Positions 1 through 57,886 of a DNA stretch of 57,886 bases are shown piece after piece (the stretch's first letter is position 1; every line of letters starts with the position of its first letter). The stretch is from a virus. A program made the position numbers and the translations under genes. The DNA is taken from IMG/VR virus record IMGVR_UViG_3300045973_000815, positions 1 to 57,886 of that record, one strand, 5' to 3'. The notes beneath the pieces are model-generated. The model was given only the letters and a program-made list of their open reading frames with translations. It was not told where the DNA came from and made no database searches.

Positions 1-232
1 GAATGGTTGAACGCCCTCGGCCTTCGCGTCGTCGTCGGTGATGGCGTGCAGGCGCTCGACCCGCACACCGGCCACCTCGAGCATAAAACAACTCACCCAA
101 CAAAACATGTGGATTGACGGCCGCCAGAACGCGTGCGGCGAGTCGCCGTCAGCCGAGTAGGCGAGGGCGTAGGCCATGGCGAGTTCATCGGGCGACCGCC
201 CCTTGATCGAGTCGCGGCACCAGGCGGTCGAG
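1..232. repeat. Terminal direct repeat, left copy (contig closure)
   Basis: Bases 1-232 match 57655-57886 throughout except for 15 substitutions. The duplicated segment lies inside one gene that becomes intact when the ends are joined, so the repeat is best read as assembly overlap of a circular or circularly permuted genome, not as two functional copies. The mismatches are C to T at 4 and 7 and G to A at 67 and at 12 positions within 83-105, where the left copy has the A or T. Confidence 0.9.
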
Positions 233-540
233 GTGCTGTGAATGCAGAGGCCCCACGTCTCGCGCACCCACAGCTGGTCGCCCGGAGCGCCGTAGGGGCA
301 TCGAATCCACTCGCCGAGGTCGAAGGCTCGTTCCCGACCTGGCACCTGGTGTGAGTGGATAGAGCGCACGGCCCCGCCGCCTTCGACGACGTGGAACGGG
401 ACCTGGTGCATGTAGTTGGGCAGCGTCGACCAGTAGTGCTCGGCGGGCTGCGGATTCACCACGCGGCGGGTCTGGGTCTTCGTACCGGCCAGCAGCGCGC
501 ACACCATCGGCGACGAGAACAAAATCGGACGTTCCTTCAT
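1..540 (-). CDS. ASCH-domain phage protein, 5' part (completed at the window's right end)
   Basis: The gene starts at ATG 540 and runs off the left edge; joining the ends gives 238 residues with the stop at 57478. The N-terminus contains ILFSSPMVCALLAGTKTQTRR split over residues 5-25, the hallmark ASCH/PUA-like start (SxPMVxAxLxGxKTxTRR) seen in many phage proteins thought to bind RNA or modified nucleotides. Further on are a CR-S-KGRSPDE-type region and a tryptophan-rich core. It overlaps the upstream gene by 4 bases (ATGA), so it is probably translationally coupled. In this copy, bases 83-105 carry G-to-A changes that turn the conserved MPRWASRL segment into an unlikely cysteine- and phenylalanine-rich one; the right copy is the trustworthy version. 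Confidence 0.8.
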   Translation of the reverse strand, partial: MKERPILFSSPMVCALLAGTKTQTRRVVNPQPAEHYWSTLPNYMHQVPFHVVEGGGAVRSIHSHQVPGRERAFDLGEWIRCPYGAPGDQLWVRETWGLCIHSTSTAWCRDSIKGRSPDELAMAYALAYSADGDSPHAFWRPSIHMFCWVSCFMLEVAGVRVERLHAITDDDAKAEGVQPF

Positions 541-752
541 GGCTTCCTCCTTCTGGGCCGCAGCCCAACACCCACGCCGTGCTCCCGCTGCCGCATGAGG
601 TACACGCACTTCACGCACGTCACGTAGCCCTTCCCGATGAACATTCGGTCATCGCCCGCCTGCCCGCAGAGTGGATGCACGATGGGCGCGACAACGCCCA
701 CGAGGTGCTCCACGCGGCCCGGTGCGTGCGCCTTCCATTCGCGGCGACTCAC
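537..752 (-). CDS. Small protein with cysteine pair
   Basis: A 71-residue protein starting at GTG 752, which overlaps the stop of the preceding gene by 4 bases; its own stop overlaps the ASCH gene start. It has HPLCGQAG followed by a TCVKC pair, so a zinc knuckle is possible, and a basic C-terminus (RPRRRKP). No family is recognised. The overlapping stops and starts make it part of the leftward early operon. Confidence 0.6.
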   Translation of the reverse strand: MSRREWKAHAPGRVEHLVGVVAPIVHPLCGQAGDDRMFIGKGYVTCVKCVYLMRQREHGVGVGLRPRRRKP

Positions 753-1297
753 GGCTTCCTCCAGTTGCGCACGCGCAGGTCGGTGACACGCTCGAAGGCC
801 TCGACCTCATCAGAGTCCAGCGCCTCCGCGTCATTTAGCTTCATGCCCAGGTGCCGCGCCTCGCGAATCCGCGCCTTCAAGTCGGCCAGTTTGGCGAGCG
901 CGTCCTTCGCCAGCAGGCGCTCAGCCTTCGCCGCTTCAATCCACGCAAGCAGTCCGGCCAACCCATCGCGCCGAATGCCAGCCGCCTGAACGATGGGGTC
1001 CCACACCCGACTCGACTCGCGCGTCAACCGCTCGACCTCGGCGCTGGCCTCGTCGCGCTCGCGCAGCGCGCTTCGCGTACCCTCTCGCCGCTGCTCGATT
1101 TCGGCGCGGTGCGCGTCAATAGACCGCTGGGCGTTGAGAACGGTCTGCTCGTGTGCTCGCTTCTCGGCATCGAGGATACCGAGGAGCCGCTCGACCTCGG
1201 CGCGTAGGCCCTCGACCTCCGCTCGCTGCGTGCGGTAGGCGGCGCGCATGTCCTCGTACCGGTGCCGCTCCTCGTGCGTCAGACTCTCGCGGCTCAC
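749..1297 (-). CDS. Coiled-coil protein
   Basis: 182 residues from GTG 1297, overlapping the upstream stop by 4 bases. Residues about 15-100 are an almost uninterrupted heptad-rich helix (repeated E-V-E-x-L patterns), then a short globular part, then another helix. No catalytic or metal motif is visible. It is likely an accessory protein of the early operon; its function is not recognised. Confidence 0.7.
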   Translation of the reverse strand: MSRESLTHEERHRYEDMRAAYRTQRAEVEGLRAEVERLLGILDAEKRAHEQTVLNAQRSIDAHRAEIEQRREGTRSALRERDEASAEVERLTRESSRVWDPIVQAAGIRRDGLAGLLAWIEAAKAERLLAKDALAKLADLKARIREARHLGMKLNDAEALDSDEVEAFERVTDLRVRNWRKP

Positions 1298-1620
1298 GTC
1301 GCACCTCCCTTCGCCTTGGCGACGGCTGCGCGGGCGCGTGCGATGCGCGGGCCGTGGTGGCGCATCGAAGCCTCGCGCAGACCCACGTCGCCCGGGTCGA
1401 GGCTCGCCATGAGGCTGTCGAAGTACTCGACCTCCTCCACGACGGACGCCAGCAACTCCGGCGCGGCAGCGATGAGGCGGGCGTTGGCTGCGGTTTCGAT
1501 TTTGTCGGCGACACGCACCGGCATGCCGTACGGGGGCACGTCGGCATCAGTCGTGACGGCCCACTCCTCGCCAATCGGCTGCTGCCACGCGTGCCACGGC
1601 CCTGGCGTGTGCGCGCTCAC
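1294..1620 (-). CDS. TPGPW-family phage protein (paralogue A)
   Basis: 108 residues from GTG 1620. It begins MSAHTPGPW and contains ANARLIAAAPELL near residue 50, the two signatures of a widespread but uncharacterised family of small phage proteins. The C-terminus AKAKGGAT resembles the C-terminus of the paralogue at 19662-19946 (ATAKGGAK). A second paralogue is at 15555-15857. It overlaps both neighbours by 4 bases, so it is translated within the early leftward operon. Confidence 0.8.
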   Translation of the reverse strand: MSAHTPGPWHAWQQPIGEEWAVTTDADVPPYGMPVRVADKIETAANARLIAAAPELLASVVEEVEYFDSLMASLDPGDVGLREASMRHHGPRIARARAAVAKAKGGAT

Positions 1621-1772
1621 GGCTTCACCCCGATGTCGATGGCCATGACAGCGTCACGCACGGCTCGCGCGAACGCCTCCGCCCGGTCCGCGAGGACTGC
1701 CAGCTTCAGTGACGGGTCACCGCCTGCCTTCAGCGTGCGCGCCGCTGCGTTCTGGTACTCGATGAGCGTCAT
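1617..1772 (-). CDS. Small helical protein (51 aa)
   Basis: An ATG at 1772 overlaps the stop of the ParB-like gene (ATGA), and the stop at 1617 overlaps the next GTG start. The product begins [14 protein letters not shown] and is predicted to be a helical pair (AVLADRAEAFARAVRDA). The start of this protein resembles the short N-terminal motif of phage nucleotide pyrophosphohydrolase-like proteins, but it is far too short to be an enzyme. The perfect two-sided overlap is the main evidence that it is real. Confidence 0.65.
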   Translation of the reverse strand: MTLIEYQNAAARTLKAGGDPSLKLAVLADRAEAFARAVRDAVMAIDIGVKP

Positions 1773-3445
1773 TCATTCGCCTCCTTCGGCTTCTCCAGCT
1801 TCGCCTTCACCATCTGCTCGAGGTCCAGGCCGCACACCTTGGCCACCTCGGAGGCCTCCTCTTCGAATCCGCTCCACGTCGAGCCGACCAACTGGGGCAG
1901 CAGGTTGCAGACGAGGAAGCCCAGCAACTCCTCCTTCGCCGCAGTGCCAATCCACGTCTCGACGTCCACGCCATCGTCGATGCGCAGGCTGGAGCGGTAC
2001 ACGTCCTCAAGCCCAGCCGCACGGTCCGCAGCGCGCGCGAGGATGCGCGCCCACGTCACCGTCAGGCCCTCCTTCTTCGCGCGCCCGGCAGCTGCGCGCA
2101 CCAAGTCGCCAACCACTTCGTCACGCAACTGGCGCGCATCGGTGGCGTCCTTCTGCGCGACAGGGTCCGACGTGACGGCCTTCCTGTCCCGCTTCTCGAT
2201 GGCGCTGGTGGCCCACTTCAGGTCCAGGTGCTTCGCGATGGCGTCCAGCGCGTCGCGCTCGACGTACATCTTCCGCATGCCCATCGCGGTGTCAGGCGCC
2301 ACGAAGAGCTTCGGGCGATCCTCGTCAGGCACCTTCTCCAGCAGTTGCACCCACGTACGCTTGCTCTTGTCCTCGGGCGCTGGAACATCGGCCTCGACGT
2401 ACTTGCTGCCGTAGGACAACTCGTTCCCGTGCTTGAAGAGCTTCTTGCCCGCGTCGATGGTGAGGGCCTCGGCACCCTTGGACTCTGCCTTCGTCGCCTT
2501 CTCCTCCCACGTCGCGCGCGCCTTCTGCGCGAAGCACGTCGTGTCCGTGCACCAGTCGCTGCCCGACAAGTCGTCGAAGAGGCCAGGCGTTGAGCCACTG
2601 CGCTTCGGGCAGACGGTGCATGCCCCAACGTCGGGCACCAGCATGTCGTCCTTGCGGTCGAATGGCGCGCCCTTCAGCGAGACGCAGTGCGCCTTCTGCA
2701 GGTGCTCCAGCGCGTCCCGCACGGGCATGTCGAGGATGGACTCGAGCGCCTTCGCCTGGTCCTTGTGCGAAGGCACGCGCGCCAATGCCACGGCCAGCGT
2801 CGTGGACAGGGCCCCAGTGTCGAGCGCCTTTCGTCCCTCGGCACAGAGACTGCGCAACTTCAGTCTCGAGTACACCCACGCGCGTGACTTGCCCGCCTTC
2901 GCGGCCACCTGGTCAGCGGTGTAGCCAGCCGTCTGCATCAGGGCGTCGTACCCGTCAGCCTCCTCGAGCGGCGTGAGGTCGCTGCGCTGGATGTTCTCCA
3001 CCAGCTGCACCTCAAGCACCTGCACGTCGGTGAGGTCGCGCACGTCGACAGGCACCTCCAGCAGCCCCGCCAACTTCGCGGCGCGCAGGCGTCGGTTGCC
3101 AGCCACTACCTCGTGCACCACCTTCTTGCCGTCGCTGATGGGCCGCACCAGCAGGGGCACCAGCACGCCGACTTTCTCCAGGCTGGCGGCCAACTCGTCG
3201 ATGCCGTGGAACGTCTTGCGCGGGTTGGTGTCGCTCTCGCGGAGTTCCTCAACGGCCATCGTCGCGTACGTCGACGACACCATGAATGGCTCGTTGAAGT
3301 GCTCGTCAGCCTTCGCCTTGTCTGCGCTCGTCGGGAGCCCAGCGGCCAACGCCACCGCGTCCACCAACGAGGTGATGGGCGCCGCGTCCAGTTGCACCAC
3401 GGGCTCTGCAGGTACGTCGATGAACCTTCGCTTCTTCGCGGCCAT
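1769..3445 (-). CDS. ParB/RepB/Spo0J-domain protein, large
   Basis: 558 residues. A ParB N-terminal (CTPase-type) domain spans about residues 60-165, with SDTNPRK (71-77), [15 protein letters not shown] (114-128) and [14 protein letters not shown] (150-163), followed by a helix-turn-helix at about 172-200. A long C-terminal part contains CTVCP and DWCTDTTCF cysteine clusters that could bind zinc. The AGNRRLRA motif corresponds to the CTP/phosphate-contacting GxRR box of ParB proteins. ParB proteins spread from palindromic parS sites; phage versions of this size without a ParA partner usually have unknown roles. No ParA gene was found in this window. It sits between a small gene and the Bet-type annealing protein in the early operon. 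Confidence 0.85.
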
Positions 3446-3446
3446 G

Positions 3447-3653
3447 TCAGGCCTCCTTCGCGCGACGGAAGGTGTCCTGGGTGGACGACGCCCACCAGAT
3501 CGTCAGCGGCTGTCGCACTGAGTACTTCCGCTTGGTGCTGTGTCCCTCGTTGATGAAGGTCGACAGCGGGCTGATGGCCTTCGGCATCTTTCCCATCCAG
3601 ACGCGCGCGTGCGCCCACTGCTTCCCCGTCCGATTCTTCGACTTGTTGCCCAT
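3447..3653 (-). CDS. Small basic protein of unknown function
   Basis: 68 residues starting [13 protein letters not shown], rich in lysine, arginine and tryptophan, with no Cys motif. It ends 1 base before the ParB-like gene start, so the two are coupled. No family is recognised. Confidence 0.6.
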
Positions 3654-3686
3654 GGTGCGACTCCTTCAGGATGCGAGAAAAACGAC

Positions 3687-3733
3687 CCGGCTGGTGCGCG
3701 CTCAACCGTCACGCAGATGCACGCACCAGCCGG
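3687..3733. promoter_or_regulatory. 12-bp inverted repeat in intergenic leader
   Basis: CCGGCTGGTGCG at 3687-3698 is repeated as its exact complement at 3722-3733 around a 23-base loop. It lies in the 113-base gap between two leftward genes, with no T-run after it. It could be an attenuator, an mRNA processing or stability hairpin, or an operator. Confidence 0.5.
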
Positions 3734-3766
3734 TGCCCCGAGGGCCAATCCCCCAGGGCGACAAAC

Positions 3767-4096
3767 TCAGAATGGCAAGACCGACTCCGCAGCAGGCAGC
3801 GGCTTGAAGCCCAGCGGCTTCTCAGCGCGCGCGAGGTTCTGCTTCCATCGCTCGAGCGCGTCAGCCGCCAGCGTCAGCCCGCTGATTGCGCCACCACAGC
3901 CACCCGTCGCCATGTGCGCTGGGTTGTCGACGCGCGACACCAGCCAGGTGAAGAGCGGACCGTACGGGTCCAGCGTCACGCGCACGCCGAGGAAGAAGCC
4001 GTCCGTCGTCTTCGACCACAGGACGTGCTCGGTCGCCGACTTCTCCGTGTGCCTCCAGCCCCGGAAGCTCTCGATTCCGCAGAACGGGCAACTCAC
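3767..4096 (-). CDS. Zinc-ribbon-like small protein
   Basis: Start chosen at GTG 4096, which overlaps the annealing-protein stop by 4 bases. The 109-residue product begins with CPFCGIESFRGW, a typical zinc-ribbon half, and continues with an aromatic-rich beta region and a helix ending in LERWKQNLARAE. No second CxxC is present, only a GGCGG segment. No family is recognised. Confidence 0.65.
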   Translation of the reverse strand: MSCPFCGIESFRGWRHTEKSATEHVLWSKTTDGFFLGVRVTLDPYGPLFTWLVSRVDNPAHMATGGCGGAISGLTLAADALERWKQNLARAEKPLGFKPLPAAESVLPF

Positions 4097-5142
4097 GTCG
4101 CGCCACCAATCTCGTCCATGCGCTGCCCCTCCTCCGCGCGCAGCTCCGCGAGCCACGCGGCCACCTGGGCCTTGCTCTCTGCGGACGGCGTCTTCGCCAG
4201 GCCCGCCTCGTGCTCCGCGATGGACTCGGCCAACTCGACCGCGTCCAAGCCGCTGATGGGCTTGCCCTTGTTCTTCCCGCGCTGCACGCAGGAGAACGTC
4301 ACCTCGGCGTCGATCGGCTGCGTCTCGGTGATGGGAGCGGGCGCGGTCTCGGGCAGCGCTGCGGCCTTCGCGGGCGACGGCTTCGGGGCCACCTTCGCCT
4401 GGACCTTCGCCAGCACCGCATTCGTGCGCGACTGCACTGGCTCCGTCTTGGGGGCCTCATACTCCTCTTCCTCGTCGCGGCGCATTTCGGCTTCGACGTA
4501 GATGCCTCCGAGCAGGTTGGGGTACGCGCGGCGCGACTGATCGGCACGCGCGCACTTCCGCAGTTGGCCAGCGGGGTCCGTCGCCCAGAACTTCGTGACA
4601 CTGCCATCGCGCTTCTTGCCGATGCGGCTCTCCAGCGTCAGGTACGTGATTTCGATGACGCGCCCCTCACGCTTCGCATGTGCCCAGGCGCCGAGGATCT
4701 TCATCCCTCCCTTGGCGCGGTCGGTCGGATTCCACTTGTGGGTGACGGTGCCTGCGTCCTCGTCGACGTCGAAGACATCGCCCGCGTACACGACGCCCGA
4801 CTTCATCCCACGGTAGTCAGGCTCCGCGTCCATCCTCGCGGCCATCCCCTGCTCGGACGCCATCGGCTCGTGCTTCTTCGTATTCGTCTGCGCGTCCCAG
4901 CGCTCGATCAGGTAGCACTGCTTCGTGAACGGGTCCAAGCCGGTGCGCTTCGCCCACGCGAGGAAGAACTCGAACTCCGCCTGCGTCGCACTCGGCGGCG
5001 TCACGGCCTTGCGGGCGAGGGCCACGCGCTCCTCATCCCACGTCGGCGGGTTCCACCGCGAAGGCAGAGCGCCAGTGCGCGCGTGAACGAGGCTCACCAC
5101 CTGCGCATCGACCTGCTCCACCTGCTGCGTCTTCGCTTCCAT
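4093..5142 (-). CDS. bet: Bet/RecT-type single-strand annealing protein
   Basis: 349 residues from ATG 5142. FFLAWAKRTGLDPFTKQCY near residue 78 is the characteristic N-terminal core of the Bet/RecT superfamily (gLDPf-k-y motif). Downstream are WNPTDRAKGGMKILGAWA and the ATDPAGQLRKCARADQSRRAYP region that closes the annealing core; the C-terminal third is a Pro/Ala-rich linker. Start choice: GGGAG at 5148-5152 sits 5 bases before ATG 5142 in the context CCGGGAGACG, identical to the leader of the exonuclease gene, so this start is preferred to upstream GTG 5169. Together with the adjacent exonuclease it forms a two-component recombination pair like lambda Exo/Bet. Confidence 0.9.
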   Translation of the reverse strand: MEAKTQQVEQVDAQVVSLVHARTGALPSRWNPPTWDEERVALARKAVTPPSATQAEFEFFLAWAKRTGLDPFTKQCYLIERWDAQTNTKKHEPMASEQGMAARMDAEPDYRGMKSGVVYAGDVFDVDEDAGTVTHKWNPTDRAKGGMKILGAWAHAKREGRVIEITYLTLESRIGKKRDGSVTKFWATDPAGQLRKCARADQSRRAYPNLLGGIYVEAEMRRDEEEEYEAPKTEPVQSRTNAVLAKVQAKVAPKPSPAKAAALPETAPAPITETQPIDAEVTFSCVQRGKNKGKPISGLDAVELAESIAEHEAGLAKTPSAESKAQVAAWLAELRAEEGQRMDEIGGAT

Positions 5143-5165
5143 GTCGTCTCCCGGTTGGCTCTGCA

Positions 5166-6281
5166 TCACGGCACCATCACTTTCAGTTCCTCAACTTCGC
5201 CCACGCCTGCGTCACCTGAGGACAGCTCGAGGCGCTGCCTCACTGAGTCGAGTTCCGGCACGAGCTCGCCCGCGAAGTCCTTCGACCACCGAGGCGCAAG
5301 CTTCCAGAAGCCTGGCCGCTTCTCCCGCTGGTACTTCGCCACCCACTCACTGAGTTCAACCGGGTCGATGGCGGCCTTCGCCAGCGCCTCCCAGTCGGTG
5401 CCGACGCTGGGCTTCGTCCACACGCGGCTGATGCTGCCGACGCGCGTCGACGCCAGGCCCTTGTCCGCGCCGATGAGCGTGCGCAGTTGGTTGCCCATCA
5501 GCTTCAACTCGCCGTCCAACAGCTTCTCCACCAACTTCAGTCGGCCGTACTGCGCCATGAGCGCCTCGCGCGCATCGCCGTCAGCCACTGCCTGCACGAT
5601 GCCGTTGGTCGTCGGGAAGGCACGCGAGAGAAACTCCTTGTACCGCTCCGTCGCGTCCGGAGGCGGCGGCTGGCCAGTCACGACGTGGTCCCGCCAGAAT
5701 CGCTCGGCAATCTCCAGCAACCCGAGCCAGAGCTGCTCGTTGAACGGAACGGTGTAGACGCCGAATTCCTCTCGGTCGAACAGCACCGCGACGTCCGTCA
5801 GCTTCATGCCGACAACGCCCATCTGCCACTGGGTCTGCAGGAGGTAGTACTCAGGGACGGCGTCAGTTCCAGGCTCGCCCCACTCGTGACGCATGCGCCA
5901 CGACGAGGTCTTGATCTCCACGTTCCGCACGGCGCCCGCGCACTCCGCAGGGTCAGCGATCCACGCCTTGGTGTCGCGGCGCGACTCGAAAGCAATACGG
6001 TCGGGCGTCGCGAGTGCAAGCGATTGCACCGGGTGGCGCAGCGTGCGACTCCGCACCAGGTGCAGCCCCTCGTGGCGGCGCGCGTACAGCTTGGCCACTG
6101 GCTCCTCGAGCAGGTCGCCGAGTTCCGTCGCAAGGTTTCCCTCGCGAGGTACCTGCACGCCCATCTTCTCTTCCCAGATGGCGACAGGTGAGGACCAGCG
6201 CGACAGTCCCGCCAGCACTGCAATCTCTGACGCGGTGATGCCAGTGCGCCGTTGCTCCAGCTGCTCCTTCGACAAGCTCAT
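5166..6281 (-). CDS. YqaJ-type viral exonuclease (lambda Exo-like)
   Basis: 371 residues. Motifs in order: TGITASEIAVLAGL (residues 13-26) opening the YqaJ nuclease fold, an LxxGDLLEEPVAKLYA helix, ALATPDRIAF with the metal-binding Asp, VEIKTSSW with the Glu-x-Lys catalytic pair, and YYLLQTQWQM with the conserved Gln. This is the PD-(D/E)XK exonuclease that resects double-strand ends for the annealing protein encoded immediately downstream. The RBS GGGAG lies 8 bases before ATG 6281. One of the nine dispersed palindromes (6014-6029) lies inside the gene. Confidence 0.9.
   Translation of the reverse strand: MSLSKEQLEQRRTGITASEIAVLAGLSRWSSPVAIWEEKMGVQVPREGNLATELGDLLEEPVAKLYARRHEGLHLVRSRTLRHPVQSLALATPDRIAFESRRDTKAWIADPAECAGAVRNVEIKTSSWRMRHEWGEPGTDAVPEYYLLQTQWQMGVVGMKLTDVAVLFDREEFGVYTVPFNEQLWLGLLEIAERFWRDHVVTGQPPPPDATERYKEFLSRAFPTTNGIVQAVADGDAREALMAQYGRLKLVEKLLDGELKLMGNQLRTLIGADKGLASTRVGSISRVWTKPSVGTDWEALAKAAIDPVELSEWVAKYQREKRPGFWKLAPRWSKDFAGELVPELDSVRQRLELSSGDAGVGEVEELKVMVP
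6014..6029. promoter_or_regulatory. Dispersed 16-bp palindrome, site 1
   Basis: GTGCAAGCGATTGCAC, inside the exonuclease reading frame. It matches the consensus GTGCAANCGNTTGCAC seen at eight other places. Confidence 0.75.
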
Positions 6282-6334
6282 GTGTGCGTCTCCCGGTTGA
6301 AGCCGCCACTCAGCGACTTCTAAGGCATGTCTAA

Positions 6335-6357
6335 TTGACTCTCGGTTACGAAGTCAA
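6335..6357. promoter_or_regulatory. Inverted repeat in divergent early control region
   Basis: TTGACT (6335-6340) and AGTCAA (6352-6357) form a dyad in the 120-base gap between the leftward exonuclease gene and the rightward RHH-like gene. The left half also resembles a -35 box. This gap is the obvious place for the switch between leftward and rightward transcription. Confidence 0.5.
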
Positions 6358-6401
6358 CGAGGATGTTGCCGATGTCACTTAGACGAGGTACTCGGGAGAC
6401 C

Positions 6402-6620
6402 ATGTCCGTGCTGCGACCGAAAGATCCGCTGCTGTCTGGGCCGAAGAAGACCATCAACTTCTACGGGCCCGTTGCCCTCGAAGAAGCGCTCAAGCGCAAC
6501 GCCATGCTTGATGGCTTCGAGAGCCTCAGCACCTACTGCGTCGAGCTGATGGCCTTCGCTATCCGCGCCCGCGAGGCAGAGCGAGTCGCACAGGCCGCAG
6601 CCGAGCACGCCAAGAAGTAG
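6402..6620 (+). CDS. Small ribbon-helix-helix-like DNA-binding protein (candidate repressor)
   Basis: 72 residues from ATG 6402, preceded by CGGGAGAC. The sequence KKTINFYGPVALEEAL followed by GFESLSTYCVELM has the pattern of an RHH fold: one short strand, a helix, a turn and a second helix. RHH proteins bind short palindromes as dimers. It lies directly upstream of the integrase and opposite the early leftward operon, where a lysogeny regulator would be expected. The assignment rests on pattern only. Confidence 0.55.
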   Translation: MSVLRPKDPLLSGPKKTINFYGPVALEEALKRNAMLDGFESLSTYCVELMAFAIRAREAERVAQAAAEHAKK

Positions 6621-6633
6621 GCCTCCCGACGTA

Positions 6634-6659
6634 CCTCCGCGATTTCACTCACACGGAGG
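6634..6659 (+). promoter_or_regulatory. Hairpin covering the integrase ribosome site
   Basis: CCTCCG (6634-6639) can pair with CGGAGG (6654-6659), which is the Shine-Dalgarno sequence of the integrase, 4 bases before its ATG. Pairing would hide the ribosome site. Confidence 0.45.
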
Positions 6660-6663
6660 CAAC

Positions 6664-7893
6664 ATGTCAGACCCGATTGGTAGAACTCTCCCGCTCGCAA
6701 AGTGGGCGAGCCCGGACGTCGAGGATGCCTCGGCGGAGAAGCCACTGGGTGTGGGCGTGATTTCAGTTCGTCGAGAAGTGTCTCCACGGGAGTCCGTGGA
6801 GCTTACGGAAGCGCAGTTGTCTCAACTCACTCTCTCACTGGTGGCCGCGCTCAAGCCGGTCTCCAGCGAGACGCCCCCACCGCCAGAGCTGCCGCTCTTC
6901 GGTGAGTTGGTGGCCGCATGGCTCGCGAAGGTTGAGCCGACCCGCGTCGACAAGGGCCAGGACAGGCGCCTCACTCGCCACCTGCGTTCCCTCTCGCTCG
7001 AGGACGAGTCGACCCTCACTGCCGGGATGATCGAGGACGTGTTGCACGCGCTTGCAACTTCGTCGGCGCCTGGCGTGAAGCCTGCGCTGAGCAAGTCGAC
7101 CATCAACAAGGTCCAAGGCGCTGGCCGCAAGGTCATCGACCAGGCGATGCGCGAGAAGCGCTGGCACGGGCCGAACCCCTTCAAGCTGGTCAGGCGCGCC
7201 AAGGAGACGGCGCCCAAGTACGAGTTGCTCTCGCTCGAGGAGCTGGCCCTCGTCCAGAAGCGCATCCCCGAGCCCCGCATGGGCCTGTTCCGCTGCGCGC
7301 TCCACCTCGGCATGCGGACGGGCGAGCTGCTGGCGCTCCGCAAGGAGGACGTCGACTTCAAGCGCGGCGTCGTGGTGGTGCGCCGCAGCCACGGGCGAGA
7401 CACCACGAAGACCGGCAGGGAGCGCGTCGTTCCCATCGTCCCGGCCATCGCAGGCGACCTCCTGCACGCCATCGAAGGATCGCCTGGGGATCTCGTCTTC
7501 GGCGGCGTCGGCGGCAAGCGCCAGCGCGCGGACACGAAGCTCACGCGCGTGCTGCGCACCGCGATGGTTGCGGCGGGCATCGGCGTGCAGGCCGTCACCT
7601 ACAAGTGCCGTCGTCGCGGCTGCCGACGCGTCGAGGTGGGCGGGGCCCCAGTGCTACCTGGACATCGCTGCGAGTGCGGCGCGAAGTTCTGGGCAGTGCC
7701 GGAGGTGCGCAAGGTGCGCTGGTACGACTTGCGCCACATGAGCGCGACGTTCCATCACCAGCATGACGCGGACCCCATCTGCGTCGCGCTGGCGCTCGGG
7801 CACTCCATCGCGGGCACCACTGGGCGCGTCTATACGCACCCTAGTGACGAGACGATGCGGCGAGAACTTGGCCGCTGGTTCCTTGCGCGATAA
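6664..7893 (+). CDS. int: Tyrosine-family integrase with zinc-ribbon insertion
   Basis: 409 residues. The N-terminal arm/core-binding part contains a LFGELVAAWLAKVEPTRV helix. The catalytic domain has LGMRTGELLALRKEDV (Arg at about 217), a TKTGRERVVPI strand with the beta-hairpin Lys, YDLRH (about 354-358), ALGHSIAGTTGRVYTH (His at about 380) and the nucleophilic Tyr at about 389. The first position of the HxxR box is Tyr instead of His, a natural variant. Between boxes I and II is an inserted KCRRRGC...HRCECG segment (about 314-338) that looks like a zinc ribbon. It ends 64 bases before the tRNA-like attP sequence, the usual arrangement for site-specific integration. Confidence 0.95.
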   Translation: MSDPIGRTLPLAKWASPDVEDASAEKPLGVGVISVRREVSPRESVELTEAQLSQLTLSLVAALKPVSSETPPPPELPLFGELVAAWLAKVEPTRVDKGQDRRLTRHLRSLSLEDESTLTAGMIEDVLHALATSSAPGVKPALSKSTINKVQGAGRKVIDQAMREKRWHGPNPFKLVRRAKETAPKYELLSLEELALVQKRIPEPRMGLFRCALHLGMRTGELLALRKEDVDFKRGVVVVRRSHGRDTTKTGRERVVPIVPAIAGDLLHAIEGSPGDLVFGGVGGKRQRADTKLTRVLRTAMVAAGIGVQAVTYKCRRRGCRRVEVGGAPVLPGHRCECGAKFWAVPEVRKVRWYDLRHMSATFHHQHDADPICVALALGHSIAGTTGRVYTHPSDETMRRELGRWFLAR

Positions 7894-7957
7894 TTCTTGA
7901 CGTCTGCGCGCGCGTTCAGGTATTTCATCGATGCACCCTGAATAGGCGTCCGCGTTC

Positions 7958-7995
7958 TTGGGAAGCTCGTGCTCTACCAGCTGAGCTACCACCGC
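7958..7995 (-). other. attP: attP-like core: 5' half of a tRNA-Gly(CCC) gene
   Basis: Read on the minus strand, 7995 down to 7958 gives tRNA positions 1-38 without a gap: acceptor 5' strand GCGGTGG, TA, a D-arm with GCTCAGCTGGTAGAGC, the 5' anticodon stem CGAGC and loop TTCCCAA (anticodon CCC). After that the match fails: the 3' anticodon stem is mispaired and no T-arm or 3' acceptor follows. It is therefore not a functional tRNA but a homology block ending in the anticodon loop. Its position just after the integrase supports an attP role. Its 5'-half polarity is unusual. Confidence 0.7.
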
Positions 7996-8106
7996 ATGTG
8001 TTCCGCCCGAAACCGGCGCGACCACATGGCCGTGAGTAGCACCAGCCCGGTAGTCGCATCAAGCGGAACAAGCCCGGCGCCTCAACCCTCGGGGAATGGA
8101 GGCGAG

Positions 8107-8352
8107 ATGTCCGCTGCACCGCTGAGAATGAACGACGCGAAGGTCCAGAAATTCCGCCAGGCCCTCGAGCAGCTGCCCGCCGAGGTCCTCAGCATCACCC
8201 ACGCGCTCGCGCAGGCAGCGTCTGAGCGGAATCTTGGAGGCGTCGCGCAGCCCTCTAAGCGAGTCTCCAAGCGCCTCCTGCGCGACTCCAAGCAGGACGC
8301 TGAGCGCGCCTTCGTCGGTGGCTTCTCGCGCGTCCTCGGGGGTGCCCTGTGA
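8107..8352 (+). CDS. Small helical protein
   Basis: 81 residues from ATG 8107, preceded by GGAGGCGAG. It is a Lys/Arg/Gln-rich helical protein (FRQALEQLPAEVLSITHALAQAA) with no cysteine. It overlaps the next gene by 4 bases. No family is recognised. Confidence 0.65.
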   Translation: MSAAPLRMNDAKVQKFRQALEQLPAEVLSITHALAQAASERNLGGVAQPSKRVSKRLLRDSKQDAERAFVGGFSRVLGGAL

Positions 8353-8696
8353 GCGAGTCCGTCACGAGGGCCATCGAGTTGTACGCTGAGTCGCACGGGC
8401 TGTCGGTCGAGGAAGCCGTCGCGCGCGTCGCGGCTGGTGCTGAGGCGGCTGCGGAGATCCTCGTCGTGTCCGAGTCGAAGGTGCGGGCGATGGCCTTCCT
8501 CGAGAAGTGCGAAGCCGAGTTGAAGCCCTGGACGGTGCATGAGCTGGGCAAGGCTGCCGGCGTCGTCAACGGGTCGCAGATGCTGAAGTACCTACGCGCG
8601 GACGGGCTGGTCGTTGACGGCGAGCGCGAGATTCACGCCCGCTTCAAGGGCTCCGTCATCGCCAAGCGCAACCTGCGCCTCGTCGCCCGCCGCTGA
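8349..8696 (+). CDS. Helix-turn-helix-like regulator candidate
   Basis: 115 residues from GTG 8349. The N-terminal half is helical (IELYAESHGLSVEEAVARVA). The C-terminal half, WTVHELGKAAGVVNGSQMLKYLRADGLVV then a beta hairpin, has the layout of a winged helix-turn-helix. It sits between the attP region and the replication initiator and could act in early control. Confidence 0.55.
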   Translation: MSESVTRAIELYAESHGLSVEEAVARVAAGAEAAAEILVVSESKVRAMAFLEKCEAELKPWTVHELGKAAGVVNGSQMLKYLRADGLVVDGEREIHARFKGSVIAKRNLRLVARR

Positions 8697-8705
8697 GTCA
8701 CCACC

Positions 8706-8993
8706 GTGGCTCACTGCTGCGTTGTCTGCGCGCGCGAAGGCGCGCTGCACCTACCCCTCTTTGGTGGAGCCGTTCTCGGCCCTGCCTGTGCCGACACCTG
8801 CCAAATGCTGGTCTGGGAATCCCACATGCTGACGAACGTGAAGCACGAACCCTACGAGCGCTCGGAGCTGTCGTGGCGCTGGCGTCGCCAGGTCGCCGCA
8901 GCCAATGGGCGCCCCTTCCTCGAGCCCGCGCCGAAGTCTCCCGGTGAAGTCGCCTGCCTGCGACTCCTGGCTGACCTCGGAGGTGGACGGTGA
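8706..8993 (+). CDS. Small zinc-finger-like protein
   Basis: 95 residues from GTG 8706. It begins HCCVVCAREGALHLPL and has a second pair CADTC near residue 30, the spacing of a treble-clef or zinc-ribbon finger. The rest is a basic tryptophan-rich helix. Its stop overlaps the initiator start. Confidence 0.6.
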   Translation: MAHCCVVCAREGALHLPLFGGAVLGPACADTCQMLVWESHMLTNVKHEPYERSELSWRWRRQVAAANGRPFLEPAPKSPGEVACLRLLADLGGGR

Positions 8994-9838
8994 GCGCGAA
9001 GTGGCTGCGCATCGAGACGGACTTCGTCGACCACCCCAAGGTCCTGCGGCTGGCCAGCGTCCTTCGCGACGACGAGGCGGCAGCAGGCTGGTACGTGATG
9101 CGGGCGTGGTCGTGGGTGTCCCGTTTTTGTCCCACGGGACAAGTGCGGGACATTGATGGGACAGCGTTGGAGTCGGCGTGCAAGTGGCGCGGACCCGCCG
9201 GTGAACTCATCGCTGGCTTCCTCGAGTCCGGGTGGTTCGACGAGTGGGACAAAGAGGGACAAAAGATGGGACTCGAGGCGCACGACTGGTCAGAGCACCA
9301 GGGGCGCGTGGCTTCCAAAGCCGCGAAAGAACGAGACAGGAAGCGCGCGTACCGCGCAAAACGGGCTGCTGAGGATGCCGAGAATGTCCCACGGGACAAT
9401 GACGGGACAAGCGGTGGGACAGATGCGGGACGTCCGGCCCAACGTGACGTGACGGGACGTGACGTGACGGGACGTATAAAAGACATACCTGTCGAGCAAA
9501 GCTCGACGCCCTCCCGGCAGGTTGAACTCCTCGATGAGAAGCAACTCTCGCTCGAGGACAACCTCACCGACGGCGAGTTCCAGGTCTTCGAGCACTGGCG
9601 CGTCACCTGCGCCCACCCCAAGGCGAAGCCCACCCCTGAGCGCAAGCGGTTGATCGCCAAGCAACTGAAGCTCTACACCATCGCGGATCTCCAGCGCGCC
9701 ATCGATGGCTGCGCCCGCAGCGCCTGGCACATGGGCGCCAACGACAAGCACCGGAAGTTCGACGACATCGAGTTGATCCTCCGTGACGCCCGACACATCG
9801 AGAGCTTCATGGCTGGCACCATGGAGAATGCCGCTTGA
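8990..9838 (+). CDS. Replication initiator (O-like), contains iterons
   Basis: 282 residues. The N-terminal part (about 1-110), starting KWLRIETDFVDHPKVLRLA, is the winged-helix region typical of phage replisome organisers. A hydrophilic linker at about 120-175 (DGTSGG, QRDVTGRDVTGR) is encoded by the GGGAC repeats. The C-terminal helical domain (about 185-275) resembles helicase-loader parts of phage initiators. The layout, with an initiator carrying its own origin repeats in a low-complexity linker and a helicase gene immediately after, is that of lambda O. It overlaps both neighbours by 4 bases. Confidence 0.8.
   Translation: MSAKWLRIETDFVDHPKVLRLASVLRDDEAAAGWYVMRAWSWVSRFCPTGQVRDIDGTALESACKWRGPAGELIAGFLESGWFDEWDKEGQKMGLEAHDWSEHQGRVASKAAKERDRKRAYRAKRAAEDAENVPRDNDGTSGGTDAGRPAQRDVTGRDVTGRIKDIPVEQSSTPSRQVELLDEKQLSLEDNLTDGEFQVFEHWRVTCAHPKAKPTPERKRLIAKQLKLYTIADLQRAIDGCARSAWHMGANDKHRKFDDIELILRDARHIESFMAGTMENAA
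9117..9474 (+). repeat. ori: GGGAC iteron array, putative replication origin
   Basis: GGGACA occurs at 9136, 9147, 9158, 9246, 9256, 9393, 9404 and 9416, with GGGACT at 9268 and GGGACG at 9427, 9454 and 9469. Many neighbours are 10-12 bp apart, about one helical turn. Inverted copies (TGTCCC at 9117, 9129 region and 9385) create the palindrome TTGTCCCACGGGACAA at 9127-9142 and a near copy at 9385-9400. A 15-bp tandem repeat occupies 9444-9473, followed by the A/T-rich GTATAAAAGACATA. Confidence 0.75.
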
Positions 9839-11187
9839 GCCTCGATCTTCAGGCCCTACGTGGGCTCATCGGTGCCGCTGAAGTCTCCGTCGAAGACGCC
9901 CGCGCCATCCTCGACGAGACGCAGGTGACGGTCGAGGACCTTGAGGGCGAGCAACTGCGCCCCCTCTGGGCCATCGTCGAGTCGCGCATTCGAAACCACC
10001 AGGGCATTGATCCGGTCGCCATCCGGCATGCGCTTCGTGCGCTGCCACCCAAAGCACTCGACTCATCGATGGAGGCCCTGCTGTCCCCCGAGTACGGAGT
10101 TGCCCGGGAGCGCCTGGCCCTTGTGCGCGACGGCGCCACCCGCCGACGGCTCATCGAGCAGCTGCGCGCCATCGCTGGCGCCGCGAAGTCTGGAAAGCCC
10201 CTGGCCGAGGTCGAGGCGATGCTTCGGCAGGCCCCCGACGCACTGCAGGGAATCCAGACACGTGTCAGGAACTGCCAGGGTGATCCTGTGGCGATGATGG
10301 ACCACCTGGAGGCCCGTTGGAGGGGGGATGGCCCCAAATCGCTCACCACGGGGCTGGGGGAGCTCGACGACGTGCTTGGCGGGCTCATCAACAACCTGAT
10401 CGTGATTGGTGCGCGCCCCGGGGTGGGCAAGTCGGCGATGGTGGCAGGCCTCGTCAACCAGTGGGTGCAGGCAGGCCAGAAGGTGGGCGTCCTCTGCTAC
10501 GAGGACGACGCGCGCGACATGCAGGCGCGCCTCGTGGCGTGCAAGGCGGGCGTCTCGGTGAAGCACTCCCGGGGTGACTTGCTGCCCAACGAGGAACAGC
10601 GCACCGCCATCAGCGACGCCTTCGCGTGGTGGCACAGGTTGGCCGGACAGGTCGAGGTCGACGACGCGCGCCCCGCCGGCAGCGTGACCGACGTGCTGGC
10701 GTCCATGCGCGCGATGGTGAAGCGCGGGTGTCGGGTCATCCTCCTCGACAACATGACGTGCGTCTCGCTGGCGCAAAGCCCGGAGCCAGAGCACCACCTC
10801 CGCATCGAGGCGGCGCTGCGGGACATCCGCAGCGAGGCCCAGCACCTGCGCGTGCCCGCAATCGTCATTGGGCACCTACGACGCGGCCAGGGGGACAGCG
10901 ACACGACGGCGCCGCGTCTCTCCGACTTCGCCGCTGCATCAGCGTGGGAGAACTACGCCCGCGTGGCGTTGGGCATGTGGCGCACCGCGTCGGGCGAAGT
11001 GCGGCTGCGCGTCCTCAAGCAGACCAACGGACCCAGCGGCCAGGACTTCGAGGTCGACATGGCGCAGGAGGCGGCAGTCGTCACGGGTACGCGCCTGATG
11101 ACGTCGGCACCGCCACCGGCGCGGGCATCAGGCACGAGGGCGTATAAGCGACGTTCAACCGCAGAGGAGGAAACACCCCATGAATGA
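9835..11187 (+). CDS. DnaB-type replicative helicase
   Basis: 450 residues from TTG 9835, whose TTGA overlaps the initiator stop. The N-terminal domain is helical. The RecA-like core has Walker A GARPGVGKSA at about residue 193, VLCYEDDARDMQARL (H1a/Walker-type strand and Glu), VILLDNMTCV (Walker B Asp), and VIGHLRRGQGD with the downstream Arg-rich region DnaB uses at subunit interfaces. It lacks a long DnaB N-terminal extension but is close to normal length. With the upstream initiator and origin it forms the replication module. Confidence 0.88.
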   Translation: MSLDLQALRGLIGAAEVSVEDARAILDETQVTVEDLEGEQLRPLWAIVESRIRNHQGIDPVAIRHALRALPPKALDSSMEALLSPEYGVARERLALVRDGATRRRLIEQLRAIAGAAKSGKPLAEVEAMLRQAPDALQGIQTRVRNCQGDPVAMMDHLEARWRGDGPKSLTTGLGELDDVLGGLINNLIVIGARPGVGKSAMVAGLVNQWVQAGQKVGVLCYEDDARDMQARLVACKAGVSVKHSRGDLLPNEEQRTAISDAFAWWHRLAGQVEVDDARPAGSVTDVLASMRAMVKRGCRVILLDNMTCVSLAQSPEPEHHLRIEAALRDIRSEAQHLRVPAIVIGHLRRGQGDSDTTAPRLSDFAAASAWENYARVALGMWRTASGEVRLRVLKQTNGPSGQDFEVDMAQEAAVVTGTRLMTSAPPPARASGTRAYKRRSTAEEETPHE

Positions 11188-11404
11188 TGACGACTACCGC
11201 AGGAATGCAGCAGCAGCCGCAGCGATGGCCCTCGATCAGCGCGACCACCTGCGCCTGGCCAACGTCGAGCTCCCGGGGCGCGGCTGGGCTGTCGTGCTCG
11301 TCATTGACGGGTACTACGGCGAAGAGGTTGACGCGCAGCATGTGTTGGAGGGCTTCGTCAAGGAGACGGGCATTCCTAAGCCGTCACCGTTGCGGAAGCG
11401 CTGA
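11180..11404 (+). CDS. Small protein of unknown function
   Basis: 74 residues from ATG 11180, overlapping the helicase end by 8 bases and preceded by GAGGAGGAAACACCC. It has an N-terminal Ala-rich helix and a strand-rich centre (RGWAVVLVIDGYYG). No motif is recognised. Confidence 0.65.
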   Translation: MNDDDYRRNAAAAAAMALDQRDHLRLANVELPGRGWAVVLVIDGYYGEEVDAQHVLEGFVKETGIPKPSPLRKR

Positions 11405-11413
11405 AGGTCGGGA

Positions 11414-11429
11414 GTGCAAACGCTTGTAC
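11414..11429. promoter_or_regulatory. Dispersed 16-bp palindrome, site 2
   Basis: GTGCAAACGCTTGTAC, one mismatch from perfect symmetry, in the 64-base gap between two rightward genes. Confidence 0.7.
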
Positions 11430-11468
11430 CGAGCGCGGCGGCTTCCGCGCATCACCAGGAGACGCGCT

Positions 11469-11663
11469 GTGAATGAGCTGACGAAGTGGGCACCTGAGGG
11501 CCGCGAGGCACTGCGGAAGGCACTGCAGGAAGCGAAGGACAAGGCCGCACGCGAAAGCACTGACGTGCGGTGTGCGCTGTGCGGCATGGCCGAGGCCGAT
11601 GTAAAGATGGAATGGGCGACGTTCGGCGCGCACAAGTGCGTGCGCCTGGGGGGTTCACGGTGA
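11469..11663 (+). CDS. Small zinc-knuckle-like protein
   Basis: 64 residues from GTG 11469, with CAGGAGAC 6-13 bases upstream. An N-terminal helix rich in Ala/Glu/Lys leads to VRCALCGMAEADVKMEW and a later HKC, a plausible CxxC...HxC zinc site. First gene after palindrome site 2; it overlaps the next gene by 4 bases. Confidence 0.6.
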   Translation: MNELTKWAPEGREALRKALQEAKDKAARESTDVRCALCGMAEADVKMEWATFGAHKCVRLGGSR

Positions 11664-12049
11664 ACGCCTTCTTGCAGAACGTCGACCGCCTGCGGCTCCT
11701 CGAGCATGAAGAGAACCTCGCGGCAAGGGCGGCTGCGGAGCCGCGCGCGTGGGCGGGACGCGGGACTCGTCGCGGGCGTTGCGAGTGTGGCAATCCGATG
11801 CAGCGAGGCCTGGGACAGTGCGCCAGCTGCGCCGCAATGCAGAAGACAACGGCGCGCCTCGCGAGTGGGCGAATCTCGTCGGCCACAGTGCTGGCGTGGG
11901 TGGTGTCGCGTGGCGGCAGGACGTGCAACGCGGACGTCGCCGAGCGTTTTGGGTTGGGGCTCAACGCCGCCAGTCAGGTGCTGAGCCGCATGGTCGAGGG
12001 TGGGAAGATGCGTCGTGTCTCCATTGGCGTCTACGAGGTCGAGTCATGA
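11660..12049 (+). CDS. Zinc-ribbon plus winged-helix protein
   Basis: 129 residues from GTG 11660. It contains RCECGNPM...QCASCAAM, a CxC/CxxC zinc ribbon at about residues 37-56, followed by a winged-helix-like segment (TVLAWVVSRGGRTCNADVAERFGLGLNAASQVLSRMVEGGKMRRV) typical of MarR- or BlaI-like folds. Probably a DNA-binding regulator; the target is unknown. Confidence 0.65.
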   Translation: MNAFLQNVDRLRLLEHEENLAARAAAEPRAWAGRGTRRGRCECGNPMQRGLGQCASCAAMQKTTARLASGRISSATVLAWVVSRGGRTCNADVAERFGLGLNAASQVLSRMVEGGKMRRVSIGVYEVES

Positions 12050-12345
12050 AGCGCTGGACGAAGTTCGAGGACGTGGTGCGGGCAGCGCAGGCGGCGACGC
12101 AGCGCGCCAGTATCCAGATGCCGCTGGTGGGTGCGCACGAGTTGCTCCAGGCCTTCTTCGATGACGTGCGCGCGCGCGTCATGGCGGGCGAGACGGTCAA
12201 CGTGCCTGGCTTCGGGTTGTTTCGCCCGGCATCACGCAAGGCGCGTCGGGTGAAGAACCCCCAGTCTGGAGAGTACATGCAGCTTCCCGCCATCCACACG
12301 ATGCGCCTGCAGCCCGCGAAGAAGGCGAAGGTGACCCGTGAGTGA
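12046..12345 (+). CDS. HU/IHF-family DNA-bending protein
   Basis: 99 residues from ATG 12046 (ATGA overlap). VNVPGFGLFRPASRKARRVKNPQSGEY (in two pieces: GFGLF, then RRVKNPQSGE) and a final LQPAKKAK match the HU/IHF core GFGxF...R...NPxTGE...P...K. The N-terminal dimer helices are somewhat longer than in HU. It could assist origin melting, integration or packaging, as IHF does for lambda. Confidence 0.85.
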   Translation: MKRWTKFEDVVRAAQAATQRASIQMPLVGAHELLQAFFDDVRARVMAGETVNVPGFGLFRPASRKARRVKNPQSGEYMQLPAIHTMRLQPAKKAKVTRE

Positions 12346-12634
12346 CCCCGCGTACGTCCCTGTTATCGAAGAGTTGCTCAGGCGAATGGCTGCGATGGAG
12401 GAGCAGGCGCGCCGCGCGGGAGAGCATGAGTTCGAGAGAGATCGGGTCGCTGAAGTGCAGCGCGCCGAGAACCTCGCCCGCCACTCTCGCGAGCGTGAAG
12501 AGGGCTACGTGCTGGGCGTCGCGTCGAACATCATCGGCGGGCTGCTGGCGAAGGGCATCGACGCGTCGATGGACCAGGCCGCCGAGCTCGCCGTCATCCT
12601 CGCGCGGAAGCTCATCGCCAAGGTGCGCGAATGA
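12338..12634 (+). CDS. Coiled-coil/amphipathic helical protein
   Basis: 98 residues from GTG 12338. A charged heptad region (RRMAAMEEQARRAGEHEFERDRV) is followed by LGVASNIIGGLLAKGIDASMD and a C-terminal helix. No recognised family. Confidence 0.6.
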   Translation: MSDPAYVPVIEELLRRMAAMEEQARRAGEHEFERDRVAEVQRAENLARHSREREEGYVLGVASNIIGGLLAKGIDASMDQAAELAVILARKLIAKVRE

Positions 12635-12828
12635 GCCACGCCTGTTGTGGTCGTGAGAAGAAGCACACCTGCACGTCGTGCGGCAGGACGCTGTGCGCCT
12701 GGCACTCGGCTGGCTCGCCTGTGTCCGTTGACGGAGAGATTCACTTCGTCACGGTCTGCCTGCCCATCTGCACGTCGCCCTGGTGGCAGATGCTCGAGTC
12801 CGAGCGCGCGAAGCGGGAGGCCGCATGA
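12631..12828 (+). CDS. Small zinc-finger protein
   Basis: 65 residues from ATG 12631. It begins CCGREKKHTCTSCGRTLCAWH, with Cys/His spacing compatible with a double zinc knuckle or B-box-like finger, and later CLPICTSPWW. It overlaps the resolvase gene by 4 bases. Confidence 0.65.
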   Translation: MSHACCGREKKHTCTSCGRTLCAWHSAGSPVSVDGEIHFVTVCLPICTSPWWQMLESERAKREAA

Positions 12829-13343
12829 CGCGCGATGATGTCCAGCGCCTGTTGCGGAACCAGCGGTCAGCCGTCGAGCGTGGCCAACTCGCCGACGCCA
12901 TCGCCATCTCGCGAGAGCTTGAGCGCCGACCTGAAGACTCGGTGGTGCTGTGGACCCCACTGCCCCCGTCGTGGAACCGGGTCTTCAAGGCGCGTGCGAT
13001 GCCCCTCGGCGGCGGACGCTTCACCGCGCAGGTCTACAAGTCGAAGGACGCCAAAGAGTACGCCGCAGCCGTCGCGCTCGAGTGCCAGCGCCAGCGCGCC
13101 CCGAAGTTCCCGAAGGAAGTCATGCTGCGCTTCCACTCGGTGACAGTCGCGATGGAGCGCGCGGGCTGCGACCTGGACGACCGGTTGAAGGTGTACTTCG
13201 ACGCGCTCAACGGCGTGCTGTTCGACGACGACGAGCAGGTGGCCGAGTACGGTGACGTGCGGCGCATCGTCGACGGCAAGCGGCCAGGCATTCAGGCGAC
13301 GTTCACCCCCATCGCGGTTGACCGCTATGGAGCCCCAACATGA
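12825..13343 (+). CDS. rusA: RusA-family Holliday junction resolvase
   Basis: 172 residues from ATG 12825. The core CDLDDRLKVYFDALNGVLFDDDEQV carries the three acidic metal ligands of RusA (D-x-D-x-x-x-K...DAL...DD). The expected N-terminal strand WTPLPPSWNRVFK precedes it. An extra N-terminal helix of about 40 residues is not usual for RusA (about 120 aa). It resolves recombination or replication joints before packaging. Confidence 0.9.
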   Translation: MTRDDVQRLLRNQRSAVERGQLADAIAISRELERRPEDSVVLWTPLPPSWNRVFKARAMPLGGGRFTAQVYKSKDAKEYAAAVALECQRQRAPKFPKEVMLRFHSVTVAMERAGCDLDDRLKVYFDALNGVLFDDDEQVAEYGDVRRIVDGKRPGIQATFTPIAVDRYGAPT

Positions 13344-13507
13344 GTGGTGTCTTCATTCTGGCGGTGGCCTTCGCGTCGTTCTCCGCGCTTGGGGCGTTCT
13401 TCCTGATGCTGGACGCGTCTGCGGAGCGCGACCTGCGGCGCGAGTTGACCAACCAGAAGATGCTCGAGCGCGCATGGCGGCGGGCCAAGGAGAAGGGGGA
13501 GCGATGA
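13340..13507 (+). CDS. Single-pass membrane miniprotein (55 aa)
   Basis: ATG 13340 overlaps the RusA stop; the stop at 13507 overlaps the next ATG. Residues 3-23 (VFILAVAFASFSALGAFFLM) are one hydrophobic segment, followed by a basic cytoplasmic-type helix. The two-sided overlaps support translation. Function unknown. Confidence 0.65.
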   Translation: MSGVFILAVAFASFSALGAFFLMLDASAERDLRRELTNQKMLERAWRRAKEKGER

Positions 13508-13722
13508 TTGGATGGGCGCAGTCAGCGGTGCAGAGGGGGACACGCCCTGCGCTTCAACACTGGTTCGACGGCGCCGACGAGGTGTCGGCCTGCGGAGACT
13601 CGACGCGCCTGGTGTGCTTCGGGAATGAGGTGGGGCCGGCGCCAAAGGATGTTTGCGCCGCCTGTCTCCAAATCTGGATTGCGTGGCGCGGCATTGCGCC
13701 AGTCACCGAGAGGCAGAAGTGA
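13504..13722 (+). CDS. Small Cys-containing protein
   Basis: 72 residues from ATG 13504. Cysteines occur as CGDSTRLVCFG and VCAACLQIW, suggesting a four-Cys zinc site. Coupled by 4-base overlaps on both sides. Confidence 0.6.
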   Translation: MIGWAQSAVQRGTRPALQHWFDGADEVSACGDSTRLVCFGNEVGPAPKDVCAACLQIWIAWRGIAPVTERQK

Positions 13723-13931
13723 GCGAGACGAAAGCGGCGTGCGTGGTGTGTGGCACGCCCGAGTTGATTCAGCAGTTGTGCAAGCGGCACTTCGGCGAGT
13801 GGTTCATCTCGCCCGAGGGCCTGCGGTACCGAGACGCGAAGTTCCGAGAAAACGACAGCGAAGCGCAGCTCCAGTACTTCAACACGATGATGGCCGACTT
13901 CGTTCGGCGGACGATGGGAGAGGGACGATGA
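13719..13931 (+). CDS. Small Cys-containing protein
   Basis: 70 residues from GTG 13719. ACVVCGTPELIQQLCKRHF looks like a zinc knuckle (CxxC...CxxH). The C-terminal half is helical. Part of the overlapping gene train. Confidence 0.6.
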   Translation: MSETKAACVVCGTPELIQQLCKRHFGEWFISPEGLRYRDAKFRENDSEAQLQYFNTMMADFVRRTMGEGR

Positions 13932-14569
13932 AGACGACAGGACACGGGGCAGTGTGCATCCACTGCGGCGGGTGGAACTGCGCGCGGTGCACGCCACCTC
14001 ACGCAGAGCATGTTTCGCAGGCCCTTGGAGAGACGGCGCTGACGGCGGATGAACTCGAACTTCACCGCATGCGCCGAGAGCGCAACGAGGCACAGGCCGC
14101 AGCCGCGCAGATGGAGCGCGACCTGGAGAAGTCCGACATGGCCTACCTGCAGGCCATGCAGTGGTACGAGAACGCGCGCAAGACTGGGGCTGCTGCCTGG
14201 GAGCGCGTGAAGAAGTACGACGAGGAGAACACGCGCCTCAGGGCGCTTCCGACGTGCGGCTACTGCAGGACCATTCGGCAGGCGGAACTTAAGTCCACTC
14301 CGGTTGCGCACACCCAGAGCCCCTACGTCGCCTCAGACTGCCACGGCGGATGGCACACCTTCGCGGCTGGTGAGAGTCGGTGCAAATGCAGCAGGCCAGC
14401 AGATGGTGGCGTTCCACGCGGTCCAGAGTTGAACGTGCAGGTGACGCCAGCGGAGATGCTGCGCAAGTGCAGATTCTGCAAGGCAGAGCATCCCGAGTCG
14501 ACAATGGTTGGCGCCGGGGACATTTGGCAATGCGGCGACCTCTCCGGGTGTGAGAGGTTCCGCCGATGA
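13928..14569 (+). CDS. Multi-zinc-ribbon coiled-coil protein
   Basis: 213 residues from ATG 13928. An N-terminal CIHCGGWNCARC cluster is followed by a long coiled coil (about residues 40-110, ERNEAQAAAAQMERDLEKS), then CGYC, a CHGGWH segment, CKCS and CRFC...C, i.e. at least two more potential metal sites. No enzyme motif is visible. Confidence 0.65.
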   Translation: MKTTGHGAVCIHCGGWNCARCTPPHAEHVSQALGETALTADELELHRMRRERNEAQAAAAQMERDLEKSDMAYLQAMQWYENARKTGAAAWERVKKYDEENTRLRALPTCGYCRTIRQAELKSTPVAHTQSPYVASDCHGGWHTFAAGESRCKCSRPADGGVPRGPELNVQVTPAEMLRKCRFCKAEHPESTMVGAGDIWQCGDLSGCERFRR

Positions 14570-14856
14570 GCGGTCCAACGCCAATGCCAGGGCTCCTCTT
14601 GGGGCTGTTGCTGCTCATGCTGGCCGTGTGGATCATCTCGCCACGCCTCCCGAAGCAGAGCGGCGGTGGCTACAAGGCGCCGAGCACACCATGGCCGCCC
14701 ATCCCACCTCCGTCGATCAGGTATGCCCCGACCTGTAGATGCGCGATAGAGCCGTACGGCGTAAGCGACTGGAGCACCGTCTCTCGGCTGTGCCCGAAGC
14801 ACGGATATGGCGCGACTCTGCGCATGCCGCGTCCGTCAGCGGGGGTGGAACGATGA
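14566..14856 (+). CDS. Small membrane-anchored protein
   Basis: 96 residues from ATG 14566. Residues about 8-25 (GLLLGLLLLMLAVWIIS) form one transmembrane helix, followed by a Pro-rich stretch and a CRC...C region outside. Coupled to the Dam gene by a 4-base overlap. Confidence 0.65.
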   Translation: MSGPTPMPGLLLGLLLLMLAVWIISPRLPKQSGGGYKAPSTPWPPIPPPSIRYAPTCRCAIEPYGVSDWSTVSRLCPKHGYGATLRMPRPSAGVER

Positions 14857-15446
14857 AGCGCAACCTTGCCGCGCTCGTCACGTCGAAGTCTGGGACATGG
14901 GGAACGCCAGTCGACTTCTTCAGTTGGATTGACCGCCAATTCGCCATCACAGTTGACGTCTGCGCGCTGCCGTCGAACACGAAACACCCGCGCTTCTTCT
15001 CGCCGGCAGATAACGGGCTCTCCCAGTCATGGGCCGGTGAGTCTGCCTGGATGAACCCAAGCTACGGTCGCGGCATCGGGCAGTGGATCGACAAGGCGCG
15101 CGACGAGGCGATGCTGGAGCGCGCACTGGTGGTACAGCTGCTGCCCGCACGCGTCGACACCGACTGGTGGCGGCGCTACGTCATGTCGAGCGACGGTGCC
15201 GCAGGGAAGTTGATGCGCTCTGAGTACGACACCGCCAGCGGCATGCACTGGCTCCGCTGGGCGGGCCTCATCACGGGGGTGTACTTTCACACGGAGAGGC
15301 TCTGCTTCGAGGGCATGGCCGACGACAGCGGGGACTCAGCCCCCTTCCCCTCCGCCGTCGTGGTGCATGCTCACCCGAGCAGGCGCCCACCCAGGCCGAC
15401 ACTGGAGCCGGGCGAGGTCTGCCTGACCGCGCGCTGGCCGAGGTGA
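14853..15446 (+). CDS. Phage Dam-type DNA N6-adenine methyltransferase
   Basis: 197 residues from ATG 14853. SGTWGTPVDFFSWID (residues 13-27) and the ITVDVCALPSNTKHPRFFSP segment are the conserved start of the phage Dam family, which recognises and methylates adenine. The catalytic DPPY-type box reads WMNPSYGRGIGQW, i.e. NPSY instead of NPPY. The end of the gene lies 14 bases before a dispersed palindrome. It may protect phage DNA or mark it for packaging. Confidence 0.85.
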   Translation: MKRNLAALVTSKSGTWGTPVDFFSWIDRQFAITVDVCALPSNTKHPRFFSPADNGLSQSWAGESAWMNPSYGRGIGQWIDKARDEAMLERALVVQLLPARVDTDWWRRYVMSSDGAAGKLMRSEYDTASGMHWLRWAGLITGVYFHTERLCFEGMADDSGDSAPFPSAVVVHAHPSRRPPRPTLEPGEVCLTARWPR

Positions 15447-15459
15447 GGCTGGGCTGGTA

Positions 15460-15475
15460 GTGCACGCGTTTGCAC
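15460..15475. promoter_or_regulatory. Dispersed 16-bp palindrome, site 3
   Basis: GTGCACGCGTTTGCAC, ending 7 bases before the -35-like box of the next transcription unit. Confidence 0.75.
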
Positions 15476-15482
15476 TTCGCGC

Positions 15483-15545
15483 TTGCGCCATCACTTAGAA
15501 TCCAATTATACCGGTTGCGCAGGTCATTGAGGCTTGCGCAACCGG
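15483..15545 (+). promoter_or_regulatory. Promoter and RBS-sequestering hairpin
   Basis: TTGCGC (15483-15488), 17 bases, then TTATAC (15506-15511) forms a plausible promoter in an A/T-rich patch. CCGGTTGCGC (15511-15520) is complementary to GCGCAACCGG (15536-15545); the 3' arm runs into the GGGAGA ribosome site (from 15544), so the hairpin could block translation of the following gene. Confidence 0.55.
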
Positions 15546-15554
15546 GAGATTCGA

Positions 15555-15857
15555 GTGGAGAAGCCGACTGCAGGACCGTGGAAAGTTGAAGCACGACGCG
15601 GCGACCGCGTCACCATCATCAGCGCTGGCGTCAACGCGCAGGGTGACGGCCCCGAATGCGACGTCATCAACGCACCCTTCGGCATGAGCGAGGTGAACGC
15701 TGCCCTCATCTGCGCCGCGCCGAACATGCTCGAGGTGCTGCAGACGACGGCGGGCAACATCCGCAGCATGCGCGCCGCCAACCCGTCCACGACGTTCGAC
15801 GCCTGGCTGGCCGTCGTCGAGGACGCCATCACCCGCGCGACCTCGGAGGCACCGTGA
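15555..15857 (+). CDS. TPGPW-family phage protein (paralogue B)
   Basis: 100 residues from GTG 15555, with GGGAGA 6 bases upstream; a TTG at 15534 is an alternative start. EKPTAGPWKVEAR and VNAALICAAPNMLEVLQ are the two family signatures also present at 1294-1620 (HTPGPW, ARLIAAAPELL). First gene of its transcription unit, behind palindrome site 3. Confidence 0.75.
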   Translation: MEKPTAGPWKVEARRGDRVTIISAGVNAQGDGPECDVINAPFGMSEVNAALICAAPNMLEVLQTTAGNIRSMRAANPSTTFDAWLAVVEDAITRATSEAP

Positions 15858-15975
15858 GCGGGCATACGCCGGGACCGCTTCGCGACACCGCGAAAATGTC
15901 GGCAGACCTGACGCCGGCGCGACCTGCCGCCGGTGGCCTGCCGAGAGTGCAGCGATGTCCGGAGGCAAGCCGTGA
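15854..15975 (+). pseudogene. Remnant of a TPGPW-family gene
   Basis: GTG 15854 overlaps the preceding stop and opens a frame beginning MSGHTPGP, the exact family start, but the conserved Trp is missing and the sequence quickly loses any family resemblance. The frame stays open into the next genes only because of GC bias. The 114-base stretch up to 15971 holds no other convincing gene; I read it as a truncated paralogue. Another small frame ends at 15975 with no start codon of note. Confidence 0.3.
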
Positions 15976-16316
15976 GCGCGCGCATCCATCGTCAGCCCGA
16001 GCCTGGGAGGCAGGCCTGTCAGAGCAGCCTCAGCAAGCTGAGCCATGTGGTCGGCGAGTGCTGGTGCGGGATACTGCACGCGAAGGTGACCTGCGCACCC
16101 TGTGCTCGCGCGCTGGCTACGCAGTTCCGCATCGCGCGCATCGAGGAACTGGAGCATCGGGTTGCCGTAGCTATCGCCCAGCGCAACGAGTTGCTGAAGG
16201 CGCTGGAGCGCGCCCTCAAGCGCTGCACCAACTGCGACACGTGCGGCCCGGCGCTCTGCTCCGCATGCGAGGTCGATGCGGCTGTCCTCGCCAGGGCGAA
16301 GGGCGGCGCCAAGTGA
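15972..16316 (+). CDS. Zinc-site protein with central helix
   Basis: 114 residues from GTG 15972; GTG 15933 in the same frame would add 13 residues. ECWCGILHAKVTCAPCARAL forms one Cys cluster; after a leucine-rich helix (IEELEHRVAVAIAQRNELLKALE) comes CTNCDTCGPALCSAC, a second dense cluster. It ends ARAKGGAK, like the TPGPW proteins. Its stop overlaps the next start. Confidence 0.65.
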   Translation: MSARIHRQPEPGRQACQSSLSKLSHVVGECWCGILHAKVTCAPCARALATQFRIARIEELEHRVAVAIAQRNELLKALERALKRCTNCDTCGPALCSACEVDAAVLARAKGGAK

Positions 16317-16678
16317 GCGACGCCAGCGCGACACGGAAGAAGCTGAAGAAGGAGTTGAAGAAGCTCCAGGCGAAGTCCCTCTCCCTGAGCTTCGCGCGAT
16401 CCTCTCTGCCTGCCGGTGCCTCGCGAGCGCGCGTCACCAGCGCCAACGCGAAGTGGGCTCGAGTGGCTGAGGCGCGCGACCGGGTCCAGAAGCAGCTCGA
16501 CGAGATGCCCCTGAAGACTTCGACGCCATGGATTGAGGAGGTGATGTTCGTCGACTGCGCCGAGTGCGGCGAGTCGATTGAACTCGGTACGGGCGTCAGC
16601 ATCAGCGAGGGCTACGAGGAAACGTGCACCGAGTGCGGTGCTGACTTCTGGGTGGAAACTCAGTCGTACCGGCCATGA
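16313..16678 (+). CDS. Coiled-coil zinc-ribbon protein
   Basis: 121 residues from GTG 16313. A lysine-rich N-terminal helix (RKKLKKELKKLQAK) precedes VDCAECGESIELG and a second pair TCTECGADFW, the two halves of a classic four-Cys zinc ribbon. No catalytic motif. Confidence 0.7.
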   Translation: MSDASATRKKLKKELKKLQAKSLSLSFARSSLPAGASRARVTSANAKWARVAEARDRVQKQLDEMPLKTSTPWIEEVMFVDCAECGESIELGTGVSISEGYEETCTECGADFWVETQSYRP

Positions 16679-16734
16679 TGGAGGCCGTCGTTCGCGCGAA
16701 CCTCGGCGAGTACTCCACACAGAGGGCGGCATGA
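16675..16734 (+). CDS. Nineteen-residue coupled mini-ORF
   Basis: ATG 16675 overlaps the upstream stop (ATGA), and the TGA at 16732-16734 overlaps the downstream ATG at 16731. The product would be MMEAVVRANLGEYSTQRAA. It exactly fills the only gap in this overlapping train, so it may keep ribosomes moving into the next gene more than make a useful peptide. Confidence 0.4.
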   Translation: MMEAVVRANLGEYSTQRAA

Positions 16735-17036
16735 AGTTTGACCCCGATGACCTCCCTGCTGGTTACGGCGATGCGTGGGAAGTCCTGCGCGAGTATGGCG
16801 ACGCGACCAAGCGGAAGAACGCCGCTCGCATGCGCGATGGATACAAGCACTGGAGCCAGTCACCGGCGTGGCGCGCAAAGAAGGCTGCAGCGGTGCGGCG
16901 ATGGAGGGCGAGGCAGCCGCCCCGGCCATTCACGGTGAAGGTGAAGCTCACCATCGTCGCCAAGTCGGTGACCCATGCCCGGGCCTTCGCCAAGGCGCTG
17001 GCCAGGTTGCAGCTTCAGGCGGAGGCTACGCCGTGA
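16731..17036 (+). CDS. Small basic protein of unknown function
   Basis: 101 residues from ATG 16731, with AGAGGG just upstream. The N-terminus DPDDLPAGYGDAWEVLREYG is acidic, the middle very basic (WRAKKAAAVRRWRARQ), the end a strand-helix. No cysteine and no known family. Confidence 0.6.
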   Translation: MKFDPDDLPAGYGDAWEVLREYGDATKRKNAARMRDGYKHWSQSPAWRAKKAAAVRRWRARQPPRPFTVKVKLTIVAKSVTHARAFAKALARLQLQAEATP

Positions 17037-17431
17037 TTACCACCTGCCCGAAGTGCAACACGTTCGACGGACGAATCGAGCGCACCTCCTTCAGCACCAG
17101 GCGTCGGCTGAAGCCCATTCTCTGCACCATGCACACGTCGCCCATCGCGAGTTGCGACGTCTGCGGAGTCACCTGCGCCATGGTCATCAGGCACGCATTC
17201 ATCGGCCGTCCGCAGCAGAGCTGGGAGCCCATCGCTTTCGGCGACTGGGAGTTCCTCGCGACTGGCGGGAAGCTTCCTCCAGGGTGGAATGGGCACATGG
17301 CCGACCAGAGGGTGCACGTCTGCGGCGACTGCGCGAAGGCCGTGCGCGAGGCGCAACAGGTGGCGATGGACAGGGTAGTCGAGGCCAGGGGCGGACTGCG
17401 CTCCTCCGTGGTTGATGGGCAAACGCCATGA
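17033..17431 (+). CDS. Multi-CxxC zinc-ribbon protein
   Basis: 132 residues from GTG 17033. TTCPKCNTF, LCTMH, SCDVCGVTC and HVCGDCAKAV give four metal-type pairs, consistent with two zinc ribbons; the C-terminus is helical. Coupled by overlap on both sides. Confidence 0.65.
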   Translation: MITTCPKCNTFDGRIERTSFSTRRRLKPILCTMHTSPIASCDVCGVTCAMVIRHAFIGRPQQSWEPIAFGDWEFLATGGKLPPGWNGHMADQRVHVCGDCAKAVREAQQVAMDRVVEARGGLRSSVVDGQTP

Positions 17432-17649
17432 GCCGCACCGGCACTCGGTACCCCGACGGGCGCAGCGTGTACGCATGCGACACGTGCGGACTTCAACACC
17501 CGTGGTCGGAAGACGCGCTCTGGTTCGGTTCGCTCCAGGACGCTGATGACGGGACGTTCAAGTCGTTCTGCTCGCGCTCGTGCGCAGAGATGTTCGCATC
17601 GCAATTCCAGCGGACGGTTCCATCGGTGCCGATGACGGTGAAGCGGTGA
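17428..17649 (+). CDS. Small treble-clef-like zinc protein
   Basis: 73 residues from ATG 17428. YACDTCGLQHPW and, 30 residues later, SFCSRSCAEMFASQF resemble an MYM/TRASH-type finger (CxxC...FCSxxCxxxF). Such folds bind zinc and often protein partners. Confidence 0.65.
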   Translation: MSRTGTRYPDGRSVYACDTCGLQHPWSEDALWFGSLQDADDGTFKSFCSRSCAEMFASQFQRTVPSVPMTVKR

Positions 17650-17972
17650 CGACCCACGTCACCGAGTTCGGCCTCGGGCTATGCGCGGGCGTGACGAACA
17701 GGCCGGGTCTTCCGTTCGGTCGCATGGTGCTCGAGGCGCAAGGTCTGCGGCCGGACCGGATCGCCTGCAACGGCGCGCGATGGGAAGACCCGGAGCCGGA
17801 AGGTCAACAGGTGATTCCGTCCGTCCAGTGCCGGAGCCGCGTCCCCACCTGCCCGCGCTGCGCCGTGCTGCGCGACGCGGCGCTTGAGGGGCGGCTACCT
17901 CAGCGGTCGGTGTCCGTCGACCCAGCGAAGCCAGGTGCAGATCGCACCGTCGCACTGCTGGTGACGCCGTGA
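17646..17972 (+). CDS. Small Cys-containing protein
   Basis: 108 residues from GTG 17646, overlapping the previous stop. A late VPTCPRCAVLRDAAL gives one CxxC pair, with single cysteines at LCAG, IACNG and QCRS. No family is recognised. Confidence 0.55.
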   Translation: MTTHVTEFGLGLCAGVTNRPGLPFGRMVLEAQGLRPDRIACNGARWEDPEPEGQQVIPSVQCRSRVPTCPRCAVLRDAALEGRLPQRSVSVDPAKPGADRTVALLVTP

Positions 17973-18304
17973 GTAGGCGGCGCTGGCGCGCGTTCGTGCG
18001 CGTGGCTCAGCACGTCGAAGGCCAGGAGTCGCGGGTCCTCCGAATCCGACACGCAGACTTCGGCAGCGACCTGAAGGTGGAGCGGAGTTGCTTCTATGTG
18101 CCGGGGAAGTGGCGGTCGCTCATCGTCGTCGACCGCCACAAGTGGCTCACCATCGCCGCAATGCCGCCCCTATGGCTCACCACGAAGCAGGCTGAGGCGG
18201 TGCTCGTGGCGCTCGATCAGTGGCTGGAGCGGGGATCGCCGGTGATGACGCGCCTGCCGCTGGTGCTCGAGGGCGAGAACGAAGTCCCCGTCTTCGGATT
18301 CTGA
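17969..18304 (+). CDS. Last gene of the zinc-protein train, unknown function
   Basis: 111 residues from GTG 17969. Beta-rich with many aromatics (SCFYVPGKWRSLIVVDRHKWLTI) and a C-terminal helix before VPVFGF. No CxxC pair. It is followed by a terminator-like region facing convergent leftward genes. Confidence 0.6.
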   Translation: MSRRRWRAFVRVAQHVEGQESRVLRIRHADFGSDLKVERSCFYVPGKWRSLIVVDRHKWLTIAAMPPLWLTTKQAEAVLVALDQWLERGSPVMTRLPLVLEGENEVPVFGF

Positions 18305-18311
18305 AAAAGGT

Positions 18312-18355
18312 GCGGGGCACATCCAAGGCGCTCACCCCGGCCCCGCCCGGGGGTG
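18312..18355. terminator. GC-rich hairpins between convergent operons
   Basis: GCGGGGC (18312-18318) pairs with GCCCCGC (18340-18346), and CACCCC (18333-18338) pairs with GGGGTG (18350-18355) as an alternative stem. It separates the rightward train (ends 18304) from the leftward gene ending at 18450. No long T-run. The rest of 18305-18449 shows no gene. Confidence 0.5.
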
Positions 18356-18449
18356 CAAAGCTCGCTCTACACCGGAGAACGGAGTGGAGCAGGCCGCGCC
18401 GAAAACACGTCTACCGGCTGCGTCTGCGTCGCGCCAGTTTCACGGCGAA

Positions 18450-18944
18450 TCAGTACATGCGGACGAAGTGCTTCCAGTCGTCGACCGTCGGCTCTCCGTC
18501 GCAGGCCTGGCGCATCGTCTCGATGGTGCCCGCCTGCTCCGCGCTGGCGAGTCCCGTCAACTCGGAGTCACCCTCGACGGCCTGCTCCTCGTCGGCAGCG
18601 CGGCACAGGCGCACGGCGGACTCGATGCGGGCGTGGCGCGAGGCCTTGGTGTCAGTCAGCGTCGCCTCATCGACCTGTGCGCCCAGCCACTCGGCAACAG
18701 CGATCTCGAGCGCGGCGTAGGCATCGTCAGTCTCGCTACCGTCAACAGCCCCCAGACGCGCGGCGGCGTCCTCGATGCGAGCCCAGCTCGCGGATTCACC
18801 CGTGGCCAGAGTCTCGGTGCCGTAGCGGATGCGCCCAGAGCCGGCCACAGCGCCCGCCTGGTGCAGCATCACCTTGCCCCCGTCAATGCTGAACTCTGCT
18901 GAGACCTTCGCTCCGCTCTTCGTCCGCACAGTCACAGTCGTCAT
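18450..18944 (-). CDS. Protein of unknown function, helical
   Basis: 164 residues from ATG 18944, with AAAGGAGCGACACC in front. The N-terminus is strand-rich (TVTVRTKSGAKVSAEFSIDGGKV); the remainder is helical and acidic, ending TVDDWKHFVRMY. No motif is recognised. It is separated from the next upstream leftward gene by about 100 bases that probably hold its own promoter. Confidence 0.65.
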   Translation of the reverse strand: MTTVTVRTKSGAKVSAEFSIDGGKVMLHQAGAVAGSGRIRYGTETLATGESASWARIEDAAARLGAVDGSETDDAYAALEIAVAEWLGAQVDEATLTDTKASRHARIESAVRLCRAADEEQAVEGDSELTGLASAEQAGTIETMRQACDGEPTVDDWKHFVRMY

Positions 18945-19043
18945 GGTGTCGCTCCTTTGGTGCCGGTTTGCAGCCGGTTCTGGTTGGTTAGACGTTGTCG
19001 CGTGTACTGCCAGTTGTCCAGAGTTTCAGGCGCTACTATGACC

Positions 19044-19307
19044 TCAGACGTCAGAGGCCAGGTCCATCGGGTCGGGTGAGGTCGGCGTGGGGTGGATCGC
19101 CACGTCGTCTGCCTCATCCTGCGCCTCGACCTCAGCGCGCAGCTGCTTCAGTACCGCGTCGATGGCGTCGAGTCCTCGCGTGCCTCCACCGCGCGTGCGC
19201 ATGAGTTCCACCAGCGTGTCCCAGGTCTCGATGTCGGCAGCCTCTTCGCGCGCCTGCAGGTCGTTCCACATGCGCGTGAGGCGCTCGAATGCCTCGTCTC
19301 CAGTCAT
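19044..19307 (-). CDS. Small acidic helical protein
   Basis: 87 residues from ATG 19307, preceded by GGGGGAAGCG. Helical and acidic throughout (LTRMWNDLQAREEAADIETWDTLVELM), ending TSPDPMDLASDV. Unknown function. Confidence 0.6.
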   Translation of the reverse strand: MTGDEAFERLTRMWNDLQAREEAADIETWDTLVELMRTRGGGTRGLDAIDAVLKQLRAEVEAQDEADDVAIHPTPTSPDPMDLASDV

Positions 19308-19414
19308 CGCTTCCCCCACGAGAAGCGGCCGCAGCGGCAGCAGTCGCCAGCAATGGCGCGCGCAGGGAGCACGTGGCCGACGATGCGGCACCAGATGGAC
19401 TTCAGGGCGTTCAT
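19304..19414 (-). CDS. DUF1660-like zinc miniprotein (36 aa)
   Basis: ATG 19414 preceded by GGAGGC; the stop overlaps the next ATG. The product has SIWCRIVGHVLP and a later CCRCGRF, the Cx(n)GH...CxRCG pattern of tiny phage zinc proteins in the DUF1660 style. Short but well supported by overlaps and motif. Confidence 0.6.
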   Translation of the reverse strand: MNALKSIWCRIVGHVLPARAIAGDCCRCGRFSWGKR

Positions 19415-19665
19415 GCCTCCTCCGTAGCGCGGCGAGCAATCCAGCACGGGCAGTCGGGGTTGCTGAGGTAGCGGTAGGCGGCGTCTGCGGCTTCAGCCCG
19501 GGTCTGGTGGATGGAGTCGATGCACTCGCCGTCCAGGCTGACGACCCAGCCGACCTCGTACCGCATCGGGGCGATGATGGCCGCGCGGTCGCCGACCTCG
19601 ATGCGCTCAGCCTTCGCACGCTGGGCGACGGGCGGCGGCGCGGTCGGGAGCGGGTCGCGCTTCAC
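19411..19665 (-). CDS. Small protein of unknown function
   Basis: 84 residues from GTG 19665, overlapping the upstream stop by 4 bases. Contains RYEVGWVVSLDGECIDSI and NPDCPCWIARRA. The strand-helix-strand middle may be a small binding fold; no family named. Confidence 0.6.
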   Translation of the reverse strand: MKRDPLPTAPPPVAQRAKAERIEVGDRAAIIAPMRYEVGWVVSLDGECIDSIHQTRAEAADAAYRYLSNPDCPCWIARRATEEA

Positions 19666-19946
19666 TTGGCACCACCCTTCGCCGTCGCAATCGCGTGGCA
19701 GACGAAGCAGTGGCCATCCGGCTCGTTGGGTCCGCAACTGCCCTTGTCCTGGCACCCCACCCGCTCGAGTGCGGCCAGCATCTCCGGGGCTGCGGCGAGC
19801 AGGTGCGCGTAGACATCGCCAAACGGCATCCCTCCGGTGATCCACGCGACCGACTGAATGCCGTACCCTACGCCAATTGACACCTGCGACTTGACCGTCA
19901 CCACCTTGGGGTGGCGCACCACCTTCAGCGAGCCAGGCATCTTCAT
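19662..19946 (-). CDS. TPGPW-related phage protein (paralogue C)
   Basis: 94 residues from ATG 19946. The C-terminal half carries HLLAAAPEMLAALERVG and the end AIATAKGGAK, matching the second signature and tail of the TPGPW proteins at 1294 and 15555, but the N-terminus differs (no TPGPW). It also has a C-x4-C...HCFVCHA insertion. Confidence 0.6.
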   Translation of the reverse strand: MKMPGSLKVVRHPKVVTVKSQVSIGVGYGIQSVAWITGGMPFGDVYAHLLAAAPEMLAALERVGCQDKGSCGPNEPDGHCFVCHAIATAKGGAK

Positions 19947-20068
19947 GACCGCACCGCCTTCGCGGCCTTCGCCAGCACCAGCATCGCGTCCGCCACCCGC
20001 TCGAGCGCCGCCGCGTACTTCTCCGCCTGGGCCTCGACTGCTGCCACCGCCGCTTCTGCCGTCGTCAT
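19943..20068 (-). CDS. Small alanine-rich helical protein (41 aa)
   Basis: ATG 20068 preceded by GGAGAACGCAC, the same leader found before the genes at 20462 and 30482. The stop overlaps the next ATG (ATGA). The product is one amphipathic helix (AEAAVAAVEAQAEKYAAALE). Confidence 0.55.
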   Translation of the reverse strand: MTTAEAAVAAVEAQAEKYAAALERVADAMLVLAKAAKAVRS

Positions 20069-20097
20069 GTGCGTTCTCCGTGGTTCAGGTTTGCGTC

Positions 20098-20142
20098 CCG
20101 CACCGCCTCAAGCCCGCCCCTTGCGAGGGCGGGCCGGTGCGG
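20098..20142 (-). terminator. Strong nested hairpin terminator
   Basis: Inner stem GCCCGCCC (20112-20119) with GGGCGGGC (20127-20134), outer stem CCGCACC (20098-20104) with GGTGCGG (20136-20142). It follows the leftward gene ending at 20154. No T-run, so termination may need help. Confidence 0.6.
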
Positions 20143-20153
20143 CGCGCGGTTGC

Positions 20154-20462
20154 TCAGACTGCCTGCATCACCTCATCGAACCGCACGGCATCCTCGGCGG
20201 GCATCGCAGCGGCGGAGGCGATCCAGTAGGTGTAGCCATCGCCCCCGCTGCGCGACTCGTAGGCAAGCATCACACCTCGAGCGAGCATTGCGATCTCGTG
20301 ACGGGTCTGCCCGCCGATGCCCTTCACCAGTGCGCCGGCCGAGTCGTAGAGGCGGGTCTTGAACTTCATCTGCCCATTGAAGTTGCGCTCCAGGCGCTCA
20401 ACGAAGCTGCCACCAGCGGCGAGGGTGCGGAGGGCTTCGACTGCTCGGTTCGAGATCTTCAT
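20154..20462 (-). CDS. Small protein of unknown function
   Basis: 102 residues from ATG 20462 behind CGGAGAACGCAC. KISNRAVEALRTLAAGGSFVERLE looks like a short DNA-binding helix pair; a strand-rich middle (NFNGQMKFKTRLYDSAG) and a helix follow. It stands alone between a leader with dyads and a terminator. Confidence 0.6.
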   Translation of the reverse strand: MKISNRAVEALRTLAAGGSFVERLERNFNGQMKFKTRLYDSAGALVKGIGGQTRHEIAMLARGVMLAYESRSGGDGYTYWIASAAAMPAEDAVRFDEVMQAV

Positions 20463-20485
20463 GTGCGTTCTCCGGGTGCTGCGTT

Positions 20486-20568
20486 GCGTGGCGTTTGCTG
20501 CGCCACGCCTATTACTTGGCACCGTTTGGGGCGGTCTGCAAGGAAACTAGTTCAGTTTCAATTAGACC
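20486..20568 (-). promoter_or_regulatory. Leader hairpin and nested operator-like dyad
   Basis: GCGTGGCG (20486-20493) and CGCCACGC (20501-20508) form an 8-bp hairpin in the leader of the leftward gene. Upstream, GAAACT (20543-20548)/AGTTTC (20554-20559) sits inside GGTCT (20533-20537)/AGACC (20564-20568), two dyads sharing a centre near 20551 in an A/T-rich patch. Confidence 0.55.
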
Positions 20569-20595
20569 ACCCGGGCGCCACGTTGTTTCGCGCGG

Positions 20596-21852
20596 TTATG
20601 CGCGGACCAACTCGGACTTCCGGCCCGTGAAGGCCTCCCACCGCGCGATGGTGCGCCCGACGTAGACGGGGTCGAGCTCGATGACGCGCGCCTTCCTCCC
20701 CAGGCGCTCGCAGGCCATCAGCGTGGTGCCGCTGCCGCTGAACGGGTCGAAGACCGTGTGGCCGCGCGCGGTCGAGTTGAGGAGCATGGCCTCGACCAAC
20801 TCCACGGGCTTCATCGTCGGGTGGTCATCGCTCCTCTTGGGCTTCGGGAACGAGAACACCGACACCTGCGAGTCGTCACCGTACCAGCCCTTGCCGCCCC
20901 GCCCGATGCGCCCCTCGCCAGGCTTCATCGCGTAGAGAATCGGCTCGTGCTGGAAGTGGTAGTCACTGTGCCCCAGCACCAGCGAGTCCTTGGCCCACAC
21001 GAGGTTTTGCTTGATGCGGAACCCAGCTGCGCGAATCGCATCGATGAAGATCGCGGCATGCCCACCCGCCGGGTGGGCAGCGTAGATGTGGCCGCCCGGC
21101 TTCAGCACGCGGAAGCACTGGGCGAAGGCAGCTGCGAGGAGCGGCGCCAGCTGGTCCTTCCCGTCGTTGTTCACCTTCCCCGCTGCCGACTCATAGCTGA
21201 CGCCATATGGCGGGTCCGTCCAGACGAGGTCAATTCCCCCCCCCAGCAGCACTCGTGCCACCGACTCATCCTTGGTCGAGTCCGCGCATAGGAGTGTGTG
21301 GTCTCCGAGGCGGTACATCGCGCCAGTCGGGACCGCGTCTCCATCCGGAAGCGAGTCAATCTCCGCGAGGCCTTCAGCCGGCTTCGCCAACTCGTTCAGG
21401 ATTCGATCAACGTCGTCCCCATCGAACCCGGTGCCCAGCAGCGCGTCAGGCCCACCATCCGAAGCGATGGACACCAGCAACTGGTTCAACGCGTCGTCGT
21501 CCCACCCGCCGACCTCGACGAGCCGGTTGGACGCGACCAGGTAGGCCTTCGCGTCGGCGTCGTCCTTCGATGCCCACCCGTGGAGGACGGGCACCAGCCA
21601 CTCGCCATCGGCATCCTGCTTCAGGCCCTTCGGCAACCCAGCGCCGTCCTTCTTGAGGGCCGCCAGCGCCTCGATGCGGCCGTGCCCTGCCACCAGCTTC
21701 CCGGTGCGCTCGTCGACCGCCGGGAGTTCGACGAAGCCCCGCTTGCGGATGCTGGTGACGATCTCCCCCAGGTCGTGCTGCTTCGGATTCACGTCAGCGC
21801 GTCGGACGTCAGCCAGGCGCGTGTACTCAATGCGGCGTGGGTCATCGGTCAT
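20596..21852 (-). CDS. ParB-N domain fused to DNA methyltransferase
   Basis: 418 residues from ATG 21852; an in-frame GTG at 21888 lies in palindrome site 4. Residues about 8-100 are a ParB-like nuclease/CTPase domain (VRRADVNPKQHDL, LVAGHGRIEALAAL). Residues about 160-415 are an N6-adenine/N4-cytosine methyltransferase: LVWTDPPYGVSY (catalytic DPPY), HPTMKPVELVEAML and FDPFSGSGTTLMACERLGR (AdoMet pocket), in beta-class order. Such fusions are frequent on phages and protect or mark DNA; no matching restriction gene was found. It faces the terminase across a shared control region. Confidence 0.9.
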   Translation of the reverse strand: MTDDPRRIEYTRLADVRRADVNPKQHDLGEIVTSIRKRGFVELPAVDERTGKLVAGHGRIEALAALKKDGAGLPKGLKQDADGEWLVPVLHGWASKDDADAKAYLVASNRLVEVGGWDDDALNQLLVSIASDGGPDALLGTGFDGDDVDRILNELAKPAEGLAEIDSLPDGDAVPTGAMYRLGDHTLLCADSTKDESVARVLLGGGIDLVWTDPPYGVSYESAAGKVNNDGKDQLAPLLAAAFAQCFRVLKPGGHIYAAHPAGGHAAIFIDAIRAAGFRIKQNLVWAKDSLVLGHSDYHFQHEPILYAMKPGEGRIGRGGKGWYGDDSQVSVFSFPKPKRSDDHPTMKPVELVEAMLLNSTARGHTVFDPFSGSGTTLMACERLGRKARVIELDPVYVGRTIARWEAFTGRKSELVRA

Positions 21853-21872
21853 GGCGGGCACCGTACCGAGGA

Positions 21873-21888
21873 GTGCACGCGTTTGCAC
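21873..21888. promoter_or_regulatory. Dispersed 16-bp palindrome, site 4
   Basis: GTGCACGCGTTTGCAC, identical to site 3, in the 55-base gap between the leftward methyltransferase and the rightward terminase operon, so it could control both. Confidence 0.8.
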
Positions 21889-21907
21889 TGCGGGCTACAA
21901 CGGAGGC

Positions 21908-22462
21908 ATGCCTGCAGGACGACCACCGAAGTTGACGCCTCAACTCCAGAAGGCCTTTTGCGCGCAGCTGGTGAGCGGCTGCACGTACGAGACGGCCGCT
22001 GCCGCCATTGAGGTCAGCAAGAGCGCCATCACTCAGTGGATGGCCAAAGGACGCACGCAAGAGCGCGGAAAATATGCTGATTTTCTGCGCGCAGTCGAAA
22101 AGGCCCGTGCCGAAGTAGTTCAGCGGTTGCTGGCGCGCGCGCAGAAGCGAGTCATGTCGCGAAAGGAGGGCGGCATCGATGCAGACCCGCTGCCCTTGCT
22201 GGCCATCCTCGATCGCTCGTATGCCCCACAAGTTCGCATTCAGGTGGCGACGGAGTTGAGTGCGACGTTGGACCGACTGGAAGCGGAGTTCGCGAATGAG
22301 CCTGAGATCTACGAGCGCATCCTCGCCGCCATCGCTGAAGAGACTGGCCCGGGAGCGGTTGCGCCAGCGTCGCGAGCGCGCACTCACGAAGACGCTCGAG
22401 GTGGTGCGGCCGTGGGCGCCAGAGACGCCGTCGGAGCGACAGAGGACCTTCCTCAGCCTTGA
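21908..22462 (+). CDS. terS: Terminase small subunit
   Basis: 184 residues from ATG 21908, behind CGGAGGC. An N-terminal AGRPPKLTPQLQ segment leads to a helix-turn-helix (SGCTYETAAAAIEVSKSAITQWMAKG), then an oligomerisation helix (FLRAVEKARAEVVQRLLARAQK). This is the standard organisation of small terminases that recognise phage DNA and present it to the large subunit. The C-terminus overlaps the terL frame by 167 bases, so its exact end or the terL start may differ. Confidence 0.8.
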   Translation: MPAGRPPKLTPQLQKAFCAQLVSGCTYETAAAAIEVSKSAITQWMAKGRTQERGKYADFLRAVEKARAEVVQRLLARAQKRVMSRKEGGIDADPLPLLAILDRSYAPQVRIQVATELSATLDRLEAEFANEPEIYERILAAIAEETGPGAVAPASRARTHEDARGGAAVGARDAVGATEDLPQP

Positions 22463-24737
22463 CGCGGAGGAGGTCTTCTTCGGCGGCGCAGCTGGTGGCG
22501 GCAAGTCGAGCGCGCTGTTGCTGGCTGCACTGCAGTACGTCGACGTGCCTGGGTACAGCGCGGGCCTCTTCCGACTGACGAAGTCGGACATGCTGAAGCC
22601 CGACGCGATTCTGGCGCGAGCCAACGCGTGGTTCTCTGGGACGCGCGCGTGGTGGGACGCGGCAGAGCACGCGTGGAAGTTTCCGACAAAGGGCGCGCCT
22701 GCCACCATCCACTTTGGGTACGCCACGTCGCTGGCGGAAGTGACGAAGCGCTACCAGGGCGCGGCCTTCCAATTTTGCGTGGCTACTGGAACGCCGGTGT
22801 TGATGGCGGACAGGACGTGGAAGGCGATCGAGTCCATTGCAGTCGGAGAGTTCGTCTCGACTCTTGAAGGACCTCGACGAGTCCAGCAGTCCTATGCGCT
22901 TGGGGTGAAGCCCGTCGTGCGCGTCACGGGCCCAGTTGGGTCATCGACGGTGAGCGCATCGCACAGGCTTCTTTGTACGAGCGGTGACTGGGCGTCCCCT
23001 TTGGACCTGCGACCCATTGAATCGAGTTCCGCACGCAGCACTCATGAATCGCCCACGCACTCATGCCGAGTACCAGCCCAGATTCCTCCTGGGTCATCGA
23101 TGGGTCTGCCGCCAGTTGGCGAATCTTGGCGAGCACATCGGCCGGAACCTCAGCACCAGGACTGCGACGCTTCTTCAGCAGGTGCTCGAACCGATTCCGA
23201 AGCGTCATGTGGTGAACACCAAGAAACTTCGCTGCCTGAAGCGTGGTTCGCCCATCTAGAGCTCTTCGGACCTGCTCTTCGGTCAGCGGCACAGCGCAGT
23301 TGCGACGAGTATCATCGGCATGCTCTCGCCCGTGGTCCGATAGGGAAGCAAGCAACTCGAGATTCGCAGGGCGGTTGTTTCTGCGATTGCGGTTGCGGTG
23401 ATGAACTATCTCGTGAGGCTCCAGTAGCCGCCCAATCAAGCACTCCATCACCAGCCGATGTTGCTTCACGCCTCCCCATGCATTCGCCATCGGGTGATCC
23501 GGCGAGTACTCAATCACGTACCCGCCAGGGCCAATGCACGCCGATCCACCCCTACACGTCCAGGGAACTCCTGTGCTGCGAGGAGCACCACTCGCACGTC
23601 TGCGAAATGGTCCCAGCGGGTGAGGTGGAAGTCTTCGATCTACGGGTCGAAGGGGCGTCGCATTACGTGACATGGGGAGGGTTCATATCATCCAACTGTG
23701 GCATCGATGAGGTTGGCAGTTGGCAGGAGGCGCCCTACCGCTTCCTCTTCTCGCGACTGCGCCGGCCGCAGGGCATGCCCGTGCCGGTGCGCATGCGTTC
23801 CTCGGGCAACCCGGGCGGTGCAGGGCACCAGTGGGTGAAGCGGCGCTTCGTCGAGTACGCCAAACACGTCGATGCGGGTACGGACGCGCGCGAAGACATC
23901 AAGGCCGCACGTTTCCAGAGGCGGCCGCTACCGGAGCCACCAGTCTACGCTTCGGCGCCCTCGGCGGAGGCTGCAGACGCAGCGCGCTCCATCAACCGCG
24001 AGGCCCAACCCTCATACTTCGTCCCCAGCTTCAAGGAGGACAACGTCGGCCTCGACGTCGACGCGTACGCGATGCAGTTGGCGCGGCTGGACCCCGTCAC
24101 GCGCAAGCAGCTGGACGAAGGCGACTGGGACGCCGCGCACGGCGGCAACTACTTCCAGGCGGGGTGGTTCTCCAACTCCATCGTCGACGTGCCACCCACG
24201 GGGCTGCGCTGGGTGCGTAGCTGGGACTTCGCGGCGACTGAGGAGGAGCCAGGGAAGGACCCCGACTGGACGGTGGGCGCGAAGTGCGCGGTCGAGCGCC
24301 TGGCCGACGGAGAGAAGCGCTTCTGGGTTGCGGACATCGTGCGCTTCCGCAAGGAGCCCGGCGCCACGGAGCGCGAGGTGAAGACGACGGCCGTCCTCGA
24401 TGGGAAGCGCGTCACGGTGTTGATGGAGCAAGAGCCAGGCAGCGCGGGCAAGACGGTGGTGCACGGCATCAAGACGCGCGTCCTCTTCGGGTGGAGCGTG
24501 ACGGGCATGCGCAAGACGGGGCCAAAGGAGTCCTACTGGAAGCCCCTCGCGGCGCCGGCCGAGGCGGGCAACGTGTGCCTCGTGCGCGGGGCTTGGAATG
24601 AGGACTTCATTCGGGAACTGAAGGACCTCCCAGGGGCGCATGATGACCAGGCGGACGCCGTCGCGCAGGCCTTCGCGCACCTCACCGATGAGAAGGCGGC
24701 ACAAGTCGACCGACTGCGGGCGACAGCGAAACTCTGA
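22296..24737 (+). CDS. terL: Terminase large subunit, intein-interrupted
   Basis: 813-residue precursor from ATG 22296 (GTG 22400 is possible); 506 residues after splicing. The ATPase half has Walker A FFGGAAGGGKSSAL and, split by the intein, the Walker B/DE region FQF//CGIDEVGSW. The C-terminal RNase H-like nuclease has RSWDFAATEEEPG with the first catalytic Asp and AHDDQADAVAQAF near the end. The intein (22776-23696) must be removed to rebuild the ATPase site. The motor cuts and pumps DNA into the prohead. Confidence 0.93.
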   Translation: MSLRSTSASSPPSLKRLARERLRQRRERALTKTLEVVRPWAPETPSERQRTFLSLDAEEVFFGGAAGGGKSSALLLAALQYVDVPGYSAGLFRLTKSDMLKPDAILARANAWFSGTRAWWDAAEHAWKFPTKGAPATIHFGYATSLAEVTKRYQGAAFQFCVATGTPVLMADRTWKAIESIAVGEFVSTLEGPRRVQQSYALGVKPVVRVTGPVGSSTVSASHRLLCTSGDWASPLDLRPIESSSARSTHESPTHSCRVPAQIPPGSSMGLPPVGESWRAHRPEPQHQDCDASSAGARTDSEASCGEHQETSLPEAWFAHLELFGPALRSAAQRSCDEYHRHALARGPIGKQATRDSQGGCFCDCGCGDELSREAPVAAQSSTPSPADVASRLPMHSPSGDPASTQSRTRQGQCTPIHPYTSRELLCCEEHHSHVCEMVPAGEVEVFDLRVEGASHYVTWGGFISSNCGIDEVGSWQEAPYRFLFSRLRRPQGMPVPVRMRSSGNPGGAGHQWVKRRFVEYAKHVDAGTDAREDIKAARFQRRPLPEPPVYASAPSAEAADAARSINREAQPSYFVPSFKEDNVGLDVDAYAMQLARLDPVTRKQLDEGDWDAAHGGNYFQAGWFSNSIVDVPPTGLRWVRSWDFAATEEEPGKDPDWTVGAKCAVERLADGEKRFWVADIVRFRKEPGATEREVKTTAVLDGKRVTVLMEQEPGSAGKTVVHGIKTRVLFGWSVTGMRKTGPKESYWKPLAAPAEAGNVCLVRGAWNEDFIRELKDLPGAHDDQADAVAQAFAHLTDEKAAQVDRLRATAKL
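22776..23696 (+). mobile_element. Intein in terminase large subunit (307 aa)
   Basis: It begins with Cys1 in CVATGTPVLMADRTWKAI (block A), has VSASHRLLC (block B His) at about residue 65, and ends VFDLRVEGASHYV (block F) then GGFISSN followed by Cys+1 of the extein. The last residue is Asn as required, but the usual penultimate His is Ser. The insertion point is directly before the ATPase IDE motif. Between about 23000 and 23600 the sense translation is Ser/Arg/Pro-rich with no endonuclease motif, because an HNH gene occupies the other strand. Confidence 0.92.
22924..23673 (-). CDS. HNH homing endonuclease, antisense inside the intein
   Basis: 249 residues read opposite to terL. Conserved HNH core at about residues 55-115: SPDHPMAN, KQHRLVMECLIGRLL, EIVHHRNRNRRNNRPANLELL and DHGREHA, the H...HH...N pattern of bbalpha-metal nucleases. 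Two C-terminal helix-turn-helix segments follow (TLQAAKFLGVHHMTLRNRFEHLL and SGLVLGMSAWAIHECCVRNSIQW), typical DNA-recognition parts of homing enzymes. The start is uncertain: ATG 23673 has no ribosome site. The gene lies wholly within the intein. Confidence 0.85.
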   Translation of the reverse strand: MSRNATPLRPVDRRLPPHPLGPFRRRASGAPRSTGVPWTCRGGSACIGPGGYVIEYSPDHPMANAWGGVKQHRLVMECLIGRLLEPHEIVHHRNRNRRNNRPANLELLASLSDHGREHADDTRRNCAVPLTEEQVRRALDGRTTLQAAKFLGVHHMTLRNRFEHLLKKRRSPGAEVPADVLAKIRQLAADPSMTQEESGLVLGMSAWAIHECCVRNSIQWVAGPKGTPSHRSYKEACAMRSPSMTQLGP

Positions 24738-24754
24738 CGCTGTACCTTGTCGGC

Positions 24755-26302
24755 ATGGCGAAGAAGAGGAAGTCCGCGACGCGCACCGACGGCTGGAAGA
24801 ACATCTACACGGGCCTTGGGGGCTCGAGGGACAAGCGCCTCGGCGGAAGCTTCACCTCCGACCGCCTGGACGAGACGACGTGCGAGGATCTCTGGCTCGG
24901 TGACGACATCTGCGCGCGCATCATCGAGGCGCAGCCAGAGGCCGAGTTGCGCCAGGGCTTCGAGTTGGTTGTCTCCGACGCCAGCCCCTCGCCCAAGCCT
25001 GGGCCTCCAGACAGGACGGACAAGGGCGAGGACAAGTCCATCAAGGCGCCTGCACCAGTCGCCGAAGAGGCGGGCGACATGGGCGAGGGCGAAGGCGCGG
25101 AGCTCGCCCAGAAGCTGATGGCCTACTTCGACGACAGAGACGCCACCGCATGCCTTCAGCAGGCGCGGCAGTTCGGGCGCGCGTATGGAGGCGGGGCCAT
25201 CCTCCTCGGTGCGCAGGATGGGCAGTCATTCGATCAGCCGCTGAATGAGGCCGCCATCAAAACGTGCCCCTGGCTGAAGGTGTTGCGCCCGCGCGAGTGC
25301 ATCCCCTCGCGGTACTACCGCACGCCGAAGTCTCCGAAGTTCGGCGAGGTGTCGCACTACCGCGTGCACCGCGACACGCTGGGCGGTGGCTCCTCCGAGG
25401 TGCTCGAGGTGCACGAGTCCCGCCTCATCCCCTTCTATGGCGTCGTCGTTTCGACTCGTCAGCGCGCCGCACGCAACAGCTGGGGCGACTCGGTGCTGGT
25501 GCGCGTCGTCGAAAAGGTGTCGGACTTCCAGGCATCCTTTCAGGCGGCTGGCGTGCTGGTGCAGGACTTCGCGCAGGCCGTCTTCAAGATGGCGGGGCTT
25601 GCCGAGATGCTGGCTCAGGGTGACGACGGCGACGCCATTGTCACCGCGCGCGCCCAATCCATCGACATGTCGCGCAGCGTCGCGCGTGCCCTCCTCATCG
25701 ACAAGGACGAGGAATTCAAGCGCGAGGCCACGCCAGTCTCTGGCCTGCCTGAGTTGCTGGATCGCCTGTGCAACCGCCTGGCAGCGGCCGCACGCATGCC
25801 CGTCACGGTGATGATGGGCCAGTCGCCCGCAGGATTCAACGCGACGGGCAGCGCCGACATCCGCAACTGGTACGACCAAATCGCAGGCGACAGGACGCGC
25901 CAGTTGCTGCCGCGCCACAACCGCCTCCTTCGCATCCTGATGCTGGCGGCAGACTCACCCACGCGCGGGCGAGAGCCAAAGCGCTGGAGCATCAAGTACC
26001 CTCCCCTCTGGCAGATGACGGAGGCAGAGCAAGCCGAGCTGCGCGGCAAGGTGGCCACCGCTGACGTCGCGTACATCAACGCGGGCGTCCTGCTGCCTGA
26101 GGAGGTAGCTGTCGCTCGCTTCGGTGGTGACGCCTGGACGATGGAGACGCAGTTGGACACGAAGGCGCGCGCCGTCGCGGAGAAGGAAGCGAAGCAGGCC
26201 CAGCAGGCGATGGAGGCGCAGATGCAGCAGGCGCTCGTCGACCCGAACGAGCCTGTGGACCCGAAGGCCCCGCCTGTGCCCACCAAGGAGCCGACGAAGT
26301 GA
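24755..26302 (+). CDS. Portal protein
   Basis: 515 residues from ATG 24755. GGSFTSDRLDETTCEDLWLGDDICARIIEAQPE at the start, FGRAYGGGAILLGAQD in the middle, and ARMPVTVMMGQSPAGFNATGSADIRNWYDQI are conserved landmarks of DUF1073-type phage portals. It follows the terminase as in most tailed phages. The start has no Shine-Dalgarno; TACCTT (24743-24748) ends 6 bases before ATG, suggesting a leaderless transcript. Confidence 0.88.
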   Translation: MAKKRKSATRTDGWKNIYTGLGGSRDKRLGGSFTSDRLDETTCEDLWLGDDICARIIEAQPEAELRQGFELVVSDASPSPKPGPPDRTDKGEDKSIKAPAPVAEEAGDMGEGEGAELAQKLMAYFDDRDATACLQQARQFGRAYGGGAILLGAQDGQSFDQPLNEAAIKTCPWLKVLRPRECIPSRYYRTPKSPKFGEVSHYRVHRDTLGGGSSEVLEVHESRLIPFYGVVVSTRQRAARNSWGDSVLVRVVEKVSDFQASFQAAGVLVQDFAQAVFKMAGLAEMLAQGDDGDAIVTARAQSIDMSRSVARALLIDKDEEFKREATPVSGLPELLDRLCNRLAAAARMPVTVMMGQSPAGFNATGSADIRNWYDQIAGDRTRQLLPRHNRLLRILMLAADSPTRGREPKRWSIKYPPLWQMTEAEQAELRGKVATADVAYINAGVLLPEEVAVARFGGDAWTMETQLDTKARAVAEKEAKQAQQAMEAQMQQALVDPNEPVDPKAPPVPTKEPTK

Positions 26303-26535
26303 AGCCCAAGGTAGAGCGCCTCGACGAGGGCTTTCTTGAGCGCGTGCAGTTGCGACGCGCAGCGGAGCCATTCCTTGACCTCGAAGGCCTCGCGCGCTCG
26401 CTGGGCGTCGCCCTGCGCGGGGAGTGCACCACTCCGCAGAGGCGCCGCCACACCGGGCCTGACACCTGCCCCCTGTGCAGCCTCCCCATGCCTCGCTCGA
26501 CGGGCGCGCTGGTGTGCGGGCGGGCACACCCATGA
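26299..26535 (+). CDS. Small zinc-knuckle protein in the head operon
   Basis: 78 residues from GTG 26299, overlapping the portal stop. DTCPLCSLPM and a later LVCGRAH form a possible CxxC...C...H site; the first half is helical. It is coupled to the next gene. Role unknown. Confidence 0.6.
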   Translation: MKPKVERLDEGFLERVQLRRAAEPFLDLEGLARSLGVALRGECTTPQRRRHTGPDTCPLCSLPMPRSTGALVCGRAHP

Positions 26536-27368
26536 AGCAACTCATCGCCAGTCGGCGCGCCTACATGAAGCTGATGACGGGCCGCAATCCGCGCCGTCGT
26601 CCCATGCCGCGCGCCATCCCTCCCAAGGCTGTCGTAACCGCGTACACGCGCGTGATGCTGGACCTGGTGGCCGTCATGCGCGCAGTGACAGCGAGGGAGC
26701 TCTACCCGAAGCTGCGCCAGCATCTCGCCCACGCGCGAGACTTGAGGGGCCGCACTGACGCCGTCGACGATGACGTGGCGCTGGTGAAGGCCACCCTCGC
26801 GCGCGGCGCCTTCGAGAAGGGCAACCTCAAGGCCATCGTGAAGCCGATGGGGCGCCGCACGGCAGACTGGCAGAAGGCCCAGCTCGAGCGGCAGCTACGC
26901 GCGTCGGTGGGCATCGACATTCCGGTGAGGGACCCACGACTGGTGGATCGCATCGAAGCCTTCACTGCTGAGAACGTGGCCCTCATCACGTCCATCCCCG
27001 AAGAGGCGCTCGGCCAGGTGCAGAAAGTCGTCATGCGCGGCATGTCTGCAGGCGACAGGTGGGAGGACATCGCCGACGCCATCGAGAAGCGCTTCGGCGT
27101 CAGCGAGTCACGGGCTGCCCTCATCGCCAGGGATCAGGTCGGGCGCTTCTATTCCGCGCTGAACGAGGTGCGTCAACGAGATCTAGGACTGACGCACTTC
27201 TTCTGGCGCGTCGCGCTCGATGAGCGCCTGTGCGCAATCTGCGCCCCACTCGACGGCAAGCGGTTCTCGTGGGACAAGCCACCAGCAGATGGTGGGCCTG
27301 GGGAGATTCATCCTCAGTGTCGCTGTTCTGCAGATCCGGACGTCGAAGGAATGCTCGCCGAGCTTTGA
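26532..27368 (+). CDS. Minor head protein (SPP1 gp7/Mu F-like)
   Basis: 278 residues from ATG 26532. The C-terminal half carries FGVSESRAALIARDQVGRFYSALNEVRQRDLG, WRVALDERLCAICAPLDGKRFSW and GEIHPQCRCSA, the standard head-morphogenesis motif (R-D-Q...C-x2-C...HPxCRC). Such proteins enter the head or link it with the portal. Confidence 0.88.
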   Translation: MKQLIASRRAYMKLMTGRNPRRRPMPRAIPPKAVVTAYTRVMLDLVAVMRAVTARELYPKLRQHLAHARDLRGRTDAVDDDVALVKATLARGAFEKGNLKAIVKPMGRRTADWQKAQLERQLRASVGIDIPVRDPRLVDRIEAFTAENVALITSIPEEALGQVQKVVMRGMSAGDRWEDIADAIEKRFGVSESRAALIARDQVGRFYSALNEVRQRDLGLTHFFWRVALDERLCAICAPLDGKRFSWDKPPADGGPGEIHPQCRCSADPDVEGMLAEL

Positions 27369-27493
27369 ATGTCTCCGTCACGCCCCCCAGCCGCAGGTGG
27401 GGCAAAACAGCGGCAGCGCAGGCCCCCGTCAAGACGTACCCTCCCGGGCGGTGACTGCGCCGAGTGGCTCACGAGACGAGCCGTTCGCATCTA

Positions 27494-27509
27494 GTGCAAA
27501 CGCTTGCAC
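27494..27509. promoter_or_regulatory. Dispersed 16-bp palindrome, site 5
   Basis: GTGCAAACGCTTGCAC, in the 158-base gap between the minor head gene and the protease gene. The rest of this gap (27369-27526) shows no gene. Confidence 0.8.
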
Positions 27510-27526
27510 TCGGGCACCTTCGCAAC

Positions 27527-28822
27527 ATGGCGATTCGATTCGACCGTGGCGAACTCCAGAAGCCGGTGAAGCAGTCCAACGGCTGGTTGCGCGTGGACGG
27601 CTACCTGACGCGGACGGGTATCTTCGAGTACCTGCAGCCCGACGGCACCAAGCGGCGCGAGTACCGTCCCCCCGAGGAAGTCTTCAAGGAGGACTCGCTC
27701 GAGACGTTCGCCATGGTGCCCGTCACCGACACCCACCCTCCCGTCATGCTGGACGCTGGCAACACGACGCAGTTCGCGCGAGGGGCCGTCAGCGACACGG
27801 TGAAGCGCGACGGCGACAAGGTGCGCGCCTCCCTCCTCATCACCGACGCGGCCCTCGTCGCGAAGCTGGAGGCGAAGGACGCCACCCAGGTGTCGTGCGG
27901 CTACATCTGCGACGTCGAGGACACCCCGGGCGAGTTCCAGGGGCAGAAGTACGACTCCATCCAGCGGAACATTCGGGGCAACCACGTCGCCATCGTGCCG
28001 CATGGGCGCGCCGGCGCAGAGGTACGCGTGCGCATGGACGGCAGCGCAACCATGGACCCGGGCGCGTGCGAGAAGTGCGGCGGCATGGCTGACAAGTGTG
28101 ACGCCGCCACCAAGTGCTGCGATGCCTGCACGCACCCTGCGGCAAAGGCAGACGGTGCAGATCGCGTCTACCGGGTGAAAAACTCGGGTGCTAACGATCT
28201 CGACACCACCAACGAGGCGCACGGCGCCCAAGGACAAGTACCCATGAGCAAGATTCGCATCGATGGCGTGGACTACGACCCGAGCACCGAGGCCTTCGCG
28301 CAGGCGCTGGCGAAGCGCGACGAGAAGATCGCCGCCGACATGGCCGCGCTGAAGTCGTCCCTCACCGAGGCCACCGCGAAGGCCGACAAGGCCGAGGGCC
28401 GCGCCGACGCCGCCGCCGAGGCGCTCAAGAAGGCCGAGGCCGACTTGAAGGAGCTGCCCGCGAAGGTGCGCTCTGACATGGCAGCGCGGGCCGAACTGGA
28501 CGCCCGCGCGCGCGTCATCCTGGGCAAGGACGCGAAGCTGGACAGCGTCTCGCCGCTCGAGGTCCGCAAGATGGTGCTGGCGAAGCTGTCGCCCGAGCTC
28601 AAGCTGGACGGCCGCAGCGAGGCGTACGTCGAGGCCCGCTTCGACGCGGCGCTCGAGGCCGCCGAGAAGGACGACAGCGAGTGGCAGAAGGACGCCGACA
28701 AGCTGGACGCCGGCACGAAGCCCGCCGACGTGAAGCTGGACGCCGACGAGGCCAAGAAGGCCTTCATCAAGGCCTCGCAGGACGCGTGGAAGAAGCCCCT
28801 CACCTCGGCGAAGTCGGTCTGA
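27527..28822 (+). CDS. Prohead protease (DUF2213-like) with scaffold domain
   Basis: 431 residues from ATG 27527. The N-terminal domain (about 1-180: SNGWLRVDGYLTRTGIFEY, VTDTHPPVML, QVSCGYICDVEDTPGEF, NHVAIVPHGRAG) is the DUF2213 prohead protease-like fold. The Ser in SCGY and the His in NHVAIV are the likely catalytic residues. A Cys/Ala linker follows, then a Lys/Ala/Glu-rich coiled coil (about 240-431) typical of scaffolds. An internal ATG at 28244 behind AAGGACAAGTACCC would make the scaffold alone, as lambda Nu3 is made within gene C. Confidence 0.85.
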   Translation: MAIRFDRGELQKPVKQSNGWLRVDGYLTRTGIFEYLQPDGTKRREYRPPEEVFKEDSLETFAMVPVTDTHPPVMLDAGNTTQFARGAVSDTVKRDGDKVRASLLITDAALVAKLEAKDATQVSCGYICDVEDTPGEFQGQKYDSIQRNIRGNHVAIVPHGRAGAEVRVRMDGSATMDPGACEKCGGMADKCDAATKCCDACTHPAAKADGADRVYRVKNSGANDLDTTNEAHGAQGQVPMSKIRIDGVDYDPSTEAFAQALAKRDEKIAADMAALKSSLTEATAKADKAEGRADAAAEALKKAEADLKELPAKVRSDMAARAELDARARVILGKDAKLDSVSPLEVRKMVLAKLSPELKLDGRSEAYVEARFDAALEAAEKDDSEWQKDADKLDAGTKPADVKLDADEAKKAFIKASQDAWKKPLTSAKSV

Positions 28823-28859
28823 AGTCCGACTCAACCCAAGCAACCACAAGGACGACACC

Positions 28860-29357
28860 ATGAGCCAGACTGCTTACTCGACGTACCAGACGGCCGCCTT
28901 CGCGGGCATGCTCGCCGACAACGGCGACGCGGACATCCTGTCGTACATCAACGAAGAGGCATCGGCCGTCCTGCCCTTCGGCATCGCCGTGATGAAGGGC
29001 ACCGCCGACTTCGGCGCGCTGCTCCCCGCCTCGGCTGGCGCCGTCATGGTGGGCATCGCCGCGCACACCCACCAGGTGGACCCGGGCCAGGCGGGCAGCA
29101 CGCCTGCGGGCGCGGGCATCCCCCCGAAGTACCTCATCAACACCCTGAAGCGCGGGCGCATGTACGTGCAGGTCGAGGAGGCCGTGACGCCTGCCTCGCC
29201 CGTCTTCGTGCGCTACGCCTCGGGCTCCGGTGGCACCCAGAAGGGCGCCTTCCGCGCGTCGGCCGACACGGCCACCGCCGTGGCCTGGACCGCCGCCCGC
29301 TACCTCACCTCCGCTGCCATCGCCGGCTACGCGGTTGTCGAAGTCAACCTGCCGTAA
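28860..29357 (+). CDS. Head decoration/cement protein candidate
   Basis: 165 residues from ATG 28860. Beta-rich, with Gly/Ala-rich loops (GTADFGALLPASAGAVMVGIAAHTHQVDPG, VTPASPVFVRYASGSGG) and no cysteine, the profile of small DUF2190-like decoration proteins. Its position between scaffold and major capsid is the usual place for these. Confidence 0.7.
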   Translation: MSQTAYSTYQTAAFAGMLADNGDADILSYINEEASAVLPFGIAVMKGTADFGALLPASAGAVMVGIAAHTHQVDPGQAGSTPAGAGIPPKYLINTLKRGRMYVQVEEAVTPASPVFVRYASGSGGTQKGAFRASADTATAVAWTAARYLTSAAIAGYAVVEVNLP

Positions 29358-29383
29358 GCCGAGCCCCTGAAAGGAACTGACAC

Positions 29384-30328
29384 ATGGCACCCCGCAGCTA
29401 CAACCTCCCCAAGCTCGACGCGGCTGAGAACATCTTCTTCGCCCGTGAACTCGAGCAGATCCGCGCCAAGTCGTACGACATCAAGTACGCGCAGCGGAAG
29501 ATTCGCACCCTGGTTCCGGTCGACAACTCCGTCGACCCCGGCGCCGAAGTGGTGACGTACAGCCAGTACGACCGCGTTGGCGTGGCGAAGCTGATCGCCT
29601 CGTACGCGGAAGACCTCCCCCGCGCGGACGTGAAGGGCAAGCAGTTCAGCGTCACGGTGAAGGGCATGGGCTCCAGCTACGGCTACTCCGTGCAGGAGAT
29701 CCGCAGCGCTCGCCTGGCCGGCAAGCCGCTGGACTCGCGCAAGGCTGACGCTGCGCGGCAGGCCATCGAGGACAAGATCGACTCCATCGGCGCGGTCGGC
29801 GACACCGCGACCGGCCTCGTGGGCCTGCTGAACATCGCGTCGGCCCAGACGTACACCATCACGGCTGGCGCTGGCACCCAGACGAAGTGGAACTTCGGCG
29901 CGACGCCGAAGACGGGCCTCGAGGTCATCAAGGACATGAACTCGGCGGTGCACACCGTGGTGACCGTCACCAAGGAAGCCGAGAAGCCCGACACGCTGCT
30001 GCTGCCGGTCGCGCAGTACGCGTACATCGCGTCGACGCCCCTGCAGTCGGGCAGCGACACGACCATCCTGCAGTTCTTCCTGCGGAACTCGCCGTACATC
30101 AAGGCGGTCGAGCCCTGGGAGAAGCTGGCGGGCGCTGGCTCGGGGGCGACGGACCGCATGATGGCGTACCGGCGTGACCCGGACGCGCTGATGTTGGTCA
30201 TCCCGCAGGAGTTCGAGCAGTTCCCTCCCGATCAGGAAGGCCTCAACTCGGTCATCGCGTGCCACGCGCGCATCGCGGGCGTGCAGTGCTTCTACCCGCT
30301 GTCGGTCATTTACGCGGACGGGGTCTGA
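29384..30328 (+). CDS. Major capsid protein (DUF2184-like, HK97 fold expected)
   Basis: 314 residues from ATG 29384, behind AAAGGAACTG. SYDIKYAQRKIRTLVPVDNSVDPGAEVVTYSQYDRVG and SYGYSVQEIRSARLAG are landmarks of DUF2184 capsids; RMMAYRRDPDALMLVIPQEFEQFPPDQEGL near the C-terminus is the conserved P-domain strand. It is followed by a strong hairpin, fitting a highly expressed transcript. Confidence 0.88.
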   Translation: MAPRSYNLPKLDAAENIFFARELEQIRAKSYDIKYAQRKIRTLVPVDNSVDPGAEVVTYSQYDRVGVAKLIASYAEDLPRADVKGKQFSVTVKGMGSSYGYSVQEIRSARLAGKPLDSRKADAARQAIEDKIDSIGAVGDTATGLVGLLNIASAQTYTITAGAGTQTKWNFGATPKTGLEVIKDMNSAVHTVVTVTKEAEKPDTLLLPVAQYAYIASTPLQSGSDTTILQFFLRNSPYIKAVEPWEKLAGAGSGATDRMMAYRRDPDALMLVIPQEFEQFPPDQEGLNSVIACHARIAGVQCFYPLSVIYADGV

Positions 30329-30345
30329 CTTTCCCCAGGCAGCAC

Positions 30346-30394
30346 CCCGCCCCGGCCACGCGCGCACGTCGCGTGGAACCACCGGGGCGGGTTT
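30346..30394 (+). terminator. Strong hairpin after the capsid gene
   Basis: CCCGCCCCGG (30346-30355) plus CCACGCG pair with CGCGTGG (30370-30376) and CCGGGGCGGG (30382-30391), with a 5-base bulge, then TTT. It can stop or attenuate transcription, or protect the capsid mRNA. Confidence 0.75.
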
Positions 30395-30397
30395 CAT

Positions 30398-30457
30398 GAG
30401 GGGGAAGGAAGCGCGTCATCGCGCTGGCCTGCAGTTGGTTCAAGTCCCGCCCCTCTC
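30398..30457 (+). other. Degenerate tRNA-like segment
   Basis: GAGGGG near 30398 can pair with CCCCTC at 30450-30455, a GCGCG-TCAT-CGCGC hairpin sits inside (30411-30424), and GGTTCAAGTCCC (30437-30448) has a T-loop sequence. It is about 11 bases too short for a tRNA and the T-stem pairs poorly, so it is at best a remnant. Confidence 0.2.
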
Positions 30458-30481
30458 GTCACGCAGACTCGGAGAACGCAC

Positions 30482-30820
30482 ATGCTGATTGTCTACAACC
30501 GCGAAGGGCTGCACCACGCCGGCAACCTGCACCTCCTGCCTGGCCTCAACGACGTCGACGAGAAGGACTTCGCCGAGGTGTCGAAGTTCGAGGCCTTCAA
30601 GGCTCTCGTCGAAGAGGACATCATCGAGGTGCTGACGTCGAAGGACGGCAAGCAGCTCGTCTCGGCGGACATCGCGAAGCTGCCCGAGAAGAAGGCCATC
30701 GAGTTGGTGGCTAAGACGGTGTCGAAGGGGCTCCTGCTTTCGATGCAGGCCGCTGAGAAGCGCCAGGCGGTGCTGGACGCCATCTCGGCGCAGTTGGACG
30801 CCATCAACCCCAAGCTGTAA
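30482..30820 (+). CDS. Head protein candidate of unknown function
   Basis: 112 residues from ATG 30482 behind CGGAGAACGCAC. It starts with a strand-rich part (MLIVYNREGLHHAGNLHLLPGLNDV) followed by helices (VSKFEAFKALVEEDIIEVL). Its place between capsid and connector genes suggests a virion or assembly role. Confidence 0.6.
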   Translation: MLIVYNREGLHHAGNLHLLPGLNDVDEKDFAEVSKFEAFKALVEEDIIEVLTSKDGKQLVSADIAKLPEKKAIELVAKTVSKGLLLSMQAAEKRQAVLDAISAQLDAINPKL

Positions 30821-30832
30821 GCGCTCCCGCCC

Positions 30833-31201
30833 ATGGCCCTCACCGTCGACAAAGCGGACGTGCTGCTGGTTGCCGCCGAGTTGTCGACGGTGACGGACGC
30901 GCAATGGGCGTCCATCTGGGCCGACGTCGAGCTCGAGGTGGGCGTGGCTGGAGCCGGGAGTCAGGTGCGTGCTGACAGACTGGCCGTGCAGCTGGCCGCG
31001 CACATGGCAACCGTGAGGCACGTACGCAGCGGAGGGGCTGCGTCGCCCGGCCCGCTCACCTCGGTGTCGATGGGCGGCGTGTCGAAGTCCTACGCGCAGC
31101 CCGCTGGTGGCGTACGCAACTCCGCGCTCGAGTCGACGAAGTACGGGCAGGAGTACGTGAGGCTGACTCGTCTGTTCGGCAGGCGCATTCTCGTCACCTG
31201 A
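30833..31201 (+). CDS. Head-tail connector, adaptor (DUF4054-like)
   Basis: 122 residues from ATG 30833. VTDAQWASIWADVELEVG..., ADRLAVQLAAHMATVRHVR and SALESTKYGQEYVRLTRLFGRRILVT match the DUF4054 adaptor pattern of a helical bundle ending in a hydrophobic GRxxLVT. It joins the portal ring to the stopper. Confidence 0.75.
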   Translation: MALTVDKADVLLVAAELSTVTDAQWASIWADVELEVGVAGAGSQVRADRLAVQLAAHMATVRHVRSGGAASPGPLTSVSMGGVSKSYAQPAGGVRNSALESTKYGQEYVRLTRLFGRRILVT

Positions 31202-31207
31202 GGCGCC

Positions 31208-31681
31208 ATGCGCACGCGACTCACCATCAAGGACAAGGGCCTGGCCAGACTCCTGAAGGTGAGTGAGTCGCTGGCGAGGAAGCCCTACGTGAAGGTGGGC
31301 GTCATGGGCGACTCTGCCCGCGCGCCTCGCGAGGGAAACGTCGACACCATCGCCCTCGCCGTCATCCACGAGTTTGGCGTGCCCCAACGTCGCATCCCTG
31401 CCCGCCCCTTCCTGCGCAGTACCTTCGACGCGAAGAAGTCCGCGTGGAACTCCCTGCTGTCGCGCATGGCGCTGGGCGTGGTGCGCGGCAAGCTGACGGT
31501 GGAACAGGCCCTCGGGCTGCTGGGGCAGCGCGCGGCGGCTGACGTGAAGCTGCGCATCACCACGGGCAGCAACTTCGTCCCCAACGCCCCGATGACCATC
31601 GCACGCAAGGGCAGCTCGAGGCCTCTCGTCGACACAGGGCGGCTTGTCGCCTCAATTTCGTATGTCGTGGTGACGCCTTGA
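31208..31681 (+). CDS. Virion morphogenesis (HK97 gp10-like) protein
   Basis: 157 residues from ATG 31208. VIHEFGVPQRRIPARPFLRSTFD is the well-known GxxxxxIPxRPFLR box; PLVDTGRLVASISYVV is the C-terminal LxDTGxLxxSI box. Both define the tail-completion/neck family. Confidence 0.88.
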   Translation: MRTRLTIKDKGLARLLKVSESLARKPYVKVGVMGDSARAPREGNVDTIALAVIHEFGVPQRRIPARPFLRSTFDAKKSAWNSLLSRMALGVVRGKLTVEQALGLLGQRAAADVKLRITTGSNFVPNAPMTIARKGSSRPLVDTGRLVASISYVVVTP

Positions 31682-32037
31682 GCGCCTTCGAGGACATGTC
31701 TGACGTGGTGGGCCTGCTGTCCACGGGCACCTACGTCGTCACGCGGCCAGGGGCGACGGCGTACGTCAACGGCGTGCGCACGGTGGGGACGCCCACCGTC
31801 TTCAGCATCGACGCGCACATTCAGCCACTGACGGGCCTGCAGTTGGACAGGCAGCCGGATGGCTTCCGCAACTCGGAGAAGCTGGTGTGCTTCACCGTCG
31901 TCGAGCTACGCACCGTCGACGCTGCGGAGCCAGACACCGTGACTGTCTTCGGGCTGGCGCACCAGGTTGAGTCCGTGCAGCGTTGGAGCAACCTCGGAAA
32001 CTTCTACCGCGCCATCCTCGTGAGGCCCGCCAAATGA
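31678..32037 (+). CDS. Head-closure protein candidate
   Basis: 119 residues from TTG 31678, overlapping the previous stop. Beta-barrel-like profile (GTYVVTRPGATAYVNGVRTVG, FSIDAHIQPLTG, VTVFGLAHQVESVQRW) typical of stopper/head-closure proteins. Assignment from position and fold pattern. Confidence 0.65.
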   Translation: MSAFEDMSDVVGLLSTGTYVVTRPGATAYVNGVRTVGTPTVFSIDAHIQPLTGLQLDRQPDGFRNSEKLVCFTVVELRTVDAAEPDTVTVFGLAHQVESVQRWSNLGNFYRAILVRPAK

Positions 32038-32561
32038 CGTGGGCTGACGTCGAGACTGCGGTGGTGCAGTGGGTGAAGTCGTCGACTGGACTCGGCGACG
32101 CGGCCATTGTCCTCGGCCACCAGAATGGCCCCAGCCCATTCCCTGGGCCAGGCGCACAGGTGTACTTCGGCGACTTCGTCAGCGAGGGCGCCGCTGATGA
32201 CTTGACGTGGGACTTCGATGCGGGCCGTCCTGCGGGCGCGGAGATCGTCTTCACCTCGACGGGCTGGCGCACCGTGTCGTGCACCGTCAACTTCTTCTCA
32301 CCTGGCACCACGGGCAACTCGACGGCGCGCACCCTCGCGCAACAGGCGCAGTCAGGTGTGCGCCTACCGTCAGCACGCAGCGCGCTGAATGCAGCGGGCA
32401 TCGGCGTCATGGACGAAGGCCACGTCCGATGGGTGCCTGTGCAGGATTCGGGCGTGTGGTACGGAATGGCTGTGCTGGAAGTGAAGCTGCTCCTCCGCGC
32501 GACGGCCACTGAGGCCGTTGGCTACATCGCAACAGTTGTCCCCACCACCACGGTGACTTGA
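32034..32561 (+). CDS. Neck/tail terminator-like protein
   Basis: 175 residues from ATG 32034 (ATGA overlap). WADVETAVVQWVKSSTGLGDAAIVLGHQNGPSPFPGPGAQVYF resembles the start of LIC_12616-type phage proteins; the strand-rich centre and VLEVKLLLRATATEAVG end also fit. It lies just before the sheath, where the tail terminator is expected. Confidence 0.65.
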   Translation: MTWADVETAVVQWVKSSTGLGDAAIVLGHQNGPSPFPGPGAQVYFGDFVSEGAADDLTWDFDAGRPAGAEIVFTSTGWRTVSCTVNFFSPGTTGNSTARTLAQQAQSGVRLPSARSALNAAGIGVMDEGHVRWVPVQDSGVWYGMAVLEVKLLLRATATEAVGYIATVVPTTTVT

Positions 32562-32568
32562 GGTCCAC

Positions 32569-33909
32569 ATGTCGGCACTCGCAGATGTCGTTTCCGTCTC
32601 CATCACCAGCGCCACCAGCAACCCCACGCAGGCGGGATTCGGGACGCCCCTCATCCTCAGCAACTCGGCCTCGGCCTGGCTGACTGGCAACGCGGCTGAC
32701 GTGGTGCGCGAGTATACCGACGCGACGGCGGTGGCCCTGGACTTCGCCACCACCACGCCGGAGTACAAGGCGGCGTCGAAGGCCTTCAGCGCCAACCCCC
32801 GCCCGCCCAAGGTGCTGGTGGGCAAGGGTACCCTCAAGCCGGTGCCGCGCTACACCATCGTCCCTGTCGTCCAGCCGGTGGGCTTCGTCTACAAGTTCTC
32901 CGTCATCGGCACGTCGGGCGTGGCCGTGCCCCTGACGTGCACCGTCGTGACGTCGACGCTGGCGGCCATCTGCGCCGGCATCCTCGCGGCCATCAACACG
33001 GCTGCGGTGGCGGGCGTGCCCACGGCGACGGGCGGCATTACCAACGTGCAGCTGACGGGCACGGCGGGCGTGTGGTTCGGCTTCACCCCCACCGACTTCA
33101 CCAACATCGGCGTCACGGTGGACAACGCGGACCCGGGCGTGGCGACGGACCTGGCCGCCATCAACCTCGTGCGGAGCGACTGGTACTTCCTCCTCACCGT
33201 CTTCAACTCGACGGCGTCGGTGACTGCGGCGGCGGCGTGGGCGCAGGCCAACGGGAAGTTCTACCAGGCGCAGACGCAGGAGACGAACGTCCCCAACGTC
33301 GCCAGCGGCAGCGACACCACGTCGGTGGCGTACCTGCTGAAGGCCAGCGCGTACGACAACACGTACCTGCAGTTCAGCCCTGGCGCCGACGACTTCCTCG
33401 ACGCTGGCCTCACTGGCGTCGTGGCGCCCTTCACTCCCGGCGACGAGACGTGGAAGTTCAAGACCATCAGCGGCTGCCCGGTGACGGCCTTCACCGCTAC
33501 GCAGCGCACCAACATGCGGGCGAAGTACTGCAACTTCTACGAGACGACGCAGGGCGTCCCGATGACGGAGGAAGGCCAGTCCTCGTCGGGCAAGTACAGC
33601 GACCTGGTGCGCTACCTCAACTACCTGCAGGCGCGCGTGGGCGAGCGAGTCTTCGGGCGCCTCGCTGCCTTCCCCAAGGTGCCGTACACCGACGAGGGCA
33701 TCGCCGTCGTCTCGGGCGAAGTCGCCGGCCAGCTGCAGGAAGACGAGAAGCGCGGCGCCATCGCGCCAGGCTGGACCGTCTCGGTGCCCAAGGCTGCCAA
33801 CGTCAGCGCCCTCGACAAGTCCTCACGCACACTGCGCAACGTGGTGTTCGCCGCGACGTACGCGGGCGCCATTCATCGAGTGCTGATTTCTGGCTCCGTG
33901 AGCGCGTAA
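32569..33909 (+). CDS. Tail sheath protein (DUF3383-like)
   Basis: 446 residues from ATG 32569. SVSITSATSNPTQAGFGTPLILSN at the start, WYFLLTVFNSTASVTAAAAWAQA in the middle and RYLNYLQARVGERVFGRLA / YTDEGIAVVSGEVAGQLQ towards the end match the DUF3383 sheath family. A sheath means a contractile tail. One of the longest structural genes; followed by the tube gene. Confidence 0.9.
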   Translation: MSALADVVSVSITSATSNPTQAGFGTPLILSNSASAWLTGNAADVVREYTDATAVALDFATTTPEYKAASKAFSANPRPPKVLVGKGTLKPVPRYTIVPVVQPVGFVYKFSVIGTSGVAVPLTCTVVTSTLAAICAGILAAINTAAVAGVPTATGGITNVQLTGTAGVWFGFTPTDFTNIGVTVDNADPGVATDLAAINLVRSDWYFLLTVFNSTASVTAAAAWAQANGKFYQAQTQETNVPNVASGSDTTSVAYLLKASAYDNTYLQFSPGADDFLDAGLTGVVAPFTPGDETWKFKTISGCPVTAFTATQRTNMRAKYCNFYETTQGVPMTEEGQSSSGKYSDLVRYLNYLQARVGERVFGRLAAFPKVPYTDEGIAVVSGEVAGQLQEDEKRGAIAPGWTVSVPKAANVSALDKSSRTLRNVVFAATYAGAIHRVLISGSVSA

Positions 33910-33936
33910 CCCCGCTGCACCAACTGAGGAACGACC

Positions 33937-34365
33937 ATGTTCGACACGTACGACCCGGCGCAGATCAACTTCAGCTTCAACGGCTTCCTCATCAGCGGCT
34001 TCATGGACGGCACGTTCATCACCATCGAGCGCAAGGAGGACTCGTGGACGCCGCACATCGGCGCGGACGGCGAGTACGCCCGCGCGCGCAATCGCAACCA
34101 GTCGGGCACCATCAAGTTCACGGTGATGCAGACGTCCTCGTCGAATGACTTCCTGTCGACGCAGATGGCGCTGGACGAGGTGACTGGCCTGGGCACGGGG
34201 GTCGCCATGCTGCGCGACGGGTTGGGCCGCACCGTCGTCATGGGCGCGGACGCCTACCTGCTGAAGCCAGCGCAGGTGCAGTACGGCAAGGAGATCGCCG
34301 GACGCGAGTGGACGCTCGAGGTGCCGAAGCTCGAGGTGTTCATCGGCGGGAACGGGCTGACGTGA
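33937..34365 (+). CDS. Tail tube protein (DUF3277-like)
   Basis: 142 residues from ATG 33937. NFSFNGFLISGFMDGTFITIERKEDSWTPHIGADGE and ARARNRNQSGTIKFTVMQTSSSND are diagnostic of DUF3277 tail tubes, which stack inside the sheath. Confidence 0.9.
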   Translation: MFDTYDPAQINFSFNGFLISGFMDGTFITIERKEDSWTPHIGADGEYARARNRNQSGTIKFTVMQTSSSNDFLSTQMALDEVTGLGTGVAMLRDGLGRTVVMGADAYLLKPAQVQYGKEIAGREWTLEVPKLEVFIGGNGLT

Positions 34366-34598
34366 GACTCGCCGAGCTCGACCCGAAGCTGACCGACGGT
34401 CGGCTGCGCTTCCGATGCCCAGCATGCGGCGAGCACCAAATCAGCATCCCCGTCGGGCCCGTCTTCCAGGCGGTTCCGCCAATCTGGTCGGTCGCAGGCA
34501 CGCTGGAGAACCTCACGGTGCGCCCGTCCATCGATGCCCTCACGCCCCCGTGCAGGTGGCATGGCTTCATCACCAACGGGGCCATCGAGACGTGCTGA
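34362..34598 (+). CDS. DUF6527-like small protein
   Basis: 78 residues from GTG 34362, overlapping the tube stop. RFRCPACGEHQISIPV, NLTVRPSIDAL and CRWHGFITNGAIETC follow the DUF6527 order (zinc half, TxxPSI, C-HGFI-G-I). Function unknown; often found in phage structural operons. Confidence 0.75.
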   Translation: MRLAELDPKLTDGRLRFRCPACGEHQISIPVGPVFQAVPPIWSVAGTLENLTVRPSIDALTPPCRWHGFITNGAIETC

Positions 34599-34622
34599 CG
34601 TGACGTAACGAGTCGCACGGCG

Positions 34623-34655
34623 TAGCTTGCAGGGCGTCAGTGCACGCGATTGCAC
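34623..34655 (+). promoter_or_regulatory. Promoter -10 with dispersed palindrome site 6 as operator
   Basis: TAGCTT (34623-34628) is a -10-like box; GTGCACGCGATTGCAC (34640-34655) starts 11 bases after it, i.e. on the expected transcription start. The chaperone gene ATG follows at 34683 behind TTCGGAGACGCA. A protein on the palindrome would block this promoter. Confidence 0.65.
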
Positions 34656-34682
34656 TGGCGCCCTTCTTCTTTCGGAGACGCA

Positions 34683-35153
34683 ATGATTGAGCCCCACCGC
34701 CGCACCATCGATGGCTTCGACTTCGAGCTGACTCCCCTGCCCGCCTGGGCCTCGCTCGAGACCTTCCCCCGCATCACCAAGTTCCTCTCGCCCGTAGTCG
34801 ATGGGCTTGGCGACGTCGGCGGCGACAGGACGATGGCCTTGAAGGGCGTCGCGAAGGCGATTCAGGGGTTGTCCTCAAGCAACCCCGCCGAGTTGAAGGC
34901 CCTCACCCAGAAGCTCCTCGAGTCCTGCCTCATCACCTACGAGGGGAAGCAGGTCCGGTTGCTGACCATCTTCGACATCGCTATGCAGGCGCGCCTCCTC
35001 ACCGTCTTCAAGGTGCTGGCGTGGGCGGTGGAGGTCAACTACCAGGATTTTTTCGACGTGCTGAAGAGCGGGTTGTCCGCCATCGGAAGCAAGACGGGAT
35101 TCCTCTCCAAGCTCCAGACGCCGTCCTCGCCGTCTGGCCCTGCTACCGAGTGA
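34683..35153 (+). CDS. Tail assembly chaperone, zero-frame form
   Basis: 156 residues from ATG 34683, with CGGAGACGC upstream. Helical protein (FPRITKFLSPVVDGLGDVGG, KALTQKLLESCLITYEGKQVRLLTIFDIAMQ) of the Mu gp41-type chaperone layout, located between tube and tape measure. The slippery T TTT TTC at 35048-35054 is in register with its codons. Confidence 0.75.
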   Translation: MIEPHRRTIDGFDFELTPLPAWASLETFPRITKFLSPVVDGLGDVGGDRTMALKGVAKAIQGLSSSNPAELKALTQKLLESCLITYEGKQVRLLTIFDIAMQARLLTVFKVLAWAVEVNYQDFFDVLKSGLSAIGSKTGFLSKLQTPSSPSGPATE

Positions 35154-35278
35154 TGGACGCGGGCTGGGCTTCCCTCGTGGAACTCCAGTCGCAGTGGACG
35201 TTGGGCGACCTGCTGAATGCCTGTGACGCGCTGGACGCACTCGAGGAAGCTCGAGCGGCCGCATCGAAGAAGGGGTGA
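35048..35278 (+). CDS. Tail assembly chaperone -1 frameshift extension
   Basis: T TTT TTC (35048-35054) is a canonical -1 slippery heptamer. A shift there gives 124 zero-frame residues plus 74 from the -1 frame (RRAEERVVRHRKQDG...), ending at 35278, 198 in total. The -1 frame has no stop between the slip site and 35278. ATG 35153 in that frame overlaps the zero-frame stop (ATGA-type) and could instead start a separate 41-residue protein (MDAGWASLVELQ). Fused long/short chaperones by -1 shift before the tape measure are a rule in tailed phages. Confidence 0.7.
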   Translation, partial: FFRRAEERVVRHRKQDGIPLQAPDAVLAVWPCYRVMDAGWASLVELQSQWTLGDLLNACDALDALEEARAAASKKG

Positions 35279-35281
35279 CGC

Positions 35282-36883
35282 ATGGAGTCCGTACGCGAGT
35301 TGTTCCTCACGCTGGGTCTCGACGCTGACGAGTCCAAGTTCGCCTCCGCGCAGCTGGCCGTTGACGGGCTCGAGAAGGGGCTGGGCTTCCTCGTCGACGC
35401 GGCCCAGGCCCTCGCCTCCTTCCTCGTGGACGCAGTCCAGGGCACGGAGGAGTACGGCTCGAAGGTTGCGGACCTCTCCGCGCGAAGCGGCATCGCCACC
35501 GACGCGCTGCAGGGCATCGGCTATGCAGCGGAACAGTCTGGCTCTACCTTCGAGGACGCCACGCGCGCCCTTGAGGTGCTGGGGAAGACGATGGGCGAGG
35601 CGAAGGGAGGAAGCGCGGAGGCGCAGGCAGCCTTCGCCAAGCTGGGCGTGCGCGTCACCGACGCCAGCGGCAACCTGCGCGACTCCACCGAAGTCATGTA
35701 CGAGGCGGCGGACGGCCTGCTGAAGCTGCCCGAGGGCGCAGAGCGCAGCAACGCGGCAATGGCCGTCTTCGGGCGCGGCGCGAAGGCCCTGGGCGGGCTG
35801 CTGTCTGAGGGCGGCGCCGGCATCCGTGCGATGGCGCAGGAGGCGCAGGACCTCGACCTCATCATGTCCACCGACTCAGTGAAGGCTGCGGACACCTTCG
35901 GCGATAGCATGGGCAGCGTCCACCGCATCGTCGCGCGCTTCTCACAGTACATCGGCGAGACGTTGATTCCCGTCCTTCAGCCGATGCTGGACGGCTTCAA
36001 GGAGTGGTGGAAGGCCAACAACCAGCTGGTGCGCCAGCGCGTCGAGAAGTGGCTCGAGGGCGTCATCAGGTTCCTGAAGGGCACAGCCGCCGTCGTCGAG
36101 TTCGTGGTGAAGCGTTTCGAAGACTTCGTCAACGTCCTGAAGTTCATCGGCATCGCCATTGCCAGCTACGTCGTCGCCTCAGGCATTGTCGCAATCAGTA
36201 CGATGATCGGAATGGTCGCCGCAGCTGCCGCAGCAGAGGGCGGCTTCATCGCACTTGGCGTCTCGATGGTTGCCGCAGGATGGGAAGCAGCGGCGGCATG
36301 GGGCGCTGCCGACGTCACCGTCTTTGCGCTTGCTGGTGCCCTCGTAATTCTCGCCCTCATCGTCGACGACATCTACGTGACGCTGCAGGGCGGGGATTCG
36401 ATCATGGGTGAGTTCGGAGGAGAACTCGCGGCATGGATTGAGTCATGGTCGGAGCCATCGAAGGAAGACAACTGGCTCATCGCCGGAATCAAGAAGGCCT
36501 GGTGGTACCTCAACGACATTCAAGAGCGCCTGCTGCCTGCCATCATGGGCAAGCGCGGATACGGCAGCGCGCAGGTCGGTGAGGTCCGGCCTGGCGAAAC
36601 GCCAGAGCAGGCAGCTGCTCGACTCGGCGGCCACTTCGTCAACGTGGCGAACGGGGCAAGCGCATTCGGGGAGGCCTCACTTACGCCGCAGGGCACCGCT
36701 CAATCGCAGGAGCGCGCCAACTACGTGATGGCTCAGACGAACGTCACCGGGACAACCGTCACTGTCCACGCAGCGCCTGGACAGGATGCCCATTCGGTCG
36801 GTGTCGAGGTCACGAAGCAGATGGATACGTGGTGGAGTGAGAAGGCCTCGGCAGCACACGCAGTTGCGGGAGTGAAGCGATGA
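35282..36883 (+). CDS. Tail tape measure protein
   Basis: 533 residues from ATG 35282. GYGSKVADLSARSGIATDALQGIGYAAEQSG and FAKLGVRVTDASGNLRDSTEVMYEAADGL are the TP901/TMP-family core; hydrophobic segments at about 285-320 and 340-365 are the membrane-like parts used in DNA ejection. The short length suggests a short tail. Overlaps the next gene by 4 bases. Confidence 0.88.
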   Translation: MESVRELFLTLGLDADESKFASAQLAVDGLEKGLGFLVDAAQALASFLVDAVQGTEEYGSKVADLSARSGIATDALQGIGYAAEQSGSTFEDATRALEVLGKTMGEAKGGSAEAQAAFAKLGVRVTDASGNLRDSTEVMYEAADGLLKLPEGAERSNAAMAVFGRGAKALGGLLSEGGAGIRAMAQEAQDLDLIMSTDSVKAADTFGDSMGSVHRIVARFSQYIGETLIPVLQPMLDGFKEWWKANNQLVRQRVEKWLEGVIRFLKGTAAVVEFVVKRFEDFVNVLKFIGIAIASYVVASGIVAISTMIGMVAAAAAAEGGFIALGVSMVAAGWEAAAAWGAADVTVFALAGALVILALIVDDIYVTLQGGDSIMGEFGGELAAWIESWSEPSKEDNWLIAGIKKAWWYLNDIQERLLPAIMGKRGYGSAQVGEVRPGETPEQAAARLGGHFVNVANGASAFGEASLTPQGTAQSQERANYVMAQTNVTGTTVTVHAAPGQDAHSVGVEVTKQMDTWWSEKASAAHAVAGVKR

Positions 36884-37548
36884 GCGAGCGAGCACCATCG
36901 AAGGCTGAACGGGTCGTCATCGAGAACGCGGCGGGACTCAAGCTGACGGTCGACGCGACGCTGACGGAGCAACACACCGGCACGGTCGAGCTCACGAGGT
37001 ACCCGGTCGAGAGCGGCATCTCGCCGACCGACCACGCTCGAGTGGCGCCAGAGAAGGTCCAGGTCGACGGCATCATTTCGAACACGCCCGTGGGTACCAA
37101 CGAGCAGACGGCGCAGGGACTCGAGGCCATCGACCGCACCAAGTTCGCGCTGAAGCAGGACGTCTCTGGCGGCGCTGGTTCGCCTGGTGCTGGCGGCTAC
37201 GCGCTGCGCCAGCTCGCGGTGCTGCTGGCCTTCAAGAACGACCGCGCTGCGCTGGCGGTGAGCGGCCCCCTGCGGAAGTACAAGAGCATGATCCTCACGT
37301 CGCTCAGCTACACGCGCGACGCGAAGGTGGGCGATGCGCTCAAGTTCAGCGCCACCTTCGAAGAGGTGCGCTTCGTCACCAACTCGACGACGCAACTGGC
37401 AGCGGTACCGACGAAGGTACCCACCAAGTCAACTAAGTCACCGCCACCGAACCAAGGCAAGCAGAACGCGACCCCCGCAACACCCGAGCAAACGCGCTCT
37501 GTCGCGAAGGGCATTTTCAACATCGGCAAGGCACTGACGAAGGGCTGA
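36880..37548 (+). CDS. Baseplate/tail protein after tape measure
   Basis: 222 residues from ATG 36880. The strand-rich body (VVIENAAGLKLTVDATLTEQHTGTVELTRYPVESG; KSMILTSLSYTRDAKVGDALKFSATFEEVRFV) resembles baseplate hub adaptors that sit at the tube tip; the C-terminus is Pro/Thr/Lys-rich. No exact family assigned. Confidence 0.65.
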   Translation: MSERAPSKAERVVIENAAGLKLTVDATLTEQHTGTVELTRYPVESGISPTDHARVAPEKVQVDGIISNTPVGTNEQTAQGLEAIDRTKFALKQDVSGGAGSPGAGGYALRQLAVLLAFKNDRAALAVSGPLRKYKSMILTSLSYTRDAKVGDALKFSATFEEVRFVTNSTTQLAAVPTKVPTKSTKSPPPNQGKQNATPATPEQTRSVAKGIFNIGKALTKG

Positions 37549-37595
37549 ACACCTGCCCAGCGGCTGAAACTAGGCGCTGCATGTACCATTGATAC
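37549..37595 (+). promoter_or_regulatory. Cargo-gene promoter, copy 1
   Basis: CCAGCGGCTGAAA, then GGCGCTGC, then TGTAC are shared, in order and spacing, with 38517-38566. TACCAT (37584-37589) ends 6 bases before ATG 37596. TGTA/TACA arms also surround it (37583-37595). Confidence 0.65.
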
Positions 37596-38486
37596 ATGTC
37601 CAACTCTCGTGGCGGTGTTGTCGGTGGAACTCTGCAGGTCATCGGAACCCTCGCTGCCCTCTGCGTGGTGGGCGGTGTCGTCAGCGTCATCGTCGCTGAG
37701 AACCTTCGCCATCAGGAAGAGCGCGCAGAGGCCAAGCGAGTTGCCCAGGCCCCAGTCCAATTACCTCCGCCGCTGAGTGGAGAGGAAGAGCCGGCTGCGC
37801 CACCTGTCGGGCGCGGCGTGCGTCCACGGCCAGGTGCGTCATCACTTCCAGAACTCGCCTCCAACATCATCGAGAAGTACGGGAAGAATGAGCTGGCAGG
37901 CGATGACCTCTGGAAGGGATTCCGGGCGACGATTCTGGGCGAAGTGAAGATGGTCCGCGTGCCAGTCGCTGGCGACCCATACGTCGCGCTCAGTGGTGAC
38001 GGAATGCTCAAAACGCTCAGGTGCGGAATCAGTCCATCTCAGCGGAGCGCATTCACGAACATCGAGGCTGGGCAGATGATCTTGGTCCGCGCGAACGGAA
38101 AGGGCATGTCACTCGGATCTGTCTACTTCGATGAGTGTGAACTTGTAGAGGTCCTGACCCTTGAAAAGCCACACGCGCAGCAGGCGGGAGCCACGACGCT
38201 GAGTTGCATGCGTCCGCTTGCTACCAAGCACGCTGCTGAGAATGGGACCACAGCGAAGCTTGATGAGAAGGAGCGGATGCTTGCTCATATCGACGCGAAG
38301 GCATTTGAAGTGGCGAAGGCTAGAGGTATTCGGATGCTCACTTGCGATGACCCATCCGTGATCTCAATCGCCGAGTGCATTTTCGAAGACTCTGACGAGA
38401 AGAAGCAGGAGTGTAGAACTCCGACGATGCGAGGACTCCGCAAGGAGATGATGGACTTTGCTGCACTCCTGCCAGACCTCAAGTGA
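37596..38486 (+). CDS. Membrane-anchored tRNA_anti-like (OB-fold) protein, cargo gene
   Basis: 296 residues from ATG 37596. Residues about 10-33 form one transmembrane helix (GTLQVIGTLAALCVVGGVVSVIVA); a Pro-rich linker follows. NIIEKYGKNELAGDDLWKGF, DPYVALSGDGM and IEAGQMILVRANGKG...CELVEV match the tRNA_anti-like OB-fold used in many bacterial envelope proteins. No Shine-Dalgarno; promoter copy 1 sits directly before the ATG. Less GC-rich in feel than its neighbours and inserted between tail genes, so it is probably a lysogenic-conversion or superinfection gene. Confidence 0.7.
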   Translation: MSNSRGGVVGGTLQVIGTLAALCVVGGVVSVIVAENLRHQEERAEAKRVAQAPVQLPPPLSGEEEPAAPPVGRGVRPRPGASSLPELASNIIEKYGKNELAGDDLWKGFRATILGEVKMVRVPVAGDPYVALSGDGMLKTLRCGISPSQRSAFTNIEAGQMILVRANGKGMSLGSVYFDECELVEVLTLEKPHAQQAGATTLSCMRPLATKHAAENGTTAKLDEKERMLAHIDAKAFEVAKARGIRMLTCDDPSVISIAECIFEDSDEKKQECRTPTMRGLRKEMMDFAALLPDLK

Positions 38487-38516
38487 CGGCCCAGACAACG
38501 CGACGGAGTCACGCCC

Positions 38517-38566
38517 TAAACGCCTGTCCAGCGGCTGAAAATTGGCGCTGCGTGTACTGTGTCTGA
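38517..38566 (+). promoter_or_regulatory. Cargo-gene promoter, copy 2
   Basis: CCAGCGGCTGAAAATTGGCG followed by TACTGT (38555-38560), 6 bases before ATG 38567. It aligns with the segment before the previous gene. Confidence 0.65.
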
Positions 38567-39373
38567 ATGCAAAAGAAGCCAGTCGCGTGGGGGAAGTTGG
38601 TGGTGATGGTGATTCTATGGACGCCCATCATCATGGCGTACAGGTCGTGCAGGAACTACCAGCCTCCGGCTCCAGAGCCGGTGAGAGTTGCTCCGTGGAA
38701 GGGCCAGGCAGCGTGGGTTGCGATGCTCGAGAAGGTGCTCGATGCGCCGGCCTCGGTACCTGTCTACGGCAAGGTGAAGGACGGTGACGTCGACCTCATC
38801 ACCTACGACTTCGCGAAGTTGATGCCTCACGGGACAGCCACCATGACACGCACGCGCGGGAAGCCAGCTGCGTGGCGTTGGCAGGTTTCTGGAACAACGG
38901 TCCAGGTTGATGACCTTGTCCAGAAATCAGATCTGGAGCACCTGGTCACGTTTCAGGGAGGAACGGAGTGGTACCGTATCAGGTCGGGTCGATTCGCTGA
39001 CCACATGCTCGCGATTCAGCGTCCGGCAAAGTCAGACCCTATGGTGACGATCGAGCCGATGGCGTACTCCGAGACGGACGTAACGGATGGTATCCGTCCG
39101 TGGCTCTGCTCGAATGGGCGCGTCCCAGGCGTGCAAAAGACGTCGACCTTTGAGGCGACGTGCGAACGGCTCGTGCGTGAGCAGTTGAGGGCCCCGTCCA
39201 CTGCAGAGTTCCAGCAGTTCCGCGATGACCCATCGAGCTACTCAGCGAACTGCGACATGGAGATCAAGTCATGGGTTGAGGCCAAGAACGCATTCGGCGT
39301 TCCGCTGCGCAACCCATTCATCTGTCGATTCAATGCGAAGACCGGCGTCGTGACCGCGCAGTTCCTACGGTGA
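38567..39373 (+). CDS. Membrane-anchored cargo protein
   Basis: 268 residues from ATG 38567. Residues about 8-25 (WGKLVVMVILWTPIIMAY) are a transmembrane segment. The C-terminus contains LRAPSTAEFQQF and SWVEAKNAFGVPLRNPFICRFN, a pattern common at the ends of bacterial envelope proteins (LxxPSTAxF...V-A-NxFG...F-C). Same promoter as its upstream neighbour; together they look like a two-gene insertion in the tail operon. Confidence 0.65.
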   Translation: MQKKPVAWGKLVVMVILWTPIIMAYRSCRNYQPPAPEPVRVAPWKGQAAWVAMLEKVLDAPASVPVYGKVKDGDVDLITYDFAKLMPHGTATMTRTRGKPAAWRWQVSGTTVQVDDLVQKSDLEHLVTFQGGTEWYRIRSGRFADHMLAIQRPAKSDPMVTIEPMAYSETDVTDGIRPWLCSNGRVPGVQKTSTFEATCERLVREQLRAPSTAEFQQFRDDPSSYSANCDMEIKSWVEAKNAFGVPLRNPFICRFNAKTGVVTAQFLR

Positions 39374-39424
39374 TCAGTACGGCGGCGCCTGTCCCATGCG
39401 CATCTGCGGCGGTAGGGTGCACGT

Positions 39425-39751
39425 ATGGCAGTCGTGCTCCCCATCACCGTTTCCAGTGCTCACTTCTCCTTCGTCACTGAACTCGACTCCATCGGGTACA
39501 CATTCGAGTTCCGGTGGAACCACCGCGACTCGGGCTGGTACCTGCATCTCGGTGACGCCGAGGGGACGCCGCTGGCGCAGGGCATCCGCGTGGTGCTGGG
39601 GACGGACATGCTGGGCCACTTCCCCGGGCGGCTTGGCTTTCCGCCTGGCGTGCTGACGGCCGTGGACACGTCGGGCCAGTCGCTCGAGGCAGCCTTCGAC
39701 GACTTGGGCAGCCGCGTGAAGCTGTACTACCTCTCGCTGAGTGACCTGTGA
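39425..39751 (+). CDS. Baseplate plug-like protein
   Basis: 108 residues from ATG 39425. FVTELDSIGYTFEFRWNHRDSGWYLHLGDAEGTPLAQGIRVVLG has the pattern of the phage baseplate plug family (Y-x-F-x-W-N-R-x-x-W-x-L). TAGGGT (39413-39418) ends 6 bases before ATG and no ribosome site is seen. Confidence 0.75.
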   Translation: MAVVLPITVSSAHFSFVTELDSIGYTFEFRWNHRDSGWYLHLGDAEGTPLAQGIRVVLGTDMLGHFPGRLGFPPGVLTAVDTSGQSLEAAFDDLGSRVKLYYLSLSDL

Positions 39752-40635
39752 GCGGCGGCCAGCAACTGTACGACAGGCGGGTGCAGCTCATCGTCGGCAA
39801 ACCGACGAAGCAACCCAACGACCCGTTCGTCCAGGCGCTCGTTATCAGCGACCTGCGCGTCACCTTCAAGGTGGAGCGCGACGACAAGCCCGAGCCGAAC
39901 AAGTCTGAGATCGCCGTCTACAACCTCGGGCCTGCATCGCGTGCGGCGCTCGAGGGGAAGGGCACGCCCGTGGTGTTGCTGGCCGGGTACGCCAGCGGCA
40001 TCAGCCAGTGCTTCAGCGGCACCACGCGCATCGTCGAGTCAGAGAAGCAGGGTACGGACTGGGTGACGCGCATCCGCTGCGGTGACGGCGAGCGCGCCTA
40101 CACCACAGTGCGCATCAACGAGTCGATGAAGCCCGGCGCATCGGTGAAGGACTTCACGGGCAAGCTGGTACAGGCCATCGCCAAAGACCCAGGCAACGTC
40201 CTGGACGTGGCCAGCAAGTTCACGCGTACCTACGTCAGCGGCTACGCGGCACACGGCCTTGCTGCCGCCGAGCTGTCGGAGGTGATGGCGGCAGAGGGCT
40301 ACTCGTGGAGCCTGCAGGACGGGCGTTTTGAGGCGCTGAAACCCACCGGCTTCACGAAGGACGCCGGTCCGCTCTTCACTCCCAACACCGGGCTCATCGG
40401 CACCCCGACGCTTGGCACCCCCGACGCGAAGGGCGGGCCGCAGGTGTGGAAGCTGAAGGTGCTGCTCGAGCCCCGCCTGCGCCCTGGCCAACGCTTCGAG
40501 GTCGAGCGCACGGTATCCGTCAACGGGCAGCCCGTGAAGAAGGAGGGCTTTCGCGCGAACAAGGTGACCCACACGGGCGATACGCATGGCGGCGGCGACT
40601 CGTGGTCGACCGAGATTGAGGCGATTCAGGTCTGA
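39748..40635 (+). CDS. Baseplate hub protein
   Basis: 295 residues from GTG 39748. LRVTFKVERDDKPEPNKSEIAVYNL, LVQAIAKDPGNVLDVASKFTRTYVSGYAAHGLAAAELSEVMAAEGYSWSLQDGRFEAL is the typical hub (gp27/gpD-like) succession of beta domains. It overlaps the plug gene by 4 bases and is followed by a terminator. Confidence 0.78.
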   Translation: MSGGQQLYDRRVQLIVGKPTKQPNDPFVQALVISDLRVTFKVERDDKPEPNKSEIAVYNLGPASRAALEGKGTPVVLLAGYASGISQCFSGTTRIVESEKQGTDWVTRIRCGDGERAYTTVRINESMKPGASVKDFTGKLVQAIAKDPGNVLDVASKFTRTYVSGYAAHGLAAAELSEVMAAEGYSWSLQDGRFEALKPTGFTKDAGPLFTPNTGLIGTPTLGTPDAKGGPQVWKLKVLLEPRLRPGQRFEVERTVSVNGQPVKKEGFRANKVTHTGDTHGGGDSWSTEIEAIQV

Positions 40636-40641
40636 CGATTT

Positions 40642-40665
40642 GTGAGCAACGACTTGCTCACTTTT
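40642..40665 (+). terminator. Rho-independent terminator
   Basis: GTGAGCAA (40642-40649), loop CGAC, TTGCTCAC (40654-40661), then TTTT. It ends the hub operon. Between 40666 and 40889 no gene is supported; the segment contains TTGACA at 40678 but no clear -10 partner, and ends with the leaderless promoter of the spike gene. Confidence 0.85.
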
Positions 40666-40876
40666 CGACAAGTGAGGTTGACACACCACACCTTCAACGT
40701 GCCACTACGCGCGTCGGCCTCTCAAGTTCTCCTCTTGGTGGACCAGCCGGACTGACGCGGCGCTTGCCCCGGTCGCTGGTACGGCACCGCCTTCAAGAGC
40801 CCGCTGGCAGTGCCAAGGACGAGGCGAGACGTTGGCGATCTGAAGTCACTCTGGGTCGGATCATAGAGAGATGCGG

Positions 40877-40882
40877 TAGGGT
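40877..40882 (+). promoter_or_regulatory. -10-like box of the spike gene
   Basis: TAGGGT, 7 bases before GTG 40890, in the context GCGGTAGGGT. No ribosome site is visible, so the mRNA would be leaderless. Confidence 0.55.
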
Positions 40883-40889
40883 CGACGGC

Positions 40890-41699
40890 GTGAGCTACTC
40901 CCCCACCCTCGCGGACGTCATCGACACCGCGCTGACGAGGCGCCTGCAGGGCGTCCACACGGCGCTGCCTGCGCGCGTGGAGGCCTACGACGCGGCGACG
41001 CAGACGGTTGACGCGCAGCCGCTGGTGCAAGCGTTTGCACTGGAGGAGGACGGCACCTTCACCTGGTACGCCCTCCCGGTGGTGACGCACGTCCCGGTGA
41101 CATTCACGGGGGGCGGTGGCTTCCGGGGGACGTACCCGGTTGCCCAGGGCGACACGGTGCTGCTGGTGTTCGCCGAGGCCTCCCTGGACGCCTGGCAGCC
41201 CGCTGGTGGCGTGTCGCAGCCTCCGGACCTCCGCAGACACCACCTGGCGGACGCCATCGCCATCGCGGGCCTGCACGACGACGGGAAGCCGTGGACTGGC
41301 GCGTCAACGTCGGCGGCGACGTGGGGGAAGGACGGCGGGCCGCAAGTCGTCGCTCGAGCGGCGGGCATCGAGTTGGGTGGCGACGACGCCAACCCACCGA
41401 CAGAGGCGCTGGTGTTGGGCACCACCTACACCGCCGACGAGAACACGATGCTGGACACCCTACTGGCGCAGCTCGCCACCGCCGCGACGGCTCTCACCGC
41501 AGCCGCAGCAAGCCTCGCGACGGCGACGACGGCCCTCGCGGTACCCACTGTTGGCGGCGCGATGGCGGCGACTCCACTCGGTGTCGTGGTGGCGCAGGTG
41601 ACGACGGCAGCCACCAGCCTGCAGTCCGCCTCGACGGCCATCACCAACTTCCGCGCGACTGACGCAGCGCACCGCAGCCAGAAGGTGAAGACGGCATGA
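40890..41699 (+). CDS. Tail spike/baseplate protein (Gp138-N-like)
   Basis: 269 residues from GTG 40890. LQGVHTALPARVEAYDAATQTVDAQPLVQAF, GGFRGTYPVAQGDTVLLVFAEASLDAW and LADAIAIAGLHDDGKPW are the Gp138/gpV OB-fold signatures of the membrane-piercing spike. A long Ala/Thr-rich coiled coil forms the C-terminus. Dispersed palindrome site 7 is within the OB-fold codons. Confidence 0.82.
   Translation: MSYSPTLADVIDTALTRRLQGVHTALPARVEAYDAATQTVDAQPLVQAFALEEDGTFTWYALPVVTHVPVTFTGGGGFRGTYPVAQGDTVLLVFAEASLDAWQPAGGVSQPPDLRRHHLADAIAIAGLHDDGKPWTGASTSAATWGKDGGPQVVARAAGIELGGDDANPPTEALVLGTTYTADENTMLDTLLAQLATAATALTAAAASLATATTALAVPTVGGAMAATPLGVVVAQVTTAATSLQSASTAITNFRATDAAHRSQKVKTA
41025..41040. promoter_or_regulatory. 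Dispersed 16-bp palindrome, site 7
   Basis: GTGCAAGCGTTTGCAC, fully inside the spike coding sequence, where it encodes VQAFA. Confidence 0.8.
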
Positions 41700-42202
41700 G
41701 CGGCCAACTCGTCGTGGAGACCTGGGAGAAGGCCCGCGCGGATGCCTACGCGAACCTGCTGCGCCAGGTGCTGACGCATGGCATCGACGGCGCGGAGCAG
41801 GTTGCGCCAGTCGCGGACTCGCTTCCCTCATCAGTGGATGCCGCGCTGCGGGCGACGGCCTACGCGATGTACCGCGCCATCACGACGACGGCGCCATGGG
41901 TGGCTTTCGCGCCTGGAGCATCGTGGGCCATGTACGACACGATCCACACGCAGACGGCGTACCGCGCGCTGCCGTGGGGGGACTGGGAGTTGCGCGGCTT
42001 CATCACAGGAGGCCTCGTTGGGGTCGGCCATAGCCTCGTCACCCTCCCCGCTGCGGCGCGGCCCAGGTGGAACATGAACTTCCCGCTGACGACGGACGCT
42101 GGCCAGGGGCGGCTGGAGATCTACCCAGACGGCACCTGCGTCGTGCTGAGTGGCGGCAACGGCTGGGTGTCACTCGACGGGGTGCGCTGGTCTACGCAGT
42201 GA
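41696..42202 (+). CDS. Virion-associated protein of unknown function
   Basis: 168 residues from ATG 41696 (ATGA overlap). An N-terminal helix pair (KARADAYANLLRQVLTHG, DAALRATAYAMYRAI) precedes a beta-rich half with many Trp and Gly residues. Likely a baseplate component by location. Confidence 0.6.
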   Translation: MSGQLVVETWEKARADAYANLLRQVLTHGIDGAEQVAPVADSLPSSVDAALRATAYAMYRAITTTAPWVAFAPGASWAMYDTIHTQTAYRALPWGDWELRGFITGGLVGVGHSLVTLPAAARPRWNMNFPLTTDAGQGRLEIYPDGTCVVLSGGNGWVSLDGVRWSTQ

Positions 42203-42216
42203 CGTAGGGTGACGGC

Positions 42217-43260
42217 ATGGCTCTCCCGGCCCTCTCAAAGCTGTACGTCCCACGCGGTAACGTCCCCCATCCCGACAGCGTTACGTCGGAGGCCAACTTG
42301 GTGCGCGGCTGGGGGTGCATGCTGCGCGCTGGCCTCATCAACGTCATCACCACGGGCACCCAGGTCGGGACGCGCGACGCGAACAGTGTCTGGGCGCACG
42401 TCGCGAGCTGCGACGGCACCACGGCGTCGGCAGTGACCGACCAGTGGGGCGCGACGATGGACCTCGCGAAAGTGAACTTCGCAGCGGTGAACCGGTCGTG
42501 GTGGCTCGGGCAGAACGTGACGCTGGGCTACCAAATTCTCATCGCCACCGCCGTCAGCGCCGCACCGGTGGCATCGTCGAACATGTGGAGCGTCACCCTC
42601 TCGAAAATCTCTGACGGCGGCTTCACCACGGTCGGCATCAGCCCGACGGTCCTGCCTGCGGCGATTTCACTCTTCAACGCGGGGACTACGCTCACGTCAG
42701 TCGGAGCAGGCGTTGCCTACAGCGATGCCGTTCTCGGCACGCACCTCGGCCACTTCATCTTCGCGCCAGATGGGCAGTTCTACTACTTCGTCAGCCGCTC
42801 TGGGTCGGGGCGCTTCCACTGCGGACTGGCGGTCCTGAAGTCCACCGGGCAGGACGCCAGCGACACGCGGAACGTGTTCTGCGCCTACCATTCGGGTGGC
42901 ACGGGGCGCGGGGCCTGGACCTTCGCTGGCCTCAACACGGCCGCGAACTTCATCGCGCGCGACGTGGGCAACTCGACCATTGTCTCTGGTGGCGGCATTC
43001 GCGGCACCACCTACGGCGGGAGCACGCAGCAAGGCGGGGGCGTGGTTGGTGGGAGCGTGTTTGGGGCAAAAGCACCGACCTGGCCTGTCGAGGTGGCGCA
43101 GTACACCCCTGCGTGGCAGCCACGAGGCATCATCCCCGACCTGCTGATTACCGGGCAGGCGACCATCGGCTACAGCGACCCGCTCAACGACAGCACACAG
43201 ACGCGCATCATCGTCGGCGACTTTGCCGTGCCGTGCCCCGGCATGCAGTTCATCTGCTGA
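42217..43260 (+). CDS. Virion protein of unknown function
   Basis: 347 residues from ATG 42217. Beta-rich with Gly/Ser/Thr loops (LVRGWGCMLRAGLINVI, FFAPDGQFYYF-type strands, SGGGIRGTTYGGSTQQGGG). TAGGGT (42205-42210) is 6 bases before ATG. Probably a tail appendage; no family recognised. Confidence 0.6.
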   Translation: MALPALSKLYVPRGNVPHPDSVTSEANLVRGWGCMLRAGLINVITTGTQVGTRDANSVWAHVASCDGTTASAVTDQWGATMDLAKVNFAAVNRSWWLGQNVTLGYQILIATAVSAAPVASSNMWSVTLSKISDGGFTTVGISPTVLPAAISLFNAGTTLTSVGAGVAYSDAVLGTHLGHFIFAPDGQFYYFVSRSGSGRFHCGLAVLKSTGQDASDTRNVFCAYHSGGTGRGAWTFAGLNTAANFIARDVGNSTIVSGGGIRGTTYGGSTQQGGGVVGGSVFGAKAPTWPVEVAQYTPAWQPRGIIPDLLITGQATIGYSDPLNDSTQTRIIVGDFAVPCPGMQFIC

Positions 43261-43269
43261 GAGGGCGAC

Positions 43270-43689
43270 ATGGCGACCGGCGTCCTTGGTGCGACAGAGG
43301 TGATCGACGCAGGCGGCGTGAGCTCGCTGTCGTCGATGGTCCTGATGGACCTGGCTGTTGCTGCGGCAACGCCCGCCGACATCCTGCCTCCAGTCGTCAC
43401 GCTCATCACGCCGGCGACGTCGCTGCAGTTGACCTCATCGACCGCCCTCGTCATCGACGTCACGGACAACTCAGCGCTGCGCCGCAGCATCATCGCAGTG
43501 CGCTTCCAGGCGCTGGGGCTCGAGGAGCTCGCGCACACGGGCGATCGATTCTCGGCGTTGTACTCGGTGTCATCGACGCGGACGGCCATTGCAGGAGGAT
43601 GGCGCTACTCACTCGTGCGCGCGGGCGGGTGGCCAGGTGATGTAGTGGTTGACGTGTACGCCATCGACACCAGCGGACTGGAGGCCTGA
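43270..43689 (+). CDS. Virion protein with Ig-like profile
   Basis: 139 residues from ATG 43270, behind GAGAGGGC. VVTLITPATSLQLTSSTALVIDVTDNSALRRSIIAVRFQAL...VVVDVYAIDTSG resembles an Ig/fibronectin-like domain (DxTDNSALR, VxAxDxSG). Overlaps the next gene by 1 base. Confidence 0.6.
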   Translation: MATGVLGATEVIDAGGVSSLSSMVLMDLAVAAATPADILPPVVTLITPATSLQLTSSTALVIDVTDNSALRRSIIAVRFQALGLEELAHTGDRFSALYSVSSTRTAIAGGWRYSLVRAGGWPGDVVVDVYAIDTSGLEA

Positions 43690-44138
43690 TGCCTATCTCA
43701 TTCTCATGGACTGTTGGCATCACCAGCCCCACGCCAGACGTCACCAGCACGACGTCGGTCGACACGGCCATGAGGGACTTCGCGCTCGACGCCAACGGCG
43801 ACATCTGCCTCGACAGCAACGGCGACATCGTCGTGGTGTCTGGCACCGCAGCCATCGTCAGCGAATTGAAGTCACGCCTGCAGACGTTCGCTGGTGAGTG
43901 CTTCCTCGACACGACGCTGGGCGTGCCGTGGCTGGAGAAGATTCTCGGGCACAAGCCGACGGTGGGCGAGTTGGACGCCATCTTCCGTGAAGTCATCCTT
44001 GGTACGCCCGGCATGACGTCGCTGACGAAACTCATCGTCTCGCAGGCCTCGCGCACGCTGACGGTGGCCTTCGGCGCAACCGCCGCGACGGGCGCGACTC
44101 TCGAGCTGGCCCTCGGCATCAACCTGGGAGGCAACTGA
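43689..44138 (+). CDS. Baseplate wedge protein, gp25/DUF2634-like
   Basis: 149 residues from ATG 43689. DANGDIVVVSGTAAIVSELKSRLQTFAGECFLDTTLGVPWLEKILG is the gp25-like core (Q-L...L-T-GE-FLD-GVPW...ILG). It nucleates the sheath at the baseplate. Confidence 0.88.
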   Translation: MPISFSWTVGITSPTPDVTSTTSVDTAMRDFALDANGDICLDSNGDIVVVSGTAAIVSELKSRLQTFAGECFLDTTLGVPWLEKILGHKPTVGELDAIFREVILGTPGMTSLTKLIVSQASRTLTVAFGATAATGATLELALGINLGGN

Positions 44139-44139
44139 A

Positions 44140-45480
44140 ATGCCCGCACCGTACGGAGTCACCACCACGGGCTTCAATGCCCAGACGCTGGCGGAGGTGC
44201 GCGACACCGTCGTCGCTGCCCTTCGTCGCACCTTCGGGGCGCAGGCCAACGTCGACAGTCGCAGTCGCCTGGGCCAGTACACCGACATCCTCTCGGAGCA
44301 ACTGTACGACGTCTGGCAACTGGCGCTCGCCGTGGCTGGCGCACTCAACCCCGGCAGCGCAACGGGCGTCGTCCTCGACAACCTGTGCGCGCTGACGGGC
44401 ACGACACGGAAGGTAGCCACCTACTCGACGGTGACGCTGGCCTGCGTCGGCACCGCAGCAACGGTGCTTCCCGTCGGGCGTGTCGCCTCCGTCGCGGGCA
44501 CCAGCGCGCGCTTTCAGACGACGGCCTCTGCGACGCTGGCGGTAGCGGCAGCCTGGGCAGCGACGACGGCCTACTCGGTCGGCGACGTGCGCAGCGCCAG
44601 CGGCGCCCTCTGGTACGCGACGGTGGCTGGCACCTCGGGCAGCACCGCGCCGACTGGCGCAGGCCCAGTGACTGACGGCGGCATGACGTGGACGCGCATT
44701 GGCACGGGCGCAGCCTTCGCGCTGGTGGCTGCGCAGGCGACGGTGACGGGCGCTGTCCAGGGGTACGCGGGCAGCGTCGCCACCATTGAGACGCCGGTGG
44801 CTGGATGGGCCTCGGTGGTGAATGTCCCCGACGCGGCTGCTGGCCGGGCGCTCGAGACTGACTCCGAGCTGCGCGCGCGACGCACGCGCGAGATTGCAGG
44901 CATCGGCACGTCGTCCCTTGATGCACTGCGCGCGGCCATCCTCAAGACGACGGGCGTCACCAGTTGCACCGTCTTCGAGAACACCACCGACGCGACGGTG
45001 GACAGCATCACGCCGCACGCTGTCGAGGCCCTCATCGAGGGCGGACTGGACGCGACGGTGCGCGCGGCCATCTTCGCCTCCATTGCGGCTGGCATCGAGA
45101 CGTGCGGAGGAGTCACGGGCAGCATCAGCGACAGCCAGGGCAACCCCCACACCATCAAGTTCAGCCGCCCTGCCTCCGTCAGCGTCTACGTCGCGGTGTC
45201 GGTGACGAAGGACGCCAGCGCGTACCCCATCGACGGCGACGCCAAGGTGAAGGCGGCCATCGTCGCGGCTGGCAACGCGCGCGGCCTGGGCATCGACACG
45301 GTTGCGGCGCGACTCGAGGCCGACGTCTTTGCGGCTGTGCCTGGCATCCTGGACGTGTCCTGCGCCATTGGCACCTCGCCCACGCCGACGACACGTGTCA
45401 CTGTGCCCATCAGCCTGCGTCAGCGGGCCGCCTTCGACACGAGCCGCATCGGCGTCGTGTCCATCAACGGGGTGCCGTGA
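44140..45480 (+). CDS. Baseplate J-like protein
   Basis: 446 residues from ATG 44140. VTTTGFNAQTLAEVRDTVVAALRRTFG, SRLGQYTDILSEQLYDVWQLALAV and ELRARRTREIAGIGTSSLDALRAAILKTTGVTSCTVFENTTDAT are J-family markers. It forms the outer wedge that links the fibres to the hub. An internal LWYATVAGTSG carbohydrate-like segment at about 150-180 is extra. Confidence 0.9.
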   Translation: MPAPYGVTTTGFNAQTLAEVRDTVVAALRRTFGAQANVDSRSRLGQYTDILSEQLYDVWQLALAVAGALNPGSATGVVLDNLCALTGTTRKVATYSTVTLACVGTAATVLPVGRVASVAGTSARFQTTASATLAVAAAWAATTAYSVGDVRSASGALWYATVAGTSGSTAPTGAGPVTDGGMTWTRIGTGAAFALVAAQATVTGAVQGYAGSVATIETPVAGWASVVNVPDAAAGRALETDSELRARRTREIAGIGTSSLDALRAAILKTTGVTSCTVFENTTDATVDSITPHAVEALIEGGLDATVRAAIFASIAAGIETCGGVTGSISDSQGNPHTIKFSRPASVSVYVAVSVTKDASAYPIDGDAKVKAAIVAAGNARGLGIDTVAARLEADVFAAVPGILDVSCAIGTSPTPTTRVTVPISLRQRAAFDTSRIGVVSINGVP

Positions 45481-45884
45481 TGAGCCTGACGCCCTCTCCC
45501 TTCTCTCGCCTCGCCAGCGCCACAGTCAGCGGGCTGGTGTCGACCGTCGCCCAGTCGCTGGCAGGGGCGAAGCGTGGCAGCCCAGTTGCGCTGGTGTCGT
45601 CAGGCGCCAGCATGGCCACAGACTTCTCGACGGCCAACAACTTCACGCACACGACGACGGAGAACACCACCCTCGCCAACCCGTCGAACATGGCTGCAGG
45701 GCAGCACGGCGTCATCGTCATCACGCAGGGTGCGACGCCGCGCACCATCGCCTTCGGCACCGCGTGGAAGTTCGCGGGAGGCACGGCCCCTGCGTTGACT
45801 GCAACCGCTGGAGCTGTCGACGTGCTGACCTACTACTGCACCGGCTCAACCGTCATCGCCTCGCTGCTGAAGGACGTGCGCTGA
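45480..45884 (+). CDS. Virion protein, beta-rich
   Basis: 134 residues from ATG 45480, overlapping the J stop. TENTTLANPSNMAAGQHGVIVITQGATPRTIAFGTAWKF...DVLTYYCTGSTVIASLL is a familiar short phage fibre motif (trimeric beta structure). Confidence 0.7.
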   Translation: MSLTPSPFSRLASATVSGLVSTVAQSLAGAKRGSPVALVSSGASMATDFSTANNFTHTTTENTTLANPSNMAAGQHGVIVITQGATPRTIAFGTAWKFAGGTAPALTATAGAVDVLTYYCTGSTVIASLLKDVR

Positions 45885-46546
45885 TGCTTGGCGCTCCCCT
45901 CATGCTGGCGGCTGCCCAGCTCTCGTCGCTGCTGACTGGCCTCGCGGCGTACTGGCGGCTGGACGGCAACGCGACCGACCTCGTTGGAGGCACCACGGGG
46001 ACGCTCACGGGGACTGGCGTTTCGTGGGGCACGGGCAAGATTGGGCAGGGGGCTCAAGTCACGCAGCCGGGGGCCATAGATACCGGTGTCTTGCCACCAG
46101 TCGGGGCAGCTGCACGCACACTCTCGTTCTGGTTCAAGGTCGCGGGGACGCAGTCCGCGAACATCATCGGATACGGCACGCCAGCAGGGTTCCAGCAAAT
46201 CGACGTGCTGCTGCTGGGCGCCATCATTGGAGTGCACTGGTACGGCAACAGCGCGACAGAGATTGCCTTCGCCTACGCCACCGGCGTTTGGAACCACTAC
46301 GCGCTGACGTATTCAGGGACGCACCTGCAGGCGTGGCTGAACGGCGTACCCAGCATCGCAAACCCGGTCGCACTCTTCACCGGTCCGGCCGTTTCGTTGC
46401 GATTCGGTGGTGGGTCGTACTTTGGCTACAACGGGGTGTTCACCGGCGCTCTCGACGAAGTGGGCGTCTGGAACCGCGTCCTCACCAGCACCGAAATCGC
46501 AGCACTCTACGGAGCGGGCGCGGGTAACGCGTACCCGTTCGGGTGA
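45884..46546 (+). CDS. LamG-like (concanavalin fold) adsorption protein
   Basis: 220 residues from ATG 45884. GLAAYWRLDGNATDLVGGTTGTLTG, GKIGQGAQVTQPGAIDTG, RTLSFWFKVAG, NHYALTYSGTHLQAWLNG and GALDEVGVWNRVLTSTEIAALY are the ordered strands of a LamG/LamGL domain, which binds glycans. Likely receptor or surface binding. Confidence 0.88.
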   Translation: MLGAPLMLAAAQLSSLLTGLAAYWRLDGNATDLVGGTTGTLTGTGVSWGTGKIGQGAQVTQPGAIDTGVLPPVGAAARTLSFWFKVAGTQSANIIGYGTPAGFQQIDVLLLGAIIGVHWYGNSATEIAFAYATGVWNHYALTYSGTHLQAWLNGVPSIANPVALFTGPAVSLRFGGGSYFGYNGVFTGALDEVGVWNRVLTSTEIAALYGAGAGNAYPFG

Positions 46547-47742
46547 CAGCCATGGCTGACGCGCGCCCCTTCCTGGTGACGGACAGCAGCGGAGCGCCAG
46601 TTCTGGGTGCGGCCGCGGGCATGGTGCTGACGTACGTCGACAAGGCGGGCGCGGCGCAGGCGTCACCGGGCATCACCGAGTTGGGCGGCGGGCTGTACCA
46701 GGTGTTGCCCACTGACGCCGACGAGACGGCCGGGCGCGTCGCCTACGTCGACTGCGGCGCGGGCAATGAGCCCCGGCGCATCACGCTGGCCATCCACAAG
46801 ACGGACAACAGCAACCAGTTCTTCGCCTTCCACGCCGAGGACACGGCTGGGGCGCTCTGGACGGGCGCTGCGCCGACGTTCGCCAGCTACACCGACAAGG
46901 CGGGCGGTGCGCGCACGGCGCCCACCCTGACGGCCATTGCAGCCGCGTACCTGTGGGTGGCCACGCCCAGCGCGGCTGACGTAACGGCCGACAGCGCGGG
47001 CCTCGTCCTCGTGGGCGGCCTACCGTGGGTGCAGCTGGCGACGGAGCCGGTGGCCTCGGGGACAACATCGGCGCTGACGGTGGTGACGGCCACCTACCCG
47101 GCGTCGTCGCCTGGCCTGTCGCACGTCCTGGACTTCGTCACGCGCGCGCAGGCTCGAGCGCTGGGCCAGTACCGCACGGCGTCGAAGTTCATGGCGCTGC
47201 TGGGCGAGTTGGGCGGCATCGTCCAGGGGCTCGAGGACGCCGTGTGGGGCCTCATCGACATGACGGCGGTGTCGACGGCCACAGGCATCTGGTTGGACCG
47301 CCTCGGCGCAGTCGTCGGTGAGGAGCGCGGAGGCGAGGCGGACGCGCTCTACCGCACCATCATCCAGGCCCGCATCATCGCCCTGCGCAGCAGCGGCACC
47401 GTCGAGAACATCATCGCCGCGCTGGTGCCCATCCTCGTTGCGACTGAGGGTGCAGGCTACACACTCGGCGTCGTTCAGTTCGCGCCTGCTGGACTCGAGT
47501 TGTCGCTTGGGCCAAGCGGCGCTGCCTTCAACTCCGGGACGCTCATCCAGCGCCTGGGCCGCATCATCAAGGCCGCGCGGGCTGCAGGCGTCGGCGTCTC
47601 CGTGCTGTACCCGTGCGGACCGGACGACCACAACTTCACGTTCGCGACGAGCGCAGCGCCCGAGGCGGACATCGACTTTGGATTCAGCAACACCTCAGCC
47701 CCGACGACTGGCGGCTGGTTCACTGGCGTAGTTCGCGCCTGA
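46543..47742 (+). CDS. Baseplate protein (DUF2612-like) with Ig-like repeats
   Basis: 399 residues from GTG 46543 (ATG 46552 alternative). Two N-terminal repeats (FLVTDSSGAPVLGAAAGMVLTYVDKAG and ALWTGAAPTFASYTDKAG) resemble Ig-like carriers. The C-terminal 180 residues (AVWGLIDMTAVSTATGIWLDRLGAVVGEERGG, SSGTVENIIAALVP) are a DUF2612/gpI-like wedge domain. Confidence 0.8.
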   Translation: MTAMADARPFLVTDSSGAPVLGAAAGMVLTYVDKAGAAQASPGITELGGGLYQVLPTDADETAGRVAYVDCGAGNEPRRITLAIHKTDNSNQFFAFHAEDTAGALWTGAAPTFASYTDKAGGARTAPTLTAIAAAYLWVATPSAADVTADSAGLVLVGGLPWVQLATEPVASGTTSALTVVTATYPASSPGLSHVLDFVTRAQARALGQYRTASKFMALLGELGGIVQGLEDAVWGLIDMTAVSTATGIWLDRLGAVVGEERGGEADALYRTIIQARIIALRSSGTVENIIAALVPILVATEGAGYTLGVVQFAPAGLELSLGPSGAAFNSGTLIQRLGRIIKAARAAGVGVSVLYPCGPDDHNFTFATSAAPEADIDFGFSNTSAPTTGGWFTGVVRA

Positions 47743-47751
47743 GGAGACGCA

Positions 47752-48825
47752 ATGAGTAAGCCGACTGTCCTGCCCGAGTGGGCCACAAGTGGAAGCGCCG
47801 CAGTCGTTGAACCCCTCATCGCCGAGAAGCAGCTTGGCTGGGTAGCCGCGACGAAGCCGCCAGCCCAGTGGTTTAACTGGTGGTTCAAACTCGTCTACCA
47901 GTGGATTGTCTGGCTCGACGCCTTCGAGTCGACCGCGCACACCTGGTCGGCCATCCAGACGTTCAACTCGAATGCGACGTTCGGCGCGGGCGTCACGGTC
48001 ACCATCACGGACACGCTCCAGATGGGCGGCAGCAGCAACGCCTACTTCAACGGCGGCTCATTCACCGGAGGCACGCTTTCGCTTCAGCCTCCCGATGCCG
48101 TCACGCCGTCCATCGTCGGCGTCGCAGCTGGAGCTGGGCGCCGTCTCTTCCTCCGCTGGCAGGTGCAGACGACGCCGGCCATCTACGCGCGCATCTACGC
48201 CTCGCCACCGGCATCGGGCGCCACCAACGGCATGGGGGCGGGCCTCGAATTCACCTACAACTGCGCGTGGAACGGCAGCGCCTGGGTTCGGGACAGCGCA
48301 ACGCAGACGTACGGGCGCGTCGTCCTCGGCCAGGGACTGCAGGTGTACGCCAACAACGACACCACCCCGCTGCTGATGCTGGGCGCGAAGGACGCCGGCA
48401 CCTACAACGGCGGATTCCAGACGGGCTACACCGCGCGCGACATGCTGGTGCTGGACTCGGGCGGGCGTATCGTCGTTGGGCAGGAGCAGACGCAGAACGG
48501 ATGGGCCAACGTCTCCCTGGCCGCGAACAACGCTGCAGCAGCAGGGTACGCAGCCCCTCGCTACGTGCGCGACAGCATGGGATTCGCCCACTTCGAGGGC
48601 ATGTCCAACATCACGTCGGCGATCGTCAACGGGACGCAGATTGCGACACTTGATGCCTCCGTTCGACCGAGCGCGTACAGCCGGTTCCATGTTCCTGTCG
48701 ACACCGGAACAAGCACTGGCGCCTACCTGGAGATCGACACGTCGGGAAACGTCTCGCTCTTCTTTGGCGGCACGTTCCCGATCGCCACGAATGTGCTCTG
48801 GAACTTCAGTTTCAAGGCGGTGTGA
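47752..48825 (+). CDS. Tail fibre protein
   Basis: 357 residues from ATG 47752, behind GAGGAGACGCA. KPTVLPEWATSGSAAVVEPLIAEKQLGWVAATKPPAQWFNWWFKLVYQWI is the classic fibre N-terminus that docks to the baseplate (PxxWA...G...KPxxxxxNW). A beta-helical shaft and a tip with NTSAIVNGTQ-like strands follow. Confidence 0.85.
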   Translation: MSKPTVLPEWATSGSAAVVEPLIAEKQLGWVAATKPPAQWFNWWFKLVYQWIVWLDAFESTAHTWSAIQTFNSNATFGAGVTVTITDTLQMGGSSNAYFNGGSFTGGTLSLQPPDAVTPSIVGVAAGAGRRLFLRWQVQTTPAIYARIYASPPASGATNGMGAGLEFTYNCAWNGSAWVRDSATQTYGRVVLGQGLQVYANNDTTPLLMLGAKDAGTYNGGFQTGYTARDMLVLDSGGRIVVGQEQTQNGWANVSLAANNAAAAGYAAPRYVRDSMGFAHFEGMSNITSAIVNGTQIATLDASVRPSAYSRFHVPVDTGTSTGAYLEIDTSGNVSLFFGGTFPIATNVLWNFSFKAV

Positions 48826-48869
48826 TTTCGGCACTGCCGCAAAGGCTGCGTGGGGGTTAAGTCTGAGTC

Positions 48870-49247
48870 ATGAGCGACGCCCCCCACGCCGCCCCCTGCA
48901 GTGAATGCCAGCGGGTAGTTGCAGATCGTCTGGATGCCATCGAGCGGAAGATGCGCGAGCACTTTTCGCCCACTCTGGATGACCACGAGGACCGCCTGGA
49001 CAAGATCGAGCCGCAGCTGGATACGGTGCGGCGCGACCTCATTGCAGTGCGTGCCGACATGGGCACCGTGCGCAGCGAGGTGTCGGGGCTTCGCACCGAC
49101 GTGGGGCGCATCGCAAATGCGCAGACGGCCCAGTCGCTGCTGCAGGAGAAGACCTTCGACGTCCTGGCCACCGTCTCCAAGCACGTCAAGCGCCTCATCG
49201 AGATTCAGGAGCCTCGCAGCATCATCGTGGAGGCCTCCAATGGATGA
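48870..49247 (+). CDS. Coiled-coil protein before the lysis cassette
   Basis: 125 residues from ATG 48870. After CSECQRVVADRLDAIERKM, heptads run through DLDTVRRDLIAVRADMGTVRSEVSGLRTDVGRIANAQ. TTAAGT-like -10 (TTAAGT, 48857-48862) lies 7 bases before ATG. May be a lysis accessory or fibre-assembly protein. Confidence 0.6.
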   Translation: MSDAPHAAPCSECQRVVADRLDAIERKMREHFSPTLDDHEDRLDKIEPQLDTVRRDLIAVRADMGTVRSEVSGLRTDVGRIANAQTAQSLLQEKTFDVLATVSKHVKRLIEIQEPRSIIVEASNG

Positions 49248-49629
49248 CGGCTCGGTGGAGCTCCTGAAGCTGGTGGGCACGGGCGGCGGCGGCATCGTCG
49301 CGTGGAAGATCGTCGAGACGCTCATCGGCGCTCGCTTCAAGAAGGCCGACAAGACCGAAGAGCACGCAGAGGCGGCGAAGGTCCAGGCCGAGCGGGCTGT
49401 CGCCGAGGACGTGAAGCAGCTCCGGGCGGACATGTCGGAGGTGAAGACCGACCTGCGCGTCCTGCTCGAGAAGCTCTCGCGGAACGACGAGGAAGTCCGG
49501 GCGGTGAAGGCCCGCGTCGAGGGCCTGTCGTCGAACTACGGCGCGAGGCTCGCTGCGCTCGAGGCCACCGTCGTCGAGGTGAAGACGAAGCTGGCGTCGG
49601 TTGAGGACTCGCGGAGGGTTCGCAAGTGA
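49240..49629 (+). CDS. Coiled-coil membrane-associated protein
   Basis: 129 residues from ATG 49240. A short hydrophobic N-terminal part (LLKLVGTGGGGIVAWKIVETLIGARF) precedes a long coiled coil (EHAEAAKVQAERAVAEDVKQLRADMSEVKTDLRVLLEKL). The shape is that of an i-spanin or holin partner, but no Cys/Pro hallmark proves it. Confidence 0.55.
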   Translation: MDDGSVELLKLVGTGGGGIVAWKIVETLIGARFKKADKTEEHAEAAKVQAERAVAEDVKQLRADMSEVKTDLRVLLEKLSRNDEEVRAVKARVEGLSSNYGARLAALEATVVEVKTKLASVEDSRRVRK

Positions 49630-50168
49630 CGCCCCTGCGCTTCGACGAGAAGGTGGTGGACGCCGCGCTGCGGCAGGTCGGCCTCCCGTACGTCTGGGCC
49701 GGAAACGGCGACTGGGCTGTGCGCGTCGACCCGCTGGACGGCCAGGCGAAGAACGTACCGGTGCGCCAGCTTGGCTGCGACTCGCTGGCGTTCGATTGCG
49801 TCGGCCTGGTGAAGTGGGCAGCGCTGGCGTCGGGCGCCCCTGACCTCCGAGGCTGGTGGAACGCGGACCACCTCTGGCACCTGCTGCCCGACATGGAGCC
49901 GACCGAGCAGCCTGGCTGGAATCGGCTCATCTTCTTCGGCTCGAACGGGCGCGCGTCGCACATCGAGCTCGACCTGGGTCGTGGCGTGTCGCTCGGCGCA
50001 GCTGGCGGCGACCACACCACCCTTACCTACGCAGACGCGCTGAAGCGCGGAGCTCGCGTCCGGGTCGCCCGCATCACGCGCGGCGACGTGCTGGGCTACC
50101 GAAGCCTGGCAGCTGTGCTTCGCCTCCCGGTCCGCCCGGGTCCATTCCCCGTCACGCTTTCCACCTGA
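49626..50168 (+). CDS. NlpC/P60-type endolysin
   Basis: 180 residues from GTG 49626. AALRQVGLPYVWAGNGDWAV, FDCVGLVKWAALASGA (catalytic Cys) and ASHIELDLGRG (catalytic His) follow the NlpC/P60 order, although the Cys box reads FDC with the usual Ser replaced by the Val-Gly-Leu helix start. It cleaves peptide stems of the cell wall. The next gene is a membrane protein, so this is the lysis cassette. Confidence 0.85.
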   Translation: MTPLRFDEKVVDAALRQVGLPYVWAGNGDWAVRVDPLDGQAKNVPVRQLGCDSLAFDCVGLVKWAALASGAPDLRGWWNADHLWHLLPDMEPTEQPGWNRLIFFGSNGRASHIELDLGRGVSLGAAGGDHTTLTYADALKRGARVRVARITRGDVLGYRSLAAVLRLPVRPGPFPVTLST

Positions 50169-50174
50169 GGTTCA

Positions 50175-50190
50175 ATGCAAACGTTTGCAC
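50175..50190. promoter_or_regulatory. Dispersed 16-bp palindrome, site 8, over a start codon
   Basis: ATGCAAACGTTTGCAC. The first three bases are the start codon of the membrane lysis protein, so binding here would cover its translation start region or a promoter just upstream. Confidence 0.75.
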
Positions 50191-50765
50191 TGCGCGCCGT
50201 CCGCTTCGCCATCACGTTCATCGGCTTCTCCCTGGTCCTCGCGGCCGTCGTCCTGCCCATCCAGGCCTTCGGGGCTGACGCACCAATTCCCCCGCCCGAG
50301 CCTTCGACGTGGGGCCTGGTCTGGCAGGGCCTCATCGGCCTCGCCGGCACCGTCCTGACGGTCGTCATGGCCATCATCGGCTCCGCCATCCGCGCGAAGG
50401 CGAAGGACTCCAAGTTCGGCGCCATCGTCAGCCAGTTGTGGGTGATGGTGCAGGCGGCCGTTGCGCACGCCGAGGCGGACCTCCGCCCGAAGCTGCAGAA
50501 GGCGCTCGAGGACGGTAGCTTGTCGCCCGAGGAAGGCGTGGAGTTGAAGAAGGCCGTCATCGACGAGCTCAAGATCATCGGCGCGGAGCAACTCCAGGGC
50601 CTCGTGAAGTCGTTCGGGTTGCCCGAGGGCGCCATCAACACGATGCTGTCGGGCCTCGTCGAGCGCGCCGTCTCGCTGCTGAAGGTGACGCCGGTGCCCT
50701 CTCCGCTGGCCACCACGTCGCCAGGTGAGGCGCCTGCGCCGGTTGCGCCAGCGTCCCCTCAGTAG
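50175..50765 (+). CDS. Holin-like membrane protein
   Basis: 196 residues from ATG 50175. An N-terminal signal-like segment (FAITFIGFSLVLAAVVLPIQAFGADA) and a second hydrophobic helix (GLVWQGLIGLAGTVLTVVMAIIGSAI) are followed by an amphipathic helical body and a Pro-rich end. Two hydrophobic segments next to an endolysin suggest a holin, though it is long for one. Confidence 0.6.
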   Translation: MQTFALRAVRFAITFIGFSLVLAAVVLPIQAFGADAPIPPPEPSTWGLVWQGLIGLAGTVLTVVMAIIGSAIRAKAKDSKFGAIVSQLWVMVQAAVAHAEADLRPKLQKALEDGSLSPEEGVELKKAVIDELKIIGAEQLQGLVKSFGLPEGAINTMLSGLVERAVSLLKVTPVPSPLATTSPGEAPAPVAPASPQ

Positions 50766-50839
50766 CCCACCCCGGGGAGACCGTCGCGTCTGACGCCCCC
50801 AGGCTGGACCCGGTCAAGCAGGACGTCCGGGACGGCCTG

Positions 50840-51043
50840 ATGCGGGCGGAGGCGCTGCCGGTCGGCGGTGGGTACGTCGAAGCCAGCGCGGGTTTCGACC
50901 TCCGTCGTGGACTGAATGCAGCGGCCTTCGCCCGCATCGAGGCTGGCGCACATCCGCTGCGCCCGTTGACGTTGTTCGGATACGCCGAGACACACTTCAT
51001 GGGCGACCTCGAGGCTGGCGTCGGAGCGCGTCTGGCCTGGTGA
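50840..51043 (+). CDS. Small outer-membrane-like protein
   Basis: 67 residues from ATG 50840. FARIEAGAHPLRPLTLFGYAETHFMGDLEAGVGARLAW has alternating polar/apolar strands with a terminal W, like a two-hairpin beta barrel piece often encoded in phage lysis regions. The frame is open back to 50762 but has no start codon there. Confidence 0.5.
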   Translation: MRAEALPVGGGYVEASAGFDLRRGLNAAAFARIEAGAHPLRPLTLFGYAETHFMGDLEAGVGARLAW

Positions 51044-51109
51044 TGATCCGCCGCAGCTGGTGCTGATCGCACCTGTTGCGCGGTCGCCTGCGTCGGTAGC
51101 TTGCTGGGC

Positions 51110-51538
51110 ATGGGCAAGTCCACGACCTTCAGCAATGACCTCCTCAAGGCGATCCTGAATGCGACGCCGATCGCCAACCTGCTCGACAACGCAGCTACGG
51201 CTCCGCTGACGAACCTATACGTCGCGCTCCACAGCGCCGACCCAGGCGCTGGTGGCACGCAGTCCACCAACGAGATCGCCTACACCGGCTACGCGCGTGT
51301 CGCGGTGCTGCGCACGTCGGGCGGTTGGATTGTCACCAGCACCAGCGTCAGCCCGGCTGCCACCGTCAGCTTCCCTGCAGGCACTGCCGGTACTGGGACG
51401 GCGACGTTCTGGAGCGTCGGTGTCGCTGCATCGGGCGCCACGAAGATTCTCTACTCGGGCCCCGTCTCGCCCAGCATCGCGTGCGGCGCCGGAATCACGC
51501 CGCAGTTGACGACGGCCAGCACCATCACCGAGAGCTGA
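51110..51538 (+). CDS. Small virion protein of a common phage family
   Basis: 142 residues from ATG 51110. STTFSNDLLKAILNATPIANLLDNAATAPLTNLYVALHSADPGAGG...NEIAYTGYARV is a familiar sequence in many phages (often annotated as tail fibre or structural protein). TTGCGC (51075-51080), 16 bases, TAGCTT (51097-51102), then 7 bases to ATG form a complete leaderless promoter. Confidence 0.75.
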   Translation: MGKSTTFSNDLLKAILNATPIANLLDNAATAPLTNLYVALHSADPGAGGTQSTNEIAYTGYARVAVLRTSGGWIVTSTSVSPAATVSFPAGTAGTGTATFWSVGVAASGATKILYSGPVSPSIACGAGITPQLTTASTITES

Positions 51539-51539
51539 T

Positions 51540-51743
51540 ATGGAACCGGTCGCCACCATCACGCTGACGCTGCGCAAGAACGGGGAGCTCGATGTCTCGG
51601 GCCCCACCGCAAACCGGCTCGTCTTCCTCGGCATGCTCGAGCTCGCCCGCGACTCGGTGAACCACTACCACCATGAGGCCAGCAAGCTGGTGCAGCCCGC
51701 CGGCCCGCGCCTCGCTGAAGTCCTGAAGGGGAGCCCCCGATGA
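51540..51743 (+). CDS. Small protein of unknown function
   Basis: 67 residues from ATG 51540. A strand pair (PVATITLTLRKNGELDVSGP) followed by a helix (RLVFLGMLELARDSVNHYHH). Four-base overlap with the endonuclease gene. Confidence 0.6.
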   Translation: MEPVATITLTLRKNGELDVSGPTANRLVFLGMLELARDSVNHYHHEASKLVQPAGPRLAEVLKGSPR

Positions 51744-52222
51744 GGCACGCCCCGCCACCCATCCCGATGCTCGAGCGAGACGATCTGCTGTACTTGGCAG
51801 GCATCTTCGACGGCGAGGGCTGCTGCTCGATCTCCAAGCACCGCGCGCACGCGGGCCGCGACTACTTCTCGTACACGCCGAGTTGGAAGATCGTCCTCAC
51901 CCACGAGGAGACGATCAGCTTCCTCGCCTCGAAGCTCGGCCGCCCCTACGCGTTTCAGAAGGCACGCGTGGGGAAGAACTGGAAGAACTCCTACCGGCTG
52001 CTCATCAACGACTTCGTCGGCATCCACACCGTTCTTCAGCAACTGCTCCCGCACCTGCACGTCAAGCGCGACGCCGCGATCGTCATGATCCGCTTCTGCG
52101 AGTCGCGGATGCGGAAGCCGGGCGACGCCTACCACCGTCCCTTCACCGAAGCGGACATCGCCATGCATCTGTCGCTTCGCGGCTTGAACGCGAAGGGCAT
52201 CACCGCACCCGAGGAGGTGTAA
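51740..52222 (+). CDS. Free-standing LAGLIDADG homing endonuclease
   Basis: 160 residues from ATG 51740. LLYLAGIFDGEGCCSISKH is the LAGLIDADG helix with its acidic Asp/Glu; a single motif means it works as a dimer. YTPSWKIVLTHEETISFLASKLG and YRLLINDFVGIHTVLQQLLPHL are the conserved following strands and helix. No intron or intein surrounds it; it sits between virion genes and may spread the neighbouring DNA by cutting phages that lack it. Confidence 0.88.
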   Translation: MRHAPPPIPMLERDDLLYLAGIFDGEGCCSISKHRAHAGRDYFSYTPSWKIVLTHEETISFLASKLGRPYAFQKARVGKNWKNSYRLLINDFVGIHTVLQQLLPHLHVKRDAAIVMIRFCESRMRKPGDAYHRPFTEADIAMHLSLRGLNAKGITAPEEV

Positions 52223-52223
52223 T

Positions 52224-52790
52224 TTGTCGCTTCAGACCTGGCAGGAAACCCTCGTTGTCGGCACCACGGACGGCCCCACGCTCACCGCGGCGGCGCGTGC
52301 GAGCTGTATCCCCGTCGCGAACAGAATCATTTTGCCCAACAACTACTTCTACGTCGGGCGCATCCTGAAGATCATGATGAGCGGCCGCATCTCGTGCGCC
52401 GTCACCACGCCAGGCACCGCAAGGTTCGATATCTGCCTCGGGTCGGCCGGCACGACCATCGTGTTCGACACATTGGCGCTGGGCCTCAACATCGTCGCGA
52501 AGACGACGGTGCCCTGGTACTTCGAGTGCAAGTTGGTGTGCCGCTCGGTGGGCAATGCGACCGCGACCACGTTCTTCCCGTTCGGCGCGTACTTCGCGTC
52601 GGAAGCGGTGGTCGGCAGCGCGCTCCCTGCGGCTGGCGGCAACGGCTCGCTGCTCGTGCCCGTCGCGGCTCCTGCAGTCGGCGCCGGATTCGACAACACG
52701 GCGGCCTCGGCCCTCGATGTGTTTTTCACGCAGACCGTGGCCACCGGCAGCTTGACCGTCCACAACTACCAAGTCGATTCGTTGAATTAG
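52224..52790 (+). CDS. Virion protein, beta-rich
   Basis: 188 residues from TTG 52224 behind a strong GAGGAGGTG; no ATG/GTG fits. LQTWQETLVVGTTDGPTLTAAARASCIP, FDICLGSAGTTIVFDTLALGLNIVAKTTVPWYFECKLVCRSVG is the jelly-roll-like pattern of a structural protein often seen near fibre genes. Confidence 0.7.
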   Translation: MSLQTWQETLVVGTTDGPTLTAAARASCIPVANRIILPNNYFYVGRILKIMMSGRISCAVTTPGTARFDICLGSAGTTIVFDTLALGLNIVAKTTVPWYFECKLVCRSVGNATATTFFPFGAYFASEAVVGSALPAAGGNGSLLVPVAAPAVGAGFDNTAASALDVFFTQTVATGSLTVHNYQVDSLN

Positions 52791-52801
52791 TCGGAGGCGT
52801 C

Positions 52802-53212
52802 ATGCCCATCCAGTCGGGACGTGTCGGTGCCAGCGGCGTCGTGGGGGTGCCTGCGCTGCGCACGGCGTCCTCGCTGGACCCGTCGCGTGCCATGCGCGCC
52901 AGCGGCGGCGGCCCGATGGGGAGCGGCATCCTGCGCAGCGGCTGGCGGCCTGCGCCGTTCAGGTCGCCTACCCTCGACGACCACGGGAACGTCATCACGG
53001 GCGTCACCCGCGACAGCACGGGCACGCCGCTGCCCTCGGTGACGGTCGACTTGTACCTGACAGCCACTGACCAGCGCGTCGACAGCACCGTCAGCGACGG
53101 CGCGGGGAACTTTACCTTCGGCGCGACGGCAGGCCCCTACTACTTGGTCGCGTACAAGGTGGGCACGCCCGACGTCAGCGGCACCTCGGTGAACACGCTC
53201 ACGGGGGTCTGA
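52802..53212 (+). CDS. Virion protein with carboxypeptidase-regulatory-like domain
   Basis: 136 residues from ATG 52802, behind CGGAGGCGTC. The N-terminus is flexible; the end GNVITGVTRDSTGTPLPSVTVDLYLTATDQRVDSTVSDGAGNFTFGATAGPYYLVAYKVGTPDVSGTS is a CarboxypepD_reg-like Greek-key domain. Confidence 0.7.
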   Translation: MPIQSGRVGASGVVGVPALRTASSLDPSRAMRASGGGPMGSGILRSGWRPAPFRSPTLDDHGNVITGVTRDSTGTPLPSVTVDLYLTATDQRVDSTVSDGAGNFTFGATAGPYYLVAYKVGTPDVSGTSVNTLTGV

Positions 53213-53216
53213 CCTC

Positions 53217-54506
53217 GTGGTCGATGTCTTCCTCTACTCCGGTGCGGCATCGCCCACCGACGTAGTGCTCAGTGACCCAACAGTCCTGCGCACTTCTGGC
53301 GGAATCGTCTCGGCAACCGGCGCAGCTGCTGGCAGCGCGAGTGCGAGCGGTACCGGCGCGTCGACGGCAGAGTCCATTGCGAGCTCGACTGGCGTGGGCT
53401 CCGCCTCCGCAGTCGGGGCGACGGGCGGCAGTACCGTCTCTGCCACCGGCACTGCTGCAGGCACGGGTGCGGCATCGGCGGTTGGCGCGTCCCTCGTCGC
53501 GGCGACAGGTACATCCACAGGCGTCGGTTCCGCTGTAGGCACAGGGCTGGCTCTCGCCCCTGCAACTGCCACCTCTGTAGGCGTCGGCGCAGCAACCGCT
53601 ACGGGCGCAAGCCAGGCCGCGTCCACGGCGAGCTCTCCCGGCATCGGTGCAGCGGCGGCAACTGGCGCCTCACTCGCAGCCAGCGTGGGCACCAGCGCCG
53701 GCGTCGGCGCGGCGGCTGCGTCCAGCAGCTCTGGCACGACGTCGCAGGCCGTTGGCACGTCGGCGGGAACAGGTGCTGCCGCTGCGACTGGCGCGGCCCT
53801 CTCGGCCAGTGTCGGCACGTCAGCAGGCGTTGGCGCAGTAGCTGCGACCGGGGCGGCACTCGATGCGGCCACTGCGACGTCGGCTGGCGTCGGTGCGGCG
53901 TCAGCCACGGGGCGCTCTTTGGCTGCCTCTGTGGCGGCCAGCGCGGGCGCTGGTTCCGCATCGGCCGTCGGCCAGGCGTTGGGTGGGGGTTCGACTGCCA
54001 GCGCGTCAGGGGCGGCCGTGGCGGCGGCTGTGGGGGCGTCCCTGGTTGCGGCTGTCGCGACGTCGGCAGGCGGCGCCGTACCTACTGGCGTCGGGGCTGC
54101 TCGAGCGGCTGCCACTGGAACTTCGGCTGGCGCTGGCGCAGCGACTGCTACGGCTGCCTCAGTTGCGGCTGGCACGGGCACCTCGACGGGTACCTCGACG
54201 ACAGCGGCCACCGGAGCCTTCAGCTTCAGCGGCAACGTCGGCGCGGCTGCGGGTACGTCCACCGTCAGCGGCGTGGGGCGCGCCCTGGTGGCTGCGACGG
54301 GCACGGCCAGCGGCACCTCAACCGCCCTCGCCGTCTTCGCGGGCGTGACGGGTGACGTCGCCGGGGCTGTGGTGCTGCTGGGCAACGGGCGCACGTCCGT
54401 CGTCATCACCTCCCCCAGTGCGGCCTCGGGTGCAGCAGTTGCTGGGCGTGGCTCCACTGGCTCGACAGTGCTGGGCAGCGGCGTCACGCGCGCGCTGGTA
54501 GGGTGA
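53217..54506 (+). CDS. Repetitive Ala/Gly/Ser/Thr fibre protein
   Basis: 429 residues from GTG 53217. About 17 imperfect 20-23-residue repeats of the form ATGTSxGVGAAxATGAAL make up most of the protein. The repeats look like a regular beta-solenoid; nucleotide copies have drifted so protein-level selection is likely. The N-terminal 30 residues (VFLYSGAASPTDVVLSDPTVLR) match the start of small phage adaptor proteins. Likely a surface fibre. Confidence 0.75.
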   Translation: MVDVFLYSGAASPTDVVLSDPTVLRTSGGIVSATGAAAGSASASGTGASTAESIASSTGVGSASAVGATGGSTVSATGTAAGTGAASAVGASLVAATGTSTGVGSAVGTGLALAPATATSVGVGAATATGASQAASTASSPGIGAAAATGASLAASVGTSAGVGAAAASSSSGTTSQAVGTSAGTGAAAATGAALSASVGTSAGVGAVAATGAALDAATATSAGVGAASATGRSLAASVAASAGAGSASAVGQALGGGSTASASGAAVAAAVGASLVAAVATSAGGAVPTGVGAARAAATGTSAGAGAATATAASVAAGTGTSTGTSTTAATGAFSFSGNVGAAAGTSTVSGVGRALVAATGTASGTSTALAVFAGVTGDVAGAVVLLGNGRTSVVITSPSAASGAAVAGRGSTGSTVLGSGVTRALVG

Positions 54507-54510
54507 CGCC

Positions 54511-54831
54511 ATGGCTGACGACTTCACCATCGCGAAGGGCGACCTCCTGCCGGTGCTCGAGGCAGAGTTGCAGCCGGCGCCAGGGCAGACATTCACCCTC
54601 GCCGGGGCCACCGTCATGTTCCGCATGTGGAGCAAGCGCGCAGTCGCCGACAAAGTGAATGCGCCATGCACCATCATCGACGCAGTGGCGCGCACCGTCC
54701 GCTACACTTGGCTGGCGGGAGACACGGACACCGCCGAGGGCTACCTCGGTCAATTCGTCGTCACCTTCCCCGGTGGCAACGTCCAGCACTTCCCCAACGA
54801 CACGGCGAAAGTCATCCGCGTCACTCCTTGA
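54511..54831 (+). CDS. BppU-like immunoglobulin-type virion protein
   Basis: 106 residues from ATG 54511. FTIAKGDLLPVLEAELQPAPGQTFTLAGATVMFRMW is the BppU N-terminal pattern (KGDxxPxL...Fxx...V.F.M). TAGGGT (54499-54504) ends 6 bases before ATG. It overlaps the convergent ParB-like gene by 11 bases at the 3' end. Confidence 0.75.
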   Translation: MADDFTIAKGDLLPVLEAELQPAPGQTFTLAGATVMFRMWSKRAVADKVNAPCTIIDAVARTVRYTWLAGDTDTAEGYLGQFVVTFPGGNVQHFPNDTAKVIRVTP

Positions 54832-55834
54832 AGAGGCCGTCCGCTTCGACGAGGGCGCGCGCCGTCTTCTCCACCTCGGCCAGCGACAGCCCGTAGATGC
54901 GGGCCACCACCTTCGCGGCGCCGTCCGTCTCGAGCCACTGCGCCAGCACCGCGTCGACCAAGAGCGCGCGGAGGCGTGCGCCGGTGACGTTGCCCAGTCC
55001 GCGCACCCCGTTCAGTTGCAGGCGGGCTGCGACGGCTGGACTCTCCGAGAGGGCCGACAGCAGGAGCCGCACCTCAGCATCATCGAGCGCCGTCTTCCGC
55101 TGGACAGCATCACCCACGCGGGTGAGGAGGAGCGCATGTGTACGCGTTTGCACTTCGCGCTCTGCGACGGCCGGGCTCGTTGGAGTCGAGCGCCTCCGCT
55201 GCTCCGCGCGGGACGTCTCTGGCATGAAGCGCCGCTGCACCAGCTTCTGCACCGCACGGACAGGCAGCGCACCACCGGCCGACTTCTGGGCGTCTTCTAC
55301 GGCCTTCAGTGCGGCCAGCTGGGGCTTCTCGCCCTTCACGCGGGCGATGGCCACGGCTGACGCCTCCGACGCGATGCGGCCAGCAAGGAAGGCCTTGCGT
55401 GCTTCAGGCACCAGGTCGCGCAACTTCAAGACGGTGAAGACGCTCGAGCGGCTGATGCCCAGGCGCTCGGCCACCTGATCGCCAGTCAGCCCGCCCACCT
55501 TCATCAGGCGCTCGTACCCCTCGGCCAGCTCCAGCGGATGCACGTCGGCGCGGGCCAGGTTCTCCGTCAACTGCGCCTCGAGCACCTCGACGTCCGTCAT
55601 CACGCGCACGATGACGGGCACCGTCTTGAGGCCTGCCAGCTTCGCAGCACGGAAGCGCCGGTGGCCGAAGACAAGCTCCAACTCTCCATCGACGATGCGG
55701 GCCACCAGTGGCTGCAGGACGCCCTGGATTCGAAGGCTGTCGGCCAACTCGGTGAGGTCGCCGAACAACTTGCGTGGGTTTGTTGGACTCTCCCTCAGCT
55801 TCGACAGGGGTACCTGCTCCAGTGAGTTCGCCAT
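54821..55834 (-). CDS. ParB/Spo0J-domain protein, compact
   Basis: 337 residues from ATG 55834 (GTG 55843 possible). [29 protein letters not shown] and ENLARADVHPLELAEGYERLM are the three ParB boxes; a KorB/ParB helix-turn-helix follows (TGDQVAERLGISRSSVFTVLKL). The length and full domain set are those of a chromosomal-type ParB, without ParA. Palindrome site 9 lies inside its own gene. Confidence 0.88.
   Translation of the reverse strand: MANSLEQVPLSKLRESPTNPRKLFGDLTELADSLRIQGVLQPLVARIVDGELELVFGHRRFRAAKLAGLKTVPVIVRVMTDVEVLEAQLTENLARADVHPLELAEGYERLMKVGGLTGDQVAERLGISRSSVFTVLKLRDLVPEARKAFLAGRIASEASAVAIARVKGEKPQLAALKAVEDAQKSAGGALPVRAVQKLVQRRFMPETSRAEQRRRSTPTSPAVAEREVQTRTHALLLTRVGDAVQRKTALDDAEVRLLLSALSESPAVAARLQLNGVRGLGNVTGARLRALLVDAVLAQWLETDGAAKVVARIYGLSLAEVEKTARALVEADGLFKE
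55138..55153. promoter_or_regulatory. Dispersed 16-bp palindrome, site 9
   Basis: GTGTACGCGTTTGCAC, inside the compact ParB gene. Confidence 0.7.
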
Positions 55835-55929
55835 GCTTGCCACCTACCACGCCAAGAAACAGGCGTGAATCGAATGGGCGATGACCATCAAATGAAGAGG
55901 CAAAAGTATAAGTGCGGAAGAAAGACGAA

Positions 55930-55959
55930 GCCCCCGCCAACCGGGAGGGTGGCAGGGGC
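55930..55959 (-). terminator. Hairpin between leftward genes
   Basis: GCCCC (55930-55934) and GCCA (55936-55939) pair with TGGC (55950-55953) and GGGGC (55955-55959), each with one unpaired base between. On the minus strand it is followed by TTCGTCTTTC. It follows the helix-turn-helix gene (ends 56004) and precedes the ParB gene, whose A/T-rich 55835-55925 leader probably holds its promoter. Confidence 0.55.
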
Positions 55960-56003
55960 CTCGTGGGCACGCGGCTGGGTGGGAAGGCCGGCGCCTCTTC
56001 GGG

Positions 56004-56438
56004 TCAGGCGACTCTTCGGTACACGCGAGAGAGGAACCCGCGCTCGTTCTCCTGACGCAGCTGGTGCTCTACCTCTGCCAGGGCCTCCAGCTTCGCCATC
56101 ACGCGGTGCACGGTGGTGGGGCTCGAGCCACAGCGCGCGGAGATGACGGCCGCAGACAGGTACTCCGTCGATGAAAGCACCTGAGCCACGTCGGCCAGGC
56201 GATTCGATGTCTTCCCGCCCTTACGTTTAGCGCCCATGACCTCCAACTGCGCGCGAAGCCTGCGCAACTCCGCGCGCTGTGCGGCAATGACGCCCGACCG
56301 CTCGAGGGGAGAGAATTCACCGTGCTCGACGGCGTCGACCGCAAAGACGTCGCCGCACCAGCAGCACACGCGCTCAGCAGGCGCCGAGTCGTGAAGGCAG
56401 TGCCCTCCGCACAGGTTTGGGTTCTCTCTGCAACTCAC
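56004..56438 (-). CDS. Zinc-finger/helix-turn-helix regulator
   Basis: 144 residues from GTG 56438, overlapping the previous stop. N-terminal CRENPNLCGGHCLHD and RVCCWCGDVF cysteine pairs, a coiled coil (AAQRAELRRLRAQLEVM), then a helix-turn-helix (YLSAAVISARCGSSPTTVHRVMAKLEALAEVE). Looks like a DNA-binding regulator of the leftward early operon. Confidence 0.65.
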   Translation of the reverse strand: MSCRENPNLCGGHCLHDSAPAERVCCWCGDVFAVDAVEHGEFSPLERSGVIAAQRAELRRLRAQLEVMGAKRKGGKTSNRLADVAQVLSSTEYLSAAVISARCGSSPTTVHRVMAKLEALAEVEHQLRQENERGFLSRVYRRVA

Positions 56439-56740
56439 GCGTCGAGTTCCTCGCCCTCGTCCTCTTCCGCCTCGCTGCCGTCGCCGACGGCAGTCACCTT
56501 CAGCACCGCATCGCGCTCCGTCAGCGTCAACACCAGCGGAGGCTGCGCGGTCTCGTCGCGGTAGATGGTCTTCCCATGGGTGCGGGCGACCTCCAGCAAC
56601 TTCGCCTTCGCCGCCTTCTCCTCGACGAGCGCAGCCACGCGCGCGTCGCGCTTCTCGACGTACAGCTCGAGCGCCGCGTCCAACTCGGGGATGGTTTCGC
56701 GCTCGACACCTGGGAGTTCTGTCTGCTTCGCCTTCTTCAC
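56435..56740 (-). CDS. Small acidic protein
   Basis: 101 residues from ATG 56740. Helical N-terminal half (IPELDAALELYVEKRDARVAALVEEKAAKAKLLEVA), a beta pair (KTIYRDETAQPPLVLTLTERDAVLKVTAV) and a strongly acidic tail (SEAEEDEGEELDA). Reminiscent of phage single-strand-DNA-binding or mimic proteins, but not assignable. Confidence 0.65.
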   Translation of the reverse strand: MKKAKQTELPGVERETIPELDAALELYVEKRDARVAALVEEKAAKAKLLEVARTHGKTIYRDETAQPPLVLTLTERDAVLKVTAVGDGSEAEEDEGEELDA

Positions 56741-56979
56741 GTTTCACCTCGATGGTCCTGCGTTGAAATCATCCCCTGCTCCTTCGCCATGTCGAGCCAC
56801 ACGGCCTTCTCGGCATCGCTGTGAAACCAGAGGCCGTACGCGTCGAAAAAGTAGATGCCGTTATTGATTCGAATCGCCCCATGAAACGGCTTCCCGGGAG
56901 GGACTGAGGCATGGATGCGCAGCGGCAGTCCCGTCACGGACAGGCCTCCGAAGATGTCGCGCGGGTTCGTCGCGCTCAC
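56737..56979 (-). CDS. Small protein of unknown function
   Basis: 80 residues from GTG 56979, overlapping the HNH gene stop by 3 bases. Beta-rich with aromatic residues (AIRINNGIYFFDAYGLWF) and a short C-terminal helix. No family recognised. Confidence 0.6.
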   Translation of the reverse strand: MSATNPRDIFGGLSVTGLPLRIHASVPPGKPFHGAIRINNGIYFFDAYGLWFHSDAEKAVWLDMAKEQGMISTQDHRGET

Positions 56980-57485
56980 AGCTTCACCCGCTTGAACTCG
57001 ACGTGCTTCCACAACTTTCCGTAGAGAATCGCCTCGACAGTCGCGACGCTCACTGAGAAGCGCTTCGCCAGGTCCTTCACCTTCTCGCCCCTCTCGCGAA
57101 GGCCGATGAGTTGCCGCACCTTCTCCTCGGTGAACCTGGCGTTTGGGTGCTGAGCGCCGCGCGCGTACCTGCCATGGCGCAGCCGGTCGGCGGCGTTGTC
57201 GTGTGCGCTACCCCACGCGAGGTTGCTCGCGCAGTTGTTCATCGGGTTCCCATCAAGGTGCCTGACCTGTGCACCCTCAAAGGGAGGCGGCCCGTGGAAC
57301 GCGTCTGCAACCATGCGATGCACACCGACCGGACGAATTCCTGTGCTCGTCACGACAACGACGTTGAGGTATCCCTTTCTGTTCCGAACTTGCGCCAGAG
57401 CGAACGGAATGCGCCGCCGCCGAGCGCTCACGACGACGCCGTCGGCACTCACGAAGTACCCAGGGAATGAGGGGCACTCATTCAT
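56976..57485 (-). CDS. NUMOD4-type HNH endonuclease
   Basis: 169 residues from ATG 57485. An N-terminal NUMOD4-like opening (PGYFVSADGVVVSARRR), the HNH core (HRMVADAFHGPPPFEGAQVRHLDGNPMNNCASNLAWGS, containing H...RHLDGNPxNN) and a C-terminal helix-turn-helix (RGEKVKDLAKRFSVSVATVEAILYGKLW). A free-standing homing endonuclease wedged into the early leftward operon with overlaps on both sides. Confidence 0.88.
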   Translation of the reverse strand: MNECPSFPGYFVSADGVVVSARRRRIPFALAQVRNRKGYLNVVVVTSTGIRPVGVHRMVADAFHGPPPFEGAQVRHLDGNPMNNCASNLAWGSAHDNAADRLRHGRYARGAQHPNARFTEEKVRQLIGLRERGEKVKDLAKRFSVSVATVEAILYGKLWKHVEFKRVKL

Positions 57486-57886
57486 GGGTGACTCGCTTCA
57501 CGGAAATCACCCAGACCCACGGGTTCGCGTCCCACGACTCGGCGCCGTTGATGGCGCGCCAGAGGTCCGCGTAGGGCAGGCGGTGCGGCTGGTCGCCGAG
57601 CCGTGCGCCGTCGAACCCGGGCCCCGGAATCACCTGGTCAGGCGACACGTCGGTGAACGGCTGAACGCCCTCGGCCTTCGCGTCGTCGTCGGTGATGGCG
57701 TGCAGGCGCTCGACCCGCACGCCGGCCACCTCGAGCGTGAGGCGGCTCGCCCAGCGGGGCATGTGGATTGACGGCCGCCAGAACGCGTGCGGCGAGTCGC
57801 CGTCAGCCGAGTAGGCGAGGGCGTAGGCCATGGCGAGTTCATCGGGCGACCGCCCCTTGATCGAGTCGCGGCACCAGGCGGTCGAG
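57478..57886 (-). CDS. ASCH-domain phage protein, 3' part
   Basis: This is the end of the gene begun at 540; only the stop at 57478 is in this copy. SIHMPRWASRLTLEV and RVERLHAITDDDAKAEGV are conserved C-terminal signatures of the phage ASCH family, and WDANPWVWVISVKRV closes the domain. It overlaps the HNH gene start by 8 bases. Confidence 0.85.
   Translation of the reverse strand, partial: STAWCRDSIKGRSPDELAMAYALAYSADGDSPHAFWRPSIHMPRWASRLTLEVAGVRVERLHAITDDDAKAEGVQPFTDVSPDQVIPGPGFDGARLGDQPHRLPYADLWRAINGAESWDANPWVWVISVKRVTHE
57655..57886. repeat. Terminal direct repeat, right copy
   Basis: Matches 1-232 with 15 transitions. This copy encodes the conserved MPRWAS segment and is taken as the correct version. 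Confidence 0.9.

Follow-up and report, generated by a model that had tools for sequence, protein, structure and literature searches.

Canonical large inteins carry an in-frame homing endonuclease, which is of the LAGLIDADG type or, as in some GyrB inteins, of the HNH type. HNH genes are common in phage introns, where HNH_3 is the typical form, and in nuclear rDNA group I introns the endonuclease gene can lie on the opposite strand with its own promoter. Dassa et al. reportedly described, in 2009, fractured genes in which split inteins occur together with free-standing endonuclease genes. The nearest published case that we found is the ShiLan domain, an insertion in a phage methylase in which an HNH is hidden on the same strand in another frame, with no splicing domain (Arsenault, Gosselin and Gogarten 2025, PMC11855218). 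In the Pacc40 gp60 insertion, the location of the HNH is stated as 'an alternate ORF' (PMC11855218), and a preprint cited there, in which the same authors' group treats the 'non-canonical architecture' of inteins from actinobacteriophages, may overlap with the present observations. We found no account in the accessible literature of an intein with an endonuclease gene on its antisense strand; a related case is possible in the Gosselin et al. 2025 preprint, Dassa 2009, and Gorbalenya 1998.

The window, i.e., the whole stretch of DNA analysed here, is the 57,886-base viral contig of the IMG/VR virus record IMGVR_UViG_3300045973_000815. The coordinates given in the initial annotation proved correct, and the features are as follows:

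22260..24737, plus strand: terL (terminase large subunit) ORF, a single open frame of 825 aa interrupted by the intein; the true start may lie inside
to 22775 and from 23697, plus strand: N-extein and C-extein of terL, respectively
22776..23696, plus strand: intein of 307 aa, Cys1 to Asn307, with block B His63 and Cys as the +1 residue
22776..23045, plus strand: N-terminal splicing region, blocks A and B, intein residues 1-90, with the invariant C1 and H63 and a predicted fold
23046..23585, plus strand: dual-coded middle, open, without a domain and predicted to be disordered
23586..23696, plus strand: C-terminal splicing region, blocks F and G, residues 271-307, pLDDT 75-92, TIGR01443 at threshold
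22924..23673, minus strand: antisense HNH endonuclease gene, 249 aa, identified by HNH_3 and PHROG homology
23314..23523, minus strand: HNH catalytic core, residues 51-120, pLDDT 93-98, with I-HmuI as the top Foldseek match
23020..23280, minus strand: predicted helical tail, residues 132-218, probably a helix-turn-helix (HTH) DNA-binding region, from predicted secondary structure

We consider it highly probable that the insert is a mobile intein and that its homing endonuclease has a gene of its own on the opposite strand, nested between the splicing blocks. Like canonical large inteins, it has blocks A, B, F, and G, a nuclease between B and F, and an insertion at a conserved ATPase motif; unlike them, it does not include the nuclease in its own polypeptide, since the enzyme is encoded independently on the other strand, by a gene that in many relatives has expression signals to itself. 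It shares with the fractured genes a separate endonuclease gene between the intein halves, but the host gene and intein are continuous in the window and in almost all relatives, and the endonuclease is antisense. As in the nuclear rDNA group I introns, an antisense homing endonuclease gene lies inside a self-splicing element; however, the intron is an RNA element with no second frame to stay open, whereas the intein needs both frames open. In common with ShiLan and Pacc40 gp60 are the insertion in a phage gene, the open host frame, the HNH in another frame, and a homing-type presence/absence pattern, but the HNH of ShiLan is on the same strand with no intein or intron splicing domain, whereas that of the window is antisense within a full Hint domain.

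A first search with the window HNH matched another terL of the same layout, interrupted at the P-loop (L001), and the L001 intein led on to L087 and L090. In an HNH-driven scan, with a profile built from four antisense HNHs, 66 of the 80 best viral relatives were found on the antisense strand of a continuous ORF that has both ends of an intein, and 6 of 24 bacterial contigs had the antisense-in-intein layout. An intein-driven scan was run against circularity, yet it was seeded with inteins of the same class, so its outcome, an antisense HNH_3 in 76 of 80 loci, describes one Hint subfamily and not all inteins; three of the other loci were mini-inteins and the remaining one was L275. In total, 154 phage and bacterial loci, a count that includes some repeat fetches of one contig, hold 100 distinct HNH proteins in 87 clusters at 90% identity, all in one phase, with HNH codon position 1 opposite host position 1 and positions 2 and 3 opposite host positions 3 and 2. 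Pfam recognised HNH_3 in 55/55 of the relatives and Intein_splicing in 50/53. Among 47 host ORFs, Terminase_6N was found in 23 and Terminase_3 in 11, and the rest include helicases and SbcC-like ATPases. The usual insertion site is the TerL P-loop, between GxxG and SGKT, with an intein running C...HN; the window copy differs from most loci in being divergent and inserted before Walker B. None of the surveyed loci showed a member of this HNH family in frame within an intein, and no related intein of the family has a sense-strand HNH through its middle. HNH relatives outside inteins (L003, L115, L124, L133-L140, and isolates such as Thibault, GAL1, and phiH) were used as controls. The antisense layout is thus widespread, and it has been little noticed as a means by which inteins carry the gene for their own mobility.

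Other arrangements were observed beside this class. L275 carries, at 2750-3337 on the minus strand, an antisense PF01844 HNH (zinc-finger-like) in another phase, although the surrounding intein belongs to the same family; the antisense layout apparently arose there independently. In L090 (IMGVR_UViG_3300032069_000007), a second intein in the same helicase-like ORF (4817-5755, plus strand) contains a LAGLIDADG_2 gene (Pfam E 2e-28) that shares the strand of the host ORF but uses another frame, and the host frame is open. This gene is a sense, out-of-frame counterpart of the antisense HNH layout, and a search for its relatives returned only itself. A LAGLIDADG_3 match, probably from a second intein, also occurs in one of the 47 host ORFs; in L122, a further motif resembling a C-block lies near residue 1228.

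Resolution in the HNH tree is poor, and a single origin of the antisense class is neither shown nor rejected (p-AU 0.095). Inheritance as a unit is favoured by the uniform phase and by the correlation between HNH and intein distances (Mantel r 0.29-0.36), but part of this correlation is shared host descent, since the HNH distances also correlate with those of the extein (0.45).

The minus-strand ORF had been described as a coherent 249-residue HNH protein, and the homology bears this out: the protein matches HNH_3 (Pfam, E 4e-9) and the PHROG HNH family (E 4e-18), and the best solved structure for its core in Foldseek is that of I-HmuI (1u3e, probability 0.90, with a weak E of 0.26), an endonuclease that is itself intron-encoded. 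The two HTH domains proposed at the same time stood in part, as helices are predicted at residues 132-168 and 178-218, but an HTH was not firmly identified (best match HTH_23, E 0.035). The closest relative of the window HNH is distant (47% identity over 96 columns at best) and its branch is long; it may be an independent or early-diverging case, its position in the tree being poorly resolved.

In nearly all pairs of relatives, the identity of the HNH proteins exceeds that of the host frame for the same DNA (66% vs 28% for L001/L087 and 72% vs 46% for L101/L113), and the substitutions between relatives are concentrated at the third positions of the HNH codons, which are the second positions of the host codons. 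The better conservation of the HNH and the accumulation of changes at its position 3 identify it as a protein under purifying selection; the minus frame is conserved as protein. Since the HNH frame is the conserved one, the host-frame middle is a stop-free linker.

We scanned 95 non-redundant loci for expression signals ahead of the first HNH ATG, using a rotation null. A -10 hexamer exactly 6 nt ahead of the ATG occurs in 20 of them (null mean 1.8, max 6), a spacing that sets the start of transcription at the ATG or directly beside it and implies a leaderless message, as exemplified by TTGACA-18-TAGAAT-6-ATG in L096. A Shine-Dalgarno sequence precedes the ATG in another 20 (4.5 expected); the two sets are disjoint, with no locus having both, and neither signal was found in 55 loci, the window included. 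Relative to the intein, these signals are in antisense orientation and lie immediately upstream of block F. In the cultured Pseudoalteromonas phage PHS3, TTGACA-17-GATAAT followed by AAGGGG was read from the sequence. The initial annotation had supposed terL expression to stay unaffected by the HNH gene; antisense transcription could interfere with terL.

The alternative that survives best is that the window minus ORF is a degenerate remnant of an HNH once inserted in a mini-intein, with only the intein still functional. At ATG 23673, the only early start codon, no clear Shine-Dalgarno and no sigma70 promoter were recognised, and the search for a sigma70 promoter in the window itself ended without a candidate; the long branch and the replacement of G and D by R and N in the usual HNG..DNR stretch also fit such decay. 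However, the window HNH keeps all 15 columns that are invariant among 55 relatives, runs through 249 codons with no stop or frameshift, and has a core predicted with pLDDT 93-98, and purifying selection on the HNH frame is clear in the relatives. Hence we regard a remnant as unlikely and an intact endonuclease gene as the better reading.

A fractured gene with a natural split intein, in which a free-standing endonuclease gene lies between separate halves, is much less probable still. Exactly this layout is found at L145 (2796-4763), where an AAA ATPase N-gene is followed by an antisense HNH and by a C-gene that starts from a GAGG...ATG of its own and includes a short C-intein, but the host frame is continuous in the window and across the 154 loci, and L145 looks like a derivative. 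Its natural split intein is likely a further step from the continuous form.

The plus strand of the insert had been proposed to hold splicing blocks with Cys1 and Asn307, and this is well supported. C1, H63, and N307 are among the few fully invariant columns in the alignment of the window intein with 52 related inteins (n = 53). On its own, the window splicing domain gives Pfam matches below threshold (Hom_end_hint, E 1.5e-4), and TIGR01443 (intein_Cterm) scores 15.6 bits on the terL ORF against a cut-off of 15.6. A profile of its relatives, in comparison, matches solved mini-inteins with E 5e-25, and Foldseek pairs the model of the window intein with the DnaB and RecA mini-inteins at probability 1.0 and E 1e-3. 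In 10-residue blocks, the mean pLDDT is 56-93 over residues 1-90, with a peak of 82-93 at residues 21-80, and falls to 31-55 over residues 91-271, i.e., the plus-frame middle, which is disordered in the model. As had been noted, this middle is a single open frame in which no Pfam, NCBIfam, or PHROG domain and no in-frame endonuclease domain was found. The penultimate residue is Ser306 instead of the His usual in relatives; a penultimate His is not strictly required in known inteins and is thus not a defining feature. The insert has the residues and, in the model, the Hint fold of a class 1 intein and is predicted to splice. The exteins match PHROG 979 (E 7e-79) and Terminase_6C (E 9e-11), and the insertion point is directly ahead of Walker B, between YQGAAFQF and CGIDEVGSW.

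This evidence also bears on the possibility that the insert is a group I or group II intron, removed by RNA splicing, with an HNH gene. The abundance of HNH genes, typically HNH_3, in phage introns speaks for an intron, but the host frame is open through the insert, the intein blocks are present, Intein_splicing is recognised in the great majority of relatives, the predicted fold matches inteins, and a search for catalytic intron RNA gave no Rfam match up to E 1 within window positions 22200-24800. We therefore hold an intron to be extremely improbable.

The proposal that both strands are constrained to stay open was examined by recoding: the HNH protein was kept fixed, synonymous codons were redrawn from the codon usage of the extein, and the stops in the plus frame were counted. 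For the window, 4.4 plus-frame stops are expected, and the frame stays open in about 0.7% of draws (P(open) 0.007), or in 0 of 400 when the codons are permuted. Across 72 loci, a mean of 6.3 stops is expected, and most loci have P<0.05. As an open plus frame is rare under synonymous recoding, the host frame is kept open by selection, in agreement with the proposal. Long antisense ORFs are common in GC-rich genomes and many exist in the window, but a chance ORF without coding meaning is ruled out for the class by homology, the recoding test, and the codon-position test, and, with the same layout in one phase at all 154 loci including AT-rich ones (GC3 0.32-0.5), it is practically negligible for the window too.

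Intein-free alleles were sought, as the initial annotation had suggested, and were found in distant relatives of the window terL and in close relatives of other cases. All 80 distant relatives of the window terL are uninterrupted, with an empty site between YQGLAFSW and IGFDELTQW. No relatives of the window intein at the same insertion site were found; the CcrColossus and Brevundimonas phage terL inteins, considered as such, have another site and an in-frame middle and were rejected. Presence and absence among close relatives were seen at other loci, the window copy having no close relative. In the L158-L168 terL group, 80 related contigs have a contiguous intein-free site, the closest with 94-98% DNA identity to intein-bearing ones. 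L168 and the intein-free L295 differ at 6 of the 3,481 positions that follow the site, with three of these differences falling in the +1 codon, but they differ repeatedly upstream. The +1 codon is TCR (Ser) in 7/7 of the intein-bearing alleles printed and AGY in the intein-free ones printed. This pattern resembles the trace expected from one-sided exchange or co-conversion in homing, and the upstream divergence could come from unrelated recombination; the pair shows a recent event that may be either gain or loss of the intein. The Ymer-group Pectobacterium phages carry an antisense-HNH intein. Lower-identity matches came from approximately 97 related phages, including those of Klebsiella and Escherichia, and the insert is missing in those listed with flank matches on both sides.

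The reading of the insert as a mini-intein colonised by an antisense endonuclease gene gains support from L256, a 147-residue mini-intein. The terL that holds it is closely related to those of L226, L232, and L238, and their inteins share its insertion site. The L256 splicing domain is very similar to those of the three, and the antisense segment of about 196 codons is absent.

For the window copy above all, we infer splicing, HNH expression, cleavage, and homing along the following lines. The plus strand would give a TerL precursor containing the Hint splicing domain and a long disordered linker, which would be the HNH gene read backwards, selected only for the absence of stops and for tolerance by splicing. 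The minus strand, with its own promoter in many relatives, would give an HNH_3 protein with DNA-binding helices. In terL alleles that lack the intein, this protein would make a cut or a nick at the conserved ATPase motif, and repair would then copy the intein and the antisense gene as one unit.

On the comparison of loci, antisense-HNH inteins probably constitute a large, old, and coherent mobile class in which the nuclease is transcribed independently, often as a leaderless message, from a promoter in the intein C-terminal region, and which offers a route to mini-inteins and split inteins. A host-frame middle that is a stop-free linker makes this route a ready one, by loss of the HNH in the former case and by a stop and a new start in the latter, and the intermediates between large, mini-, and split inteins are testable. 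The standard picture of an intein nuclease, fused in frame and made with the host protein, is changed accordingly, as an antisense nuclease can be made at another time and without the host gene. In addition, the loci form an extensive natural collection of genes that overlap in a single fixed phase under opposite demands, useful for the study of overlap evolution, and a source of inteins with a disordered linker middle that could be cut or replaced.

The layout also explains misannotation. In PHS3 (L195, KX912252), terL is annotated as truncated, without the ATP-binding site/P-loop, because the antisense HNH was called instead; read through, it is continuous with the intein at 1697-3820 on the minus strand. 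In the cultured Pectobacterium phage Ymer (L194, OP748252), the annotation lists terL with its intein (1619-3931, minus strand) as a hypothetical protein and omits the antisense HNH (2962-3684, plus strand). The window phage looks temperate from its ParB-like protein (1769-3445, minus strand), YqaJ recombinase (5166-6281, minus strand), and tyrosine integrase (6664-7893, plus strand). The antisense HNH is followed, approximately 1 kb downstream, by an N6/N4 DNA methylase gene in the same orientation (20596-21888, minus strand), and it is possible that the two are on one shared minus-strand transcript.
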